From the NCBI GenBank assembly GCA_028687815.1, contig JAQTZK010000001.1, positions 1 through 54,564 of the forward strand: a DNA stretch of 54,564 nt. Reading direction: 5' to 3'. A model generated the notes under the pieces. The model ran no database searches. It had not been told where the DNA came from and was given only the letters and a program-made list of their open reading frames with translations. The translations under genes and the position numbers were made by a program. This document shows, one piece after another, positions 1-54,564 of this stretch (the first letter of the stretch is position 1; every line of letters starts with the position of its first letter). Origin of the DNA: Candidatus Altimarinota bacterium. GTDB lineage: Bacteria > Patescibacteriota > Gracilibacteria > BD1-5 > UBA2023.

Positions 1-1853
1 CCTATAGCATTATAGAGCTCTAAATCATCATCTTTCCCACGAGTCATAATGAGTTGTATCTTTTCGATTGGCTTTATCTGCTTTCGCTCTTTTTCCGTCA
101 AACTCGCTCATTCATCACATTCTTGGATAATTCACCATTTAGGACGAAGTGCCAGAATCTCTTTATAGAGCATAAAAGCAATCGGGCGACTTGATGAAAC
201 AAACATCGCTTTTCCTTTTACTGATGCTTTTTCTGTAATTCTTTTCTCATAATGTTCGACAAAATCTTTTGCCACCGCTTGAATTCTCTTTGGATCTCAT
301 AGAATTGCTTCCATTTGTGTCACGACTCTTTTACTCTCTTCAATTTGATATTCATTAGCTCCATCATCCGCACATTTTTTGTAGTATTCTTCAATTTCTC
401 TGAGTTTCTTCTCATTGAGTAATACTTTTGCAGCTCGTCCCTCGTACACGATAGGAACGGTGATTTTATCCTCTACTGATTCCTTCATCGTATATGCATC
501 GACGATTCTACCAAACACCTCAAGCGTACCATCTACTGGAGTTCCTGTGAAACCTACATAGGTGGCATTTGGAAGAGAATTATGAAGATATTTAGCAAAA
601 CCGAATTTTTTCTCTACACCCTTACTCGTTACACTTATTTTTTGATCGAGATTGATTTGAGATCGGTGAGCCTCATCCGAAATACAGATAATATTATTCC
701 TATCAGAAAGAAGTTCTGTATTTTCGGTAAATTTTTGAATGGTTGTCAAAAACACTCAACCACTCTTTCTTCATTGAAGAAAATCCTTGAGATCTGATCG
801 AGTTTCAACGCTCACTATGGTATCATCCCCTAAAAATCCTTTTGCGCTCGTAAACTGACCAGAGAGTTGATCATCAAGATCAGTTCTATCGGTGACAATA
901 ACAATGGTCGGACTTGCGAAGTGAGGACTCTTCATAATGATTCTCGTGAGATACAGCATCGTAAAGCTCTTTCCACATCCCGTAGCTCCAAAGTAGGTAC
1001 CTCACTTTCCATCCCCTTCCGGTCGCATGTGCGTTTTTATGTTTTCAAAGAGCTTATTCGCTGCATAATACTGCGGATATCGACAAACAATTTTTACATC
1101 ATCCTTGGATTGGTCAGGAAAATATATAAAATTCTTCACTACATCAAGGAACCTTTCTTTATTGAAGAGTCATTGAATCATCGTAAAAAGAGAGTTAATT
1201 CCATCTCGCTCGATCGACTCATTTCCATCTATTTTTCTCCAGGCATAAAAGAAATCATACGGAGAAAAAAGAGAGCCACTCTTGTTATTTACCCCATCAC
1301 TAATAATACAAAGAGCGTTGTACTTGAAGAGTTCAGGAATATCTCGCTTGTATCGAACGGTAAGCTGGGTGTAGGCATCTTTAATGGTGGTGTTTTCTTT
1401 GACGGCAGTCTTGAATTCGAGTACTACAATCGGAAGACCATTCACATAGACAATTCCGTCGGGTATGCGTTTCTCGTACCCTTGTATTTCGAGTTGATTG
1501 ACTATCTTGAAATGATTTTTACTCACATCTGAGGAATCTATCAATTCTATGAAGAGATCTTTCTTCGATCTATCTTCCCGCTTGATTACGAACCCATCTG
1601 CAATGAGCTTGAGAATAGCTTTGTTGCTGTCATATAGAGCAGAACTCGGATAGGTTTCGAGTTTTCGGATAATAGCGTCTATTTCATGATTCGTGATGTC
1701 ATCATACTTCCCATGAAGATATGTTCGAAGATCCTCCCGAATCAAAACCTCATCAAAACTTCGTTCAATAGTATCGCCACGAACATAAGTATACCCTTCG
1801 TTTTGGAAGAGTTCAATGACGGCCTGTTCGAGAGAGTCTTCGGTAAATTTCAT
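1..1853 (-). CDS. hsdR: Type I restriction enzyme R subunit HsdR (3' end outside window)
   Basis: ATP-dependent translocase and nuclease subunit of a type I restriction complex; it cuts DNA lacking the methylation set by HsdM/HsdS. About 617 residues are visible. Seen in order: the N-terminal nuclease core with an E-F-K of the PD-(D/E)XK fold near residues 136-138, Walker A GATGCGKS near 289, a DEAH box near 393, GFTGTP shortly after, and LIMTRGKDD at the window edge. The frame is held through several TGA codons, including one just before the Walker A strand, where glycine fits. An in-frame ATG at 1877 is possible, but ATG at 1853 gives the usual MKFTE-type start. It is the last gene of the locus and is separated from hsdM/hsdS by four other genes. 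Family assignment is firm. Confidence 0.93.
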
Positions 1854-1885
1854 AGTGGATGATTTATGAGAGTACATTATTTGTT

Positions 1886-2911
1886 TTAACTTTCTATACC
1901 TTCAATTTCCATTTTTAGTTCTTCTTTTGTAGGTAAATACAGTGCATATTTACTTGCAAAAATATTACTATTTTCTGGAAGAGTAATCTCTACGAGAGTA
2001 TCTTTTTTATCTTTGCAAAGAATGATTCAAATAGTCTTGTTCTCATGTTCAGTTTTTACAAACCTATCATAATAATTCACATACATTTGCATCTGTCCAA
2101 GATCTTGATGTTTGAGTTTTCAGATTTTTAAATCTATCAAGACAAAACATTGTAATAATCTATTGTAAAATACGAGATCTACAAAAAAATGTTCTTCATC
2201 AAAGGTAAATCTTTGTTGCCTTCCAACAAAAGTAAATCATTTTCCAAGTTCAAGTAAAAAATGTTCTAGCTTATCTATTATAGCCTGCTCTATCTCATTT
2301 TCTGAATATTTATTTGACTCTTCTAGTCATAAAAACTCCAAAATGTACGGATCTTTCAAGATATCTTTTGGATTCTCTGGATAATGATATGTATCTATAT
2401 TTTCGGTTAAAACTCATTTTTTATCAGTACTCAAGATGATTCTTTCATATAGAGCACTATCGAATTGTCTTTGTAATTCTCTTATAGACCAATTATTTAA
2501 AAGAGTTTCTTTTTCATAAAAATTCCGTTCTTTTTCTTCTAATCGAATGAGGATTAAATAATGTGACCAAGAAAGTTCGAATTTCCTAGACAGTGTTTCG
2601 GATTTTGAAGAATCTTGAGATTGGTCAGCCGGTATTTGGCTTTTTCAATATATAAAATAAAACTTTCTCATATTTTCCAAATTATCTACCGAAAACCCCT
2701 TTCAAAATTCTTTTATCAGTTCTTCACTAAGATTTTTGAGAGTTTCTTTTCCATACAAAGCTCTTGTATTTCATCATTGCTCATGCTCTACGATAATTTT
2801 TCCGATCTCAAAATATGTATACACCATGGTGGAGTTTACACTTTTTACTATTTGGCTTTTGGCTTGGAGTAAGAGATTTTTTATGGATGAGTAAATGATT
2901 GTGTCGAGCAT
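1886..2911 (-). CDS. DUF1016 / YhcG-family PD-(D/E)XK nuclease-like protein
   Basis: About 341 residues. The N-terminus has the DUF1016 signature (YTYFEIGKIIVEHEQG) and the C-terminus ends in the family-typical YLPTKEEL stretch. The family contains a predicted PD-(D/E)XK nuclease domain and is often found inside type I restriction loci; its precise role is not established. I chose ATG at 2911 because the longer in-frame start at 2968 is GTG and would overlap the preceding RhuM remnant. Contains in-frame TGA read as Gly. It lies between the RhuM remnant and hsdR on the same strand, so it is probably co-transcribed with hsdR. Confidence 0.8.
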
Positions 2912-2921
2912 AGGTGTGAAT

Positions 2922-3269
2922 TTATTGAGTAAAGCTTGTTGTTGCCCAAATTTTAAACTGAGTTCCACAAATAGAGTTTACCCGATATCAAACAGAGATA
3001 ATCATATCAAGATTATAGTGTTTTATATTTCTCGTAACTTGCCTATTTCACTCTTGCCCAACTACCGAGAAATTCTCGGAAGTTCATTTTTCGCTTATTT
3101 CTCAAGTTTCGTAAATATTCTTTATATGTAAAGCTACATTATCTGCGGTGCAATCAAAAAGCTCTCACATAGTTTTTTGAGACAGCCAAATAGTTTCATC
3201 TTTTACAAGAGTATCTACTTTGATTTTTCAATCAGCTGTTTTGTAAATAAGTATTTGAGGGGGGTGCAT
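2922..3269 (-). pseudogene. RhuM-family protein, N-terminal fragment
   Basis: 115 codons starting MHPPQILIYKTADGKIKV, with the RhuM/Fic-associated N-terminal pattern: ETIWLSQKTMGELF, then VALHIKNIYETGE, then LDMIISVGYRVNS and QFKIWAT. Intact RhuM proteins are roughly three times longer. Here the frame stops six residues after the conserved IWAT. Six in-frame TGA codons all sit where Gly is plausible. The truncation point coincides with the start of the DUF1016 gene, so the 3' part seems to have been replaced when the two genes were joined. It may be an inactive remnant or a functional stand-alone DNA-binding domain. Confidence 0.6.
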
Positions 3270-3281
3270 GGTTACATTTTT

Positions 3282-4076
3282 TTAAATAAAACTTTTCATC
3301 ACTAATCATTCTATCCAATCAATGGGATTTAATTCACTTTCTAATAATGTTTTTATATCATCTCAAGTAATTGCTACTATTATTCTTTCAGAGGCTCAAT
3401 CTCTCAATAAATTTGATTCGACTACCTTTGTAAATCCATTCATCGCAACAACAAATCATATTTTTACAAAATTTGCATGTCAAACAAGTTTTCCCCTCAA
3501 AGTATTTATCACTTCTGTATTTGTGTTAGTAGACCAATTTTTTGCTTCTCATAATATAACTGGAGTTTTTAGGTTGAGCCAAAATGGCTTATTTATGTTA
3601 TTTTTTATAACTAAATCTATCTGTTCATCATCTGCTTGTTTAATATCTGTAACTTCAAATCACTCAATAGAATTAAATAGCCTCTTCAAAAATTCTTCAA
3701 ATTGTTTTCACTTTTTTTGAGAATTAGAAGTATTAATATCCGTTTTTCTTTTTTCTATTGATTCAAATTCTTTTAAGAGTCGGCTATAATCAAATTTATC
3801 GTTCGGAATTATTAACTCTAATAAATTTAATTCCTTTAACAATCTATCCAATTTTGCCTTTTCTAAGTCGTCTTTTTTTGATTGACTATAAAACTTTTCA
3901 AAAACAAGTTTATAAAACTCCTCTTCAAACTTATTTGCTTGTTCCCAAAAAAAAGTCAATTTCTCAGTATTGTAGCCATAAATCTTTTCAACATACTCAA
4001 AAAACTCTAGTCTGGATACTTTTTCGAATCCTGGATTATTTCAGAGTAGGTATGAAGTGATTTTAGCGTTATCCAT
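3282..4076 (-). CDS. Mrr-like restriction endonuclease (PD-(D/E)XK)
   Basis: 264 residues. The C-terminal half shows a restriction-endonuclease-like fold signature: GKQFEEFLKRLFNSIEGFEV, then QIDLVI, then VILGEAKNW, giving the D...E-x-K catalytic pattern of Mrr-type nucleases. The N-terminal half is lysine- and glutamate-rich, probably helical, and not recognised. The frame needs about nine TGA codons as Gly, several at conserved-looking turns. It lies between hsdS/hsdR genes on the same strand, which fits a role in defence against foreign DNA, possibly type IV (methyl-dependent). Specificity cannot be read from sequence. Confidence 0.68.
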
Positions 4077-4138
4077 AAGTTTTTGAGGAAAATATGTTTA
4101 TTTTAGCAGATTTTAGGGAGATATACAAAAACTACTTA

Positions 4139-5428
4139 TTAATAATCAGTTCAATTTTCATAGTCTAATATTGCTTTATATTTTCTCTTATATTCGTCTA
4201 AATTAAAATATTCTAAAATCATTTCATTTCTGTCATAAAATGAAAAAAGTATATTTTTATAATCTTCAAAATCTAATAATCAATCTATCCTAAAAAGTTT
4301 ATATTTGCTATCTGATAATTTTGGAATTGTAGATAATAACACTCATTTTCTTTTATTTAAATTATCAAAATTATAAAATAGTACTGACCCATCAAAATGC
4401 TTAATTTTTTCATTATTAATTTCAAATTCTGAATGAACTAATCTATTTAAATAAAAACCATTATTTTTATTCTCTCATATTTCTTCAATTAAAAATGAGT
4501 TATTTATTTGGTCAATATAAAAATCGGTATAAATTAAATTATTTCAAAAGTAATTTGAAAATTTTGGATTTAATCTTTGTTTGCGTGTAAATAAAGTTTT
4601 ATTGGATTTAGTAAAGAATTTATCAATAGAAAATTGAGGTCAAAAATACATTCATCAAATCAAATTCAATTCTTTATAGTTAGATATACTTATAATTTTA
4701 TCTAAATTCAATTTAATTTTAAATTCTAGATTATTTTTATATTTATCAAAAAATGGTAAGAATTCATAAATAAAAGAATTACGAACTCATAATTCAACAA
4801 ATAGATCATCGTAATATAGGAAATAATTTTTATAGTATACTCCATCTTTATTCCAATTTATTTCTAAATTTGATATATTAACCAATCCATCTTTATCAAT
4901 AGATTCAAAAAACTCCGGATATTTTTCAAAAAAATTTTCTTTAGTAATATTTGGGGTCTTATTTTTATATTCTTGTTCTCTTAATATTTTATCTGATAAC
5001 TCATGGTATTTTAATTCAGTATTATTTAATTGATAATCTTGAACTTCTTTTTTAGTAATTCATAAAATACAATCTCAAAGTAGTCAAAATAAACTTTCAA
5101 ATTTATTTTCATTTATATATTTGACTATATCTAAATATATTTCAGATAACTTTTTTTCAATTTCTTTGAAATTATCTTCATTTCTAATTCTGTAAATTTT
5201 ATTAATAACTTCCTGTGTAAAGATTTTATTATAATTGAAATTATTTGGACCTATAATTATTTTATTTTTAATTAAATCATTATAATCTGCCATACATTTT
5301 AGGTGCTCTAAAATAATATTTACAGATGATATTGATTCTATAATAAATCACTCCATTTCCTTGTCTAAATCATCTTTTAATTCTAAAATAGAATGATAGT
5401 ATTTTAGAATTATTGCTTTTTTATCCAT
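4139..5428 (-). CDS. Unknown AT-rich gene inside the restriction locus
   Basis: 429 residues, MDKKAIILKYYHS to DYENGTDY, read through roughly ten TGA codons. I recognise no family. The protein is very rich in Asn, Lys, Ile, Phe and Tyr, and the DNA is visibly more AT-rich than its neighbours. The N-terminus (first ~70 residues) looks helical; the rest has alternating aromatic/acidic strands and no signal peptide or membrane segment. It sits 30 bp after hsdS and 62 bp before the Mrr-like gene on the same strand. Position and composition suggest an acquired defence or specificity-associated cargo gene, but function is unknown. Confidence 0.72.
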
Positions 5429-5458
5429 TTTAAAAAAACTTAAAAAAACTAAACTCCC

Positions 5459-6673
5459 CTAACTCCTACTTGCCATTTTAGATAAAATCAAATCTTTAAT
5501 TTTTCAAAGATTTTCATTTTCTAGTGTCTTTTTATGCCAAAAATCAACCAATACAGATAAATTAGAATTACGTAAAGCTTCTTCATCTGGAAGTATTATA
5601 ATAAGTTCTTCAATTAAATTCTTACTTAAATTAGCTTGAGCTCATCAATTTGCCATACTTGCAATTTCTTCTTGGTTTGATAATAAAAAATAATACAAAT
5701 ATGATGCATGATTAATATTTTTAGATATCATTGCACAGCATGCTTGATTTGTTGTTGCTTCGAATTTCAAAAATCAGACTTGTCATGCTGTAACTCAGTA
5801 CATTGCCATTAATACGGTATTTACAGGCAATATTTTAGTTGAACTATTTTTAAATCACTTTTTTGATATATATTCTTCAGCTGAGACTAAAATATTATTA
5901 TGAATTTCTCAAGTTTTTAACCATGGAATATCATTTGAATTCCAATATTCAATTTTATCCCTTAAGGGAGTGGCTCAATTTTTCATATCAACAACAAAAT
6001 CTTTTATTTTTCAAGCACTCCACCCCTTCGGTACTTCCTTCTTCAACTCACTACAAAACTCCATTTCTCCACCACTCGACTTATAAGGATTTCCATTTTC
6101 ATCTGAAAACTCAAAATCCACAAACCACTCCCGATACACCGCCTGTGCCGTCTCTTCCAATTTTTCTATCAAACGAGTATTCAAACGAATTCTATTTTTT
6201 ATCACATGGTATTCATCGACGATTTCTTGTTGTTTTGTGATATCGGGAACGGGGAGCTCCATATTACAAAAATCTTCCCATTCCAAACTTCCACGGACTC
6301 AACCAACTGCGTAAAAACATGCTTCGCGATCAAATTCTTCACGACTAAACCACATCATCAAGTATTCTGGCAATAGTTCATTTTCACTATTTACTTCAAA
6401 GACTGGATACGCCTGAGAAATAATGGCTTCTTCGAAATCTTGCATAAGAGCAATGGGTATTTTCTTATCTCTTCTCACTTGCATCAAACTGCAAGCAAAC
6501 TGATTTTTACGAATTATTTTATAATTCTCCATATCTGTTCAAATAATATTTGCCACAGATGGGATAAACTTTTTTGAAATGGTCAATCACAAAAGAAGAG
6601 AGGTTTTAAACCCTCTATTTCGCTCATCCACGAGATGAATCAAATCTCATATTTTTTTATACCCCGATCTCAT
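5459..6673 (-). CDS. hsdS: Type I restriction-modification specificity subunit HsdS
   Basis: 404 residues. It recognises the target sequence for the HsdM methylase and HsdR nuclease. The first half carries IGDLIHLVDERNRG, then GLTISKKFIPS and QFACSLMQVRRDKKIP, all typical of HsdS target-recognition domain 1, followed by a conserved helical spacer (ITKQQEIVDEYHVIKNRI, LNTRLIEKLEETAQ) and a second, more AT-rich recognition domain ending in a second helix. Start ATG 6673 overlaps the 3' end of hsdM by 17 bp, a usual hsdM-hsdS arrangement. Many in-frame TGA codons. The second half has lower GC than the first, consistent with recombination of recognition domains. Confidence 0.92.
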
Positions 6674-8213
6674 ACCCGAGTTCCTTAAAAACTAAAAGTA
6701 ACTCTTCTTTTGAGGTTACTTCATCTCGTAAAAGTTCTCAAAACTCTTTTTGCAAAGCACTCATTTTCTCATCAAAATCGATATTCTCATCTCGATTTAC
6801 AAACTCTATATACTTACTTGGCACCAGTGAAAAATCTTTCTTAGCTATTTCCTCAACGCTCGCACTATAGCAAAATTCTGGAATATTTTGATATTCCTTC
6901 GTTTGTTGCCAATTATGATACGTAGTGGTGATTTGAACAATATTTTCATCGGAAAACTGAGTATATTTTTTCTCAAAAGACACTCACAAAGTACGTAGAT
7001 CCATAAAAAGCACTTCGTTTTTTCTTTCTCTATAATTTTTTACAACTCCGTTCGTTTCTATGATCCTCGCCTTCTTATTCTTATTCAAAATCCATAGAGT
7101 CACACTGATATTGGTCGTATAAAACATATCCGCGGGCAGTATCACAATAGCTTCCACTAAATCATTTTCTATCAACTTTTTTCGGATTTTATATTCATCC
7201 CCCCCTCCTGAAAGCGAACCATTCGCCAGGAGAAATCATGCCACTCCATTATCCGATAGCTTCGCAACCATATTGAGAATCCATGCATAATTTGCATTGC
7301 TTGCTGGTGGGACATTATACCCCATCCATCGAGGATCATCGAGGAGTTCACTTGTCGCTCTCCAGTCTTTTTGATTGAATGGAGGATTTGCCATAATAAA
7401 ATCTGCTTTCAAATCCTTATGTTGATCTCGTTTGAAGGTATCTTCTGGGATATCTCAAAGATTTGCAGAAATACCCCGAATGGCGAGGTTCATTTTCGCA
7501 AGTTTGTAGGTCGTTGCGGTTTGCTCTTGTCCAAATATAGCAATTTCTTTTTGGTTTCCATGATGACTCTCGATAAATTTCATCGATTGAACGAACATTC
7601 CCCCTGATCCACAGGCGGGATCATAGATTTTCCCTTTGTAGGGCTCAATCATCTCAGCCATGAGTCGTACGATACTTTTTGGAGTATAGAATTCTCATTT
7701 TCATTTTCCTTCTGCGAGGGCAAACTTACTGAGAAAGTATTCATATACTCGACCGACTACATCGTGTTCTCTGTCTTTGAGGGTATTTATGTTATTTACG
7801 GTATCGAGAAGTGAGGCAAGCTTGGCAGTGTCGAGATTGAGTCGGGAATAATAATTATCAGGGAGCGCTCCTTTGAGGGAAGAATTATTTTTTTCTACGG
7901 TGGTAAGGGCGGTATCTATTTTGATAGCGAGATCGCCGGATTTTGCATTTTCAATCAGATAACTCCATCTGGAAATCTCTGGAAGATAAAAAACATTCTT
8001 CATGGTATAAAACTCTGTGATTTCCAGATACTTTTCTTTTCATTCAGCGATAAGCTCTTGTTGTCGTTCATTAAATTTGTCATTGGCAAACTTCAAAAAA
8101 ATGAGTCCGAGAACCACATGTTTGTATTCTGATGATTCCACCGTACCTCGAAGCTTATTTGCGGATTCCCAGAGGGTTTCTTCTATACTTTTTTCTTTTA
8201 TAACTTTTGCCAT
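6657..8213 (-). CDS. hsdM: Type I DNA adenine methyltransferase HsdM
   Basis: 518 residues. N6-adenine methyltransferase subunit of the type I complex. Seen: N-terminal helical HsdM_N region ([26 protein letters not shown]), SAM-binding motif [10 protein letters not shown] near residue 198, and catalytic NPPF near residue 276, followed by the conserved WILNM, LLANGSL and [13 protein letters not shown] segments. The frame runs through several TGA codons. ATG 8219 two codons upstream (MYMAKV) is an alternative start. First gene of the minus-strand restriction locus; no other transcription unit lies between it and the tRNA-Leu terminator. Confidence 0.94.
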
Positions 8214-8416
8214 ATACATGAATTAACTGATCATTACTTATGCTACTCAACTTCTATATCAACAATGATGATAATATTATGATGAATTAATTTAAATTAT
8301 GTCAATTTTCATAAACTAATACTTTTGTACAAAAAAGATTATATGAGAAAAACATGAGAATTACAATGAATATCACTTGAATGAATTTTTTTGTAAAATC
8401 AATTAATAGTAACTCT

Positions 8417-8516
8417 GATGGGACTTCCCTTCGGGCCGCCCTCGGCCGAAAGCCAAACCATTGGCTTTCTATTTTCTTCGTTGCACTACGAAAATGCCTC
8501 ACGTTCAAGTCCCATC
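8417..8516. repeat. Structured inverted repeat with a copy of the tRNA-Leu 3' region
   Basis: A perfect 10-bp closing stem (GATGGGACTT at 8417-8426 and AAGTCCCATC at 8507-8516) encloses three hairpins: TTCGG/CCGAA with an inner CCG/CGG, AAAGCCAA/TTGGCTTT, and TTCGT/ACGAA. The 14 bases at 8503-8516 are identical to the T-arm region of the tRNA-Leu gene at 8578-8661 but in opposite orientation. It marks the boundary between tRNA-Leu and the restriction island. It could be a degenerate attachment site, a small structured RNA, or a palindromic mobile repeat. Confidence 0.45.
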
Positions 8517-8539
8517 ATCTAACGGTGCACAAGAAAAAC

Positions 8540-8568
8540 AAAAGACTCATCTTACGATGAGTCTTTTT
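8540..8568. terminator. Rho-independent terminator, probably bidirectional
   Basis: Perfect hairpin AAAAGACTCAT / ATGAGTCTTTT with a 6-base loop and A/T tracts on both sides. It lies directly 3' of the minus-strand unit secF-tRNA-Arg-tRNA-Leu. Confidence 0.75.
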
Positions 8569-8577
8569 GATTTTTCT

Positions 8578-8661
8578 TGGTGCCCGAGATGGGACTTGAA
8601 CCCACACACCTTTCGGCATACGCACCTCAAGCGTACGTGTCTACCATTCCACCACCCGGGC
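8578..8661 (-). tRNA. tRNA-Leu (anticodon GAG)
   Basis: 84 nt with encoded CCA. Acceptor GCCCGGG pairs with CTCGGGC (one G-U), the anticodon loop CTTGAGG gives GAG, there is a class II long variable arm, and the T loop is GTTCAAG. The 3' half is partly copied in inverted orientation at 8503-8516. Confidence 0.92.
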
Positions 8662-8702
8662 AGGGTATTGTTTCTTGTTGAGGTAATTTTCTATCTATTT
8701 TA

Positions 8703-8779
8703 TGGTGCCCCCAGCAGGAGTCGAACCTACAACCAACGGCTTCGAAGACCGCTACTCTATCCAGTTGAGCTATGGAGGC
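8703..8779 (-). tRNA. tRNA-Arg (anticodon UCG)
   Basis: 77 nt with encoded CCA. Acceptor GCCTCCA pairs with TGGGGGC, the anticodon loop CTTCGAA gives TCG, and the T loop is GTTCGAC. It lies 41 bp upstream of tRNA-Leu and after secF, probably on one transcript. Confidence 0.92.
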
Positions 8780-8873
8780 AAAGGGCTATACTTGTCAGCT
8801 TTTGCGTAGTAAAACACAAGAGCAGGCGAAGTATAGCGAATCAGTGATATTTGTAAATTTTTTCTTTGAATTT

Positions 8874-9839
8874 CTACTTCTTGAGTCGAGTCAGGTCGTA
8901 GAGAAGTGGTGCGGCAATACAAACGGAAGAGTAGGTACCTACGAGAGTTCCAAATATAAGAGCAAGCGCAAATCCTTGAATTGCTTGAGGTCCAAAGAAG
9001 AAAAGTGACACAAGTACGATTACGACCGTCATGGAAGTAAATATAGAACGAGTCATCGTGTCGTTGATAGAATTATTAATCATAACTCCAAAATCCAATT
9101 TCTTATTCGCAGGAATCAAAAGATTAGATCGGATTCGATCCATAATAACGATGGTGTCATTGATAGAATACCCGAGTACCGTAAGCATGGCTGTTACGAA
9201 GAAGGTGTCGATTTTGAACTCTGGAAAGAAGAAGCTGGCAGCAACATACAGTCCAAAAGCAATCACTACGTCATGAAGGAGGGAAACCGCTGTAACCGCT
9301 CCAAATGAAAAACTCGTGAACCCCTCAACCGTTCCTCGGAAAGCCCAAGCAATATAGAGAGAAATTACAACGATAATCATCGCAAGCGTAAGGTATGCCG
9401 TTTTCTTGATATAGTCACCAAATGATTCACCGATATTTACATATCGAACCAAAGTAGCTCCCGTGCTTTCTTTCAATTTTGCGGTTAGCATATTTTGAAA
9501 GTCAGTCTTAATAGTATCGAGATCCTTTGCAGAGATATCAGAACTACTATTAAAACCCACCTCTACAACAAATACATTTTCACCGGAAACCTTATATACG
9601 GTCGTAGTGTTAATAGCTGATTTTGACGCAAATTCTGGCTGCTTGGTAATGTCAGTAACAATCGATTCTACTTGGGTTTTTTGGAAATCTCCAGTGTATT
9701 GGAACTCAGATTGAGTACCACCCGTCATATCAATACCAAGTTGAACCGGAATAACGAAAGGAAGCACAATAGAACCTACAAAAAGTGCTAGGGCGATGAA
9801 ATAAAACGAAAAACGATGTTTGATATAATCTATACGCAT
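8874..9839 (-). CDS. secF: Protein translocase subunit SecF
   Basis: 321 residues, a normal length for SecF. With SecD it uses the proton motive force to help pull exported proteins through SecYEG. Seen: a first membrane segment after RFSFYF, the conserved GIDMTGGTQSEFQY segment, a periplasmic domain to about residue 130, then five membrane segments including SLLHDVVIAFG and the GYSINDTIVIMDRIR signature. No TGA codon in the frame. No secD is adjacent, although SecD and SecF are usually neighbours. Confidence 0.95.
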   Translation of the reverse strand: MRIDYIKHRFSFYFIALALFVGSIVLPFVIPVQLGIDMTGGTQSEFQYTGDFQKTQVESIVTDITKQPEFASKSAINTTTVYKVSGENVFVVEVGFNSSSDISAKDLDTIKTDFQNMLTAKLKESTGATLVRYVNIGESFGDYIKKTAYLTLAMIIVVISLYIAWAFRGTVEGFTSFSFGAVTAVSLLHDVVIAFGLYVAASFFFPEFKIDTFFVTAMLTVLGYSINDTIVIMDRIRSNLLIPANKKLDFGVMINNSINDTMTRSIFTSMTVVIVLVSLFFFGPQAIQGFALALIFGTLVGTYSSVCIAAPLLYDLTRLKK

Positions 9840-9960
9840 AAATAAGCAATTAAAAGCTACCTGAAATTTCGCTCATTTATAAGACTTGCGCTCGCAAAGT
9901 CAACCAAAAACAGCTGAGAATGTTGCGTACAAGAACAGAGTTGTATATACTAAATCTACT

Positions 9961-10377
9961 ATGCAGTACAAAATTCCCGTCCAAATCGAAAACGAGGATA
10001 CCATATTTATGGGTCTTTCTCTTCGGCAAATCATTATTATTATGATTGGCGGAGGTTTTGCGTACATGATTTTTAAGTCACTGGAAGGTGGTATTGGACC
10101 AGAAATTGCATCAATTCCTGCGATTTTAGTACTACTGATTGCGGCATTTATTGCGCTCTTTCGAAATGCCGAGATGACCTTTCTTCCGTTTATTCTCAAT
10201 CTGATACGATTAAATCTCAATACCAATGTGCGAATTTGGAGTAAAGGCACGGACAGTTTTTCTAACCTAGAAGTAGGCTACGTGCGACTACTCGCCAATG
10301 CCAAGACCAAAATGGAAAGCAAATGACACTATACCGAAGTCCAAGATGAAGTAAGCGAGAAGCTTGCAAAACTTTAA
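9961..10377 (+). CDS. PrgI-family membrane protein
   Basis: 138 residues. Starts MQYKIPVQIENEDTIFMGLS, the typical PrgI opening, followed by two membrane segments (IIIIMIGGGFAYMIF and ASIPAILVLLIAAFIALF) and TFLPFILNLIRL. PrgI proteins accompany conjugation/type IV secretion-like ATPases of the TraC/VirB4 group. One TGA (10324-10326) is read as Gly, after which 17 codons follow to TAA. It is divergent from secF and followed after 9 bp by a TraC-like gene, so the two form a pair. Confidence 0.82.
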
Positions 10378-10386
10378 TATCAAACC

Positions 10387-11118
10387 ATGTCTGCCACTAC
10401 TATCGATTCTTCCAGTGTAAAAACTGCAAAAAAGCCTCACAAGGATTCTACCACTCAAAAATATCTTCCTTTCAGCGAAATTCGTGGAAACTGCATGATT
10501 ATGAAGGATGGATCTTCTCGAATGGTACTCAAGGTACAAGCACTCAACTTCAATTTGAAAAGTGAGGAAGAACAAGATTCGATTATCTATGGATATCAAA
10601 GATTTTTGAATTCATTACGTTTTCCCGTTCAGATTATTGTTCGTTCCCTCAAGGTAGACATCGAAGGATACCTCCTCAAACTCAAAAACCTTGCCATCAA
10701 ACAGCAAAATCCCCTCCTCCAAGAGCAAACCTATCGCTATGTAGATTTTCTCACCAATCTGATCGACATGGCTCAGATTATGAAAAAGGAATTCTATATC
10801 ATCGTCCCGTTTGACGAAGTCAACGAGGAATCCGTACGCACCACCGGGATTGTAGGCATGTTTCAGAGCTTCTGGTCAGCGATTACAAGCGAAGAAACAC
10901 TCTTGAGTGTTCGAGCGAAAAGAAGAAATGCCGAATTCCTCCGTAAAGGGAACTCCGAGCGAGTATCGACCATCAAGGGATCTTTGGAACAAATCGGACT
11001 CAAGAGTGAAGAACTCGACAAAGATGGACTCGTTCGATTGCTCTACGATTACTACAATCCCCGAGTGAATGGTGAACAAAAGATTCGAGAAAAAATCGAA
11101 AATATGGGGATGGAATAA
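10387..11118 (+). CDS. TraC-like domain protein (partner of PrgI)
   Basis: 243 residues. Contains the TraC/VirB4 N-terminal-type region (KYLPFSEIRGNCMIMKDGS, VLKVQALNFNLKSEEEQ, YGYQRFLNSLRFPVQIIVRS) but no Walker motifs, so it is not a complete VirB4 ATPase. In CPR genomes such stand-alone TraC-like proteins commonly follow PrgI. Cytoplasmic, no membrane segment. No TGA in frame. Probably acts with PrgI in a reduced type IV secretion or cell-surface complex; the ATPase is not in this window. A terminator follows. Confidence 0.72.
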   Translation: MSATTIDSSSVKTAKKPHKDSTTQKYLPFSEIRGNCMIMKDGSSRMVLKVQALNFNLKSEEEQDSIIYGYQRFLNSLRFPVQIIVRSLKVDIEGYLLKLKNLAIKQQNPLLQEQTYRYVDFLTNLIDMAQIMKKEFYIIVPFDEVNEESVRTTGIVGMFQSFWSAITSEETLLSVRAKRRNAEFLRKGNSERVSTIKGSLEQIGLKSEELDKDGLVRLLYDYYNPRVNGEQKIREKIENMGME

Positions 11119-11131
11119 CATTCTATTGAAC

Positions 11132-11166
11132 CGAAAAATCTGCTCACTGGTTGAGCAGATTTTTCG
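11132..11166 (+). terminator. Rho-independent terminator after the PrgI/TraC pair
   Basis: Hairpin CGAAAAATCTGCTCA / TGAGCAGATTTTTCG with a 5-base loop; the arms contain A and T tracts, so it may work on both strands. Confidence 0.75.
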
Positions 11167-11233
11167 TAGATTTTTCTTTGAGGGATACAGGAAATTCTGG
11201 AAGATACCATGAGATTCCTCTAAAATACTTTTT

Positions 11234-11620
11234 ATGAAATCCCCTTCGAAATCACCTCCCAAAGAGCATACTCGCTCTATCGGCATGCACGGCGAGCAAA
11301 TCGCGGTCGATTACCTTATTCGTGCCGGATATGAGATAATCGCGAACAATTGGCAGATATGGTGAGGCGAGCTCGATATCGTAGCTCAACTGAAGCAAAA
11401 AATTGTATTCGTAGAAGTAAAATTTCGCCGTAAAAAACTCGGAGGTTCCGCCAAAGAATCTCTCAGTCCCAAAAAACAATCGCAGTTTCGAAGAAGTTCT
11501 GAGCTCTTTCTCCTGAAGCATGATGTACAATCAGCTGACTACCAATACGATTTCATCGCGATTGATCAACAAATTGGGAAATACCAACTTTCACATTTCA
11601 AAAATATCGAGCTAAAGTAG
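11234..11620 (+). CDS. YraN-like UPF0102 nuclease-fold protein
   Basis: 128 residues, the usual length. Seen: RSIGMHGEQIAVDYL and GYEIIANNWQIW-G-GELDIVA, then FVEVKFRR, the D...E-x-K core of the UPF0102/YraN PD-(D/E)XK fold. The codon before GELD is TGA at 11363-11365; the family has a small residue or glycine there, supporting UGA=Gly. Function is uncertain; the family is suspected to act in DNA processing or recombination. Single gene between two terminators or gene ends. Confidence 0.88.
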
Positions 11621-11644
11621 TTTTAGACTCGATATTTGGGAATA

Positions 11645-12118
11645 TTAGGAATCAGAAGTCTCGTCGAGGAGATTTTTGAGTTCGTTCATTTTGTCGTTAT
11701 CTGCATTTTGCTTCTCATATTCTCGTTGCTCATCAACATAGATACTTCGAAGTTGATCCCAACCTTCTTTGGCCTTGATAACCAAATCTCGAATCACTTC
11801 CCCTTCTTTGGCGAGCAGTTTTTTGAATTCTTCTCGTTCATCCTCAAATACCTTATGGAGCTCATCTACCTGAAACTGAGAAAGTGTAGGAATAGCATCC
11901 ACCACTCGCTTTTTCTCCGCCACCGAAAGTGAGAGTGAATGTTCCAATAAATCAATAAAATGAACCTCGGTGAATTCTGACATCGGATGAATCGATGCAA
12001 GATCATAAAAAATCTCATTCTCAGGCTTTTTTACAGCAGGAGGATTACTCGTACCAGATGTTCCGTCATCTCAAGTGGATGGCGATGTAGTGATATCAGT
12101 AGGGTCGATTTGAGTCAT
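11645..12118 (-). CDS. Hypothetical acidic helical protein
   Basis: 157 residues. The first ~45 residues are Thr/Ser/Pro/Gly-rich and likely disordered (one TGA as Gly), followed by EFTEVHFIDLLEHSLSLS and a long charged helix (DELHKVFEDEREEFKKL). The C-terminal half looks coiled-coil. No signal peptide. It ends tail-to-tail with the YraN-like gene (25 bp) and starts 9 bp after the yebC stop, so it is probably the last gene of a yebC transcript. Not recognised. Confidence 0.72.
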
Positions 12119-12127
12119 ATAAAGATA

Positions 12128-12895
12128 TTAAGTTCTAAAACGATGAGATTCCAAATGTTTGATGATTTCTGCCTGAATTTCTGGGGTAATGACCGCATTG
12201 TGCCAAACCGCTTCTACATCTTCATCTTCTTCGAGAGTTTCGATGAGAATATGTACTTTTAAAGCTTTGTCAAATTCGCTCAGCTCGGTAGTATTTGTCG
12301 CAAGATATTCCCCATGGGAAGCGAGAATTTCGATACCTTTTCCCTTCAGAAAAGCGGTCACATGCCCGAGTTCATGCCAGCTCGTTTGGATGTAAATGAT
12401 TTCTCATTCACTCCCATAGTCATCAGCACCTGATTCAATAATAGTTTCTTCTAGTGCATCGTTTATTGGACCCGGGATTTGGATTTGACCCACAAATTTG
12501 AAGGCAAAGTTAGAAACAGAACCAGTTTCACCAAGTGAACCTCCACACTTGGAAAAGGCATGTCGCATGCTCGGAGCGGTACGATTTCGATTGTCAGTAA
12601 GTGCCTTAACAATAACAGCAACACCCCCTGCACCATATCCTTCGTATACGACTTCTTCAATAGCCGCTGCTCACTTTTCTAGTCCCGCTCATCGTTTGAT
12701 GGCACGGTCAATATTATCATTGGGGACATTTTCCTTTTTTGCCTTGTAGATCGCATCAGCTAGCGATACATTTTGAGTTGGATCAGCACCTTTGGCGGCA
12801 GCAATAGCGATAAGTTTGCCATGAATCGCAAAAACCTTCCCTCGTTCTTTGGCAGTGGCTTGTTTTTGTCGTTCGATAACTGGACCTCGTCCCAT
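12128..12895 (-). CDS. yebC: YebC/PmpR-family protein
   Basis: 255 residues. YebC proteins bind nucleic acid or the ribosome; members have been described as transcription regulators and as factors that help translation of difficult peptides. Seen: N-terminal [19 protein letters not shown], then [54 protein letters not shown], all conserved. The start is MGRGPV rather than the usual MAGHSKW, so the first residues diverge. Several TGA codons, including the Gly after AIKR, which is conserved in the family. Confidence 0.92.
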
Positions 12896-12984
12896 AGCTT
12901 GAAAAATTAAGTGGATATAGTATCTGATTTGGAGAAAAGGTAAACTGAAATCGCCGAAATGAATATATCTTTTGTATTATTTAT

Positions 12985-13722
12985 CTATAACTCAATGTAT
13001 TTTTCACTTTTCTGCACCGAAAACAACACTTCTCGATTCCCGGCCTCGCCAATAAGAGTAGATTCGTATTGATTGAGAATATGTATTCCAGCATGATGAA
13101 GCCATGTTTCAAAATCTTGGATCGATTGCAGTCGAATAGCTTCTGTTTTTGGTATACCGGTTTTTCTGAGGAGCTCTGGACCCACCTCAAACTGGGGCTT
13201 ATACAAAAGGATACAAATACCAGAACTATCCAAAAATCTCAAAGCCGTTGGCAATACTTCTCGAATCGAAATAAAAGAAACATCGATCGTAATCATACTG
13301 AATCGCTCATGACTTTCCCATTTTCGAATATCTAGGTTCTCCAAAGATACAATCCGTGGGTTAGTACGAAGTCGTTCGTGGAGTTGCATGGTTCCTACAT
13401 CAATAGCGGTTACTTGCTTGGCTCCTCGCTCCAAAAGCACTTGAGTAAATCCTCCAGTTGAAGCACCAATATCAAGACACTTCGCTCATTGGACGACTAT
13501 TTTTGAATTTTCCAAAAAATCATCCAATTTTTGAGCACTTCTCGAAACAAAACGGATTTGCGGAGCATCATGATCAATATCGAGATGGATTTCCTCAGCA
13601 ATTTCGAGGCTACATTTTCGGACTACTTCTCCAGCAATTCGAACCAGTTCATGTTCAATAAAAAACTGGGCTCGATTACGAGATACTCACAAAACTTCGG
13701 CTACTCGTTGATCCAACCGCAT
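12985..13722 (-). CDS. tlyA: TlyA-family rRNA 2'-O-methyltransferase
   Basis: 245 residues. N-terminal S4 RNA-binding domain (MRLDQRVAEVLGVSRNRAQ), then an FtsJ-like methyltransferase domain with SAM motif LDIGASTGGFTQVLLERG and the following IDVG and LYKPQFEVG (K-P-QFE) motifs. TlyA enzymes methylate ribose in 16S and/or 23S rRNA. Two TGA codons as Gly. It begins 15 bp downstream of the galU stop, so the two are probably co-transcribed. Confidence 0.92.
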
Positions 13723-13737
13723 GGAATAAAAGAAGAA

Positions 13738-14601
13738 TTATACTCGGGTTTTCATGAATTCCTTGAGTTTTTCCGCAAGATCAGGGCGATCGAGTGCGTA
13801 GTCGATAGTCGCTTGTAAAAATCCAAATTTATCTCCCGTGTCGTATCGTCTTCCTTCGATTTCGTATCCGTAGATATCACGCTCTTTGAGCATTTCGACA
13901 AATCCATCAGCGAGTCTTCGTTCTCCACCAGCACTCATGCCCGCAACTTTGATATATTCAAAAATATCGGGGGTAAGTACGTACTTCCCTACTACTCCAA
14001 GACGAGAAGTAGTTTCGGTTGATTTTGGTTTTTCCAGGAATTTTTCCACCTTATGAGATCGACCTTCTGAAAAGTTGGATTCGACAATTCCATAGCTAGA
14101 AACCATGGTATCCGGAACATCTTTAAGGCAAAGAATCGGTGCTTGTTTTCGATAAAAGGCTTCAATCAGTTGTTTAGAAGCGGGAACATCATGGATTACC
14201 AGATCATCTCCAAAGAGGAGTAAAAATGGTTCATCTCCAAGAAAGTGTTGTGCGTAGAGAAGCGCATCTCCATCACCACGAGGGAGTGGCTGTCGAACAT
14301 AGGCTATATTGGCCAGAGATGAGACATGTTCTACTTGAGCGAGCTCCTTCGTTTTTCCCTTTTCTACGAGTGTTTGTTCGAGCTCAAATGACTTATCAAA
14401 ATGATCTTCAATACTTCGCTTCCCTCGTCCGGTTACAATAATAATGTCCTGAATACCAGAAGCTACCGCTTCTTCCACCAGATACTGAATAACTGGTTTA
14501 TCTACAACAGGGAGCATCTCTTTGGGCTGTGCCTTGGTAGCTGGTAAAAATCGAGTTCCATATCCAGCGGCGAGGATAACACATTTCGTAATTTTCTTCA
14601 T
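13738..14601 (-). CDS. galU: UTP-glucose-1-phosphate uridylyltransferase
   Basis: 287 residues from ATG 14601 (MKKITKCV); an in-frame ATG at 14613 adds four residues. Makes UDP-glucose for surface polysaccharide or glycolipid. Seen: nucleotide-binding AAGYGTRFLPATKAQPKEMLP, the DKPVIQYLVEEAV stretch, FGDDLV metal-binding region, and C-terminal YDTGDKFGFLQATIDYAL. No TGA in frame. Works in the same sugar-nucleotide area as the phosphohexomutase at 30339. Confidence 0.95.
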   Translation of the reverse strand: MKKITKCVILAAGYGTRFLPATKAQPKEMLPVVDKPVIQYLVEEAVASGIQDIIIVTGRGKRSIEDHFDKSFELEQTLVEKGKTKELAQVEHVSSLANIAYVRQPLPRGDGDALLYAQHFLGDEPFLLLFGDDLVIHDVPASKQLIEAFYRKQAPILCLKDVPDTMVSSYGIVESNFSEGRSHKVEKFLEKPKSTETTSRLGVVGKYVLTPDIFEYIKVAGMSAGGERRLADGFVEMLKERDIYGYEIEGRRYDTGDKFGFLQATIDYALDRPDLAEKLKEFMKTRV

Positions 14602-14658
14602 GGGAATTTTCATAAAATAACGGTATCCATTGTAGAGATGGTTGAGAAAAACTCAAAT

Positions 14659-15141
14659 TTACCGCGGTTTCTTGGGCTTCTGAATTTCACAAACTTCCAA
14701 GTGCTTCCAAGTATAAAAAGTAGCAATACCCATGATCAAGATTCCCACGATGCGGACTTCATATCCCAAAAATGGCAAACCCGCAAAAATTCATGAAAGT
14801 CCAAAATAAGAAGCAAGGGTAATACTACAAGCGGGACAACCCGTAACAAGTATTGAAAAAAATGAACCTATGGTACCAAAAAATCCGGTTTTCTTCGTAT
14901 GAGCTACATGAGAAAAATAACCAATTTTGTATGCCGTTAATCCAAAGAATATACCACTCAAAAATATCGTCAAAAAACTCGTACTCATCTCTAAGAAAAG
15001 AAAGCATGATCCCAAATTATTATGCGTCAGTTCAAAGTTGGAAAAGTAATAAATAATCCCAAACATGAGTCCACTCGAAACCAAAAAAGATATCCAGAAT
15101 AATCGCGAATGAAGTACGTGTCGAAATTTTGCAGAAACCAT
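14659..15141 (-). CDS. Membrane protein with CPAC motif
   Basis: 160 residues with four or five predicted membrane segments (RLFWISFLVSSGLMFGIIYYF, LEMSTSFLTIFLSGIFFGLTA, FFGTIGSFFSILVTG, then IFAGLPFLGYEVRIVGILIM). A C-P-A-C motif sits at the start of a membrane segment (TGCPACSITLASYFGLSG). A thioredoxin-like CxxC in a membrane protein could serve redox or metal handling. One TGA as Gly after FGLS. Not assigned to a family. Same strand as galU, with 57 bp between. Confidence 0.7.
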
Positions 15142-15203
15142 AGGTAAAATTGAATGGTTGAGTGTATGAAAATTTCATGTAATTTCAACTTTTACATCAT
15201 TGG

Positions 15204-17246
15204 CTATCCTTTTGGTTCTGGATCTCTTCTTCGCAGCAGTGCCACACAAAAACCAATACCAGCACAAGCAATTCCTATGATTCCTAAAGTAACTGAATCA
15301 CTCGGAGATTGTGATTTTGGAGGGAGTGGTACTATCGTTGCTTTGGGCTCTTTGCTGGAATTTGAGCTATTTGATTTGGTAGTGGTTGTAGTAACTTTCT
15401 TTGCTACTGTTTTTTTTGGAGTAGGACTTTTGGTCGGGGCTAGTTTAGGGGTTGCTTTTTTGACTACTGACTTCGGAGTTGTGGTACTTCCAGTAGAAAT
15501 TATATTACCGGTTTGCTTCTGTATATTCTCAGTAGATTCAGAAAATTTAGATGATACCTTTTTTACTATTGATTTTGTTGTCGGGATACTGTCTTTTTTC
15601 GGAGTACTAGTTCCCGATAGATATGGTCCAACCTGAAATGAATTAAACTTGAAAGGCAGAATACCCGCAGAATCAAGTAGAGTAAGTGAGATAGTTCCAC
15701 CAGAGCCCCCAAGAGCAACCGCCCCCGGATTACAGCCATCAACCATCGAGCCCGTACCCAATCAAGGCATAATATGCCAACGACACATTTCAAATTTTTC
15801 CTGTATCGGATGAATCACGTTGATTCGGCAACTTTTCCCCGCACAAAAACCCTCTGGAGTAATTCCTGATTGAAACAAAATAGTAGGCTCAGGAAGTACG
15901 CGACTCGTGGAAGTGGTTGGAGATGCAAGATTCTGTGCAGATGATACAGATGGACTACTGTTTCATATAGAGAGCACAGAAGACGAACTGGGTACAAATA
16001 CTTCAGGAATAGCCATGTTATGTATATTTGATGTACGATATCCATCAAATGATTGAGTAAAAGTAAGGGGTAATACCGGGATGCCTGAAAGACTTGTCAA
16101 TCAAAATCCAGATACGGTTTTCAAGCGTATATGACTTGACGTAGAAGCATTGATTTTCAAATCCAAATTTGAGAGATTTTGTTCAAAAATTTCAATTATA
16201 AATTGAGATCCAGAATAACTCAGTTGTTTTATTACACCAGAACCCGTCTCGATAAGTTGATCCGCAAGTCATCCACTCGCAGAAAAAAGTATAAATTTTT
16301 CTGGAAGTATCATTCCAGAAAGTGAGCCAGAATATTGTACTACCAAGCGATCAATTTTTTTATTATTATCAGTATCATACAAAAAAAGTTGTTGTGGGAT
16401 GAGGATAGTAGAGTCAACGAGTGGTACTCATATTGTTTCAGGAGAAGTTGCTCATGAAAGCGTAAGTATTTCGCCTCATACTCACCCAGTACTCGTAGGC
16501 ACTGAAGCAACTATATTTGGCACTAGAGATGTTGTGTTAGTCAACACGGAACCTGTCGCTTCAGATAGAACGAGAATACCCGGAGCAACAGTAACTATTT
16601 CGTTCTGTACTGGTAAGCTAGTACCTGTATTCGAAGTTACTCCTGATATAATTATACTTCAAGAATCTGTCATAGATCCCGTTTCTGATTGCGGCTGTAC
16701 AGCTACAAGAGGTTCAGTGGGAAGCAGAGTTCCAGATGCTGTTTCGGATAGGACCAATGAAACAGGAGACGCCTCAGACGATCATACCTCATCATCCAAA
16801 GGCAAATCTTCAGGCAGGGTTTCTGTGATTATCTCTTCCGTTACTATCACTTGGCAATTTGGTGATCATATTGGCCATTCAATAGGGCTATTTTTTATAG
16901 AAGTAGTGTAGTGAATTTGATACAGTTCAAGACCTTGAGCATCAAAAATTTGCAAGGTTTCATCCGTATTATTCAAAGTAATTTTTGACTCAGTTCGATA
17001 CACTTTTTTGTGATTTCCCGACTCGAGTATGCCACCCGTAAAAGTGTACTTTTTTCCAGAGGCATCGACTATAGATATCCCCATCAGATCTATAGTCTCA
17101 CAAGAACTATTGTAAATATCTAGGTATTCTTGATTTACATCATCGTCCGTATTGGGCATGACACTATATATCACCAAGGCGCTCGCAACCGCGGTGCCCA
17201 AAAGAAAGAGCAAAGCTATGCTCCAAAAGTAAAAAGATTTTTTCAT
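15204..17246 (-). CDS. Secreted surface protein with lamin-tail domain and C-terminal membrane anchor
   Basis: 680 residues. Signal peptide MKKSFYFWSIALLFLLGTAVASA, then a lamin-tail-like domain (EYLDIYNSSCETIDLMGISIVDASGK ... TKITLNNTDETLQIFD-like pattern, residues ~35-115). The middle is Thr/Ser/Pro/Gly-rich with many TGA=Gly codons, and the C-terminus has a Thr/Lys/Pro spacer (KKVTTTTTKSNSSNSSKEPK), one membrane helix (SVTLGIIGIACAGIGFCVALL) and RRR. This is a wall/membrane-anchored layout without LPXTG. Lamin-tail domains occur in many secreted bacterial proteins and may bind DNA or mediate adhesion. Downstream of the ftsH terminator. Confidence 0.85.
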
Positions 17247-17276
17247 GCGTCATTTGTACTTCAGAACATGACGAAA

Positions 17277-17312
17277 AAAAAGAAAAAGCTACGAAAATAG
17301 CTTTTTCTTTTT
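17277..17312 (-). terminator. Rho-independent terminator after ftsH/within the ftsH-surface protein gap
   Basis: Hairpin AAAAAGAAAAAGCTA / TAGCTTTTTCTTTTT with loop CGAAAA, just 3' of the ftsH stop on the minus strand; its arms supply T tracts on either strand. Confidence 0.75.
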
Positions 17313-17324
17313 ATATCAAAATAC

Positions 17325-19277
17325 CTAAATAGCTGCCTTATTTGGGACTGAAACTCCTTCAAAAAATTCATCGAATTCTTGCGCAAGGAGCTCTTCTTTC
17401 TTGAGAAGTACTTCCGCAATTTTTTCGTGAAGCGATCGATATTCCGTAATAATATGTCGAGCCCGCTCGTAAGCAGCTCTCAAAATAAGTCGTACTTTTT
17501 CATCTATCTTTTCTTGAGTTTTTTCTGAGAAAAGCTTTCCACCACCTTCAGCACCGAGGTAATTCCCCTCTATAGAATCAGAAGCAAAATTTTCCGCACC
17601 GAGTTCTTCATCAAATCCATATCGCATCACCATAGCTCGTGCAATTTCTGTTGCACGCTCAATATCGGAACTCGCTCCGGTCGTTACCATATCTGATCCA
17701 AAGAACACCTCTTCGGCAACCCGTCCTCCATACAGTGTCGCAAGTTCATCCAAGTATTTTGCCTTGGTTACGTACGTACGGTCTTTCTCAGGAAGAAACC
17801 ACGTCACTCCACCCGCACCTCCACGAGGAATAATAGAAACTTTGTGGACTGAGTCCGTGAAAGGGGTCATTTTACCAACCAACGCATGTCCAACTTCGTG
17901 GTAGGCAGTAATTTTTTTCTCAAGTTCGGTCATTCGAGAAGACTTTTTGGTATTTCCCATAAGTACTTTTTCTATCGACTGCTGTATCATGGCTTGAGTC
18001 ACAATTTTTGATCCCATTCTTCCGGCAAGAATAGCCGATTCATTGAGTAGATTCCCCAGATCTGCCCCCGCAAATCCTACGGTAGAACTCGCGATTTTTC
18101 GCATGTCGATATCCTTCGCGAGTGGCTTTCCTTTGGCATGTACCTCAAGAATCTTGATTCGGTCTTCCAAATTTGGAAGATTGATGGTTACTTTTCGATC
18201 AAATCGTCCTGGTCGAAGCAAAGCCTTATCGAGTACATCGGCTCGGTTGGTCGCGGCAAGTATAATGACGCTCGTATCATTTTCAAAACCATCCATTTCT
18301 GTAAGAATCTGATTGAGCGTCTGTTCTCGCTCATCGTGTCCACCACCAATTCCAGGTGATCGCTTTTTTCCAATCGCATCAATTTCATCAATAAAAATAA
18401 TACTTGGTGCTCGCTCCTTGGCTTCTTTGAATAAATCTCGAACTCGCGATGCTCCTACTCCCACAAACATCTCAACAAATTCTGAACCACTAATGGAAAA
18501 GAAGGGAACATTAGATTCTCCAGCAACCGCTCGGGCAAGCAAGGTTTTTCCCGTACCTGGAGGTCCTACCATGAGAATTCCTCGTGGAATTTTGGCACCA
18601 AGTTCCAAAAACTTTTTTGGATTTTTAAGAAAATCTACTACCTCCGCTAAGTCCTCTTTTTCCTCAACCGAACCAGCAACATCATTGAAGGTAATTTTAT
18701 CTTTTCCCGGTTCATAGATCTTGGCACGAGACTTAATAAAGGCCATTGGACCATTAGCTCCACCTCACATCTTCCCCATAAAGAGCATGAATCCAGCTAT
18801 GAGTAAGATAAATAGTAGAAGTGTTGGTAAGACATTGGCTATAAATTTCCCCCAAACATCATCTTTTACCGTAATTTTTGTGGCAACTCCAGCGACATTA
18901 AAACCAAGATCCTTCAAAGAATCTTTTGGTGGGAGCATCACCTTATCAATATCAACCACAGCAACAGATTTGTTACCCACAGTCTCCGTTCGTTCAGGTT
19001 TTTTCGCTTGTAATGATTCACCTAAAACAATAATTTCAGAGTAAGAACCTGAGAGGTATTGTGCTACTACTTGATTGATTCCAATCTTATCGTTTACTAT
19101 TTCCTTTGGAGAATTAGGTACGAAAAAATAATATCCAGCAATAAAGAGTGAAATAAGAATAAGCATCGCTACTGGATTCCATTTTTTTCACTTTTGCTGA
19201 TTCGCAGATGTTTTAATAGCTTTGAGTAATTCGTTTCGGTTCGACGGTGTTTTTGATGGTGTTTTTTTGGGCTTCAT
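17325..19277 (-). CDS. ftsH: ATP-dependent zinc metalloprotease FtsH
   Basis: 650 residues. Membrane-bound AAA+ protease that degrades membrane and regulatory proteins. Seen: a basic N-terminus, a first membrane segment ([18 protein letters not shown]), a periplasmic domain, a second membrane segment ([20 protein letters not shown]), Walker A GPPGTGKT, Walker [12 protein letters not shown], the SRH region [20 protein letters not shown], and zinc site HEVGH. The usual motif is HEAGH, so Ala to Val is a mild deviation that keeps both His and Glu. Two TGA codons, one just after the second membrane segment. Start ATG 19277. Confidence 0.96.
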
Positions 19278-19394
19278 GATTGATTGAGTAATAGAACGAC
19301 ATCTCATTATAAAAAAATACAGAAAAAAGCAAAAATAATGAGACACAAGTATATATAAATTTCCATATCACGTATTTGTAAAATTGCAAATTAT

Positions 19395-19422
19395 TTGACA
19401 TATTATTTTTATACATTATAAA
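19395..19422 (+). promoter_or_regulatory. Sigma70-type promoter for the 19448 gene
   Basis: TTGACA at 19395-19400 and TATAAA at 19417-19422 with a 16-bp spacer, ending 25 bp before the ATG at 19448. Confidence 0.6.
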
Positions 19423-19447
19423 CAATCAAATTTCCTACCTCCTTTCT

Positions 19448-19915
19448 ATGAAAAAAATATCCATTTCGCTCTTAGTCGGATTATGTTTTGCGAGCGTAGT
19501 TATAGCACCTCAATCTATTTTCGCTTCTGACTTTTTTGAAAATCAAGTACTCCAAATTGCTGGCAAAGAAGCTACTCGAGAAGTACTCAAAGATATTCAA
19601 ATTAGCAACGTGGTACTCAAAAGTAGTGCCGAAAAACTTCGACTGGCTCAAACCAAGTTTTTTCTAGCTCAAACAAAAAAAGAAATTACCAATCGATATG
19701 CAGAAGGAACTATTTCAAATTATGAATTTGATGATATGAAGCATGAATTATCATATCTCTCATTCTCTATGAACCAATATTTCCTAAATATTCGAGCCTA
19801 TGAAAGAAGTAAGAATCGAGATTTTCAGGCTCTCGCCAGACAAAATCTCAAAGATGCCAATCAATCATATGCTCGCTTAAAAGCAGTTACCTTAAAATCT
19901 GCTAGAAATAACTAA
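19448..19915 (+). CDS. Secreted helical protein of unknown function
   Basis: 155 residues. A clear signal peptide (MKKISISLLVGLCFASVVIA, cleavage probably after IFA-S) followed by an almost entirely helical, Lys/Gln/Ala-rich mature protein with heptad-like spacing. No Cys, no known motif. No TGA in frame. Preceded by a good promoter and followed 29 bp later by another unknown gene on the same strand. Confidence 0.78.
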   Translation: MKKISISLLVGLCFASVVIAPQSIFASDFFENQVLQIAGKEATREVLKDIQISNVVLKSSAEKLRLAQTKFFLAQTKKEITNRYAEGTISNYEFDDMKHELSYLSFSMNQYFLNIRAYERSKNRDFQALARQNLKDANQSYARLKAVTLKSARNN

Positions 19916-19944
19916 TACCTGAGAAACATTTCTAGTCCTGCTCT

Positions 19945-21270
19945 ATGAAACATAATCACGAGTACCAAGAAGAATTCCCCGATATATTTCGAGATGAGAT
20001 AGATCGGGCTTTTGGTGAAATATTGAAACAGCAAGTCCAAAATCACCAACACCAATATTACCAACTTTCACTGGGGAATTCTATAGTAAGTAATATAAAA
20101 CTAAAATTCCGAACTCCTCCGAACTCCCCTGAAAGTAAGGTAAATTCACTGAAGAGAAGAAAGTTTTTCTCCTTGGAGTTTACTCCAGATATCCAACATG
20201 GACTGGCATTTTTGGACTTAATCATGTATTTAAAAAGTGATAACTTCCGAAATTATTTTGTAAGTAAAAATCAACAAGGAAAAGGAGGATTAGCCATGAA
20301 TTTACCAGAAGTAAGTGCTATATCAGCTCATTCAAGCTCAGTATATTCCATATCATGAGAGTGCTTAGAAAGTGAGCTCCCGGACTATATCCTCGGAATA
20401 CTCAAAGAAATAGGCCAAACCCTATGTAGGTGTCGTGTTCCAATTGATCAAAAAAAAATATGATATTTGAGTGGTAATCTTCTGGCAAAAAACCAAAAAA
20501 TCCCAGTACATCAACCCAAGATACCTGCCATTAAAAATGGGGTTATTCTTGATATATATCATACCCTCGAAGAAAGAAAAATGCCAACTCGTCGATCTTC
20601 ACCATCCTTTTTTCGCAATGGGCAATATCGTCATCCAGAAACAGCCTATATTTTGGAAAAAATTCGAGATAAAAGTAAACTGCTTCTTTCCCTGAGAGAT
20701 CCTTCATATACGGATGAAACACAGAAAGAGCAACTCTTAGCAGACTATGAACAAGCTTGGTGAATTATTCTTCCCAACGAAGTATGTCGTCTTATTATGA
20801 GCTATGGAGAAAACGATGGATTTGAATTTGAACTCGGACACGAAAATCTTGATCCTATATATCTCCGAGTTGGAGAATTGAATCAAAAAGATAATGAACG
20901 AGTTATTGGTTTTTGAATATCGATTATTGACGAAGATGCGGATATGCTCTGGGACGAACTTGCTGAAAATTTCAAAAAATATAATGACGAGATAGGAGAC
21001 TACGAATTTGAAGTAACTCATCATAATGATGCTAATCCAGAAAATACTGGAAAGGCAACGATTGTAGTAGAGATGCCTATTTCTTTTCAGCAACCAGAAA
21101 AAATTCGAAATATGTTTGTTCTCATTGGAACTTTACTTTTCCAACATGGCTATACGATTACCAGAAGTCCTCAAATCAATAATGATTTTGATAATCCAAA
21201 AGGGAGACTTCAGTCCATTGCCAAGAAATCCCTTCAGCAACCCAAAATAAAACCATCATACGACCGATAG
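19945..21270 (+). CDS. Hypothetical protein (441 aa)
   Basis: 441 residues read through several TGA codons to TAG at 21268-21270. Starts MKHNHEYQEEFPDIFRDEID. No signal peptide or membrane segment; the second half is acidic with alternating strands and helices. I do not recognise a family. Probably co-transcribed with the secreted helical gene upstream. The stop codon lies in the loop of the terminator hairpin. Confidence 0.75.
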
Positions 21271-21286
21271 TCGTATGATGGTTTTA
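21249..21286 (+). terminator. Terminator hairpin overlapping the stop of the 441-aa gene
   Basis: AAACCATCATACGA / TCGTATGATGGTTT with loop CCGATAG; the TAG stop of the upstream gene is in the loop, and a T-rich tail follows. It may also terminate der from the other strand. Confidence 0.7.
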
Positions 21287-21300
21287 TAATTGAAATATTA

Positions 21301-22791
21301 TTAAATCTTTTTCTTTTTTCGAACTCATCGACTAAATCTTTTTCTTCGATCAGCATCCATTCGGGCAGAATCTCCATGAAATTTCTTTGCCACTTCCTCT
21401 GCTTTTTCTTCATCAGTCTTAAGTCCTCCTCACTTTTTATAGATACTTTCTCGACCTTTAAGCTCTATGATGATTGGGGTTCCAGCAAATCCAAAGTGTT
21501 CTCGGATTTGGTTCTCAATATATCGTGGGTAGGAGAAATGGAAATGCTTTTCGTTATTCACTGAAACTAAGAATTTTGGAGGATTCACATCTACCTGAGA
21601 TCCGTAGAATATTTTTGGTTTATGTGATTTTTTGTTCCCGCTTGGTGCATGCTTGTAGGTAATTTGTTCCAAGAAACTATTAAATACACCCGTCTTCACA
21701 CGTTTCTGTCGTTCTGCTTGAATCTGAAGCGCGGTAGTCAAGATTTCATCCACTCGCTTTCCATTGGTAGCTGTAGTAAAAATCGGGGTTACATAATCAA
21801 TAAATTCAAATTTTCGATCGAGATACTTGTTATATCAACTCTGTACTTCTGTTTGGTCTACATCTTTTCGAGCAAGAACGATATCCCACTTATTAAAAAC
21901 GAGTATAAGACCCTTGGCGAGTTCAAGTGCTTTACCGACGATAGCTTGATCCTGACCGGTAATTCCTTCGTTTGCATCCATAACAATTACCGCAATATCC
22001 GCACGAGCGATAGCTCGTTCACTTCGCATAACACTCCAGTCTTCTAGATTTCGGACTCCGATTTTTCCAGACCTACGGATACCTGCTGTATCAATAAGTA
22101 CAATCTTTTGACCTTCATATTCGACTACCGTATCAATAGAATCACGAGTGGTACCTGCTAAGTCCATGACCATAGAACGGTTTTCTCCCGTAATCGCATT
22201 CACAAGGGATGATTTTCCGACATTTGGTCGTCCGATAATGGCAATCTTGAGTACATCATCGGCATACTGAGGCTCATTGTAGTTGTATCCAGTAGCCTTG
22301 AGTTCAGAACTAATCAAAGCTCGAACTTCTTCAATACCACGAGTATGAAGGGAACTCGTGGCTACCAGCAAAGGAAATCCCATTTGTAAAAGTCATTGAG
22401 CATCCCGCATTCGTTCAGGATTATCCGCTTTGTTCGCTATGACTATGACTTTCTTTCCTGATTTTCGAAGGAGTTTTGCGATCTCTGCGTCATGATCCGT
22501 GATACGATCATATTCAAGTACGAATAAGATAATATCAGAGCGATCTACTGATTCTTGTACACGCTTTCGAACGTCCGCGAGGATTTCGTCGTTCTTTCCG
22601 AACGCCAAACCTCCAGAATCCGCGATAATATAGGCGATTTCTTCGTCATGGTCGTGCATTTGGAACTCCAAAATATCACGAGTCGTATTCTCGATATCTG
22701 AAACTATGGCAATCTTGTGCCGAGTCAGTGAATTGAAAATACTGGATTTTCCGACATTTGGTCGGCCTACTATGGTTATTCTTGCTATCAT
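21301..22791 (-). CDS. der: Ribosome-associated GTPase Der (EngA)
   Basis: 496 residues. Double-domain GTPase needed for 50S subunit assembly. Seen: two G1 motifs GRPNVGKS, G3 DSGGLA and DTAGIR, G4 NKAD and NKWD, and a C-terminal KH-like domain with a basic tail rich in Lys/Arg. TGA codons split the gene into three apparent pieces, all in one frame. Directly downstream of tRNA-Arg(CCU). Confidence 0.95.
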
Positions 22792-22802
22792 AAAATTGGT
22801 AA

Positions 22803-22877
22803 TGGTGCCCTCAACACGAATCGAACGTGCGTCTAAGCCTTAGGAGTGCCTTGTTCTATCCACTGAACTATGAGGGC
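22803..22877 (-). tRNA. tRNA-Arg (anticodon CCU)
   Basis: 75 nt with encoded CCA. Acceptor GCCCTCA/TGAGGGC, D stem GTTC/GAAC, anticodon loop CTCCTAA gives CCU, T loop TTCGATT. The anticodon stem has an A-G opposition next to the loop. It lies 11 bp upstream of der, probably the same transcript. Confidence 0.85.
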
Positions 22878-23018
22878 GGGATACTCATGAGTTACTTTGA
22901 AAAAGTCCAGGATAAAGACAAATCAAAAAAACAACAGGTTTATCATAGAGAAAAACGTTGATTTTTCAAATTGGTTTCAGGAAATATACTCTCAAATCAA
23001 AAAGAATAGGAAAAAATC

Positions 23019-23052
23019 AAAAAAACTCTCGAAGTAGATCGAGAGTTTTTTT
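23019..23052 (-). terminator. Rho-independent terminator after the first DUF4214 paralogue
   Basis: Perfect hairpin AAAAAACTCTCGA / TCGAGAGTTTTTT with a 6-base loop, located 34 bp past the stop of the gene at 23086-24903. Confidence 0.8.
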
Positions 23053-23085
23053 GGATAAAATATAGACAGGTATATTGAGTTTTGA

Positions 23086-24903
23086 CTATTGAACGTTAAA
23101 TGGAGTTGCCATCGGAGTACCCGTTAGACCATTTCTGGTATACCCCGTATATTGACCAGATGGGTATCCCATTTCGATCAACATACCACCTCGTAATTCA
23201 ATACGTCCGTTATTAATCTGCCATCCATCTGCCACCCCATTGTAAGGTTTAGTAAGTTGTCTCCAAGCACCGCCATTGAGACAAGTATTTCCACCTGGAA
23301 TATCCAAACAACCGTACGTATTGTTTACATCTCCACCAGAAATATATCCGTAAAGTGTTCCTCCTTTTGCTATCGTACTCTTTGGAGTAGAAAGACTACT
23401 ATCTGTATATACCGTAACTGGATTTGATATCGTTGCAGTAGTTCCATTAGAAAGTTTCACTGTAACAGAATTACTATTCTGGTAAGTCGTTCCAAAATCA
23501 CAGTAGTTATTTCCTCCAGTTACCCGAGAAGTACAATTAGTTCCACCCTTAATGGCATATCCTGCTTTTTCAAACTGAAATATAAAACCACAAAGTCGGT
23601 TAGTAGGGAGGTAAAATTCAGAAGTCTTACCCGCAGCATCCGTCATGTAAGTTCCAAGAGTACTCGTAGATGAACAATAGCTATGAATCACCGAAACATT
23701 TACTCCGCTTAGTGGTAAATTCGTAGCTTCATCGACGACATTGATCGTCACTCCGCTTCCTGGTGCCATAGCCTTACAGGCATTTCCATCTCGAGCATAT
23801 CCATCTTTACACGACCAAGTACAACCACTTTGTTGAGTATCACCTGAATACATCCATGAAGTACCAATAGTAGCAGGACCAGCTACAACACCACTGGTAT
23901 TGTATCCAACAGACAACAGTCCAGGGCCAGCTGTAGGAGCTGTACCAGTACATTCTGTAACTACAGGTGTAGAAGTTACTGCCTTACAACCATTGTTTCC
24001 ATCTTGAGCATATCCACTGGAACATGACCAAGTACAACTGGTAAGTGTGCTTGAATATTTCCAAACGGCATTTGGCACTGAAGGTCCAACAACTGCCTCA
24101 TTTGGATTGTAAGGTTTACTTACAATTCCGACTGTAGTAGGAAGACTTCCACTACATACAGTTGTAGTAACGGTAGTAGTACAAGATTTACCATTTGATT
24201 GTAGCCATGCCTGAGCTTTTGGACCATCAGTTCATAGACTGGCACAAGCAAGGGTAAGATTTAGATTTGTTCGAGCAACAGTTCCATTGGTAATCTGAGA
24301 TTTCCAATAGGTTAAGCCTGCGGCATCAGAAGTTCGTTGTAGTACAGATTGGTAAGCTGCATTAATAAAGTTAGTAAGATCATCTGGAGCTACTACTGTT
24401 CCGGTACCTGTTGAACTACCGCCAGTACTAATTCCGTCAATAACACCAACCATTTCTGTAACAAAGTCAGCTCCAGAAGTGATATTTGTTTTCGCATCAT
24501 TGAGTTCAAAAGCAATATATCAAACGATATTTTGTACATTTTGATCAGCAACATAGGCAGGTTTTGCTGCGAGTGTCTTAATTCCCGTATCAACATTAGT
24601 AAGGAATGTTCTGAATTGATCCACATTTAATGCAGCGCCTCGAGAAAGAATTCACCGAATTACTCCATCGAGTCGAGTAGCATTAGTTGCGCCAACAGTC
24701 GCACGATAGGTATTGCTTGGAGTGGGTTGCCACTGAGTGGCAGCATTTGCTGGAGTAGTATTAGCTCCTGAAAATTGTGAAAGGAGCTTGGTTACATTAT
24801 TTCCACCTCCAACAAAAGTAATTCCAGCGCCAATCATAAGAAAAGCAGCTACTGCGATAAAAATTAACGAATTTCGTCGTTTTGGGGTATTTTCCTTATT
24901 CAT
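23086..24903 (-). CDS. Secreted/anchored surface protein with DUF4214-like domain (paralogue 1)
   Basis: 605 residues. Short basic N-terminus (MNKENTPKRRNS) then one membrane segment (LIFIAVAAFLMIGAGITFVGG) as an uncleaved anchor or signal. Residues ~35-150 are shared with the next gene. A DUF4214-like helix pair follows (DDLTNFINAAYQSVLQRTSDAAGL). Then come two Cys-rich repeats (CTWSCSSGYAQDGN and CTWSCKDGYARDGN) and a carboxypeptidase-regulatory-like beta domain (VNVVDEATNLPLSGVNVSV). Several TGA=Gly codons. Looks like an extracellular adhesin-type protein; the Cys repeats resemble EGF-like or Cys-knot modules. Confidence 0.85.
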
Positions 24904-24959
24904 AAGGGGAAAATTAGAAGGTAAGGGGCGATATATGGGGATGCATGTATCTGAAACAG

Positions 24960-24988
24960 ATTGTAGTATATATAAATTTGGATAGCAA
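24960..24988 (-). promoter_or_regulatory. Promoter of paralogue 1
   Basis: On the minus strand TTGCTA (-35) and TACAAT (-10) with a 17-bp spacer. The same ~30-bp block precedes paralogue 2 with TATAAT, so the promoter was duplicated with the gene. Confidence 0.65.
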
Positions 24989-25081
24989 ATCGAAATTTAT
25001 TTTTATAAGCCCCTATCAATCAGATGATTTCTTGAAATAAAAATTAGTAAGCGACTAATTGAGTGAATAGCTATCAAAAGC

Positions 25082-26986
25082 TTATTTTGGTATTCCATTT
25101 TCATCACAACCATTTTTACCAAAAGCCCCATTTCCACAAGTCATCGAAGTTGTTGATGAAGAATATGATCATACACAAGGAGATGCTACACAAAGGCTCT
25201 GAGTTGGCCCAGAACGAGGTCTTGCTTTAATAATATTACAATAACCTGAGGATACCATGGTGCTAACATTTTGTTCACTATCAAAACTCCCATAATAATA
25301 TCCATTTTGCCACTGAAAACTTCCAAAATATGCTGTAGTTTTTACGGGCATAGTATCCGTCCACACCATATTTTTACACCACCCTTTGTCATCAACATTT
25401 GTCCATAAATTATCTCCACATATATATTCTTCCACTACCTTATCCCTACCCATATTACAGTTCAATGGGGCAACTGGTGGCATATATTTCGTATAAATAT
25501 TATCTGTTTTTCCTTTACTCGTACAAAGCAAGATGGATTGTTGTCGAGCTACACTTGCATCATCTAGAAGTATGCTCGAACTACCATTTCTATAGTGAAG
25601 TGACCCATTATCTGAACCGACAGGATTGTTATTTACCCAAGCTTGATTTAATGGAAAATCCTTGAGTGGAAACCAGCTTTCATAGGCTACTAGATCATTT
25701 CTAGAACTTGCTGCTTCATTTCAGAGTAATAAAGTGGCTGTATGTACTTCAATTCACCTTGCTGAAGCAGGAGGTACTGATAAAAGCGAGCTACTAAATA
25801 GTCTTGATAAATTGTTGTAATTAATCAACTCCCAGTCTGTAAATCATCCCACTTTAGTCTTATTTAATTCATTACACAAATTCATTCCAGCCTCCTTACC
25901 TCATCGCTCCGAAAGCTTAAGAACATAAAGTGGGGCTATTTCTGAAAGATATTGAGTATATGGTGTAGGATTTGGATTTGGATAAATATATGTGCCAGTT
26001 CCCATATAATAAATATCTGGGTAAGAACTTATTTTACTTCCAGGAGTGGATAATACGGATATATTAGAATTTGCTCTCAAGACATTAATAGCATCAGCAA
26101 TAGTAGGAGGAGGATTTGTACTTCTTGATCATAGTGGCTGATTGGCTACTGCAACACCACAATCTGATGCTATATCACTATAGTAATCATGAGTTCTTTC
26201 ATTATCAGCACGAACCTTGTTCAAAAGGGCTCGGATTTGTGTTGGTGTATAACTTATAGTACTAGTCTGAGAATAATCTCGAATTCCTTCGTTTACCCCA
26301 AGTGCAATTTTATTATCATCTACTCCAAACTTATCAGTCCAGAAGTTCAGAGTCATTGCTATTTTATCATTGATTGGTGTATCATCGACAGCTTGAAGTT
26401 TTGTAGTATTTTGAAGCATACAAGATACTACATCTTTTACATTCTCTTTTGTATAAGAAGTTGATCCTGTCATACTCAAGCCAATATCCAAATGCTGATA
26501 CGCTGATGATTGAGATATCCCTGTTGATGACACTTCACTCACAATTGGAGTAACCAAAGTAGTAGTATTTGTTTTTGCATCTGCAAGCTCAAAAGTCAGG
26601 TATCCTACGATATTCTGCACATTCTGATTACTTATATATTCTGGCTGTGATGCAAGAGTTTTAATACCAAAATCAACATTGGTAAGAAATACCTTGAATT
26701 GCTCTACATTAAGCACCATTCCTCGAGTAAGAATTCAACGCACTACTTCATCTAATCGAGTAGCATTCGCTACACCTACTGCGGTACGGTAGGAATTATT
26801 CAAGGTTGGTTGCCATTGACTTACCGCAGTTATATGTGAAGTATTGGCTCCTGAAAATTGTGAGAAGAGTTTGGTTACATTATTTCCACCTCCAACAAAA
26901 GTAATTCCAGCGCCAATCATAAGAAAAGCAGCTATGGCGATAAAAATTAACGAATTTCGTCGTTTTGAGGTATTTTCCTGATTCAT
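25082..26986 (-). CDS. Secreted/anchored surface protein (paralogue 2)
   Basis: 634 residues. The N-terminal ~130 residues are nearly the same as paralogue 1 (RRNSLIFIAIAAFLMIGAGI membrane segment, SQFSGANT, YRTAVGVANATRLDEVVRGIL, FLTNVDFGIKTLAS). The rest is different: a long mixed region and a C-terminal Cys-bearing segment (CNMGRDKVVEEYICGDNLW, CGNGAFGKNGCDENG). Many TGA=Gly codons. A shared module with a divergent outer part suggests two surface proteins using one anchor/assembly module with different binding regions. Confidence 0.85.
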
Positions 26987-27043
26987 AAAGGGGAAAATTA
27001 GAGAGCAAGGAGGCTACACGAGGAGGTCTTTATCTAGTGGTAG

Positions 27044-27072
27044 ATTATAGTATATATAAATTTGGATAGCAA
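27044..27072 (-). promoter_or_regulatory. Promoter of paralogue 2
   Basis: Minus strand TTGCTA and TATAAT with a 17-bp spacer, in the same duplicated block as before paralogue 1. Confidence 0.68.
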
Positions 27073-27178
27073 ATCGAATTTTTTAAAGATATACCGATTT
27101 ATCGGTAAGCAATGAGCAAGTTTGCATATTTTTTGATATTACTATAGCATAGCAAGAAGAAACACTACCCATAAAACT

Positions 27179-28165
27179 ATGTCACTCGCTCTGGCGCTTC
27201 TTTCAGTTATCACCTTTCTCTGAGTTTTGGTGGTTTTTCGATATTCTTACATGAAAATACCTCACGTGCTCCGATTGTTTCTTGGTGGGATGTTACTTTT
27301 TGGAATCCTCAATGCGTTTCTTTATTCCATTGGAAAAACTCTTTCGGCCGACTTATTCTTTTTTGAAATACGAATTAGTGGAAAAAACGGACTCGCAGAC
27401 TTTGAACAACAATATAAGAATTTTATTGATACTATTGGCAATGTAAGTCCCATAGTCTACGGAATTTGATTCCTCATTGCTCCCGCCTGTATAGAAGAAA
27501 TTGGCAAGCTATTTATACTCATTCAGGGGGAGCGAAAGCGTCCACGACTCAGAAATACCGCAGATGCGGTATATTCCATGGTATTTATTGCTATGGGATT
27601 TGCCTTTCTGGAAACTATCACGTATCTCATTTCATCGTATCGTCTTGGGGCAGAATGGGGAGATCTTTCTCGTCTCGCGCTCTTTCGCGCTATTTTATCA
27701 ACCGCATCCCATGTAGTATTCTCTGGTATAGTAGGTTTTTTCTACGGACGAGTCCAATTTGCTGGCTTTAGTATTATAGATCATGGGGGCATTACTCGTT
27801 TTAATAAGATACTTAAATGGATCAAAAAAATTCGCTTTATTCCGATTTCCTCAATTAAAACACTCTATCAAGCACAACTACTTTTGGTAGGTTTCAGCAT
27901 TGCCATACCTCTACATATTGCTTATAATTATTCGCTCCACCTAGGAAATATTCCTCTCGCCTATTTTCTAATTGTAGGGAGTGGTGGTCTATTCTACTGG
28001 TACACACTAGGCCTCGAAGCAAAAGAGTGTAATTATTTGGAAGTAGATAAACGTATAGCCTATCTTGCTTCACTTCGTCAGCGAGTACGAACGAATCAAG
28101 TACATACCGATACACAAAAAAGACTAGATGAATTAAAAACATCTAGTCTCATTCCGCCTCAGTAA
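27179..28165 (+). CDS. PrsW-like intramembrane metalloprotease
   Basis: 328 residues, seven or eight membrane segments. Motifs of the PrsW group are visible: CIEEIGKLFIL (EExxK), MGFAFLETITYL (second Glu), STASHVVFSGIVGFFYG (His), and IAIPLHIAYN (second His). PrsW-type proteins cleave membrane anti-sigma factors or other membrane substrates. Two TGA codons as Gly, one within the first membrane segment. Divergent from paralogue 2. Confidence 0.83.
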
Positions 28166-28172
28166 TAGTTAT

Positions 28173-28589
28173 TTATACAAAACTATTTCGAGCATGGGCT
28201 GTTGTAATATAAGGATTAGTATACGGGTCCTTCACTGCACTATAAGTAGCTCGTGTTAATTCTACCTCTTCGTGCTTGTTGAGTCGTGATGGAATATATC
28301 CACCATTTCTATACGTTCGAATAGAATCAATAGAAATGAAATTCACTACCCTGAATACCTGATCATCCGTAAGGTGACTCAGTACTGACATATGATATGT
28401 ACCTCGAACCAAATACGTACCTCCATGGTAGCTAAATTTTAAACCAAAACGAGAAGCTTCAAAATTGCTACTTTCTGGATGGAAAACTGCTTTTCCTGAT
28501 GTTCGAACTGCATCTACTCGAGTAGGTCTTTCTACGACTTGTGGTCGGTCAAAATCAATAACCATCTGATTGGGGCGTGATTGGAACAT
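28173..28589 (-). CDS. Hypothetical protein (138 aa)
   Basis: 138 residues starting MFQSRPNQMVIDFDRP. Basic, soluble, with beta-rich middle (FGLKFSYHGGTYLVRGTYHMS). No TGA in frame, no known motif. Ends tail-to-tail with the PrsW-like gene, 7 bp apart. Confidence 0.65.
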   Translation of the reverse strand: MFQSRPNQMVIDFDRPQVVERPTRVDAVRTSGKAVFHPESSNFEASRFGLKFSYHGGTYLVRGTYHMSVLSHLTDDQVFRVVNFISIDSIRTYRNGGYIPSRLNKHEEVELTRATYSAVKDPYTNPYITTAHARNSFV

Positions 28590-28902
28590 AGATAGTATGT
28601 TAGAATGGTATTAGTATCTCATATAATTTTTTTATAGTCAAGAACGAATTTTTATATCATTAATTTAAAAAAACGAATTATGAATTTATTAGATATATCA
28701 TAACCCCCTTCGGTACTTCATTTATATGACGGTAATCCTCATTCGAAAAGATCTATTCTGTATTATTATAACCATAGTAAATTAAGAGATTCTTTGAGAT
28801 CAAAAAATAAAATACATTTTTTCAACTCAAATCAGACAATAAAACTTTTTTTGACAGTCATGTTAAGATATGAGAGTATAGGGGCACTTATCCCAATTCG
28901 AC
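28590..28902. other. Intergenic region upstream of the 28903 gene
   Basis: 313 AT-rich bases between divergent genes. A perfect TTGACA at 28851-28856 lies 46 bp before the ATG at 28903; the best -10 candidate is AGTATA at 28875-28880 (18-bp spacer), which is weak. No ORF or RNA that I can support. Confidence 0.5.
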
Positions 28903-29196
28903 ATGGACAAAGATTCCCTCATACTACAGATTCTCGATATTTTCATTAAGCTCAACCATATTGCGGGTTTTACTACCGTACAACGAAGTGATCTAACGGA
29001 AATGGAAAATGGGCTCATGCTGCTCGAAGCAAATGAACTTCAAGCTCTATTTTCTAGCGTTACACAAAATGCTATCACCGCACTTCAACAAGTTGATGCA
29101 GATATTCAAGCCATTGCCAAGGAAGGTATTCGACGACTAGAATCTATGGATAGAGATGCTGACTTGGTAGAATCAGCAAATATGCTTCAATTTTAA
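28903..29196 (+). CDS. Small hypothetical protein (97 aa)
   Basis: 97 residues, MDKDSLILQILDIF onward, acidic and helical, no Cys, no membrane segment, no TGA in frame. First gene of a plus-strand run of three small unknown genes followed by a phosphohexomutase. Not recognised. Confidence 0.7.
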   Translation: MDKDSLILQILDIFIKLNHIAGFTTVQRSDLTEMENGLMLLEANELQALFSSVTQNAITALQQVDADIQAIAKEGIRRLESMDRDADLVESANMLQF

Positions 29197-29217
29197 TTAT
29201 TTTTTTACTTTTCATAT

Positions 29218-29718
29218 ATGAGTGGCCTAGAAAATGCAGTTACCCAATGTCGTGGCGTAGAAGCCCAAGGAGCTGGAGGTGAAAAATATGATCTTGGAGA
29301 GGAAAATCGAAAACTCAAGAGTCAGTTAGATGCTGCAGCAAATAAACTCACCGAACAGAGTTCTGGTGTTTTAAGCTACTTCAAAAAAGGTCCATCGAGT
29401 GGTGATACTCTAAAAATGGCAGCAGAAAATTCGGTGAGTAGACAAATTGATGGTATATCTGAAAAATGAAAATTTGATGCATGTGCTAATGCTGGAAATG
29501 AGATTCGAAGCGCTATTAATGCGGCAAAGAACGGAAAGTCAGCTGATGCCTATATTGCTTCTGTATCTCGTCAAGCTCCTCAGGTAGCTGGAGTGAGACA
29601 ATGATGAACTCCTCAGGTAGCCATGAACGATAGTTTTCAAAATGGAATAAATGCTTTGAAGCCAGGAGCTCAACAATCTCGATTAGACGCTGCTATGCGT
29701 GCTGCCGGAGCCAACTAA
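29218..29718 (+). CDS. Hypothetical helical protein (166 aa)
   Basis: 166 residues, Ala/Gln/Ser-rich, with a heptad-like helix at residues ~25-45 (ENRKLKSQLDAAANKLTEQ). Three TGA codons, two of them consecutive (a Gly-Gly pair) near residue 130. Ends TAA 29716-29718, 8 bp before the next gene. Not recognised. Confidence 0.7.
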
Positions 29719-29726
29719 TACCTATC

Positions 29727-30263
29727 ATGCCAGCAGAAAAAACCGCCTTTGAGCAAGAACTTACCGCCCTGTTTATTGAAGCAGAGAAAACTCCAAAATG
29801 AGGACTGCAATCTGCTATACAGTATGTGGCCAAAGAAAAATTAGCACAAATGCGATCTATTGGTGAAATTTTTACTCTGAAATCTCAGATTTCTGAAATC
29901 ATGGAAATATCCAAAGAAGCCGAACGAGCTATTATGCTAGAACTCGGTACGGGAGATGAGGTAGGACGCTATGATTTTATCTTTGATTTTACAAAAAAAG
30001 ATCATAAAACAGCGTTTTTGAGTTTGTACGAACCCGTAGTACAGCTCTTGAAGTTACGATATCTTCATAGTGCCGAAACGGGAGATACACTCACCAAACT
30101 TCTTGAAAAAGGATTTTCTGGCGATCTACCCATTCAGATAAAAATTGAAGTCGATGTTCAAAATGCTAAGCGGAAGCGAATTCAGAATATTCGTATTTTT
30201 CAAATTCCACCACCAACCGAAGAAAAAAAATCCAATACCAATACTCGTTCCAATCTCGCATAA
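29727..30263 (+). CDS. Hypothetical protein (178 aa)
   Basis: 178 residues, MPAEKTAFEQELTALFIEAE onward. One TGA=Gly. Charged, soluble, helical first half, then strands and a Thr/Asn/Ser tail. Same strand and tight spacing with the previous gene, suggesting joint transcription and perhaps a complex. Not recognised. Confidence 0.7.
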
Positions 30264-30338
30264 GATAAGAGACGAAAAAACCAACTTGCAATGCGGTTCA
30301 ATTTATCGAATATATGGACAAATCCATATATTTTTTTT

Positions 30339-31694
30339 ATGAAAATTTTTCCACTCCTAGCTCGAAGTTACGACATGCGCGCTATATATGGTGCCGATTT
30401 TGGAGATGACGATATCCGTTTGGTGGGACAAGCGCTCGGGAGTTGGGCTCCTGAAGGGACTATTTACCTTGGGTGAGATGCGAGGCTTTCTACCCCGAAT
30501 CTCAAGCAAGCCATGATTGATGGGCTACTTCAGGCGGGACGGACGGTTGTGGATATTGGACTCGTATCGAGTGATATGCTGCAATATACCACTATTTGTT
30601 CTGCGGATGCGGCGCTCGGTATCATGATTACCGCCAGTCATAATCCCAAGGAATACAATGGTTTTAAGATGTGCTTCAAGAATGCGGCACCTATCAATCT
30701 CAAGCTCATTGCCCCAGAACTTATTCATCTGATAGAAACTAAGCAACTCCTCGAACTACGAGACCAAGGAAGTCTTTCGCATCGAAACCTCCTTCCTGCA
30801 TGGATAGATTTTCTTGCGAGTCACGCCCAAGCAGATTTGAGTGGATTCAAAGTAGTGGCCGATGCAGGAAATGGTACTGCGGGAGTGTTCATGCAGGCCT
30901 TGGCAGAACGACTTGGTTTTACCCTGATACCCCTCTATTTTGAGCCGGATGGAAATTTTCCCAATCATCATCCCTCCCCTATTGAGAGCAAGAATGTGCA
31001 AGATCTCTTGAAAAAAGTTCAAGAAACTGGAGCGGATATTGGAGTCGCTTTCGATGGAGATGCAGATCGCGCCGTACTCTGTGACGAAACCGGGGAAATT
31101 ATCAATGCCTCGATTACCCTATCCGCTATCAGCGAACTCTTTCGTGCAGCGAATCCATGAAAAAAAATCCTCTATAATGCCACTTGTAGTCACATTGTCC
31201 GAGATACCGTTCTCGCTCAAGGTGGAATTCCTCTACAAGAAAAAGTAGGACATGTCTACCTCAAGGAACGCATGCAACAAGACCCGGATATTATTTTTGG
31301 TGGAGAACATTCAAGTCATTACTATTTTCGGGATATGGGAAATGCTGACTCTGGCGTTCTCGCATTTTTACTCATTCTTGAATACCTCGAACAGTATGAA
31401 ATGAGCGCTTCCGAAATGCGAATAAAATTTGGGAAATACCAGAGCATTGAGGAGACCAACTTTCGAGTTACCAGCGTGCCAGAAGTCCTCAAGCATCTCT
31501 CTGAAACCTTTACCGATGTAGGACAAGAATTTTTTGATGGTCTCACGCTTGATTTTGGCGAGGGAAGCTGGTGTAATATTCGTGGAAGTTCCAATGAACC
31601 ACTCATTCGATTGAACGCGGAAGCACTCACACAAGAGGGACTCAATATCCTGGTACAAAAAGTAATTTCGGAAATCGAGAAGTTCCGAGTATAA
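30339..31694 (+). CDS. Phosphomannomutase/phosphoglucomutase
   Basis: 451 residues, the usual length for alpha-D-phosphohexomutases; interconverts hexose 6- and 1-phosphates for sugar-nucleotide synthesis, feeding GalU. Seen: N-terminal FDxRxxYG-like SYDMRAIYG, catalytic phosphoserine loop ITASHNPKEYNG, metal loop AFDGDADRA, sugar-specificity GGEHSSHYYF and phosphate-binding RGSSNEPLIR. The GEHSSH form is the one common in phosphomannomutase/phosphoglucomutase enzymes. Two TGA=Gly codons. Confidence 0.94.
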
Positions 31695-31719
31695 CTCTAC
31701 TATTCATTACTTGCATTAT

Positions 31720-32496
31720 ATGTCTCAAGACTTAGAAGCACTTATCCGAGAAAATACCGAACTTCGTCGAAAGCTCGAAGTAAGTCGTGCTTGGATGGAA
31801 CGTGAAGTACGTGAGAGTGCTCATCGCATTTCTCAAAAACGTGTCGGGAAAATGAGCATCCATGATCGAGATGACTTTCTCGGGCAAAACCAAGAAGAAA
31901 TCATTACCAATCGCATTCGAGGATACTTTGGAGAACTCCTCCTTCTCAATGCACCAAAAAATACCGTGGAGCATCTGGTGGATTCCGAAATCAGCTATTT
32001 TTCTCTAGGAAAAAATGTTAATGGAGATGGAATTGGAGTTATTAGCTCTTATACCAAAATTATTGATAGCCTCATTGAGACGATTATTACCAACCAGTTT
32101 CGAAAATTTGTCAGCAAACAGGGAGCGATCATTCTCAGATCCAATGATCCACTCGAAAAAGCTTTGTATCTGGTAATTAGCAAAAAATATATCCTCTCTA
32201 CGGGTCGACTCTATGGTCTCCTCAAAAATATCCGAAGTGGTGGAACCCTCCTTGAATTTGGTGGACTTTTTGCCAAATATTTGGAGAAATATCAAAGCCT
32301 TGGAGATTTTCTCCTCAGTGATGCCTTTTTCCATCTCTATGCCAAACTCATTGAAGATGAAGTCTTTGGTGGAAAACGACACAGTGGTAAAATCAGTCGA
32401 GAAGAAACCCTCAAAGTTCGTGAACTTTTGGTTGGAAATTTTACCGACAAAAATGCCATTCTCTATCAGTTTCTCGCTCAAAACTGCGCCATCTAA
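31720..32496 (+). CDS. Hypothetical protein (258 aa)
   Basis: 258 residues, MSQDLEALIRENTELRRKLE, opening with a coiled-coil-like helix and continuing as a mainly helical soluble protein. No TGA in frame, no recognised motif. 25 bp after the phosphohexomutase stop, so it probably shares its transcript. A TTG start at 31711 is possible; ATG 31720 is preferred. Confidence 0.72.
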   Translation: MSQDLEALIRENTELRRKLEVSRAWMEREVRESAHRISQKRVGKMSIHDRDDFLGQNQEEIITNRIRGYFGELLLLNAPKNTVEHLVDSEISYFSLGKNVNGDGIGVISSYTKIIDSLIETIITNQFRKFVSKQGAIILRSNDPLEKALYLVISKKYILSTGRLYGLLKNIRSGGTLLEFGGLFAKYLEKYQSLGDFLLSDAFFHLYAKLIEDEVFGGKRHSGKISREETLKVRELLVGNFTDKNAILYQFLAQNCAI

Positions 32497-32642
32497 AAAA
32501 GTTCTTGAAGCTCTGCGAGTTCTTGTTCGGTAAAATATCCGAGCATATTCACAAATTGATCCTGTTGCTTGCTTGGCATATCAGATCCACGGATGCGATT
32601 TTCGAGAGGGACCTCAACAAGAACCCCGGGTACAGAGAACAT
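32493..32642 (-). CDS. Small convergent ORF (49 aa)
   Basis: 49 residues, MFSVPGVLVEVPLENRIRGS to LAELQELF. Its TAG stop overlaps the stop of the plus-strand gene by two bases. The sequence looks protein-like (helical end, FTEQELAELQELF) and the competing frame here is poor, but there is no homology I recognise. It could be spurious. Confidence 0.4.
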   Translation of the reverse strand: MFSVPGVLVEVPLENRIRGSDMPSKQQDQFVNMLGYFTEQELAELQELF

Positions 32643-32747
32643 GATAAATTCTATTTTTTGGATATATTGGAATGGTGGTTTCGAGCACGGATTTTTCTAA
32701 CAAAACCCCGTTACTCATTAATGTAATTAAAACACATTCAAACATAT

Positions 32748-33245
32748 ATGTCAATTATTCTTGGAATAGATCCTGGTACCACAACGGTAGGCTACGGAGT
32801 CATAGAAGTAACCGGAAATACCCGAAAAATACTTGATTGTGGAGTTATTAAAACTACCCCAAAAATAGAGCTTTCTCAGAAAATTTTGGATATCAATACA
32901 GATCTTTTGGAGCTCATTCAAGCCTACAAACCTTCACTTTGTGGGATCGAAAAGCTCTTTTTTCACACCAATGTGACAACTGCTATTGATGTAGCTCAAA
33001 GTCGAGGAGCGATGCTCCTATGTCTTGGTCAAAAAGGAATTCAAATACGAGAATTTACTCCACTTCAAGTCAAAAAAGGAATTTGTGGAAATGGTCGAGC
33101 TCCGAAAACGCAGGTGCAAAATGCCCTGAGGCTCATTTTTTGACTCACGGATATACCGAAGCCAGATGATGCGGCGGATGCGCTCGCGATTGCGTATATT
33201 GCGAGTTTGGGGAATCTTGGGAATCTTGGAAGATACAACTCATAA
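32748..33245 (+). CDS. ruvC: Holliday junction resolvase RuvC
   Basis: 165 residues, a normal length. Cuts Holliday junctions with RuvAB. Acidic catalytic residues are visible: Asp in GIDPGTTTVGYG (residue 7), Glu in CGIEKLFFHTN, and Asp residues in PDDAADALAIA. The frame crosses one TGA between RLIF and LTDIPKPD, and the essential C-terminal acidic motif lies beyond it, which again needs UGA to be a sense codon. Converges on the DGR reverse transcriptase. Confidence 0.95.
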
Positions 33246-33354
33246 TGTATACCCAGCTATACGGAGTCAGAGGAAGAGAATATATGAGGTTCTATCTTCT
33301 AAGTAAGTATCTTCATGTATTGGAAAAGTAATCAGTAGAAAAAAGTATACCGTA

Positions 33355-34536
33355 CTATCCAAAGCCCAGCCGGAAGTTTCTCGTCCTTGCCACAATCACT
33401 TGGTACTTCCCCGAAATATAAAAATAATTCCAAAATAAGGAATTAATAGTCAAAAGTAACTTCTTACGGAGGGTCAAAGCATCAAAGTGCTGTATGAGTC
33501 CAAGATACGAATTGAGCGTTGAAAGTATCTGCTTTTGCTTGACTCTATTCTGTAATATACGAGCATCTTCGGTAATCATACGGTTTATCGCGCCTATCGC
33601 TCGATAGAAGTTTGTTTTGATCCGTTTGCCCACATAAATCCGATAGGGTTTGATAAGTGCACCGAGAAATGAGACTCCCTTCGAGAAGTATTGGAGGTAT
33701 ATTTTTCTTGGATGGAGTGAGAGCTTCAAATGCTCTGAGAGGAATGAACGAATGGCAGAGATGGCTCATTTGAGATACTCACAGTCATGATGAATGAGAA
33801 TAAAATCATCGACATAGCGTCCATAGTATCAGATTTTTAGGCTCTTTTTGATAAAAGTATCGAGTGTATGGAGGTAGAGATTAGCAAAGACCTGACTGGT
33901 AAGATTGCCTATCGGTAATCCAGTATCAAAATCAGAAAAAAAGAGACTTTTTGACTTTGGCAATCCGAGCCAGTCTTCCCCCTTCCCCTTGATGATACAG
34001 TTTGCTTTGGGGTTATTAAAAATGATTTTTTCGCACAGGTAGAGGAGGAGATCTTGGTCTTGCTCTATAACATCTTGACATATGATTTCGGAAACCGAAC
34101 TAAAGAGAATATTTTTGTTGATATTCATAAAAAATCCCGCTATATCGAGTTTGAGGATATATGCGTCCTGCGTATAGTTATCGGTAGCTTGACGCATGAA
34201 TTTTTCGACACGACGGATACCAAAAAGCGTTCCCTTGTCGACCCTGCAACTGTAGGAGTCGTAAATGAATTTTTTCTCCAAAATAGGATTCAATTGGTTG
34301 ATGACGAGATGGTGAACGATTCTGTCTCGAAAATTTCCAGCAAAAATTTCTCGCTTGACGGGTCGTTCAACGATGAAAGCGATAGATTTTCCGATTTCGT
34401 ACTTGCGTTCTTGGATTTCTTGCCAGAGGGCAATAAGATTAGTTTCGAGATTCATTTCAAAAGCGATAGCATTTGCGGTATTTCTCTTGTTTTTTCGACA
34501 GCTGTAATAGGCAGCAAAAAGATCCTGGAGTTCCAT
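33355..34536 (-). CDS. DGR-type reverse transcriptase
   Basis: 393 residues. RNA-dependent DNA polymerase that copies the TR RNA with adenine-specific errors. Seen: RT fingers motifs (VKREIFAGNFRDRIVHH, YILKLDIAGFFMNINK), the DGR-diagnostic GLPIGNLTSQVFANLYL (SQ in place of the SP of group II introns), catalytic YVDD (YGRYVDDFILIHHD, at 33805-33816), then SLHPRKIYLQ and VSFLGALIKPY. In-frame TGA codons before YYGRY and after EYLK. No maturase or endonuclease domain follows, unlike group II introns. Confidence 0.95.
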
Positions 34537-34557
34537 GTTGGAGAGCGATTATCATAT

Positions 34558-34589
34558 AAAAAACAAAAGCACGGTGACTCATGCTTTTG
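34558..34589 (-). terminator. Rho-independent terminator between TR and the reverse transcriptase
   Basis: On the minus strand CAAAAGCA / TGCTTTTG with a 10-base loop followed by six T, 21 bp before the RT start codon and 13 bp past the TR edge. It would end or attenuate the TR transcript. Confidence 0.65.
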
Positions 34590-34601
34590 CGTACTACTTC
34601 G

Positions 34602-34791
34602 AGTTCTTGAGACACCGTACCGAAAACCCATACGCCTTAGTATTGGTATTACGGTTCGACTGAGACGGGTTCCCTGTATTGAAGTTCTGATTCCAAGCCA
34701 CGGTAGCAGACGACTCCAAGGAAGACCAGAGGTTCTCATTCGTGGTACGATTGTTGAAGGTACCTACCGCATCGTTATTGCGGTTACCTGC
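34602..34791 (-). repeat. DGR template repeat (TR)
   Basis: 190 bp between the avd-like gene and the RT gene, aligned without gaps to VR at 35489-35678. On the minus (template-coding) strand it is rich in AAY codons; a virtual translation reads AGNRNNDAVGTFNNRTTNEN, with Asn at most positions that vary in VR. 18 of 19 TR/VR differences are at TR adenines. Non-coding template RNA rather than a gene. Confidence 0.95.
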
Positions 34792-34925
34792 TAAAATAGC
34801 AACTGTATTTGTGATTATGATGAATGACATCGTAATCATCTGGTAGTACTCGTAAAAACGAGTGTGCTATTGAACTAGAATGGCACGCTCTCGTACCCAT
34901 GAGGTACGAAATTCTCGCCAGCGAG

Positions 34926-35273
34926 TTATCTTGCAGATGATTTTTCCCAAGCAGTGAGTTGCTTGGAGATGGACTCAATACTTTCGGAGAGGGTAACGAA
35001 GTGTGTAAGTGGAATAGTTTTGAGGTCATGTGCCAGACGAAAAAGCAAACGGAGCGCTTCCATGCGTTCACGGGAAACGGTCAAAATATCTCATCGGTGA
35101 TGACGAGAAACATTGGCCCGATAGATCAAGACGGCGAGTTCTAGGAGCTCTCGTTTGATAGTTTCGCCGAGCGTGTATTTGTATTCCCGAGAGAAACCCT
35201 TGATGACATGGAAGGTCGCGAGTGTTAGATCATAGGTGGTTTTGTAGACATTGAGCTCGGTCGCGAGTACCAT
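34926..35273 (-). CDS. avd: DGR accessory protein, Avd-like (four-helix bundle)
   Basis: 115 residues, the size of Avd. All-helical basic protein: VYKTTYDLTLATFHVIKGFS, YTLGETIKRELLELAVLIYRA, then EALRLLFRLAHDLKTIPL. These resemble the Avd/23S-rRNA-IVP (S23) four-helix family, which forms a pentameric ring that binds RT and TR RNA. One TGA=Gly after RHHR. Positioned between VR and TR, the usual Avd place. Confidence 0.88.
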
Positions 35274-35426
35274 AGTTGGGTGGGTAATAATGAAGTCAGC
35301 TATCCACTTGGGATATCAATGAAACCTGGTGAAATTGATGTGAAAATCGAGTACCCGAGGAAACTTTTTAAACACAGTGAAACATCAGTGATGGTCGTAT
35401 GGACAGTTTCACGAAATGTGAGAGCT

Positions 35427-35453
35427 TCCCTACACCGGAAAGTGTCAAAGGGA
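35427..35453. repeat. Imperfect inverted repeat downstream of VR
   Basis: TCCCT-ACAC / GTGT-(3-base bulge)-AGGGA with a 6-base loop, about 36 bp past the 3' edge of VR on the coding strand. Several characterised DGRs need a hairpin or cruciform just after VR for retrohoming; this is a candidate, but imperfect and more distant than usual. Confidence 0.35.
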
Positions 35454-35486
35454 GAAAGAGTACGAAGTGACGAAGGGTACCACTTT

Positions 35487-37172
35487 CTAGTTCTTGAGAC
35501 ACCGAACCGAAAACCCATACGCCTTAGGATAGGTAATACGGTACGACCGAGACGGGACCCCTGGATCGAAGTTCTGATGCCAAGCCACGGTAGCAGACGA
35601 CTCCAAGGAAGACCAGAGGTCCTCATACGTGGTACGAAGGCTGAAGGTACCTACCGCATCGTCCTTGCGGTGACCTGCGTAAGATCTTGACCAGTTGGTG
35701 GTAGTTCCTTGCCAAGCGAGGTCATCATTTGGCCAGTAAGTACTACTCGATGAAGTAAAGTCAGCCTTGGTGGGAATCGCCCAGCCAGAAGGACATACTC
35801 CTTGGGTTCTTGAGCCTTGATTGTTGTTGGAGCTTCCGCCTGCCATGGCAGAAGACCATTGGTAGAGGTAGCCGAGGGAGGATACTGAGGCACAATCTGC
35901 GGTAGTCGTGGAATTGCTTCCGGGACAAGAGTAGAGTCCGGTATCGGTAGTGGACCAGGTGTTGTTTCCTTGGTAACCAGTTGCGGGAGGGAAAGCGAGG
36001 TTTTGGTTGAACCACCAAGTGTTCGCGATACGGATGAGGTTGTAGGTTTTGGTATGGATAGCTCATACTCCAGCGTGAGTATAAGTACGGTTGTCGGTAC
36101 AGGTAGAGGTAGTACCGTTGGCTCCAACACTGTTGGTGACGGCAGTACAGTCACCTCCGCTGGCTTCGGTCCAAGTGGCGGTATTCCCTCCTCCATTTCC
36201 ACTCGTACTCGTATTCACCTTTCCTCCGAGTTGATTTGTGACAATACTATTTCCAAGACTAGTAATAGCGGTAGCACCTGTAGTTGAGAGCAAGGTAGCA
36301 ATGCTTGAGTTATTCGTGATATCTGAAGTAGTATAGGCGGATTTGAGACCCGTGATAAGAGTGTTGAGCTCGGTAGTAGTAGTTGGGGTTCCTCCAGTAC
36401 TCGTATAGACTACGGTAGTTGGATTGAAAGAACTCGCATTCTTGAGGGATTTTCCGTTGAAGAGAAGGGTTCCAGAGAGTGTATTTCCCGTTCCTATTTC
36501 ACGGACTCCGGTACCCGTGAGTGAGGTGATGATACTTGGGACCGCGAGAACATAGGTAAATTCTCCTACGATAGTTTTGGCGGTGAGTCATCCATAGTTT
36601 CCTTTGATATAGACAATTGAGGGAGCACCTGGGGCAGCTTTGGCTTCGGTGGTGAGCTCAGGAAGATTCCAGGCGGTTTGAGCGAGGTCACCTTCATAGT
36701 TCGCTTTGATTTGGTAGGCTTTACCGTAGGCGAGCGATGAGTAGGTGTATTCGGTACTGTCGAGGGGGTCTACTGGTTTTTTGTTCAATCATCCTCCGGC
36801 AATACTACTTCTGAATGCTTGGAGTACGGTGGTTCCTATGAATCATTGGGTCCAGATAGTTCCTCAGGAGTAGGTAACCGTAAGTGCTGGGGCATCAGGA
36901 GTTGGGTAGGATCCTATGGTGATGATGGCGAGATCAAGGGATTTACTCATGTTCGAGATATCTCCGAGACGGGCAGAATCACGAGCTTTGGAAGAGTAGC
37001 CTCCGATGGAGAGGAATCCTATGGTTCCGAGGATGGCGAGGATCGTAATGACTACGATAAGCTCGATGAGGGTGAAGCCAAAGATGGATTTTTTGGTGGT
37101 TGGTAGTGTTTGACTTTGTCCCGATAGTATTTGGCTTGATGGAACTCTTTGGAGAGAAATGATAGGTTTCAT
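35487..37172 (-). CDS. DGR target: type IV pilin-like protein with variable FISUMP/DUF1566 domain
   Basis: 561 residues. Prepilin signal at residues 28-50: KKSIFG then FTLIELIVVITILAILG (cleavage after Gly32, Glu at +5). The middle ~350 residues are Thr/Ser/Gly/Asn-rich with several TGA=Gly codons. The C-terminal domain (~410-561) has the FISUMP/DUF1566 C-type-lectin-like pattern: TWWFNQNLAFP, GYLYQWSSAMAGG, QGVCPSGWAIPTKADF, LWSSLESSATVAW, KAYGFSVRCLKN. VR covers residues ~499-561, the ligand-facing part in known DGR targets. So a pilin-type stalk seems to display a hypervariable tip. TAG stop lies at the VR edge. Confidence 0.93.
35489..35678 (-). repeat. DGR variable repeat (VR)
   Basis: 190 bp, 171 identical to TR. 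Codon changes against TR are Asn to His, Lys, Asp, Ser, Leu, Tyr, Val or Ile, plus Thr to Pro (twice) and Gln to Arg: 16 altered residues and one silent change. The invariant block LWSSLESSATVAW separates two variable clusters. The 3' end (coding strand) matches TR except one A to T. Confidence 0.95.
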
Positions 37173-37230
37173 AGGAAATGAAAGAAATGAATATAGGAAT
37201 TAGATTTGAGTTATGGTCTGGACGAAAATA

Positions 37231-37273
37231 CAAAAAAATCCCAATTCACGGTGGGAAATACCTCGTGAATGGG
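37231..37273 (-). terminator. Terminator-like hairpin in the leader of the DGR target gene
   Basis: On the minus strand CCCATTCACG / CGTGAATTGGG (one bulged base) followed by ATTTTTTT, about 60 bp before the ATG at 37172. It either ends transcription coming from upstream or acts as an attenuator of the target gene. Confidence 0.6.
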
Positions 37274-37299
37274 AAGTTTTGGATTTTTGAGAATATTTA

Positions 37300-37397
37300 G
37301 CTGACGGCTGACGGCTGACGGCTGACGGCTGACGGCTGACGGCTGACGGCTGACGGCTGACGGCTGACGGCTGACGGCTGACGGCTGACGGCTGACG
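37300..37397. repeat. Tandem repeat, 14 perfect copies of GCTGACG
   Basis: 98 bp made of the heptamer GCTGACG repeated 14 times without error, directly upstream of the terminator-like hairpin and the DGR target gene. It has higher GC than its surroundings. Not a coding region: no long ORF uses it. Confidence 0.97.
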
Positions 37398-37744
37398 CTA
37401 TAAGAATATTATTGGGATTTGGTGTCAAATTCATTTTTTGGGAAAAGTAGGAATTTGTAGTGAATTATAGTAGATGTTGGGTGGGGTGCAAGTTTTTGTC
37501 ATTTCCTAGGCATGAAGTTTACCATCATATTCTTCAAGAAGTATTCTTTGAATCAAATATTGCAAAATTTAGATGTTTAAACCGCAGAATTCATATGAAA
37601 TACTGCGGTTTAAAAAACGAAGTATTTTTACAAAGGCAAAGTAAATTCAGTTCTAACTGATAGAGATCAGAAAGTAATATTTTTTTATGAATTACGGACT
37701 AAAATTTCCATAACATCGATGTACGAGTAATAATTTACCCAAAA
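37398..37744. other. Intergenic region between the heptamer repeat and the HTH-PRTase gene
   Basis: About 350 AT-rich bases. I see no supported gene; the one short plus-strand ORF is low quality. It contains a 12-bp perfect palindrome (37576-37614). The DGR target promoter may lie in the heptamer/upstream area, but no clear -35/-10 pair is visible. Confidence 0.5.
37576..37614. repeat. Perfect inverted repeat with 12-bp arms
   Basis: TTTAAACCGCAG / CTGCGGTTTAAA with a 15-base loop. No T tract follows on either strand within a few bases, so it is not a typical terminator; it could be an operator, a weak bidirectional terminator or a structured RNA. Confidence 0.6.
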
Positions 37745-38818
37745 TTAAATCTCATCTTCCGTAATTGCCAGATCATAATTCATTGACCCACAGATAGTTA
37801 TAATGGTTATTTTTCCTATAAATCAACCTTCTCTCATTTTCAAAGCAATAGCATTGGGTGTAGCTCCAGTAGTAAAACTATCATCAAGAATAAGGATGTG
37901 TTCGAGTGTTTTAAGATTGACAGGTAGAGTTACTATCATACTTCCTAATGCATTATAAATTCGGCGTTTTTTATCTCGAATATTCTTCTGAGATTCAAGC
38001 ACTCGTCCGGAAAGTGATACTTTTTCAACAATAATTTTGGAAATACTCAGATTGAGCTCCCTTTCTAGAACATCACGAAATTGCATTTTTCTCCCCTCAG
38101 TTGGTGGAGTAAAGATAACAGCATCGATCTTGTTTTTGTATACAAAAGTACGAATAGGTTGAATCCACAGACTTATAGCGTCTCGCAGTAATTCTATATT
38201 ACTATTCTGCTTTCCATACCGAAGTGAAAGGGCCGTACGCGTACTCCCAAATCCATTTTGGAGTACCGAAACAGTGCAAATAAAAAATTTATTAAATCCT
38301 ATATTCATATCTTCACCAAGATTTTCTCTCGCTGGAATGGTGACATCGAGTAATCCATTTTTACCTCTGAGATATTCAATACTTCCAATAATATCAATAT
38401 ATTCTACAGCTTTTTCTGGTATTATATTGGTGTAGTTATGTTTTTCGTCATAACACCAAAGGAGAAAAGCATCTAATCCATACGATATAATGCCATCTTT
38501 ATCCATATACATCATAGATCGTCGAAAAGTTTCAATGATCTCTTCTGAGGGAATATTTTCTTCATATTTCTCAAAAAGAGCCTTCTGTATGAGAGCAAGT
38601 ACTTCTTGTGTTGGTAACTCTCGAGAAACTGGGAAATATCGAGTTGCGCTTGCACGACCTATCGAATATACACGATTTTCTAGAATTAATTGTTTCAGAT
38701 GTAAATATACAGAAACACGAGAGATATTTAGTGCTTGAGCAATCTGAGTAGTCTTTTGCCCTGCGGTTTTTTCTAGAAGTAAATATATATGTTCTTGGCT
38801 CTTGAGTGCTTTTTTCAT
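37745..38818 (-). CDS. Winged-helix regulator fused to a phosphoribosyltransferase-like domain
   Basis: 357 residues. N-terminal ArsR/MarR-type HTH (TTQIAQALNISRVSVYLHLKQLI, residues ~20-45) followed by a long middle region and a C-terminal type I PRTase motif (HILILDDSFTTGATPNAIA), the PRPP-binding loop. The final 26 residues lie beyond a TGA. Such fusions recall PurR-type regulators that sense PRPP, but the HTH is of a different kind. Probably a nucleotide- or PRPP-responsive repressor; direct repeats sit just upstream of its start. Confidence 0.82.
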
Positions 38819-38820
38819 AA

Positions 38821-38858
38821 AAAAATCGTTAAAATTTCACTAAAAATCGTTAAATTTT
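38821..38858. promoter_or_regulatory. Direct-repeat operator candidate
   Basis: AAAAATCGTTAAAATTT at 38821-38837 and AAAAATCGTTAAATTTT at 38842-38858, spaced 21 bp start to start (two helical turns), beginning 3 bp upstream of the regulator start codon. Consistent with autoregulation by the HTH protein. Confidence 0.5.
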
Positions 38859-39101
38859 TTGAAAAGTATATTTGATAGTGATTGTGTTGCAAGAAAGAAA
38901 TACAAGCATAAAAGTCTTGAGTAGTAGTATTCGAAGTATACTTGAAACTATTATGAAATATGTAATGAGTTTTAAGTATACTGATAACTTTTGAGTCATT
39001 TCTCTCTCAAATACCCCCCTCCAAAAAGCCCAGCCACTCTCACTTGAAGATTTCATCCTTTCTCATACAATACCCTCTCTTCTTTTTCTTACACACGAAC
39101 T

Positions 39102-40898
39102 ATGACTATTCTTTCATCTGAAATTCGAACCAAGTACCTTGAGTTTTTCAAGACCAAATCGCATGCGATTATTCCATCCGCACCACTCGTTCCGGAGAAT
39201 GATCCGTCGGTGCTTTTTAATACGGCAGGAATGCAACCATTGGTTCCCTATCTCCTCGGTGAACCACACCCAATGGGAAAACGAATCGTTGACGTACAAA
39301 AGTGTGTACGAACGGGAGATATTGACGATGTAGGTGATAACCGACATCTTACTTTTTTCGAAATGCTCGGAAACTGGTCACTTGGGGACTATTTCAAAAA
39401 AGAATCTATCACTTGGTCGCATGAATTTCTCACTTCTCCTGAATGGCTCGGGATTGATCAAAATATGCTTACTGTAACGGTATTTGAAGGAAATAGTGAT
39501 GCCCCTCGTGACGAAGAAAGTGCGGAGATATGGCGAAGTCTTGGTATGCCAAACGACCGAATTAGCTATTTGCCTGCGGTAGATAACTGGTGGGCAGCGG
39601 GACCAACTGGACCATGTGGACCAGATACGGAGATATTTTACTATGTGGGAAATGGGGTGCCTCATGGAAATTGTGCCACCAATCCTGATGATTGGATGGA
39701 AATCTGGAACAATGTCTTCATGCAGTTTGATCGACAAGCGGACGGAAGTCTACAACCTCTCCCCTCTCAGTGTGTAGATACTGGTATGGGGCTGGAGCGA
39801 GTGACCGCCACTCTCAATGGATTCAAGCATGTGTTTGATACCGATATTTTCGTACCGTATCTTGCCAAAATTCGTGAACTTGCTCGCGAAAAATATGATG
39901 ATCGAGGAGCTCGCATCATTGCCGACCATATCCGAACGGCAGTGCATATGATATCCGATGGGGTGGTACCAAAGAATGTCGCTCAAGGATATATTTTACG
40001 ACGACTTATTCGACGAGCGATTCGAGAGTTTGCTCGCATGGGAGTTACTGGAGTGGTACTCGGTGAACTCGCTAAAATGGTCATCGAAACGTTTGCTCCC
40101 GTATATCCGAGCGTGAGCACGCATCGAGAAAAAATCCTCGAAGAAATTCAAAGAGAAGAAGAGAAGTTTGGAAAAACGCTCGCTGATGGAACTCGAGAAT
40201 TCGAAAAAATTGTTCGTGGCATGAAAGAAGCAGAGCTCAAAACAGGACAATCTATCACTCGTATTTCGGGACAGAAGGCTTTCACGCTCTTTGATACCTA
40301 CGGATTTCCAGTAGAGATGACGGAAGAAATTGCCAAAGAACATGGACTTACCATCGACCGTGCCGGATTTGAAGAAAAATTCAAAGCCCACCAAGAGCTT
40401 TCTCGAACCGCATCCGCAGGAATGTTCAAAGGAGGACTCGCTGATCAATCTGACAAAACTACCGCGCTTCACTCTGCTTGTCATCTGATGCTCGCAGGAC
40501 TCCGACAGGTACTGGGTACTCATGTAGCCCAAGCAGGTTCGAATATTACCGAGGAACGACTCCGATTCGATTTTACTCACCCTGAAAAAATGACTCCGGA
40601 GCAAATTACCGCAGTTGAAAATTTTGTGAATGAAGCGATTCAATCTTCTTTGACCGTCACCGTTGTCGAAGAATCAAAATCTGGTGCTCAAACTCGTGGA
40701 GTTTCTGGCTCATTTTGGGAAAAATACCCTGATACCGTCAAAGTTTACAAAATGGTTGGAGGAAATGGAAAGGTATACTCCGAAGAACTCTGTGGTGGTC
40801 CTCATGTTGAGAATTCCCTCAAAATGGGAACTTTCAAGATTTCCAAAGAAGAATCTTCGAGTTCTGGAGTCCGACGTATTAAGGCAGTATTGCAATAA
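39102..40898 (+). CDS. alaS: Alanyl-tRNA synthetase, short form
   Basis: 598 residues, against ~875 in E. coli. Class II catalytic core (MTILSSEIRTKYLEFFK, VRTGDIDDVGDNRHLTFFEM, GPTGPCGPDTEIFY, DTGMGLERV), tRNA-recognition helices, and the editing domain with zinc ligands HSACH (residue ~457) and CGGPH (~564; usually CGGTH). It ends right after the editing domain, so the C-Ala/DHHA1 region is missing. Shortened AlaRS occurs in organelles and reduced genomes. No TGA in frame. Confidence 0.95.
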   Translation: MTILSSEIRTKYLEFFKTKSHAIIPSAPLVPENDPSVLFNTAGMQPLVPYLLGEPHPMGKRIVDVQKCVRTGDIDDVGDNRHLTFFEMLGNWSLGDYFKKESITWSHEFLTSPEWLGIDQNMLTVTVFEGNSDAPRDEESAEIWRSLGMPNDRISYLPAVDNWWAAGPTGPCGPDTEIFYYVGNGVPHGNCATNPDDWMEIWNNVFMQFDRQADGSLQPLPSQCVDTGMGLERVTATLNGFKHVFDTDIFVPYLAKIRELAREKYDDRGARIIADHIRTAVHMISDGVVPKNVAQGYILRRLIRRAIREFARMGVTGVVLGELAKMVIETFAPVYPSVSTHREKILEEIQREEEKFGKTLADGTREFEKIVRGMKEAELKTGQSITRISGQKAFTLFDTYGFPVEMTEEIAKEHGLTIDRAGFEEKFKAHQELSRTASAGMFKGGLADQSDKTTALHSACHLMLAGLRQVLGTHVAQAGSNITEERLRFDFTHPEKMTPEQITAVENFVNEAIQSSLTVTVVEESKSGAQTRGVSGSFWEKYPDTVKVYKMVGGNGKVYSEELCGGPHVENSLKMGTFKISKEESSSSGVRRIKAVLQ

Positions 40899-40910
40899 TT
40901 TTGCATATAA

Positions 40911-40946
40911 AAAATCTCCGATTCAATTCAATCGGAGATTTTTTTT
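40911..40946. terminator. Terminator after alaS
   Basis: AAAATCTCCGATT / AATCGGAGATTTT with a 6-base loop followed by a T tract on the plus strand; A tract on the other side suits the convergent membrane-protein gene too. Confidence 0.8.
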
Positions 40947-40948
40947 GA

Positions 40949-42163
40949 TTATTCTACTTTGAAACTGACTTCCCTCACTTCTTTGGATCGCTCTCGAGTA
41001 CTTTTGGTTCCTGAAATAATACCAAAACTTACATAAGAAATGAAAGTTCCGATTTCATAGAGAATAGGGATTTGGAGAAATGGTTTTTGCTTGATAGTAG
41101 CAATACCGAGCATTATGGGAAGTAAGGCAAATAGTACCAAGGTATAGCTCAGAAAATCAAAATAGCCAAGAATAAAAACTCATATTACCAAGAACGAAAG
41201 CATAATTCCTTGATTGATCGCCAGGGCATATCGACTTTTTTGTGGAGAAAAGAATCGATATAACAAAAGAAGATTCAGAAGAGGAATATAAATGATATAT
41301 GGAGAAAAAACCAAACTAGCATCCGTAAAATACTCAGATAATTGCTTTTCAGTATTCTCAATTTTGAGATTGATTTCCCGACACTTTTGCATGAATCCAA
41401 TTTCATTTTTTCGACCAATAACTACGAGAAAAATATCTGCCAAATAAAGTGGAATTACTTTGGAATATACTTGAATTTCTCGAATACCTGGGAGTAGTTG
41501 AACCGAAGCAAGAAAATCTACACTTTTTTGGGAAGCCAAAAGTACTCCCGTCGTTACTATCAAAATAATAAGGAAAAACAGGGTGACCATAAGCAGGCTT
41601 TCTCCTCGAAGAAATATGAATTCTATAATAAACAAAAAGGTGCTATACCCAGAAATCTTAGCACCAATCTGTGTGAGTGTACTTGGATACCGTTCAGCTA
41701 CGAAGACCCCGATAAGCGGAAAGAAAGAAATCATAGTTCGAATCAGATCTGCTTCTCCTTCAAGCTTGGCATAGTCAACACGACTCAAATCTTTTTCTGA
41801 TAAGGTCAAATTCATACTTTGGTACTTTTTCCCTTGATGCGCCAAGTAGGCACCTCGAAATAGGAGAGCCAAAAGAAAGAAGAGCACTACCGAGAATACC
41901 ACTCGTGAAAGTGGAATATCTATAATTGGAAGCCTGTATGATAAAAGATCTGCAAGAAGTTGTAGATACAAAATAGAAAATCCCAAGAGAATAGAGTGAA
42001 TTCGAGTAGCTGCCCAAGCGTGTTCCCGAACAAACGGATGACTAAAGTTTGGATTTCTCTTGGCAAGCAAAAGCAAGGCTCAAAGAAAAAAGTAGCTAAT
42101 GAGTGCGTTGGTGCGAACTTGTGAGGAAAGCTCTACGCTTTCGGTTGAATCTGAATAAGGCAT
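40949..42163 (-). CDS. Polytopic membrane protein of unknown function
   Basis: 404 residues from ATG 42163 (MPYSDSTESVELS), about ten membrane segments in two groups, with a soluble stretch (~residues 235-285, FMQKCREINLKIENTEK) between them. Two TGA=Gly codons, one in the first and one in a late membrane segment. No family recognised. Ends at the alaS terminator and lies upstream of the two tRNA genes. Confidence 0.78.
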
Positions 42164-42304
42164 GGATACATCATAACATATCTTTTTGTTACCAGCATAG
42201 AAGACTCCTTGATAAAAAGCAAAAATATGTTGTGGTGAATTTTTTATGTACTCAATTACAAGAAAACCGCTTTCATTTCTGAAAACGGTTTTTTAAAAAC
42301 TTTT

Positions 42305-42379
42305 TGGTTGCGGAGGTACGAATCGAACGTACGACCTCAAGGTTATGAGCCTTGCGAGCTACCACTGCTCTACTCCGCG
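42305..42379 (-). tRNA. Initiator tRNA-fMet (CAU)
   Basis: 75 nt with encoded CCA. C1-A72 mismatch in the acceptor (CGCGGAG/CTCCGCA), the mark of bacterial initiator tRNA; anticodon loop CTCATAA; D and T arms like standard fMet. The anticodon stem ends AGG/CCT rather than the canonical GGG/CCC. Confidence 0.9.
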
Positions 42380-42491
42380 GTATAACTTCTCAAAGAAGTG
42401 AGCGAATTATATAGAAAATACTGGAATTGCAAACGAAAAAACTCATAACAAAAAATACCCCATGTGTTGGGATATCTGTGGTATACGATAA

Positions 42492-42566
42492 TGGTGCCAA
42501 TGAGTGGAGTCGAACCACCGACCGCAGGGGTATGAATCCTGTGCTCTACCGCTGAGCTACATTGGC
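42492..42566 (-). tRNA. tRNA with CAU anticodon (elongator Met or Ile2)
   Basis: 75 nt with encoded CCA, acceptor GCCAATG/CATTGGC, anticodon loop TTCATAC giving CAU, T loop TTCGACT. Lacks the initiator C1-A72 mismatch. Whether it is elongator Met or lysidine-modified Ile2 cannot be settled from this alone. Confidence 0.85.
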
Positions 42567-42657
42567 AAGTGGGCGGAGGATATGCAAAACTGGGTGATAG
42601 TCAAGAAAAACAGCGAAAAAACGCCTAAGAAATACACCCTAAAACCTTGAATTCTAT

Positions 42658-42685
42658 TTGACTTCCTCGTCCTTTACTCTACAAT
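42658..42685 (+). promoter_or_regulatory. Promoter of fusA
   Basis: TTGACT at 42658-42663 and TACAAT at 42680-42685 with a 16-bp spacer, 41 bp before the fusA ATG. Confidence 0.65.
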
Positions 42686-42726
42686 TCGCGCGTCACAAAC
42701 AAGGACACATTTTTTAATAATTTTTT

Positions 42727-44871
42727 ATGGCTATTGCGAGCGATCTGCGAAATGTCCGCAACTTTGGTATCTGTGCCCACATCGATGCTGGGAAGACTAC
42801 CACCTCTGAACGAGTTCTTTTCTATTCTGGAAAATCTCACAAAATCGGAGAAGTTCATGATGGAGGTGCTACTATGGACTGGATGGAGCAAGAAAAGGAA
42901 CGAGGAATTACTATCACTTCCGCAGCTACTACTACCAACTGGAAAGGAACCCAACTCAATCTTATCGACACTCCAGGTCACGTTGACTTCACCATTGAAG
43001 TAGAGCGCTCTATGCGTGTTCTTGATGGTGCAGTTGCAGTATTCGATGCTTCCCAAGGAGTAGAACCACAATCTGAAACCGTTTGGAAACAAGCTGATAA
43101 GTATGGAGTTCCACGAATTGCCTTTGCCAACAAAATGGATAAGACCGGTGCATCTTTTGAAATGACGCTTCAGTCAATCAAGGATCGTCTTACTGGACCA
43201 AGCAAGATACTTCCTATTCAACTCCCTATTGGTGAAGAAGGAGATTTCTCTGGAATTATTGACTGTGTCGCTCGAAAGGCTTACCAATTCGAAGGAAAAA
43301 TGGGTGAAATTGTCAAAGAAATCGCTATTCCTGAAGCGTACCAAGCTAAGGTAGAAGCTATGCACTTAGCTATTATCGAAAAAGCAGCTGAACAAGATGA
43401 TGATCTCATGAACATCTATTTCGATACTGGCACACTTACGGTTGAACAAATCAAAAAAGGTCTCCGAAAAGGTACTGTTTCTGATAGTCTTTACCTCCTT
43501 ATGTGTGGTTCTGCCCTCATGAATAAGGGAGTTCAATTGATTCTTGATGCGGTTATCGACTACCTTCCTTCTCCTCTTGATATCAAGGAAGGAACGATTA
43601 CTGGTATTGACGCGAACGATGAAGATAAATCACTTACCTTCAAACAAGATGCAAGTGAACCTCTCTCTGCTTTGGCATTCAAGATCATGACTGACCCATT
43701 CGTAGGTCGAATTACTTTCGTTCGAGTTTACTCAGGTGTATTGAAGTCAGGAAGTTACGTTATCAATCCTATTTCTGGACAAAAAGAACGTATCGGTCGA
43801 CTTCTCCAAATGCACGCCAACCAACGACTTGAAATCTCTGAAATTCCTGCGGGAAATATTGGAGCCGTTATTGGTCTTAAGGATACAAAAACTGGAGATA
43901 CGCTTTGTGATGACGTGAAACCAATCATTCTTGAACGAATGATATTCCCAGAGCCAGTTATCTCCGTTGCCGTAGAGCCAAAAACTAAAGCTGACCAAGA
44001 ACGAATGGGAATGGCACTTTCTAAACTTGCCGAAGAAGATCCTTCTTTCCGAGTTACTTCCAATGCTGAAACTGGACAGACGATTATTCAAGGTATGGGA
44101 GAACTCCACCTCGAAATTATCGTAGATCGAATGAAGCGTGAATTTAAGGTAGATACCAATGTAGGAGCTCCTCAAGTTGCGTACCGAGAAACTATTACTC
44201 AAGGAGTAAAGGATCAAGAAGGAATCCACAAGAAACAATCTGGAGGTCGAGGACAATTTGGACACGTAGTTATGACTTTCGAGCCTATTACTCCAGAAGA
44301 GCGACGAGCAAATCCTGAGGAACTTGCTGATGAAAATATCTTCGTTAACAAGATTGTCGGAGGAGTTATTCCACGAGAATTTATTCCAGGGATTGAAAAG
44401 GGATTGAAGAAAGCGTACTCACGAGGACTTATTGCGGGTTACCCTATTGTTGACGTTAAGGCTACTCTTACTTTCGGTAGTTACCATGATGTTGACTCAA
44501 ATGAACTTTCTTTCCAACTTGCGGGTATCAAGGCTTTCCGAAATGCTGCTAGCAAATCTAAACCAGTTCTTCTTGAACCAATCATGAAGGTGGAAGTAAA
44601 TAGTCCTGAGGAATATATGGGAGACGTTCTCGGAAACCTCAACTCAAAACGAGGACAAATCACTGAGATGACTGAACGAGGACTTGCGAAGATTATTCGA
44701 GCATTCGTCCCACTTTCAGAAATGTTCGGTTACTCAACTGATCTCCGGTCTATGTCTCAAGGTCGAGCTACTTACGTTATGGAGTTTTCACACTATAGCC
44801 AAGTTCCAAGCAACATCACTGAAAAGATTCGAGCAGAACGAGGAGTGAAGTTTGAAGAAGATGATGAGTAG
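42727..44871 (+). CDS. fusA: Elongation factor G
   Basis: 714 residues, full length. GTPase that moves tRNA and mRNA after peptide bond formation. Seen: G1 [17 protein letters not shown], switch [11 protein letters not shown]3 [10 protein letters not shown]4 NKMD, and the domain IV region ([34 protein letters not shown]). No TGA in frame, which fits avoidance of the reassigned codon in highly expressed genes. Flanked by its own promoter and terminator, so it is a single-gene unit here. Confidence 0.98.
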
Positions 44872-44887
44872 ACCGAATCAGGTCAAT

Positions 44888-44925
44888 AAAAAATCCCCCG
44901 TTCAGTTTTGAACGGGGGATTTTTT
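44888..44925 (+). terminator. Rho-independent terminator of fusA
   Basis: AAAAAATCCCCCGTT / AACGGGGGATTTTTT, strong GC-rich stem followed by T tract. Confidence 0.9.
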
Positions 44926-45031
44926 GTAATATGAATAAAATTTTAACTCTTCTACTTTGAGATATTTAGTAGTAAAACAGCAATGTACATGTATTACCCC
45001 CACTTGCCTTCAATTTCATACTCAATACAAA

Positions 45032-46612
45032 TTAATCTTGAATCGTCTCAGCATTTTTAGGTTTCATCAGTGGAAACAAAACCACATCTCGAAGATTATT
45101 CTGTCCAGTTAATAGTGCAAGAATACGATCAACTCACATTCCCCAACCTGAGATAGGTGGCATTCCATACTCCATAGCATGGACAAATTCAGCATCACCC
45201 GTCATAGCCTCCTCATCTCCATCAGCCAGCGCTGCTTCTCCAGCTCGGAAGCGCTCTGCTTGATCAATAGGATCAACTAATTCAGAATAAGAATTCACCA
45301 GTTCCCAACCATTAACCACCAGTTGAAAGGCATCAGCTTGATCTGGATATTTGGTATTACGCCTGGCAAAGGGTTTCAAAACAATGGGATAATTGAAAAG
45401 AAAAGTTGGATTAATAAGCTTTGGACGAGAAATTTTCTTATACAGATAGTCAATGAGCGTAGTGAGTCCCATTTGATCCATTCCTTCAATTTCAATCCCC
45501 TGTTTTCGAATGTCATTTCGAAGTTCCGTCACATCGTCATATTTTGATACATCAATCCCCGTATCAGTTTTGACCATTTCTATATAGTCAACCTTAGCCC
45601 ATGGTGTAGTAAAATCTACATCTACTAGCTCTTCTGATTTGTTGAGAATTTGTCGTTTTCTCTCCAATTTGAGTGTATCAAAGAGGTAATCAAACATTTT
45701 TTCTGTGAAGGCAATATTATCTCGATAGGTCCAATAATTGGCATTATGTTCCAAATGCAGATGTTCTGGTAAATGTGATGGATCTTGACCTTCGTTTCGA
45801 AAGGCTTTCCCAAGTTCAAATATCTTATCCATTCATGCTAAATTCATCAGTTTCAAAGGAATCTCATGAGAAATACGGAGAAAGACATCCGTATCCATGG
45901 CATTTTGATGAGTTACATAGGGTCGAGCCGCTGCTCCAGTTGCTGCATTGGTAAGTACTTGACCTTCAATTTCGGTAAATCCTTCTTTCCAGTAAAATTC
46001 TCGAATAGTTCGAATAAAATCGGATCGAAATCGAAAACGATTCATAGTAGATTCGTCGGTAATGAGATCCAGGTGTCGTTCCCGATACTTGATTTCTGAA
46101 TCAGCCAGTCCGTGGAATTTTTCCGGTAGCGGACGAAGGGCTTTTCCCAGGAATTGAAACTCAGAGACGAACACGGTGAGCTCCCCCTTATGAGTCCGAA
46201 ATAACTCCCCACGTATTCCAATAAAGTCACCCAGATCAAGAAGTTTTTCCGAAAATTTAAAAGCAGTTACTGCAGATTCATCGGTACCAATTTGCTCTAT
46301 AGTCACCCCATCAACATTGATTTTACAGTTTTCTCGAGAAAACATAATCTGGATTCGCCCAGAATCATCCTGTAGATGAGCAAAGGCTATTTTTCCGAAA
46401 CTACGATACAATACGATGCGTCCAGCGGTCTGAACATCTACTTTTGGAGATGGAATTATCTCTTCTATGGGTCTAAAATCAGTCGTCTCGCGAGACAAAA
46501 TAGAGCCTATGGTATGTTGCTTGGAATATGTTTCTGGATACACAGCAATTCAAAGGTTTCGAATTTTTTCGAGCTTGAGCTTACGAACGGAGATTTCATC
46601 ATTCCCTGACAT
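45032..46612 (-). CDS. lysS: Lysyl-tRNA synthetase, class II
   Basis: 526 residues from ATG 46612 (MSGNDEISVRKLKLEKIRNLG). Anticodon-binding OB domain first (TAGRIVLYRSFGKIAFAHLQDDSG), then the class II core: motif 1 region YRERHLDLI, motif 2 FRNEG, and motif 3 GWGMGVDRILAL. The Gly in motif 3 GVDR is encoded by TGA (45134-45136) and is invariant in the family, making this one of the clearest supports for UGA=Gly. Confidence 0.96.
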
Positions 46613-46752
46613 AGAGAGGTATAGTAACAAAATGAGGCTGTAATCCTATGAAAAATACCGAAAAAGTCAACGATGACGACGGGAGTATCCACTATCAAAA
46701 AATACCCAGAAAAAAGAAAGTTGATTGACAAATAAAATCTATTAGAATTACC

Positions 46753-47394
46753 ATGATGAAAAAGTTCAGTGATTCGCCTCTACTCATTAAAGCGTATCGT
46801 GATATATTACGTATCCTACGCCCAGTAAAGCACTACTCCTATCACAACATCGGTCATACCCTCGATGTTTTTTGAAGGGCTCGTGAACTCGCTAGATTGG
46901 AGAAAATCAATGACGAAGAGACGGTAGATCTGCTAATTGCCGCACTATTTCATGATGTTGGTTTTATTAGGGCTTACAATGGGAATGAGATTTTTAGTGC
47001 AGAAATAGCAAGAGCCTGGCTAGAAAAAGAGAGTCATCCTGAGGCGCGAATTATTCGAATTGAAGAACTCATATTCGCCACCGTACCATTTAGTACTCCC
47101 AAAAATCTCCTTGAAAAAATTATTCAAGATGCTGATTTGGATAATTTTTGACGTGATGATTGTTTTGCAAAAATGTGGCTTGTAGAAGAGGAGCTTCGTA
47201 CTATTGCTGGCCTTGATACGGCAACTATTTATGGAATTTTTTGGAAAATTTTTCACGATATACGATTCCAATCCCCTGTAGGTATACGACAGCGTCAGGC
47301 GAAACGCTTTCGAAATGTTATTCGCTTTGAGCGACTCTACAATCAGCTCATGAGACCTCAATGGAAAGAAGATACAGTGTTTAAAAAAGATTAA
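46753..47394 (+). CDS. HD-domain phosphohydrolase
   Basis: 213 residues. Metal-dependent HD signature: His in SYHNIGHT, His-Asp in LFHDVGF, and Asp in QDADLDNFG. Similar to small cyanobacterial-type HD proteins annotated as metal-dependent phosphohydrolases; the substrate is unknown (perhaps a nucleotide). Two TGA=Gly codons. A TTGATT/TAGAAT pair (46721-46726 and 46743-46748, 16-bp spacer) ends only 4 bp before the ATG, so its mRNA may be nearly leaderless. Divergent from lysS. Confidence 0.82.
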
Positions 47395-47476
47395 TTCACA
47401 TTTTATTCACCTCTAAGATTTTACTCTCAGGCAATCCCCCATACTATAAGGCGCAATATTTTCAAATTGCTGTGAT

Positions 47477-49447
47477 ATGAAAAAAATGCTCCTTGCTGGA
47501 TTGGTAATTATATTCTGAATGAGTATCTCAACAACCGTATTTTGAGCGAATTTTGGATATCCATTTGGGCAAATATCAAAACCAAGTTGCCGAAAGGAAG
47601 CCTGGTCCACCCTCGATGATACTTGTAAAATGCCACTCCCAAGGATTGTCAACGCTGACTATGAAAAGTATAAAAGTGATAATCAATTTCGTCGAATCTA
47701 TACGGTACTCTGGTGAGCTACCTATGACTATGGTTGGGATATTGGACTCGGAAGTCACCTTGGAGTAGATATTGCCACCTCTGCAGGTACACCAGTACTT
47801 TCTATAGCTGATGGCGAAGTGGTTGATTCAAACTTTTCAAGCGGTTGGGGAAACTATATTACTATCAAACACACCCTCGCTGACAATACAAATATCTACT
47901 CAAATTATGGACATCTTTCTCGTCGAATACCCAATAAAGGTGATATAGTAAAACTAGGTCAAATCATTGGAGAGGTAGGAAATACAGGAAATTCATATGG
48001 AAACCATCTCCATTTTCAGATTGATATCACAAATCAATTACATCCATATTACTACGTGTACTGTGCCAAAGGTAAGAATCCTATGACTTTAGTAAATCAA
48101 GGAGAATGTCGGAGCTATCTTACCAATAATACGATTGATCCCATTATGTTTTTGGAAACTGGGGTTATAAATGCTATTCCACCCACAGCCAATGTTATCG
48201 AAACTATAAAAAATAAGCCAGTTATTGTTATTGAGAAAAATACCATCAAATCACGCGAAGAAATCCTCAATGAAGAAGCGGAAGAATATCTCAAAAGTTA
48301 CACAGTTGGTGTAAATATGCCACTTCGTGGAGTAGTCGTTCCTGTTGGCACTCCTTACGAGTTTACCGTTGAAGTTCGTGATTTTAACAAAAATTTTAGT
48401 TCAAAAAATATTCCAGGAGCTGGTGTACAAATAACGGTAGACAGCTCAAAAGCAGAAGTATTTCCAAGTAATTTTACCCAATTAAGCAGTGGAACTCGCA
48501 GTATACGTATTACTCCAAAAACTTCTGGAGCCATAGATTTAGTGTTTTCTCTTGGAAAAAAAGAAATTGCTCGGAAAAAAATATATGGAATCGCAAAGGG
48601 GGCAAAAATTGTTACAAGCAATACGGAAACTCTAACTATAAAAAAGGGGTACGTTGGACAAGAATATGATATGTATGTATCCCCCCTTGCTCCAGCAGGC
48701 TTCTATGTTGGAACCAACTCATATGCCGAAAAATATCGAATAGAAGTCATCAAGGGTAAGGCAAAATTTTGTCTACAAGTGCCAGCTCAAGGAAGTTCTT
48801 GTAATTCTAGCATGGTGGTGGAAATGATTGAATTCTCAAAAAAAGATACTCCAAACGGATTTTACACAACTCGTGTTATTCCATTTTCCTCAGGAATGAT
48901 AGAATTACGAGTTACTCAAGTAGGAAAAACAGCTTGAGTCAGCTCAAAAATATCAGCAGAAATACCTATTGGATTGGATCGTAGACATATATATTATGAT
49001 GCTATTATAGCTGGACTATCCAAAAATTGGTGGAAAACTCGAAATGGATATGTAGGACAAGACCAAGAACTTACTACCGAAATGATGCGAGAAATGATTA
49101 CTCGAGCTCTGGATTATCAAGTACTCAAAGCAGGGAATAATCGAACAAAAAAACAATCAGCCATCAATAATCGAGAACTCTTTTTGAGAAGCTCAAAATC
49201 ATGGGAAAACAAAAAATGGTGACGCGCTGAGTTTGCTGGATTATTCCTGAAGGCTATGAGAGTAAATACCGTTAAACGAGACCCTATATGGAACGGTGAA
49301 GGTGGAATCTATCAAGACAGTCTAGCTACACTCCGTACTAAGTACGGTTTTCAATGGAAAGATCAATTCGGAGAACGATACTTTCAGTCAAGTAAAGTTA
49401 TTACCGTTTCGGAAGCACTCTATCTTATCTGAGAAGTCATAAAATAA
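47477..49447 (+). CDS. M23-family metallopeptidase, secreted
   Basis: 656 residues. Signal peptide (MKKMLLAGLVIIFGMSIS), then a LytM/M23 domain with the zinc site HLGVDIA (HxxxD, ~residue 95), NYGHLSR and GNHLHFQ (HxH). Such enzymes cut peptidoglycan cross-links during growth or division. The remaining ~400 residues are beta-rich with two or three Ig-like stretches (VNMPLRGVVVPVGTPYEFTV) and an S-layer-like last part (ISAEIPIGLDRRHIYYDAI, FAGLFLKAM). Many TGA=Gly codons, two in the signal region. Confidence 0.9.
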
Positions 49448-49454
49448 TCCTTGC

Positions 49455-51416
49455 TTACTTCCGCTTCTTTCGACGAAGATTAATAAGCGTGTCTCGAATT
49501 TCGGCAGCGAGTTCAAAATCAAGATTACTCGCTGCTACATCCATTTCTAGTTCATACCGCCGAATAGCAGCATCCAGTTTTTCTGTAGGAAGGGTTTCCA
49601 GTTCGGTATCCACTCGCTTTCCTTTAAGTCCAATTTCTTTGATACTCGAAATAATAGTTTGTGGGGTAATTCCGTGATCTACATTGTATTGATGTTGAAT
49701 TTCACGACGGTTTTTCGTGATAGTAATCGCCTCTTCCATAGCAGAAGATAATCGCTTTTTGTGAGAATACATGATAACTTTTCCATTCACATTTCGTGCC
49801 GCACGTCCAACAATCTGAAGCAAAGCACTGGTAGATCGAAGAAATCCTATTTTCTCCGCATCAAGAATCCCAATAAATGAAACTTCGGGAAGATCGAGAC
49901 CTTCTCGCAAGAGATTGACTCCAACAATCACATCGATTTTACCAAGTCTGAGATCTCGAAGAATTTCGAGACGTTCAATCGTTTCAATTTCAGAATGGAG
50001 GTACTTTACTTTAATTCCATTACCAGCAAGGTATTCCGCAAGTTCTTCGCTTGATTTCTTTGTAAGCGTGGTCACGAGAGCTCGTTCGTTTCGTGCGCAT
50101 GCTTGGACAATTTCAAGCATTAAGGAATCCACCATGAATTCCATATCTTCGATGATGATAATCGGATCCAAAAGTCCAGTTGGTCGAATAATTTGTTGTA
50201 CTACTTCTTGCTGTACGAGGGCTTCATATTTGGATGGAGTAGCCGAAACAAAAATGGTTTGCCCGAGTTTTTTTTCAAACTCATCAAATTTGAGTGGACG
50301 ATTTTCCATGGCAGATGGGAGTCGAAATCCATAAGAAACCAGATTTTCCTTTCGAGCTCGGTCACCCGCATACATTCCTCCAATTTGTGGAATGGAGATA
50401 TGAGACTCATCAATAAAGGCGAGATAATCCTTCGGGAAGAAGTTCATAAGGGTTGATGGTGTAGTGCCCGGCTTTCTTCCAGAAAGATACATAGAATAAT
50501 TTTCTACTCCATTGACATATCCGACCTCTTGAAGCATCTCTAGATCATATTCTGTCTTCATCTTAATACGTTCTGCTTCAAGTAATTTTCCTTGAGATAT
50601 AAAAAATGCTACCCGTTCATCTAATTCTGCCTTGATAGCTGGAAGGACACTCTCAATAACATCAGGAGAGGTAATAAAATGCTTAGCCGGGAAGATAGTG
50701 GCGGTAGATACTGTTTCAATACGCTCATTGGTCAATGATTCCTTCCAGTACATATTTTCTAGCTCATCACCAAAAAAATCCATCACCAAAATATGTTCAC
50801 TCGAACTGGGGAATACCTCAAGTACATCTCCGATAATACGAAACATTCCTGATTTAAAATCTGCCGAAGCTCGCTTGAATTGGAGTGACACGAGTTTTCC
50901 GATGATAGATTCAATAGTGTACTGCTTCCCAACTTCAAAACCAAGAGTCTGACCATGATACTCATCCACTTCTCCAATACCATAAATACAGGATACTGAA
51001 GCTACAATGATTACGTCTCGTCGAGTCAGAAGGCTTTCCGTTGCAGCATGTCGGAGTCTATCAATTTCTTCATTAATCGTTGCCTCCTTTTCGATATAGG
51101 TTCCAGTTTTAACTACAAAGGCCTCAGGTTGATAATAATCATAGTAACTCACAAAATAATGTACCGCATTATTGGGGAAAAATTCTTTAAACTCCTGAGC
51201 GAGTTGAGCCGCCAAAGTTTTGTTATGTGCGAGAACCAAAGTAGGACGTTGAAGCTCTTGAATAACATTAGCCATAGTAAAAGTCTTCCCTGATCCCGTT
51301 ACCCCAAGGAGCGTCTGGAATTTGTTTCACTTTTCTAGGGAAGCTAGAAGTCCAGCGATCGCATCTGGTTGATCACCCGTTGGCTTGTATTTGGAATGAA
51401 GTTCAAAGGGTTGCAT
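49455..51416 (-). CDS. uvrB: Excinuclease ABC subunit UvrB
   Basis: 653 residues, full length. Damage-verifying helicase of nucleotide excision repair. Seen: MQPFELHSKYKPTGDQ, Walker A GVTGSGKTFT, beta-hairpin YYDYYQPEAFV, DESHISIPQ, RPTGLLDP, GLDLPEVSFIGILDA, QIVGRAARN, and a C-terminal UVR helix hairpin. One TGA=Gly in the N-terminal region (before NKFQTLLGV). Starts 10 bp after the rsmA stop on the same strand. Confidence 0.97.
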
Positions 51417-51425
51417 AGGGAAAAG

Positions 51426-52256
51426 TTATCGACAAAGTCTATCAAATATTCGGTACCAATCAGGGAGATTGATGGTTTCGGCACGAGCATCAGCACGAAT
51501 GCCAAACTCTAGTAACATGGCTTCTAGGTCTTCTTTTGCTCCAACTCCCCCATTTGCCAGATTGGACACTACTTTTTTTCTTGGTTGGGAAAATGCTTGA
51601 GAGATAAGTTTGAGAAAAGATTTTGTTTTTTCTGGACTGGTTTGCTCTGATTTGGTTCTAAAATACACGACGGCTGAATCCACTTTTGGTGCGGGAACAA
51701 AATTGGAAGCCGCTACTTCAAATCGTTTTTCGAGTATATCACATCCATGCTCCAAAGCGAGCGAAAGATATGAGTTTTGGTAGCCTTTTTGTTTGGTAAT
51801 TTTATCAGCTACCTCCTTTTGCATGAGGATGAGCATTTCCGTAGGCACCAGTGCCACTTCGTAAAGAAATCGAAAGAGGATAGGAGAAGTAATATAATAA
51901 GGAATATTCGCAATAAGTAGACTCGATTCCTTGGGGTCGAACTGCAGTACATCTTGCTCAATAATGTTGAGCGTACCTGCAAAATCAAACTCATGCTTAG
52001 ACTCTCGATCTTGTAGTATTGCTACCATTCGTGGATCATATTCAACCAGTGTCAGAGATGCAGGATTAGCCGAGATGAGCCTTTCGGTGAGGGCTCCGTA
52101 TCCAGGTCCCACTTCTATTACATGTCGACTCTCTATATCAATAAACTCTGAAATATTTCCCAAAATGACATCGTTCACCAAAAAATTCTGCCCTAAGGAT
52201 TTCTTGGGCTCAATAGCATAGCGTTTGAGAAGTTCTGCGTGGTGATGTCCTATCAT
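51426..52256 (-). CDS. rsmA: 16S rRNA dimethyladenosine transferase RsmA (KsgA)
   Basis: 276 residues. Dimethylates two adjacent adenosines in the helix 45 loop of 16S rRNA. Seen: KKSLGQNFLVND, SAM motif EVGPGYGALTE, catalytic NIPYYITSP, and the C-terminal QPRKKVVSNLA. No TGA in frame. Its ATG overlaps the stop of the upstream gene by one base (TAATG), and uvrB follows, so these genes form an operon. Confidence 0.96.
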   Translation of the reverse strand: MIGHHHAELLKRYAIEPKKSLGQNFLVNDVILGNISEFIDIESRHVIEVGPGYGALTERLISANPASLTLVEYDPRMVAILQDRESKHEFDFAGTLNIIEQDVLQFDPKESSLLIANIPYYITSPILFRFLYEVALVPTEMLILMQKEVADKITKQKGYQNSYLSLALEHGCDILEKRFEVAASNFVPAPKVDSAVVYFRTKSEQTSPEKTKSFLKLISQAFSQPRKKVVSNLANGGVGAKEDLEAMLLEFGIRADARAETINLPDWYRIFDRLCR

Positions 52257-53041
52257 TATCCGTTTTGGGTTTTTGTCTTAATATTCCACTTGCTCTTAAT
52301 ACGGGATAGTTCCCCAATATATATCGTCCACTGCATCATAAAGTTCTGATAACTATCATTCAAATTATCTACAAATTTTTCTTTATCATCAATAAAAGTC
52401 TGACTTGTATTTTTCATTCAAATAAGATAGCCAATCTTTCGATACGCTGCTATTTTTACATCTACCAAAGCACTACAGCTATTTGGTCCATAGAGAAATT
52501 CCGGGGTTTGACCACTTATATCAGATCCAGAATATGATTTGACTACAGCACCTACTGGATTGTCATCAGATTCCAGATTATGACAAATATCACGGTATTT
52601 CGTCGTAAAGCTATTTTCTGCACCAGGAGCTGTTTCATCAAACCAGGTTACGAGTTGATCATTTACATCAGTACTTTTTCTTGTTTCGGTACCCTGGTAA
52701 TCTTGGAGTGCTTTTTTGAGATCTTTATCAATTTTTTGAAATGCCAAATCAAGCACTACCTGATATGCAACATCATGTTCAGATTCAACCAATCATTCTG
52801 GACATACATAATCAGTAATCGATTTGGCACCAGCACCATCGGGCATTCTTGCCTTCACACAGGCATCAATTTTTTGTTTATATTCCCCTGAACCATCAGA
52901 TGCTATGATAAATGCAAAGAAACCGCCTATCAATAAAATAAAAATAGAACTACCCAACATAAAAAAAACCTTCATCCAAGAACGAAAAGTAGTTTTGGAA
53001 GGCTTTACCATAGATATCATGCTTTTTTTTATCGATTTCAT
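52256..53041 (-). CDS. Membrane-anchored hypothetical protein (261 aa)
   Basis: 261 residues. Basic N-terminus and one membrane helix (VFFMLGSSIFILLIGGFFAFIIA), then an extracytoplasmic, mostly helical domain with four Cys (DACVKARMPDG, YVCPEG, DICHNLES, NSCSALVD). Two TGA=Gly codons. It overlaps both neighbours (13 bp at the start, 1 bp at the end), so it is tightly coupled to the 53029 gene and rsmA. Not recognised. Confidence 0.75.
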
Positions 53042-53319
53042 CGAAAAAACGAAAGGAATTTGCTATATAGAGTAGCAGGTTTTTCTGGTTTTTCAACTGG
53101 TACTCCTAAAACCAGCATTTTGATAATTGAAGCAAATGAGTGTTTTTCTAGAGATATATCTTTTGGATGAAGTAATTCTTCTTTGACACGGTGCTCTTCG
53201 GTTTTTTTGATACCATAAATAGACGCCACTATACCGCCAAGTATAAAACCAGTAATGACTGCGTCCATTTTTTTGATACCCCGTTTTGGAAGGGATTTTC
53301 TAAAATTACCTCCGAACAT
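53029..53319 (-). CDS. Small hypothetical protein with one membrane segment (96 aa)
   Basis: 96 residues, MFGGNFRKSLPKRGIKK, then a membrane or amphipathic segment (AVITGFILGGIVASIYGI), and a basic C-terminal part (KPATLYSKFLSFFRGNR). Small Gly-rich TM segments of this kind occur in YtxH-like proteins. A TGA codon at 53038-53040 is Gly, and the true stop is TAA at 53029-53031. Start ATG overlaps the Hsp20 stop by one base. Confidence 0.7.
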
Positions 53320-53756
53320 TATGACTCCAATTTATTAATTTTGATCGTTTTGGAAGGAAAATTGAGTTTTGGCACTGCTACGGAAAGCAAATTATCTTCC
53401 ATAGTGGCACTCACCTTGTTGAAAGATAGATTTTCTGGAAGAATAATACTTCGAGAAAATGGTCCATAGAAACACTCATTCACCAAAATTCGCTGCGCAT
53501 TTCCATATACGGGTGGTCGAATTCTCTCACCAGAAATAGTAAGAATATTACGAGTAACTGAGATATCAATATCAGAAATATCTATACCAGCCAGAGGGGC
53601 TACGATAACGATAGCATCTTCCGTATCGAGGATATCCAAAGCTACCTGCCCTACATCGAGAGTTGGTTCTTCGCCTTCTGTGTGTTCGATGTGAATATTC
53701 CCATCGCTGTGAGCGGCATCCTCTGTGTGCTCACCCAGTCCGAAAAATTTTAGCAT
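53319..53756 (-). CDS. Hsp20-type small heat shock protein
   Basis: 145 residues from ATG 53756 (MLKFFGLGEHTEDA). Alpha-crystallin domain: VALDILDTEDAIVIVAPLAG, ISVTRNILTISGER, FYGPFSRSIILPENLSFNKVSA, LLSVAVPKL. Holdase chaperone. The acidic/His-rich N-terminus (EDAAHSDGNIHIEHTEGEE) is unusual. No TGA in frame. First gene of the minus-strand unit hsp20-53029-52256-rsmA-uvrB. A longer TTG start at 53795 is less likely. Confidence 0.88.
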   Translation of the reverse strand: MLKFFGLGEHTEDAAHSDGNIHIEHTEGEEPTLDVGQVALDILDTEDAIVIVAPLAGIDISDIDISVTRNILTISGERIRPPVYGNAQRILVNECFYGPFSRSIILPENLSFNKVSATMEDNLLSVAVPKLNFPSKTIKINKLES

Positions 53757-53835
53757 AGTTGCATGAGATACTATTGAATACTCCCATTTTTGCAAAAGAA
53801 AGGAATTTATAGTAGCCTATAAGAAACCAATATTT

Positions 53836-54564
53836 ATGAGTCTTGCGACCAGCATTAAACAATACTTTTCCGAGGTAACCCTCCTCCCTACTTGGTGGCC
53901 AAAAAAGCAAAAATCAACATGAGGAACTTTTGATGTACCCTTTCAAGCACCCAAGCTCGAGAGTCGAGAAAATCGTAAAATCGTCCTTTCCAGAAAAGAA
54001 AAAATCTTCTTCCTCGATATGGTTGGTTCTCTCGTGGAGGCGGGAATTCCCCTCGTAAAGTCACTCCAGCTCCTCTATTTTCAATCCAAAGAACCTTCCG
54101 TGAAGCAGGCTTGTCTGTATGTGAAAACTCAGATTGAACGCGGAAAAAATCTCGGAATGACCAGTCGAGAGCTTCCTCGTGTTTTTGGAAATTTTGACTG
54201 CGCTATGTTTGATATGGGAGAAGCCACTGGAAAAATGGGCTATGTATTCGGAAAACTCACGGAAAAAGAAGAAAAAATGCTAGAAATCGAGAGAAAAGTC
54301 ATGGGAGCCCTCATTTATCCATTTGCCGTCATTGGAGTCGCGCTCCTCATGATGACCGGACTCCTCATCTTTGTCATTCCACGAATTGAAAAAATCTATA
54401 TCGACGCGCACGCTACTCTTCCTGGACTGACTCAAGGAGTTATTGCTTTCTCTCATTTTCTTCAGTCCTATGGAATTATTACCGTAGTTGCACTCATATT
54501 TGCGGGGATTGGCTTTAAAATCCTTTTGCGACGACCGAATGTGCTCGTAGTTGTGGATCAATTC
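53836..54564 (+). CDS. pilC: PilC/GspF-like inner-membrane assembly protein (3' end outside window)
   Basis: 243 residues visible. Polytopic platform protein of type IV pilus or type II secretion machines. Seen: a T2SSF domain (RKEKIFFLDMVGSLVEAGIPLVKSLQLL, FDMGEATGKMGYVFGKL), then a membrane segment (PFAVIGVALLMMTGLLIFVIP) and the PGLTQ loop before the next one. One TGA=Gly (residue ~29). Its presence shows that pilin-like substrates such as the DGR target could be assembled. Divergent from hsp20. Confidence 0.93.

What the first reader, a model, noticed from the sequence alone, without database searches (positions are those of the whole stretch)
33355..37172. Complete diversity-generating retroelement in a UGA=Gly bacterium
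Seen: target gene with VR, an avd-like gene, TR and an RT with the SQ and YVDD motifs, all on one strand in the order target-avd-TR-RT. DGRs are known to be common in CPR/DPANN genomes (established), but this unit shows the whole cassette with matching TR/VR and translation in code 25. Standard-code annotation would break the RT, avd and target at TGA and could miss the system.
Basis: partly seen in the sequence, partly recalled or inferred. Interest (0 to 1): 0.85.

Follow-up and report, generated by a model that had tools for sequence, protein, structure and literature searches.

The report
Self-mutating pilin with repeat-array switch
A tiny bacterium that reads the stop codon UGA as an amino acid carries a complete gene-mutating cassette that rewrites the end of a pilus-like surface protein, and directly upstream of that protein's gene sits a slippage-prone repeat array that looks like an on/off switch, so the same surface protein may be both randomly rewritten and randomly switched.

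Summary
18 of 20 TR-VR mismatches are at TR adenines. Avd matches DGR-specific profiles; the RT's best solved relative is a DGR RT, and it groups with DGR RTs, not with group II introns. UGA is read through: the cassette holds in-frame TGAs and the genome has a Gly-like tRNA(UCA). As such it is a new member of a known kind (110 of 380 sampled genomes of the phylum hold a related RT). The unexpected part lies just outside the coordinates: a perfect array of 14 CGTCAGC heptamers (37300-37397) between a promoter-like site with an upstream ORF and a terminator-like hairpin, ahead of the target gene. The same layout precedes all five DGR-adjacent targets with intact upstream DNA in four related genomes (7-nt or 4-nt units), 1 of 42 pilin paralogues and 0 of 18 DGR targets from other families. 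It resembles the proven phase-variable pilus attenuator of Streptococcus gallolyticus. I propose two layers of variation on one adhesin. Switching and population-level VR variation could not be tested here.

The parts
33355..34536 (-). DGR reverse transcriptase, 393 aa, 2 in-frame TGA
   Evidence: Pfam RVT_1 4e-16; phrog_1423 1.7e-96; PDB 8ub7, E 2.4e-32; tree
34563..34590 (-). hairpin plus T-run directly after TR (terminator-like, or part of the TR RNA)
   Evidence: fold -14.5 kcal/mol, z -2.6; hairpins after TR also in L053, L056, L017
34598..34791 (-). template repeat (TR)
34926..35273 (-). Avd accessory protein (ORF open up to a GTG at 35375)
   Evidence: Pfam bAvd 5.1e-13; NCBIfam DivGenRetAVD 2.7e-13 but below its cut-off; phrog_3206 2.8e-22; start inferred from relatives
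35485..35678 (-). variable repeat (VR), 3' end of the target gene
   Evidence: 18/20 mismatches at TR adenines
35487..37172 (-). target gene: prepilin-type N terminus plus C-terminal FISUMP (Fib_succ_major) domain, 561 aa, 5 in-frame TGA
   Evidence: Pfam PF09603 2e-13, PF07963 3.7e-6; TIGR02145 and TIGR02532 over cut-off
37231..37273 (-). intrinsic-terminator-like hairpin (-15.6 kcal/mol) and T7, between array and target
37297..37434 (-). upstream (leader) ORF, ATG to TAA, running through the array: MNLTPNPNNILIASAVSRQP...
   Evidence: inferred, layout conserved in four genomes
37300..37397 (-). perfect tandem array, 14.0 x CGTCAGC (7 nt)
   Evidence: in 27 family genomes only here and upstream of the G023 DGR target
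37464..37491 (-). promoter-like TTGCAC-N16-TATAAT, 29 nt before the leader ATG
   Evidence: inferred

Best explanation
A chromosomal, apparently complete diversity-generating retroelement in a code-25 (Gracilibacteria/Absconditabacteria-type) bacterium. Shown from sequence: TR has in the past been copied with adenine-specific errors into VR, the last 64 codons of a type IV pilin-like protein with a FISUMP domain. Inferred: RT and Avd do this, and the protein is exported, anchored by its prepilin helix, and displays the variable domain for binding other cells. Inferred and less certain: expression of this one pilin is phase-variable. Transcription starts at about 37457, a leader ORF is translated through the heptamer array, and slippage (7 nt is not a multiple of 3) shifts its frame. 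In the present frame (14 copies) the leader stops at the array's end, 61 nt before the T-run, so the hairpin can form and transcription would mostly stop; with one unit more or less the ribosome runs through the hairpin and would let RNA polymerase into the target gene.
For: DGR; homologous cassettes in relatives with 10/10, 15/15 and 19/19 A-only mismatches (L054, L053, L056). Leader: the same order of -10 element, 29-32 nt, ATG, array, hairpin with T-run, target in the window, G023, G016 and G001. Array in 5/5 DGR-adjacent targets, 1/42 pilin paralogues (Fisher 3.9e-6), 0/18 DGR targets of other families; only one other array (a coding hexamer) in 238 kb of this genome and none elsewhere in 330 kb of G023. 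Two homologous leaders in G001 differ by about four repeat units, and a third has nearly the same flanks but a different 7-nt unit. Proven precedent of the mechanism: S. gallolyticus Pil1, GCAGA repeats in a leader peptide before a terminator (PMC3894217).
Against: No expression, switching or population data. Two of three frames being open through the hairpin is not unusual by chance (22% and 43% of shuffles). In G016 all three frames stop before the hairpin. In G001 the leader ORF can be in frame with the pilin, so there the array could act on translation instead. No clear Shine-Dalgarno before the leader ATG. Terminator-like sites also precede 15 of 41 paralogues (loose test). Arrays are absent from DGR targets elsewhere, so they are not needed for DGR function.
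Confidence: 0.55

Rival explanations
1. Ordinary DGR; the upstream array is a neutral microsatellite or acts in some way other than phase variation (for example as a binding site or mRNA leader structure).
For: DGRs in this phylum do without arrays (0/18); the frame pattern alone is not significant.
Against: Near-exclusive placement at DGR pilin targets in four genomes at different chromosomal sites, against about one array per 300 kb elsewhere. Unit sequence differs between homologous leaders while unit length stays off a multiple of 3, which speaks against a bound motif.
Confidence: 0.3
2. The array controls translation of an N-terminally extended pilin (classical coding-repeat contingency locus), not transcription attenuation.
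For: In G001 L054 and L262 the leader ORF is in frame with the pilin, and L262 has a 1-nt change that keeps it in frame after loss of about four units.
Against: In the window an in-frame TAA lies 27 nt before the pilin ATG, and no repeat number joins leader and pilin. A terminator-like hairpin lies between in all loci. The MKP start near the prepilin signal is shared by the window and G001.
Confidence: 0.12
3. The cassette is a relic: an inactive DGR with a frozen VR.
For: Only one VR; one non-A mismatch inside the 5' part of VR; no strain data.
Against: RT, Avd and target are all intact under code 25, YVDD is kept, and non-A sites of TR and VR are nearly identical, implying fairly recent copying.
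Confidence: 0.1
4. The RT belongs to a group II intron or a retron, and TR/VR are a chance duplication.
For: Weak profile match to group II RT (E 3.6e-30, but 105 bits against a cut-off of 300).
Against: Tree places it inside the DGR RTs (100/99 for 13 rows with Fibrobacter and Bacteroides phage DGRs) apart from group II introns; Avd and A-specific repeats. The genome's separate retron-type RT (C43) is quite different.
Confidence: 0.01

Closest known systems
Bordetella phage BPP-1 DGR (mtd-avd-TR-brt)
   Same: Gene order target-avd-TR-RT on one strand, VR at the target's 3' end, Avd, RT as nearest solved relative
   Different: Chromosomal, code 25, FISUMP pilin target instead of a phage tail protein, no clear stem-loop found after VR
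DGRs of Fibrobacter (prophage-like, L017) and Bacteroides phages
   Same: Closest RTs outside the phylum (about 40-45% identity); L017 also has a FISUMP target with 18/18 A-only mismatches
   Different: Target not a pilin, standard code, no repeat array
Patescibacteria/CPR DGRs (Paul et al. 2017, seen only as a citation; Roux et al. 2021, PMC8144416)
   Same: Same phylum, related RTs in 110 of 380 sampled genomes
   Different: Most sampled CPR RTs fall outside the window's RT subclade; no pilin signature or array found in 18 targets
Streptococcus gallolyticus Pil1 phase-variable attenuator (PMC3894217)
   Same: Promoter, leader ORF with a short repeat not divisible by 3, stop before the terminator in one frame, intrinsic terminator, pilus gene
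   Different: Unrelated sequence (GCAGA vs CGTCAGC or AAGC units), sortase pilus vs type IV pilin; not linked to a DGR; shown by experiment there, only by layout here

Membership tests
Diversity-generating retroelement | RT of the DGR clade with [ILV]GxxxSQ and YxDD | tested here: met
   IGNLTSQ and YVDD in the sequence
Diversity-generating retroelement | TR and VR near-identical except at TR adenines | tested here: met
   18/20 mismatches at A, Fisher 7.7e-10
Diversity-generating retroelement | VR at the 3' end of a target gene with a C-type-lectin-like or other variable fold | tested here: inconclusive
   VR ends at the stop codon and the domain is FISUMP; fold prediction too poor to test (pLDDT 37)
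Diversity-generating retroelement | Accessory protein (Avd) | tested here: met
   Pfam bAvd over cut-off, phrog_3206
Diversity-generating retroelement | Mutagenic homing produces VR diversity in a population | not testable with these tools
   no reads or close strains; nearest RT 66% identical
Code 25 (UGA = Gly) genome | In-frame UGA in conserved genes and a tRNA with anticodon UCA | tested here: met
   Gly identity inferred from acceptor stem GCGGG and U73 (own knowledge)
S. gallolyticus-type repeat/leader-peptide attenuator | Promoter, leader ORF through repeats of length not divisible by 3, terminator before the pilus gene | tested here: met
   layout only:
S. gallolyticus-type repeat/leader-peptide attenuator | Repeat number sets the leader stop before or beyond the terminator | tested here: inconclusive
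   true in the window and G023, mixed in G001, not in G016; expected by chance fairly often
S. gallolyticus-type repeat/leader-peptide attenuator | Repeat number varies and changes expression | not testable with these tools
   only indirect: homologous leaders in G001 with 10.7 and 6.4 copies
Group II intron or retron | RT groups with LtrA-type or retron RTs | tested here: not met

The most novel reading that the evidence does not exclude
In one family of code-25 Patescibacteria, the DGR-targeted pilin, almost alone among a large pilin repertoire, carries a slippage-prone repeat leader with an attenuator, so that phase variation (on/off) and DGR hypermutation (which variant) act on the same presumed host-binding protein. 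I found no report of a DGR target under repeat-mediated phase variation in the library searched.
Probability: 0.45. Interest if true: 0.8.

Novelty: new variant of a known kind. Interest (0 to 1): 0.6.

Why it matters
DGRs are common in ultra-small bacteria, but what their targets do and how expression of a hypermutating surface protein is controlled is largely open. A DGR target that is also a candidate contingency locus would suggest that these host-dependent cells stochastically hide and show a changing adhesin, much as other bacteria switch pili. The arrays are short enough to be genotyped in existing reads, so the idea is directly testable without culture. Standard-code gene calling breaks RT, Avd and target.

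Tried and rejected
(1) Group II intron or retron origin of the RT: rejected by the tree and profiles. (2) More VRs in this genome: none by DNA search; the second RVT_1 hit is a retron-type RT on another contig, and the second FISUMP protein (C14) is not a TR match. (3) Direct evidence of VR diversity: no exact TR-core match in IMG/VR, no close strain. (4) C-type-lectin fold of the VR domain: the AlphaFold model from a 4-row alignment was unusable (pLDDT 37), so no fold search was run; no solved relative by sequence. (5) TTGACA just before the array as the promoter: considered, but its -10 is poor in the window; the upstream TTGCAC-N16-TATAAT is shared at a constant distance. (6) Effect of UGA recoding on TR safety: none, same stop probability in both codes. 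(7) TGA at conserved Gly columns: RT positions 236 and 257 are not Gly columns in relatives, so they do not prove Gly.

Full report
Observation. The 194-nt TR and VR are the longest repeat pair in the surroundings. Of 20 mismatches 18 are at TR adenines, changed to T, G and C in similar numbers (7, 6, 5); the two others are near the edges. This is far from chance (Fisher 7.7e-10). Thirteen of fifteen Asn (AAY) codons of TR are changed in VR.

Identity of the parts. RT: RVT_1 over cut-off, phage RT family phrog_1423 at 1.7e-96, nearest solved protein the RT of 8ub7-8ube (from my own knowledge these are BPP-1 DGR structures). Avd: Pfam bAvd over cut-off, phrog_3206 'Avd protein of DGR'. Target: prepilin N-methylation signal and FISUMP domain, both over cut-off. 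In a maximum-likelihood tree the RT lies with other same-family RTs, Bacteroides phage and Fibrobacter DGR RTs (100/99 for the 13-row clade), while three group II RTs and the genome's retron-type RT branch outside. The backbone has long branches, so only the broad placement is used.

Genetic code. Under table 11 the RT, Avd and target break into pieces. In-frame TGAs run through many window genes, and the genome has a tRNA with anticodon UCA whose acceptor stem GCGGGGG and discriminator U look like tRNA-Gly (judged from established identity rules). The TGAs in the RT are not at conserved Gly columns, so the assignment to Gly rests on the tRNA and on the known lineage (PMC11452946, PMC8080830).

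Relatives. Seven of 27 genomes of the family hold a related RT. Cassettes with TR and VR were found in G019 (L052), G023 (L053), G001 (L054, L057) and G016 (L056), and in a Fibrobacter MAG (L017). Pooled with the window, 100 of 306 TR A sites differ in VR, against 7 of 851 other sites. Across the phylum 110 of 380 genomes have a related RT at E <= 1e-20. So the DGR itself is a new member of a known, common kind.

Genomic setting. The cassette lies between ruvC and a gene for an HTH/phosphoribosyltransferase-like protein (no family hit; the name is my reading of the sequence). No relative of these flanking genes was found beside the cassettes of G023, G001 or G016, so the cassette sits at different places. 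The target's N-terminal pilin part has 18 matches in this genome and 71 in G001: one member of a large pilin repertoire has come under DGR control.

The upstream array. Directly upstream of the target is a perfect 14-copy array of CGTCAGC, the only such array in the window. Across 27 family genomes three or more CCGTCAG units occur only here and upstream of the DGR target of G023. The DGR target of G016 has 26 copies of a 4-nt unit at the same place, the two DGR targets of G001 have 7-nt arrays of two different units, and one further FISUMP pilin of G001 (L262) has a third array. Controls: 238 kb sampled from this genome hold one other array (a coding hexamer) and 330 kb of G023 none; 41 of 42 pilin paralogues without a neighbouring DGR have none; 18 DGR targets from other families of the phylum have none within 600 nt upstream of the ORF (ORFs there were found mechanically).

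Leader layout. In the array loci an ATG lies 29-32 nt after a -10-like element (TATAAT in the window and G023, both with TTGCAC or TTGCAT at a 16-nt spacing; TATACT in G016; TAAAAT in G001), opens a reading frame through the array, and is followed by a hairpin with a T-run and then the pilin gene. In the window the 14-copy frame stops at the array's end, 61 nt before the T-run; with one unit more or less the frame runs through the hairpin. G023 behaves alike. G016 and G001 differ in detail. Shuffled tails give two open frames in 22% (window) and 43% (G023) of cases, so this pattern is compatible with, not proof of, the model. Stronger hints are the constant spacing, the near-exclusive placement, and the comparison within G001: homologous leaders with 10.7 and 6.4 copies, and a third with almost the same flanks but another heptamer. 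What is conserved is a unit length not divisible by three, not a sequence.

Mechanism. Shown from sequence: a complete DGR with past adenine-specific homing into the end of a pilin/FISUMP gene. Inferred: surface display and host binding, as argued in general for type IV pili of related host-dependent bacteria (PMC8080830, PMC11452946). Proposed: phase-variable attenuation, as proven for S. gallolyticus Pil1 (PMC3894217). I put the DGR at about 0.97, repeat-mediated phase variation of some form at about 0.6, and the specific attenuation route at about 0.45; the single confidence of 0.55 given for the best explanation is for the compound.

Novelty. In the papers searched, pilin-like DGR targets are mentioned and DGRs of CPR are well known, but no paper found joins a DGR target with a repeat-driven switch (open-access library only). 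Hence 'new variant of a known kind' for DGR plus leader; the DGR alone would be 'new member of a known kind'.

Noticed in passing
G000:C43:2-685 (L002, minus strand): A second RT in the same genome, cut by the contig end, retron-type; best PADLOC match RT-Protease type XI (E 5e-48).
   Followed up: partly
G001 (same genus), whole genome: 71 matches to the pilin N terminus in one 2.4-Mb genome, 18 in the window's genome: a very large pilin repertoire with varied C-terminal domains.
   Followed up: partly
L247, L250 (G024): FISUMP pilins whose ends look like DGR variable regions (e.g. WSSLEISSAIAWDEYFHSSYPSQSYRG...GFSVRCLKN) in a genome without any RT match: orphan or former DGR targets.
   Followed up: no
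L267, L268 (G016): Two more places match the TR of L056 at 84-86% of non-A sites with 19-20 changes at A sites: remote or former VRs, without arrays upstream.
   Followed up: partly
L058, L059 (G019, G022): A second, distant RT lineage (about 28% identity); in L059 it sits next to pilin genes with another C-terminal domain, with a promoter-like site and a terminator but no array.
   Followed up: partly
window 34563-34590: Strong hairpin with T-run right after TR and before the RT; hairpins also follow TR in L053, L056 and L017, so it may be part of the TR RNA or limit RT expression.
   Followed up: partly
G001:C28 end and G001:C176 start: The assembly of G001 broke inside a DGR-target array; such arrays may hide DGR targets at contig ends.
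   Followed up: yes
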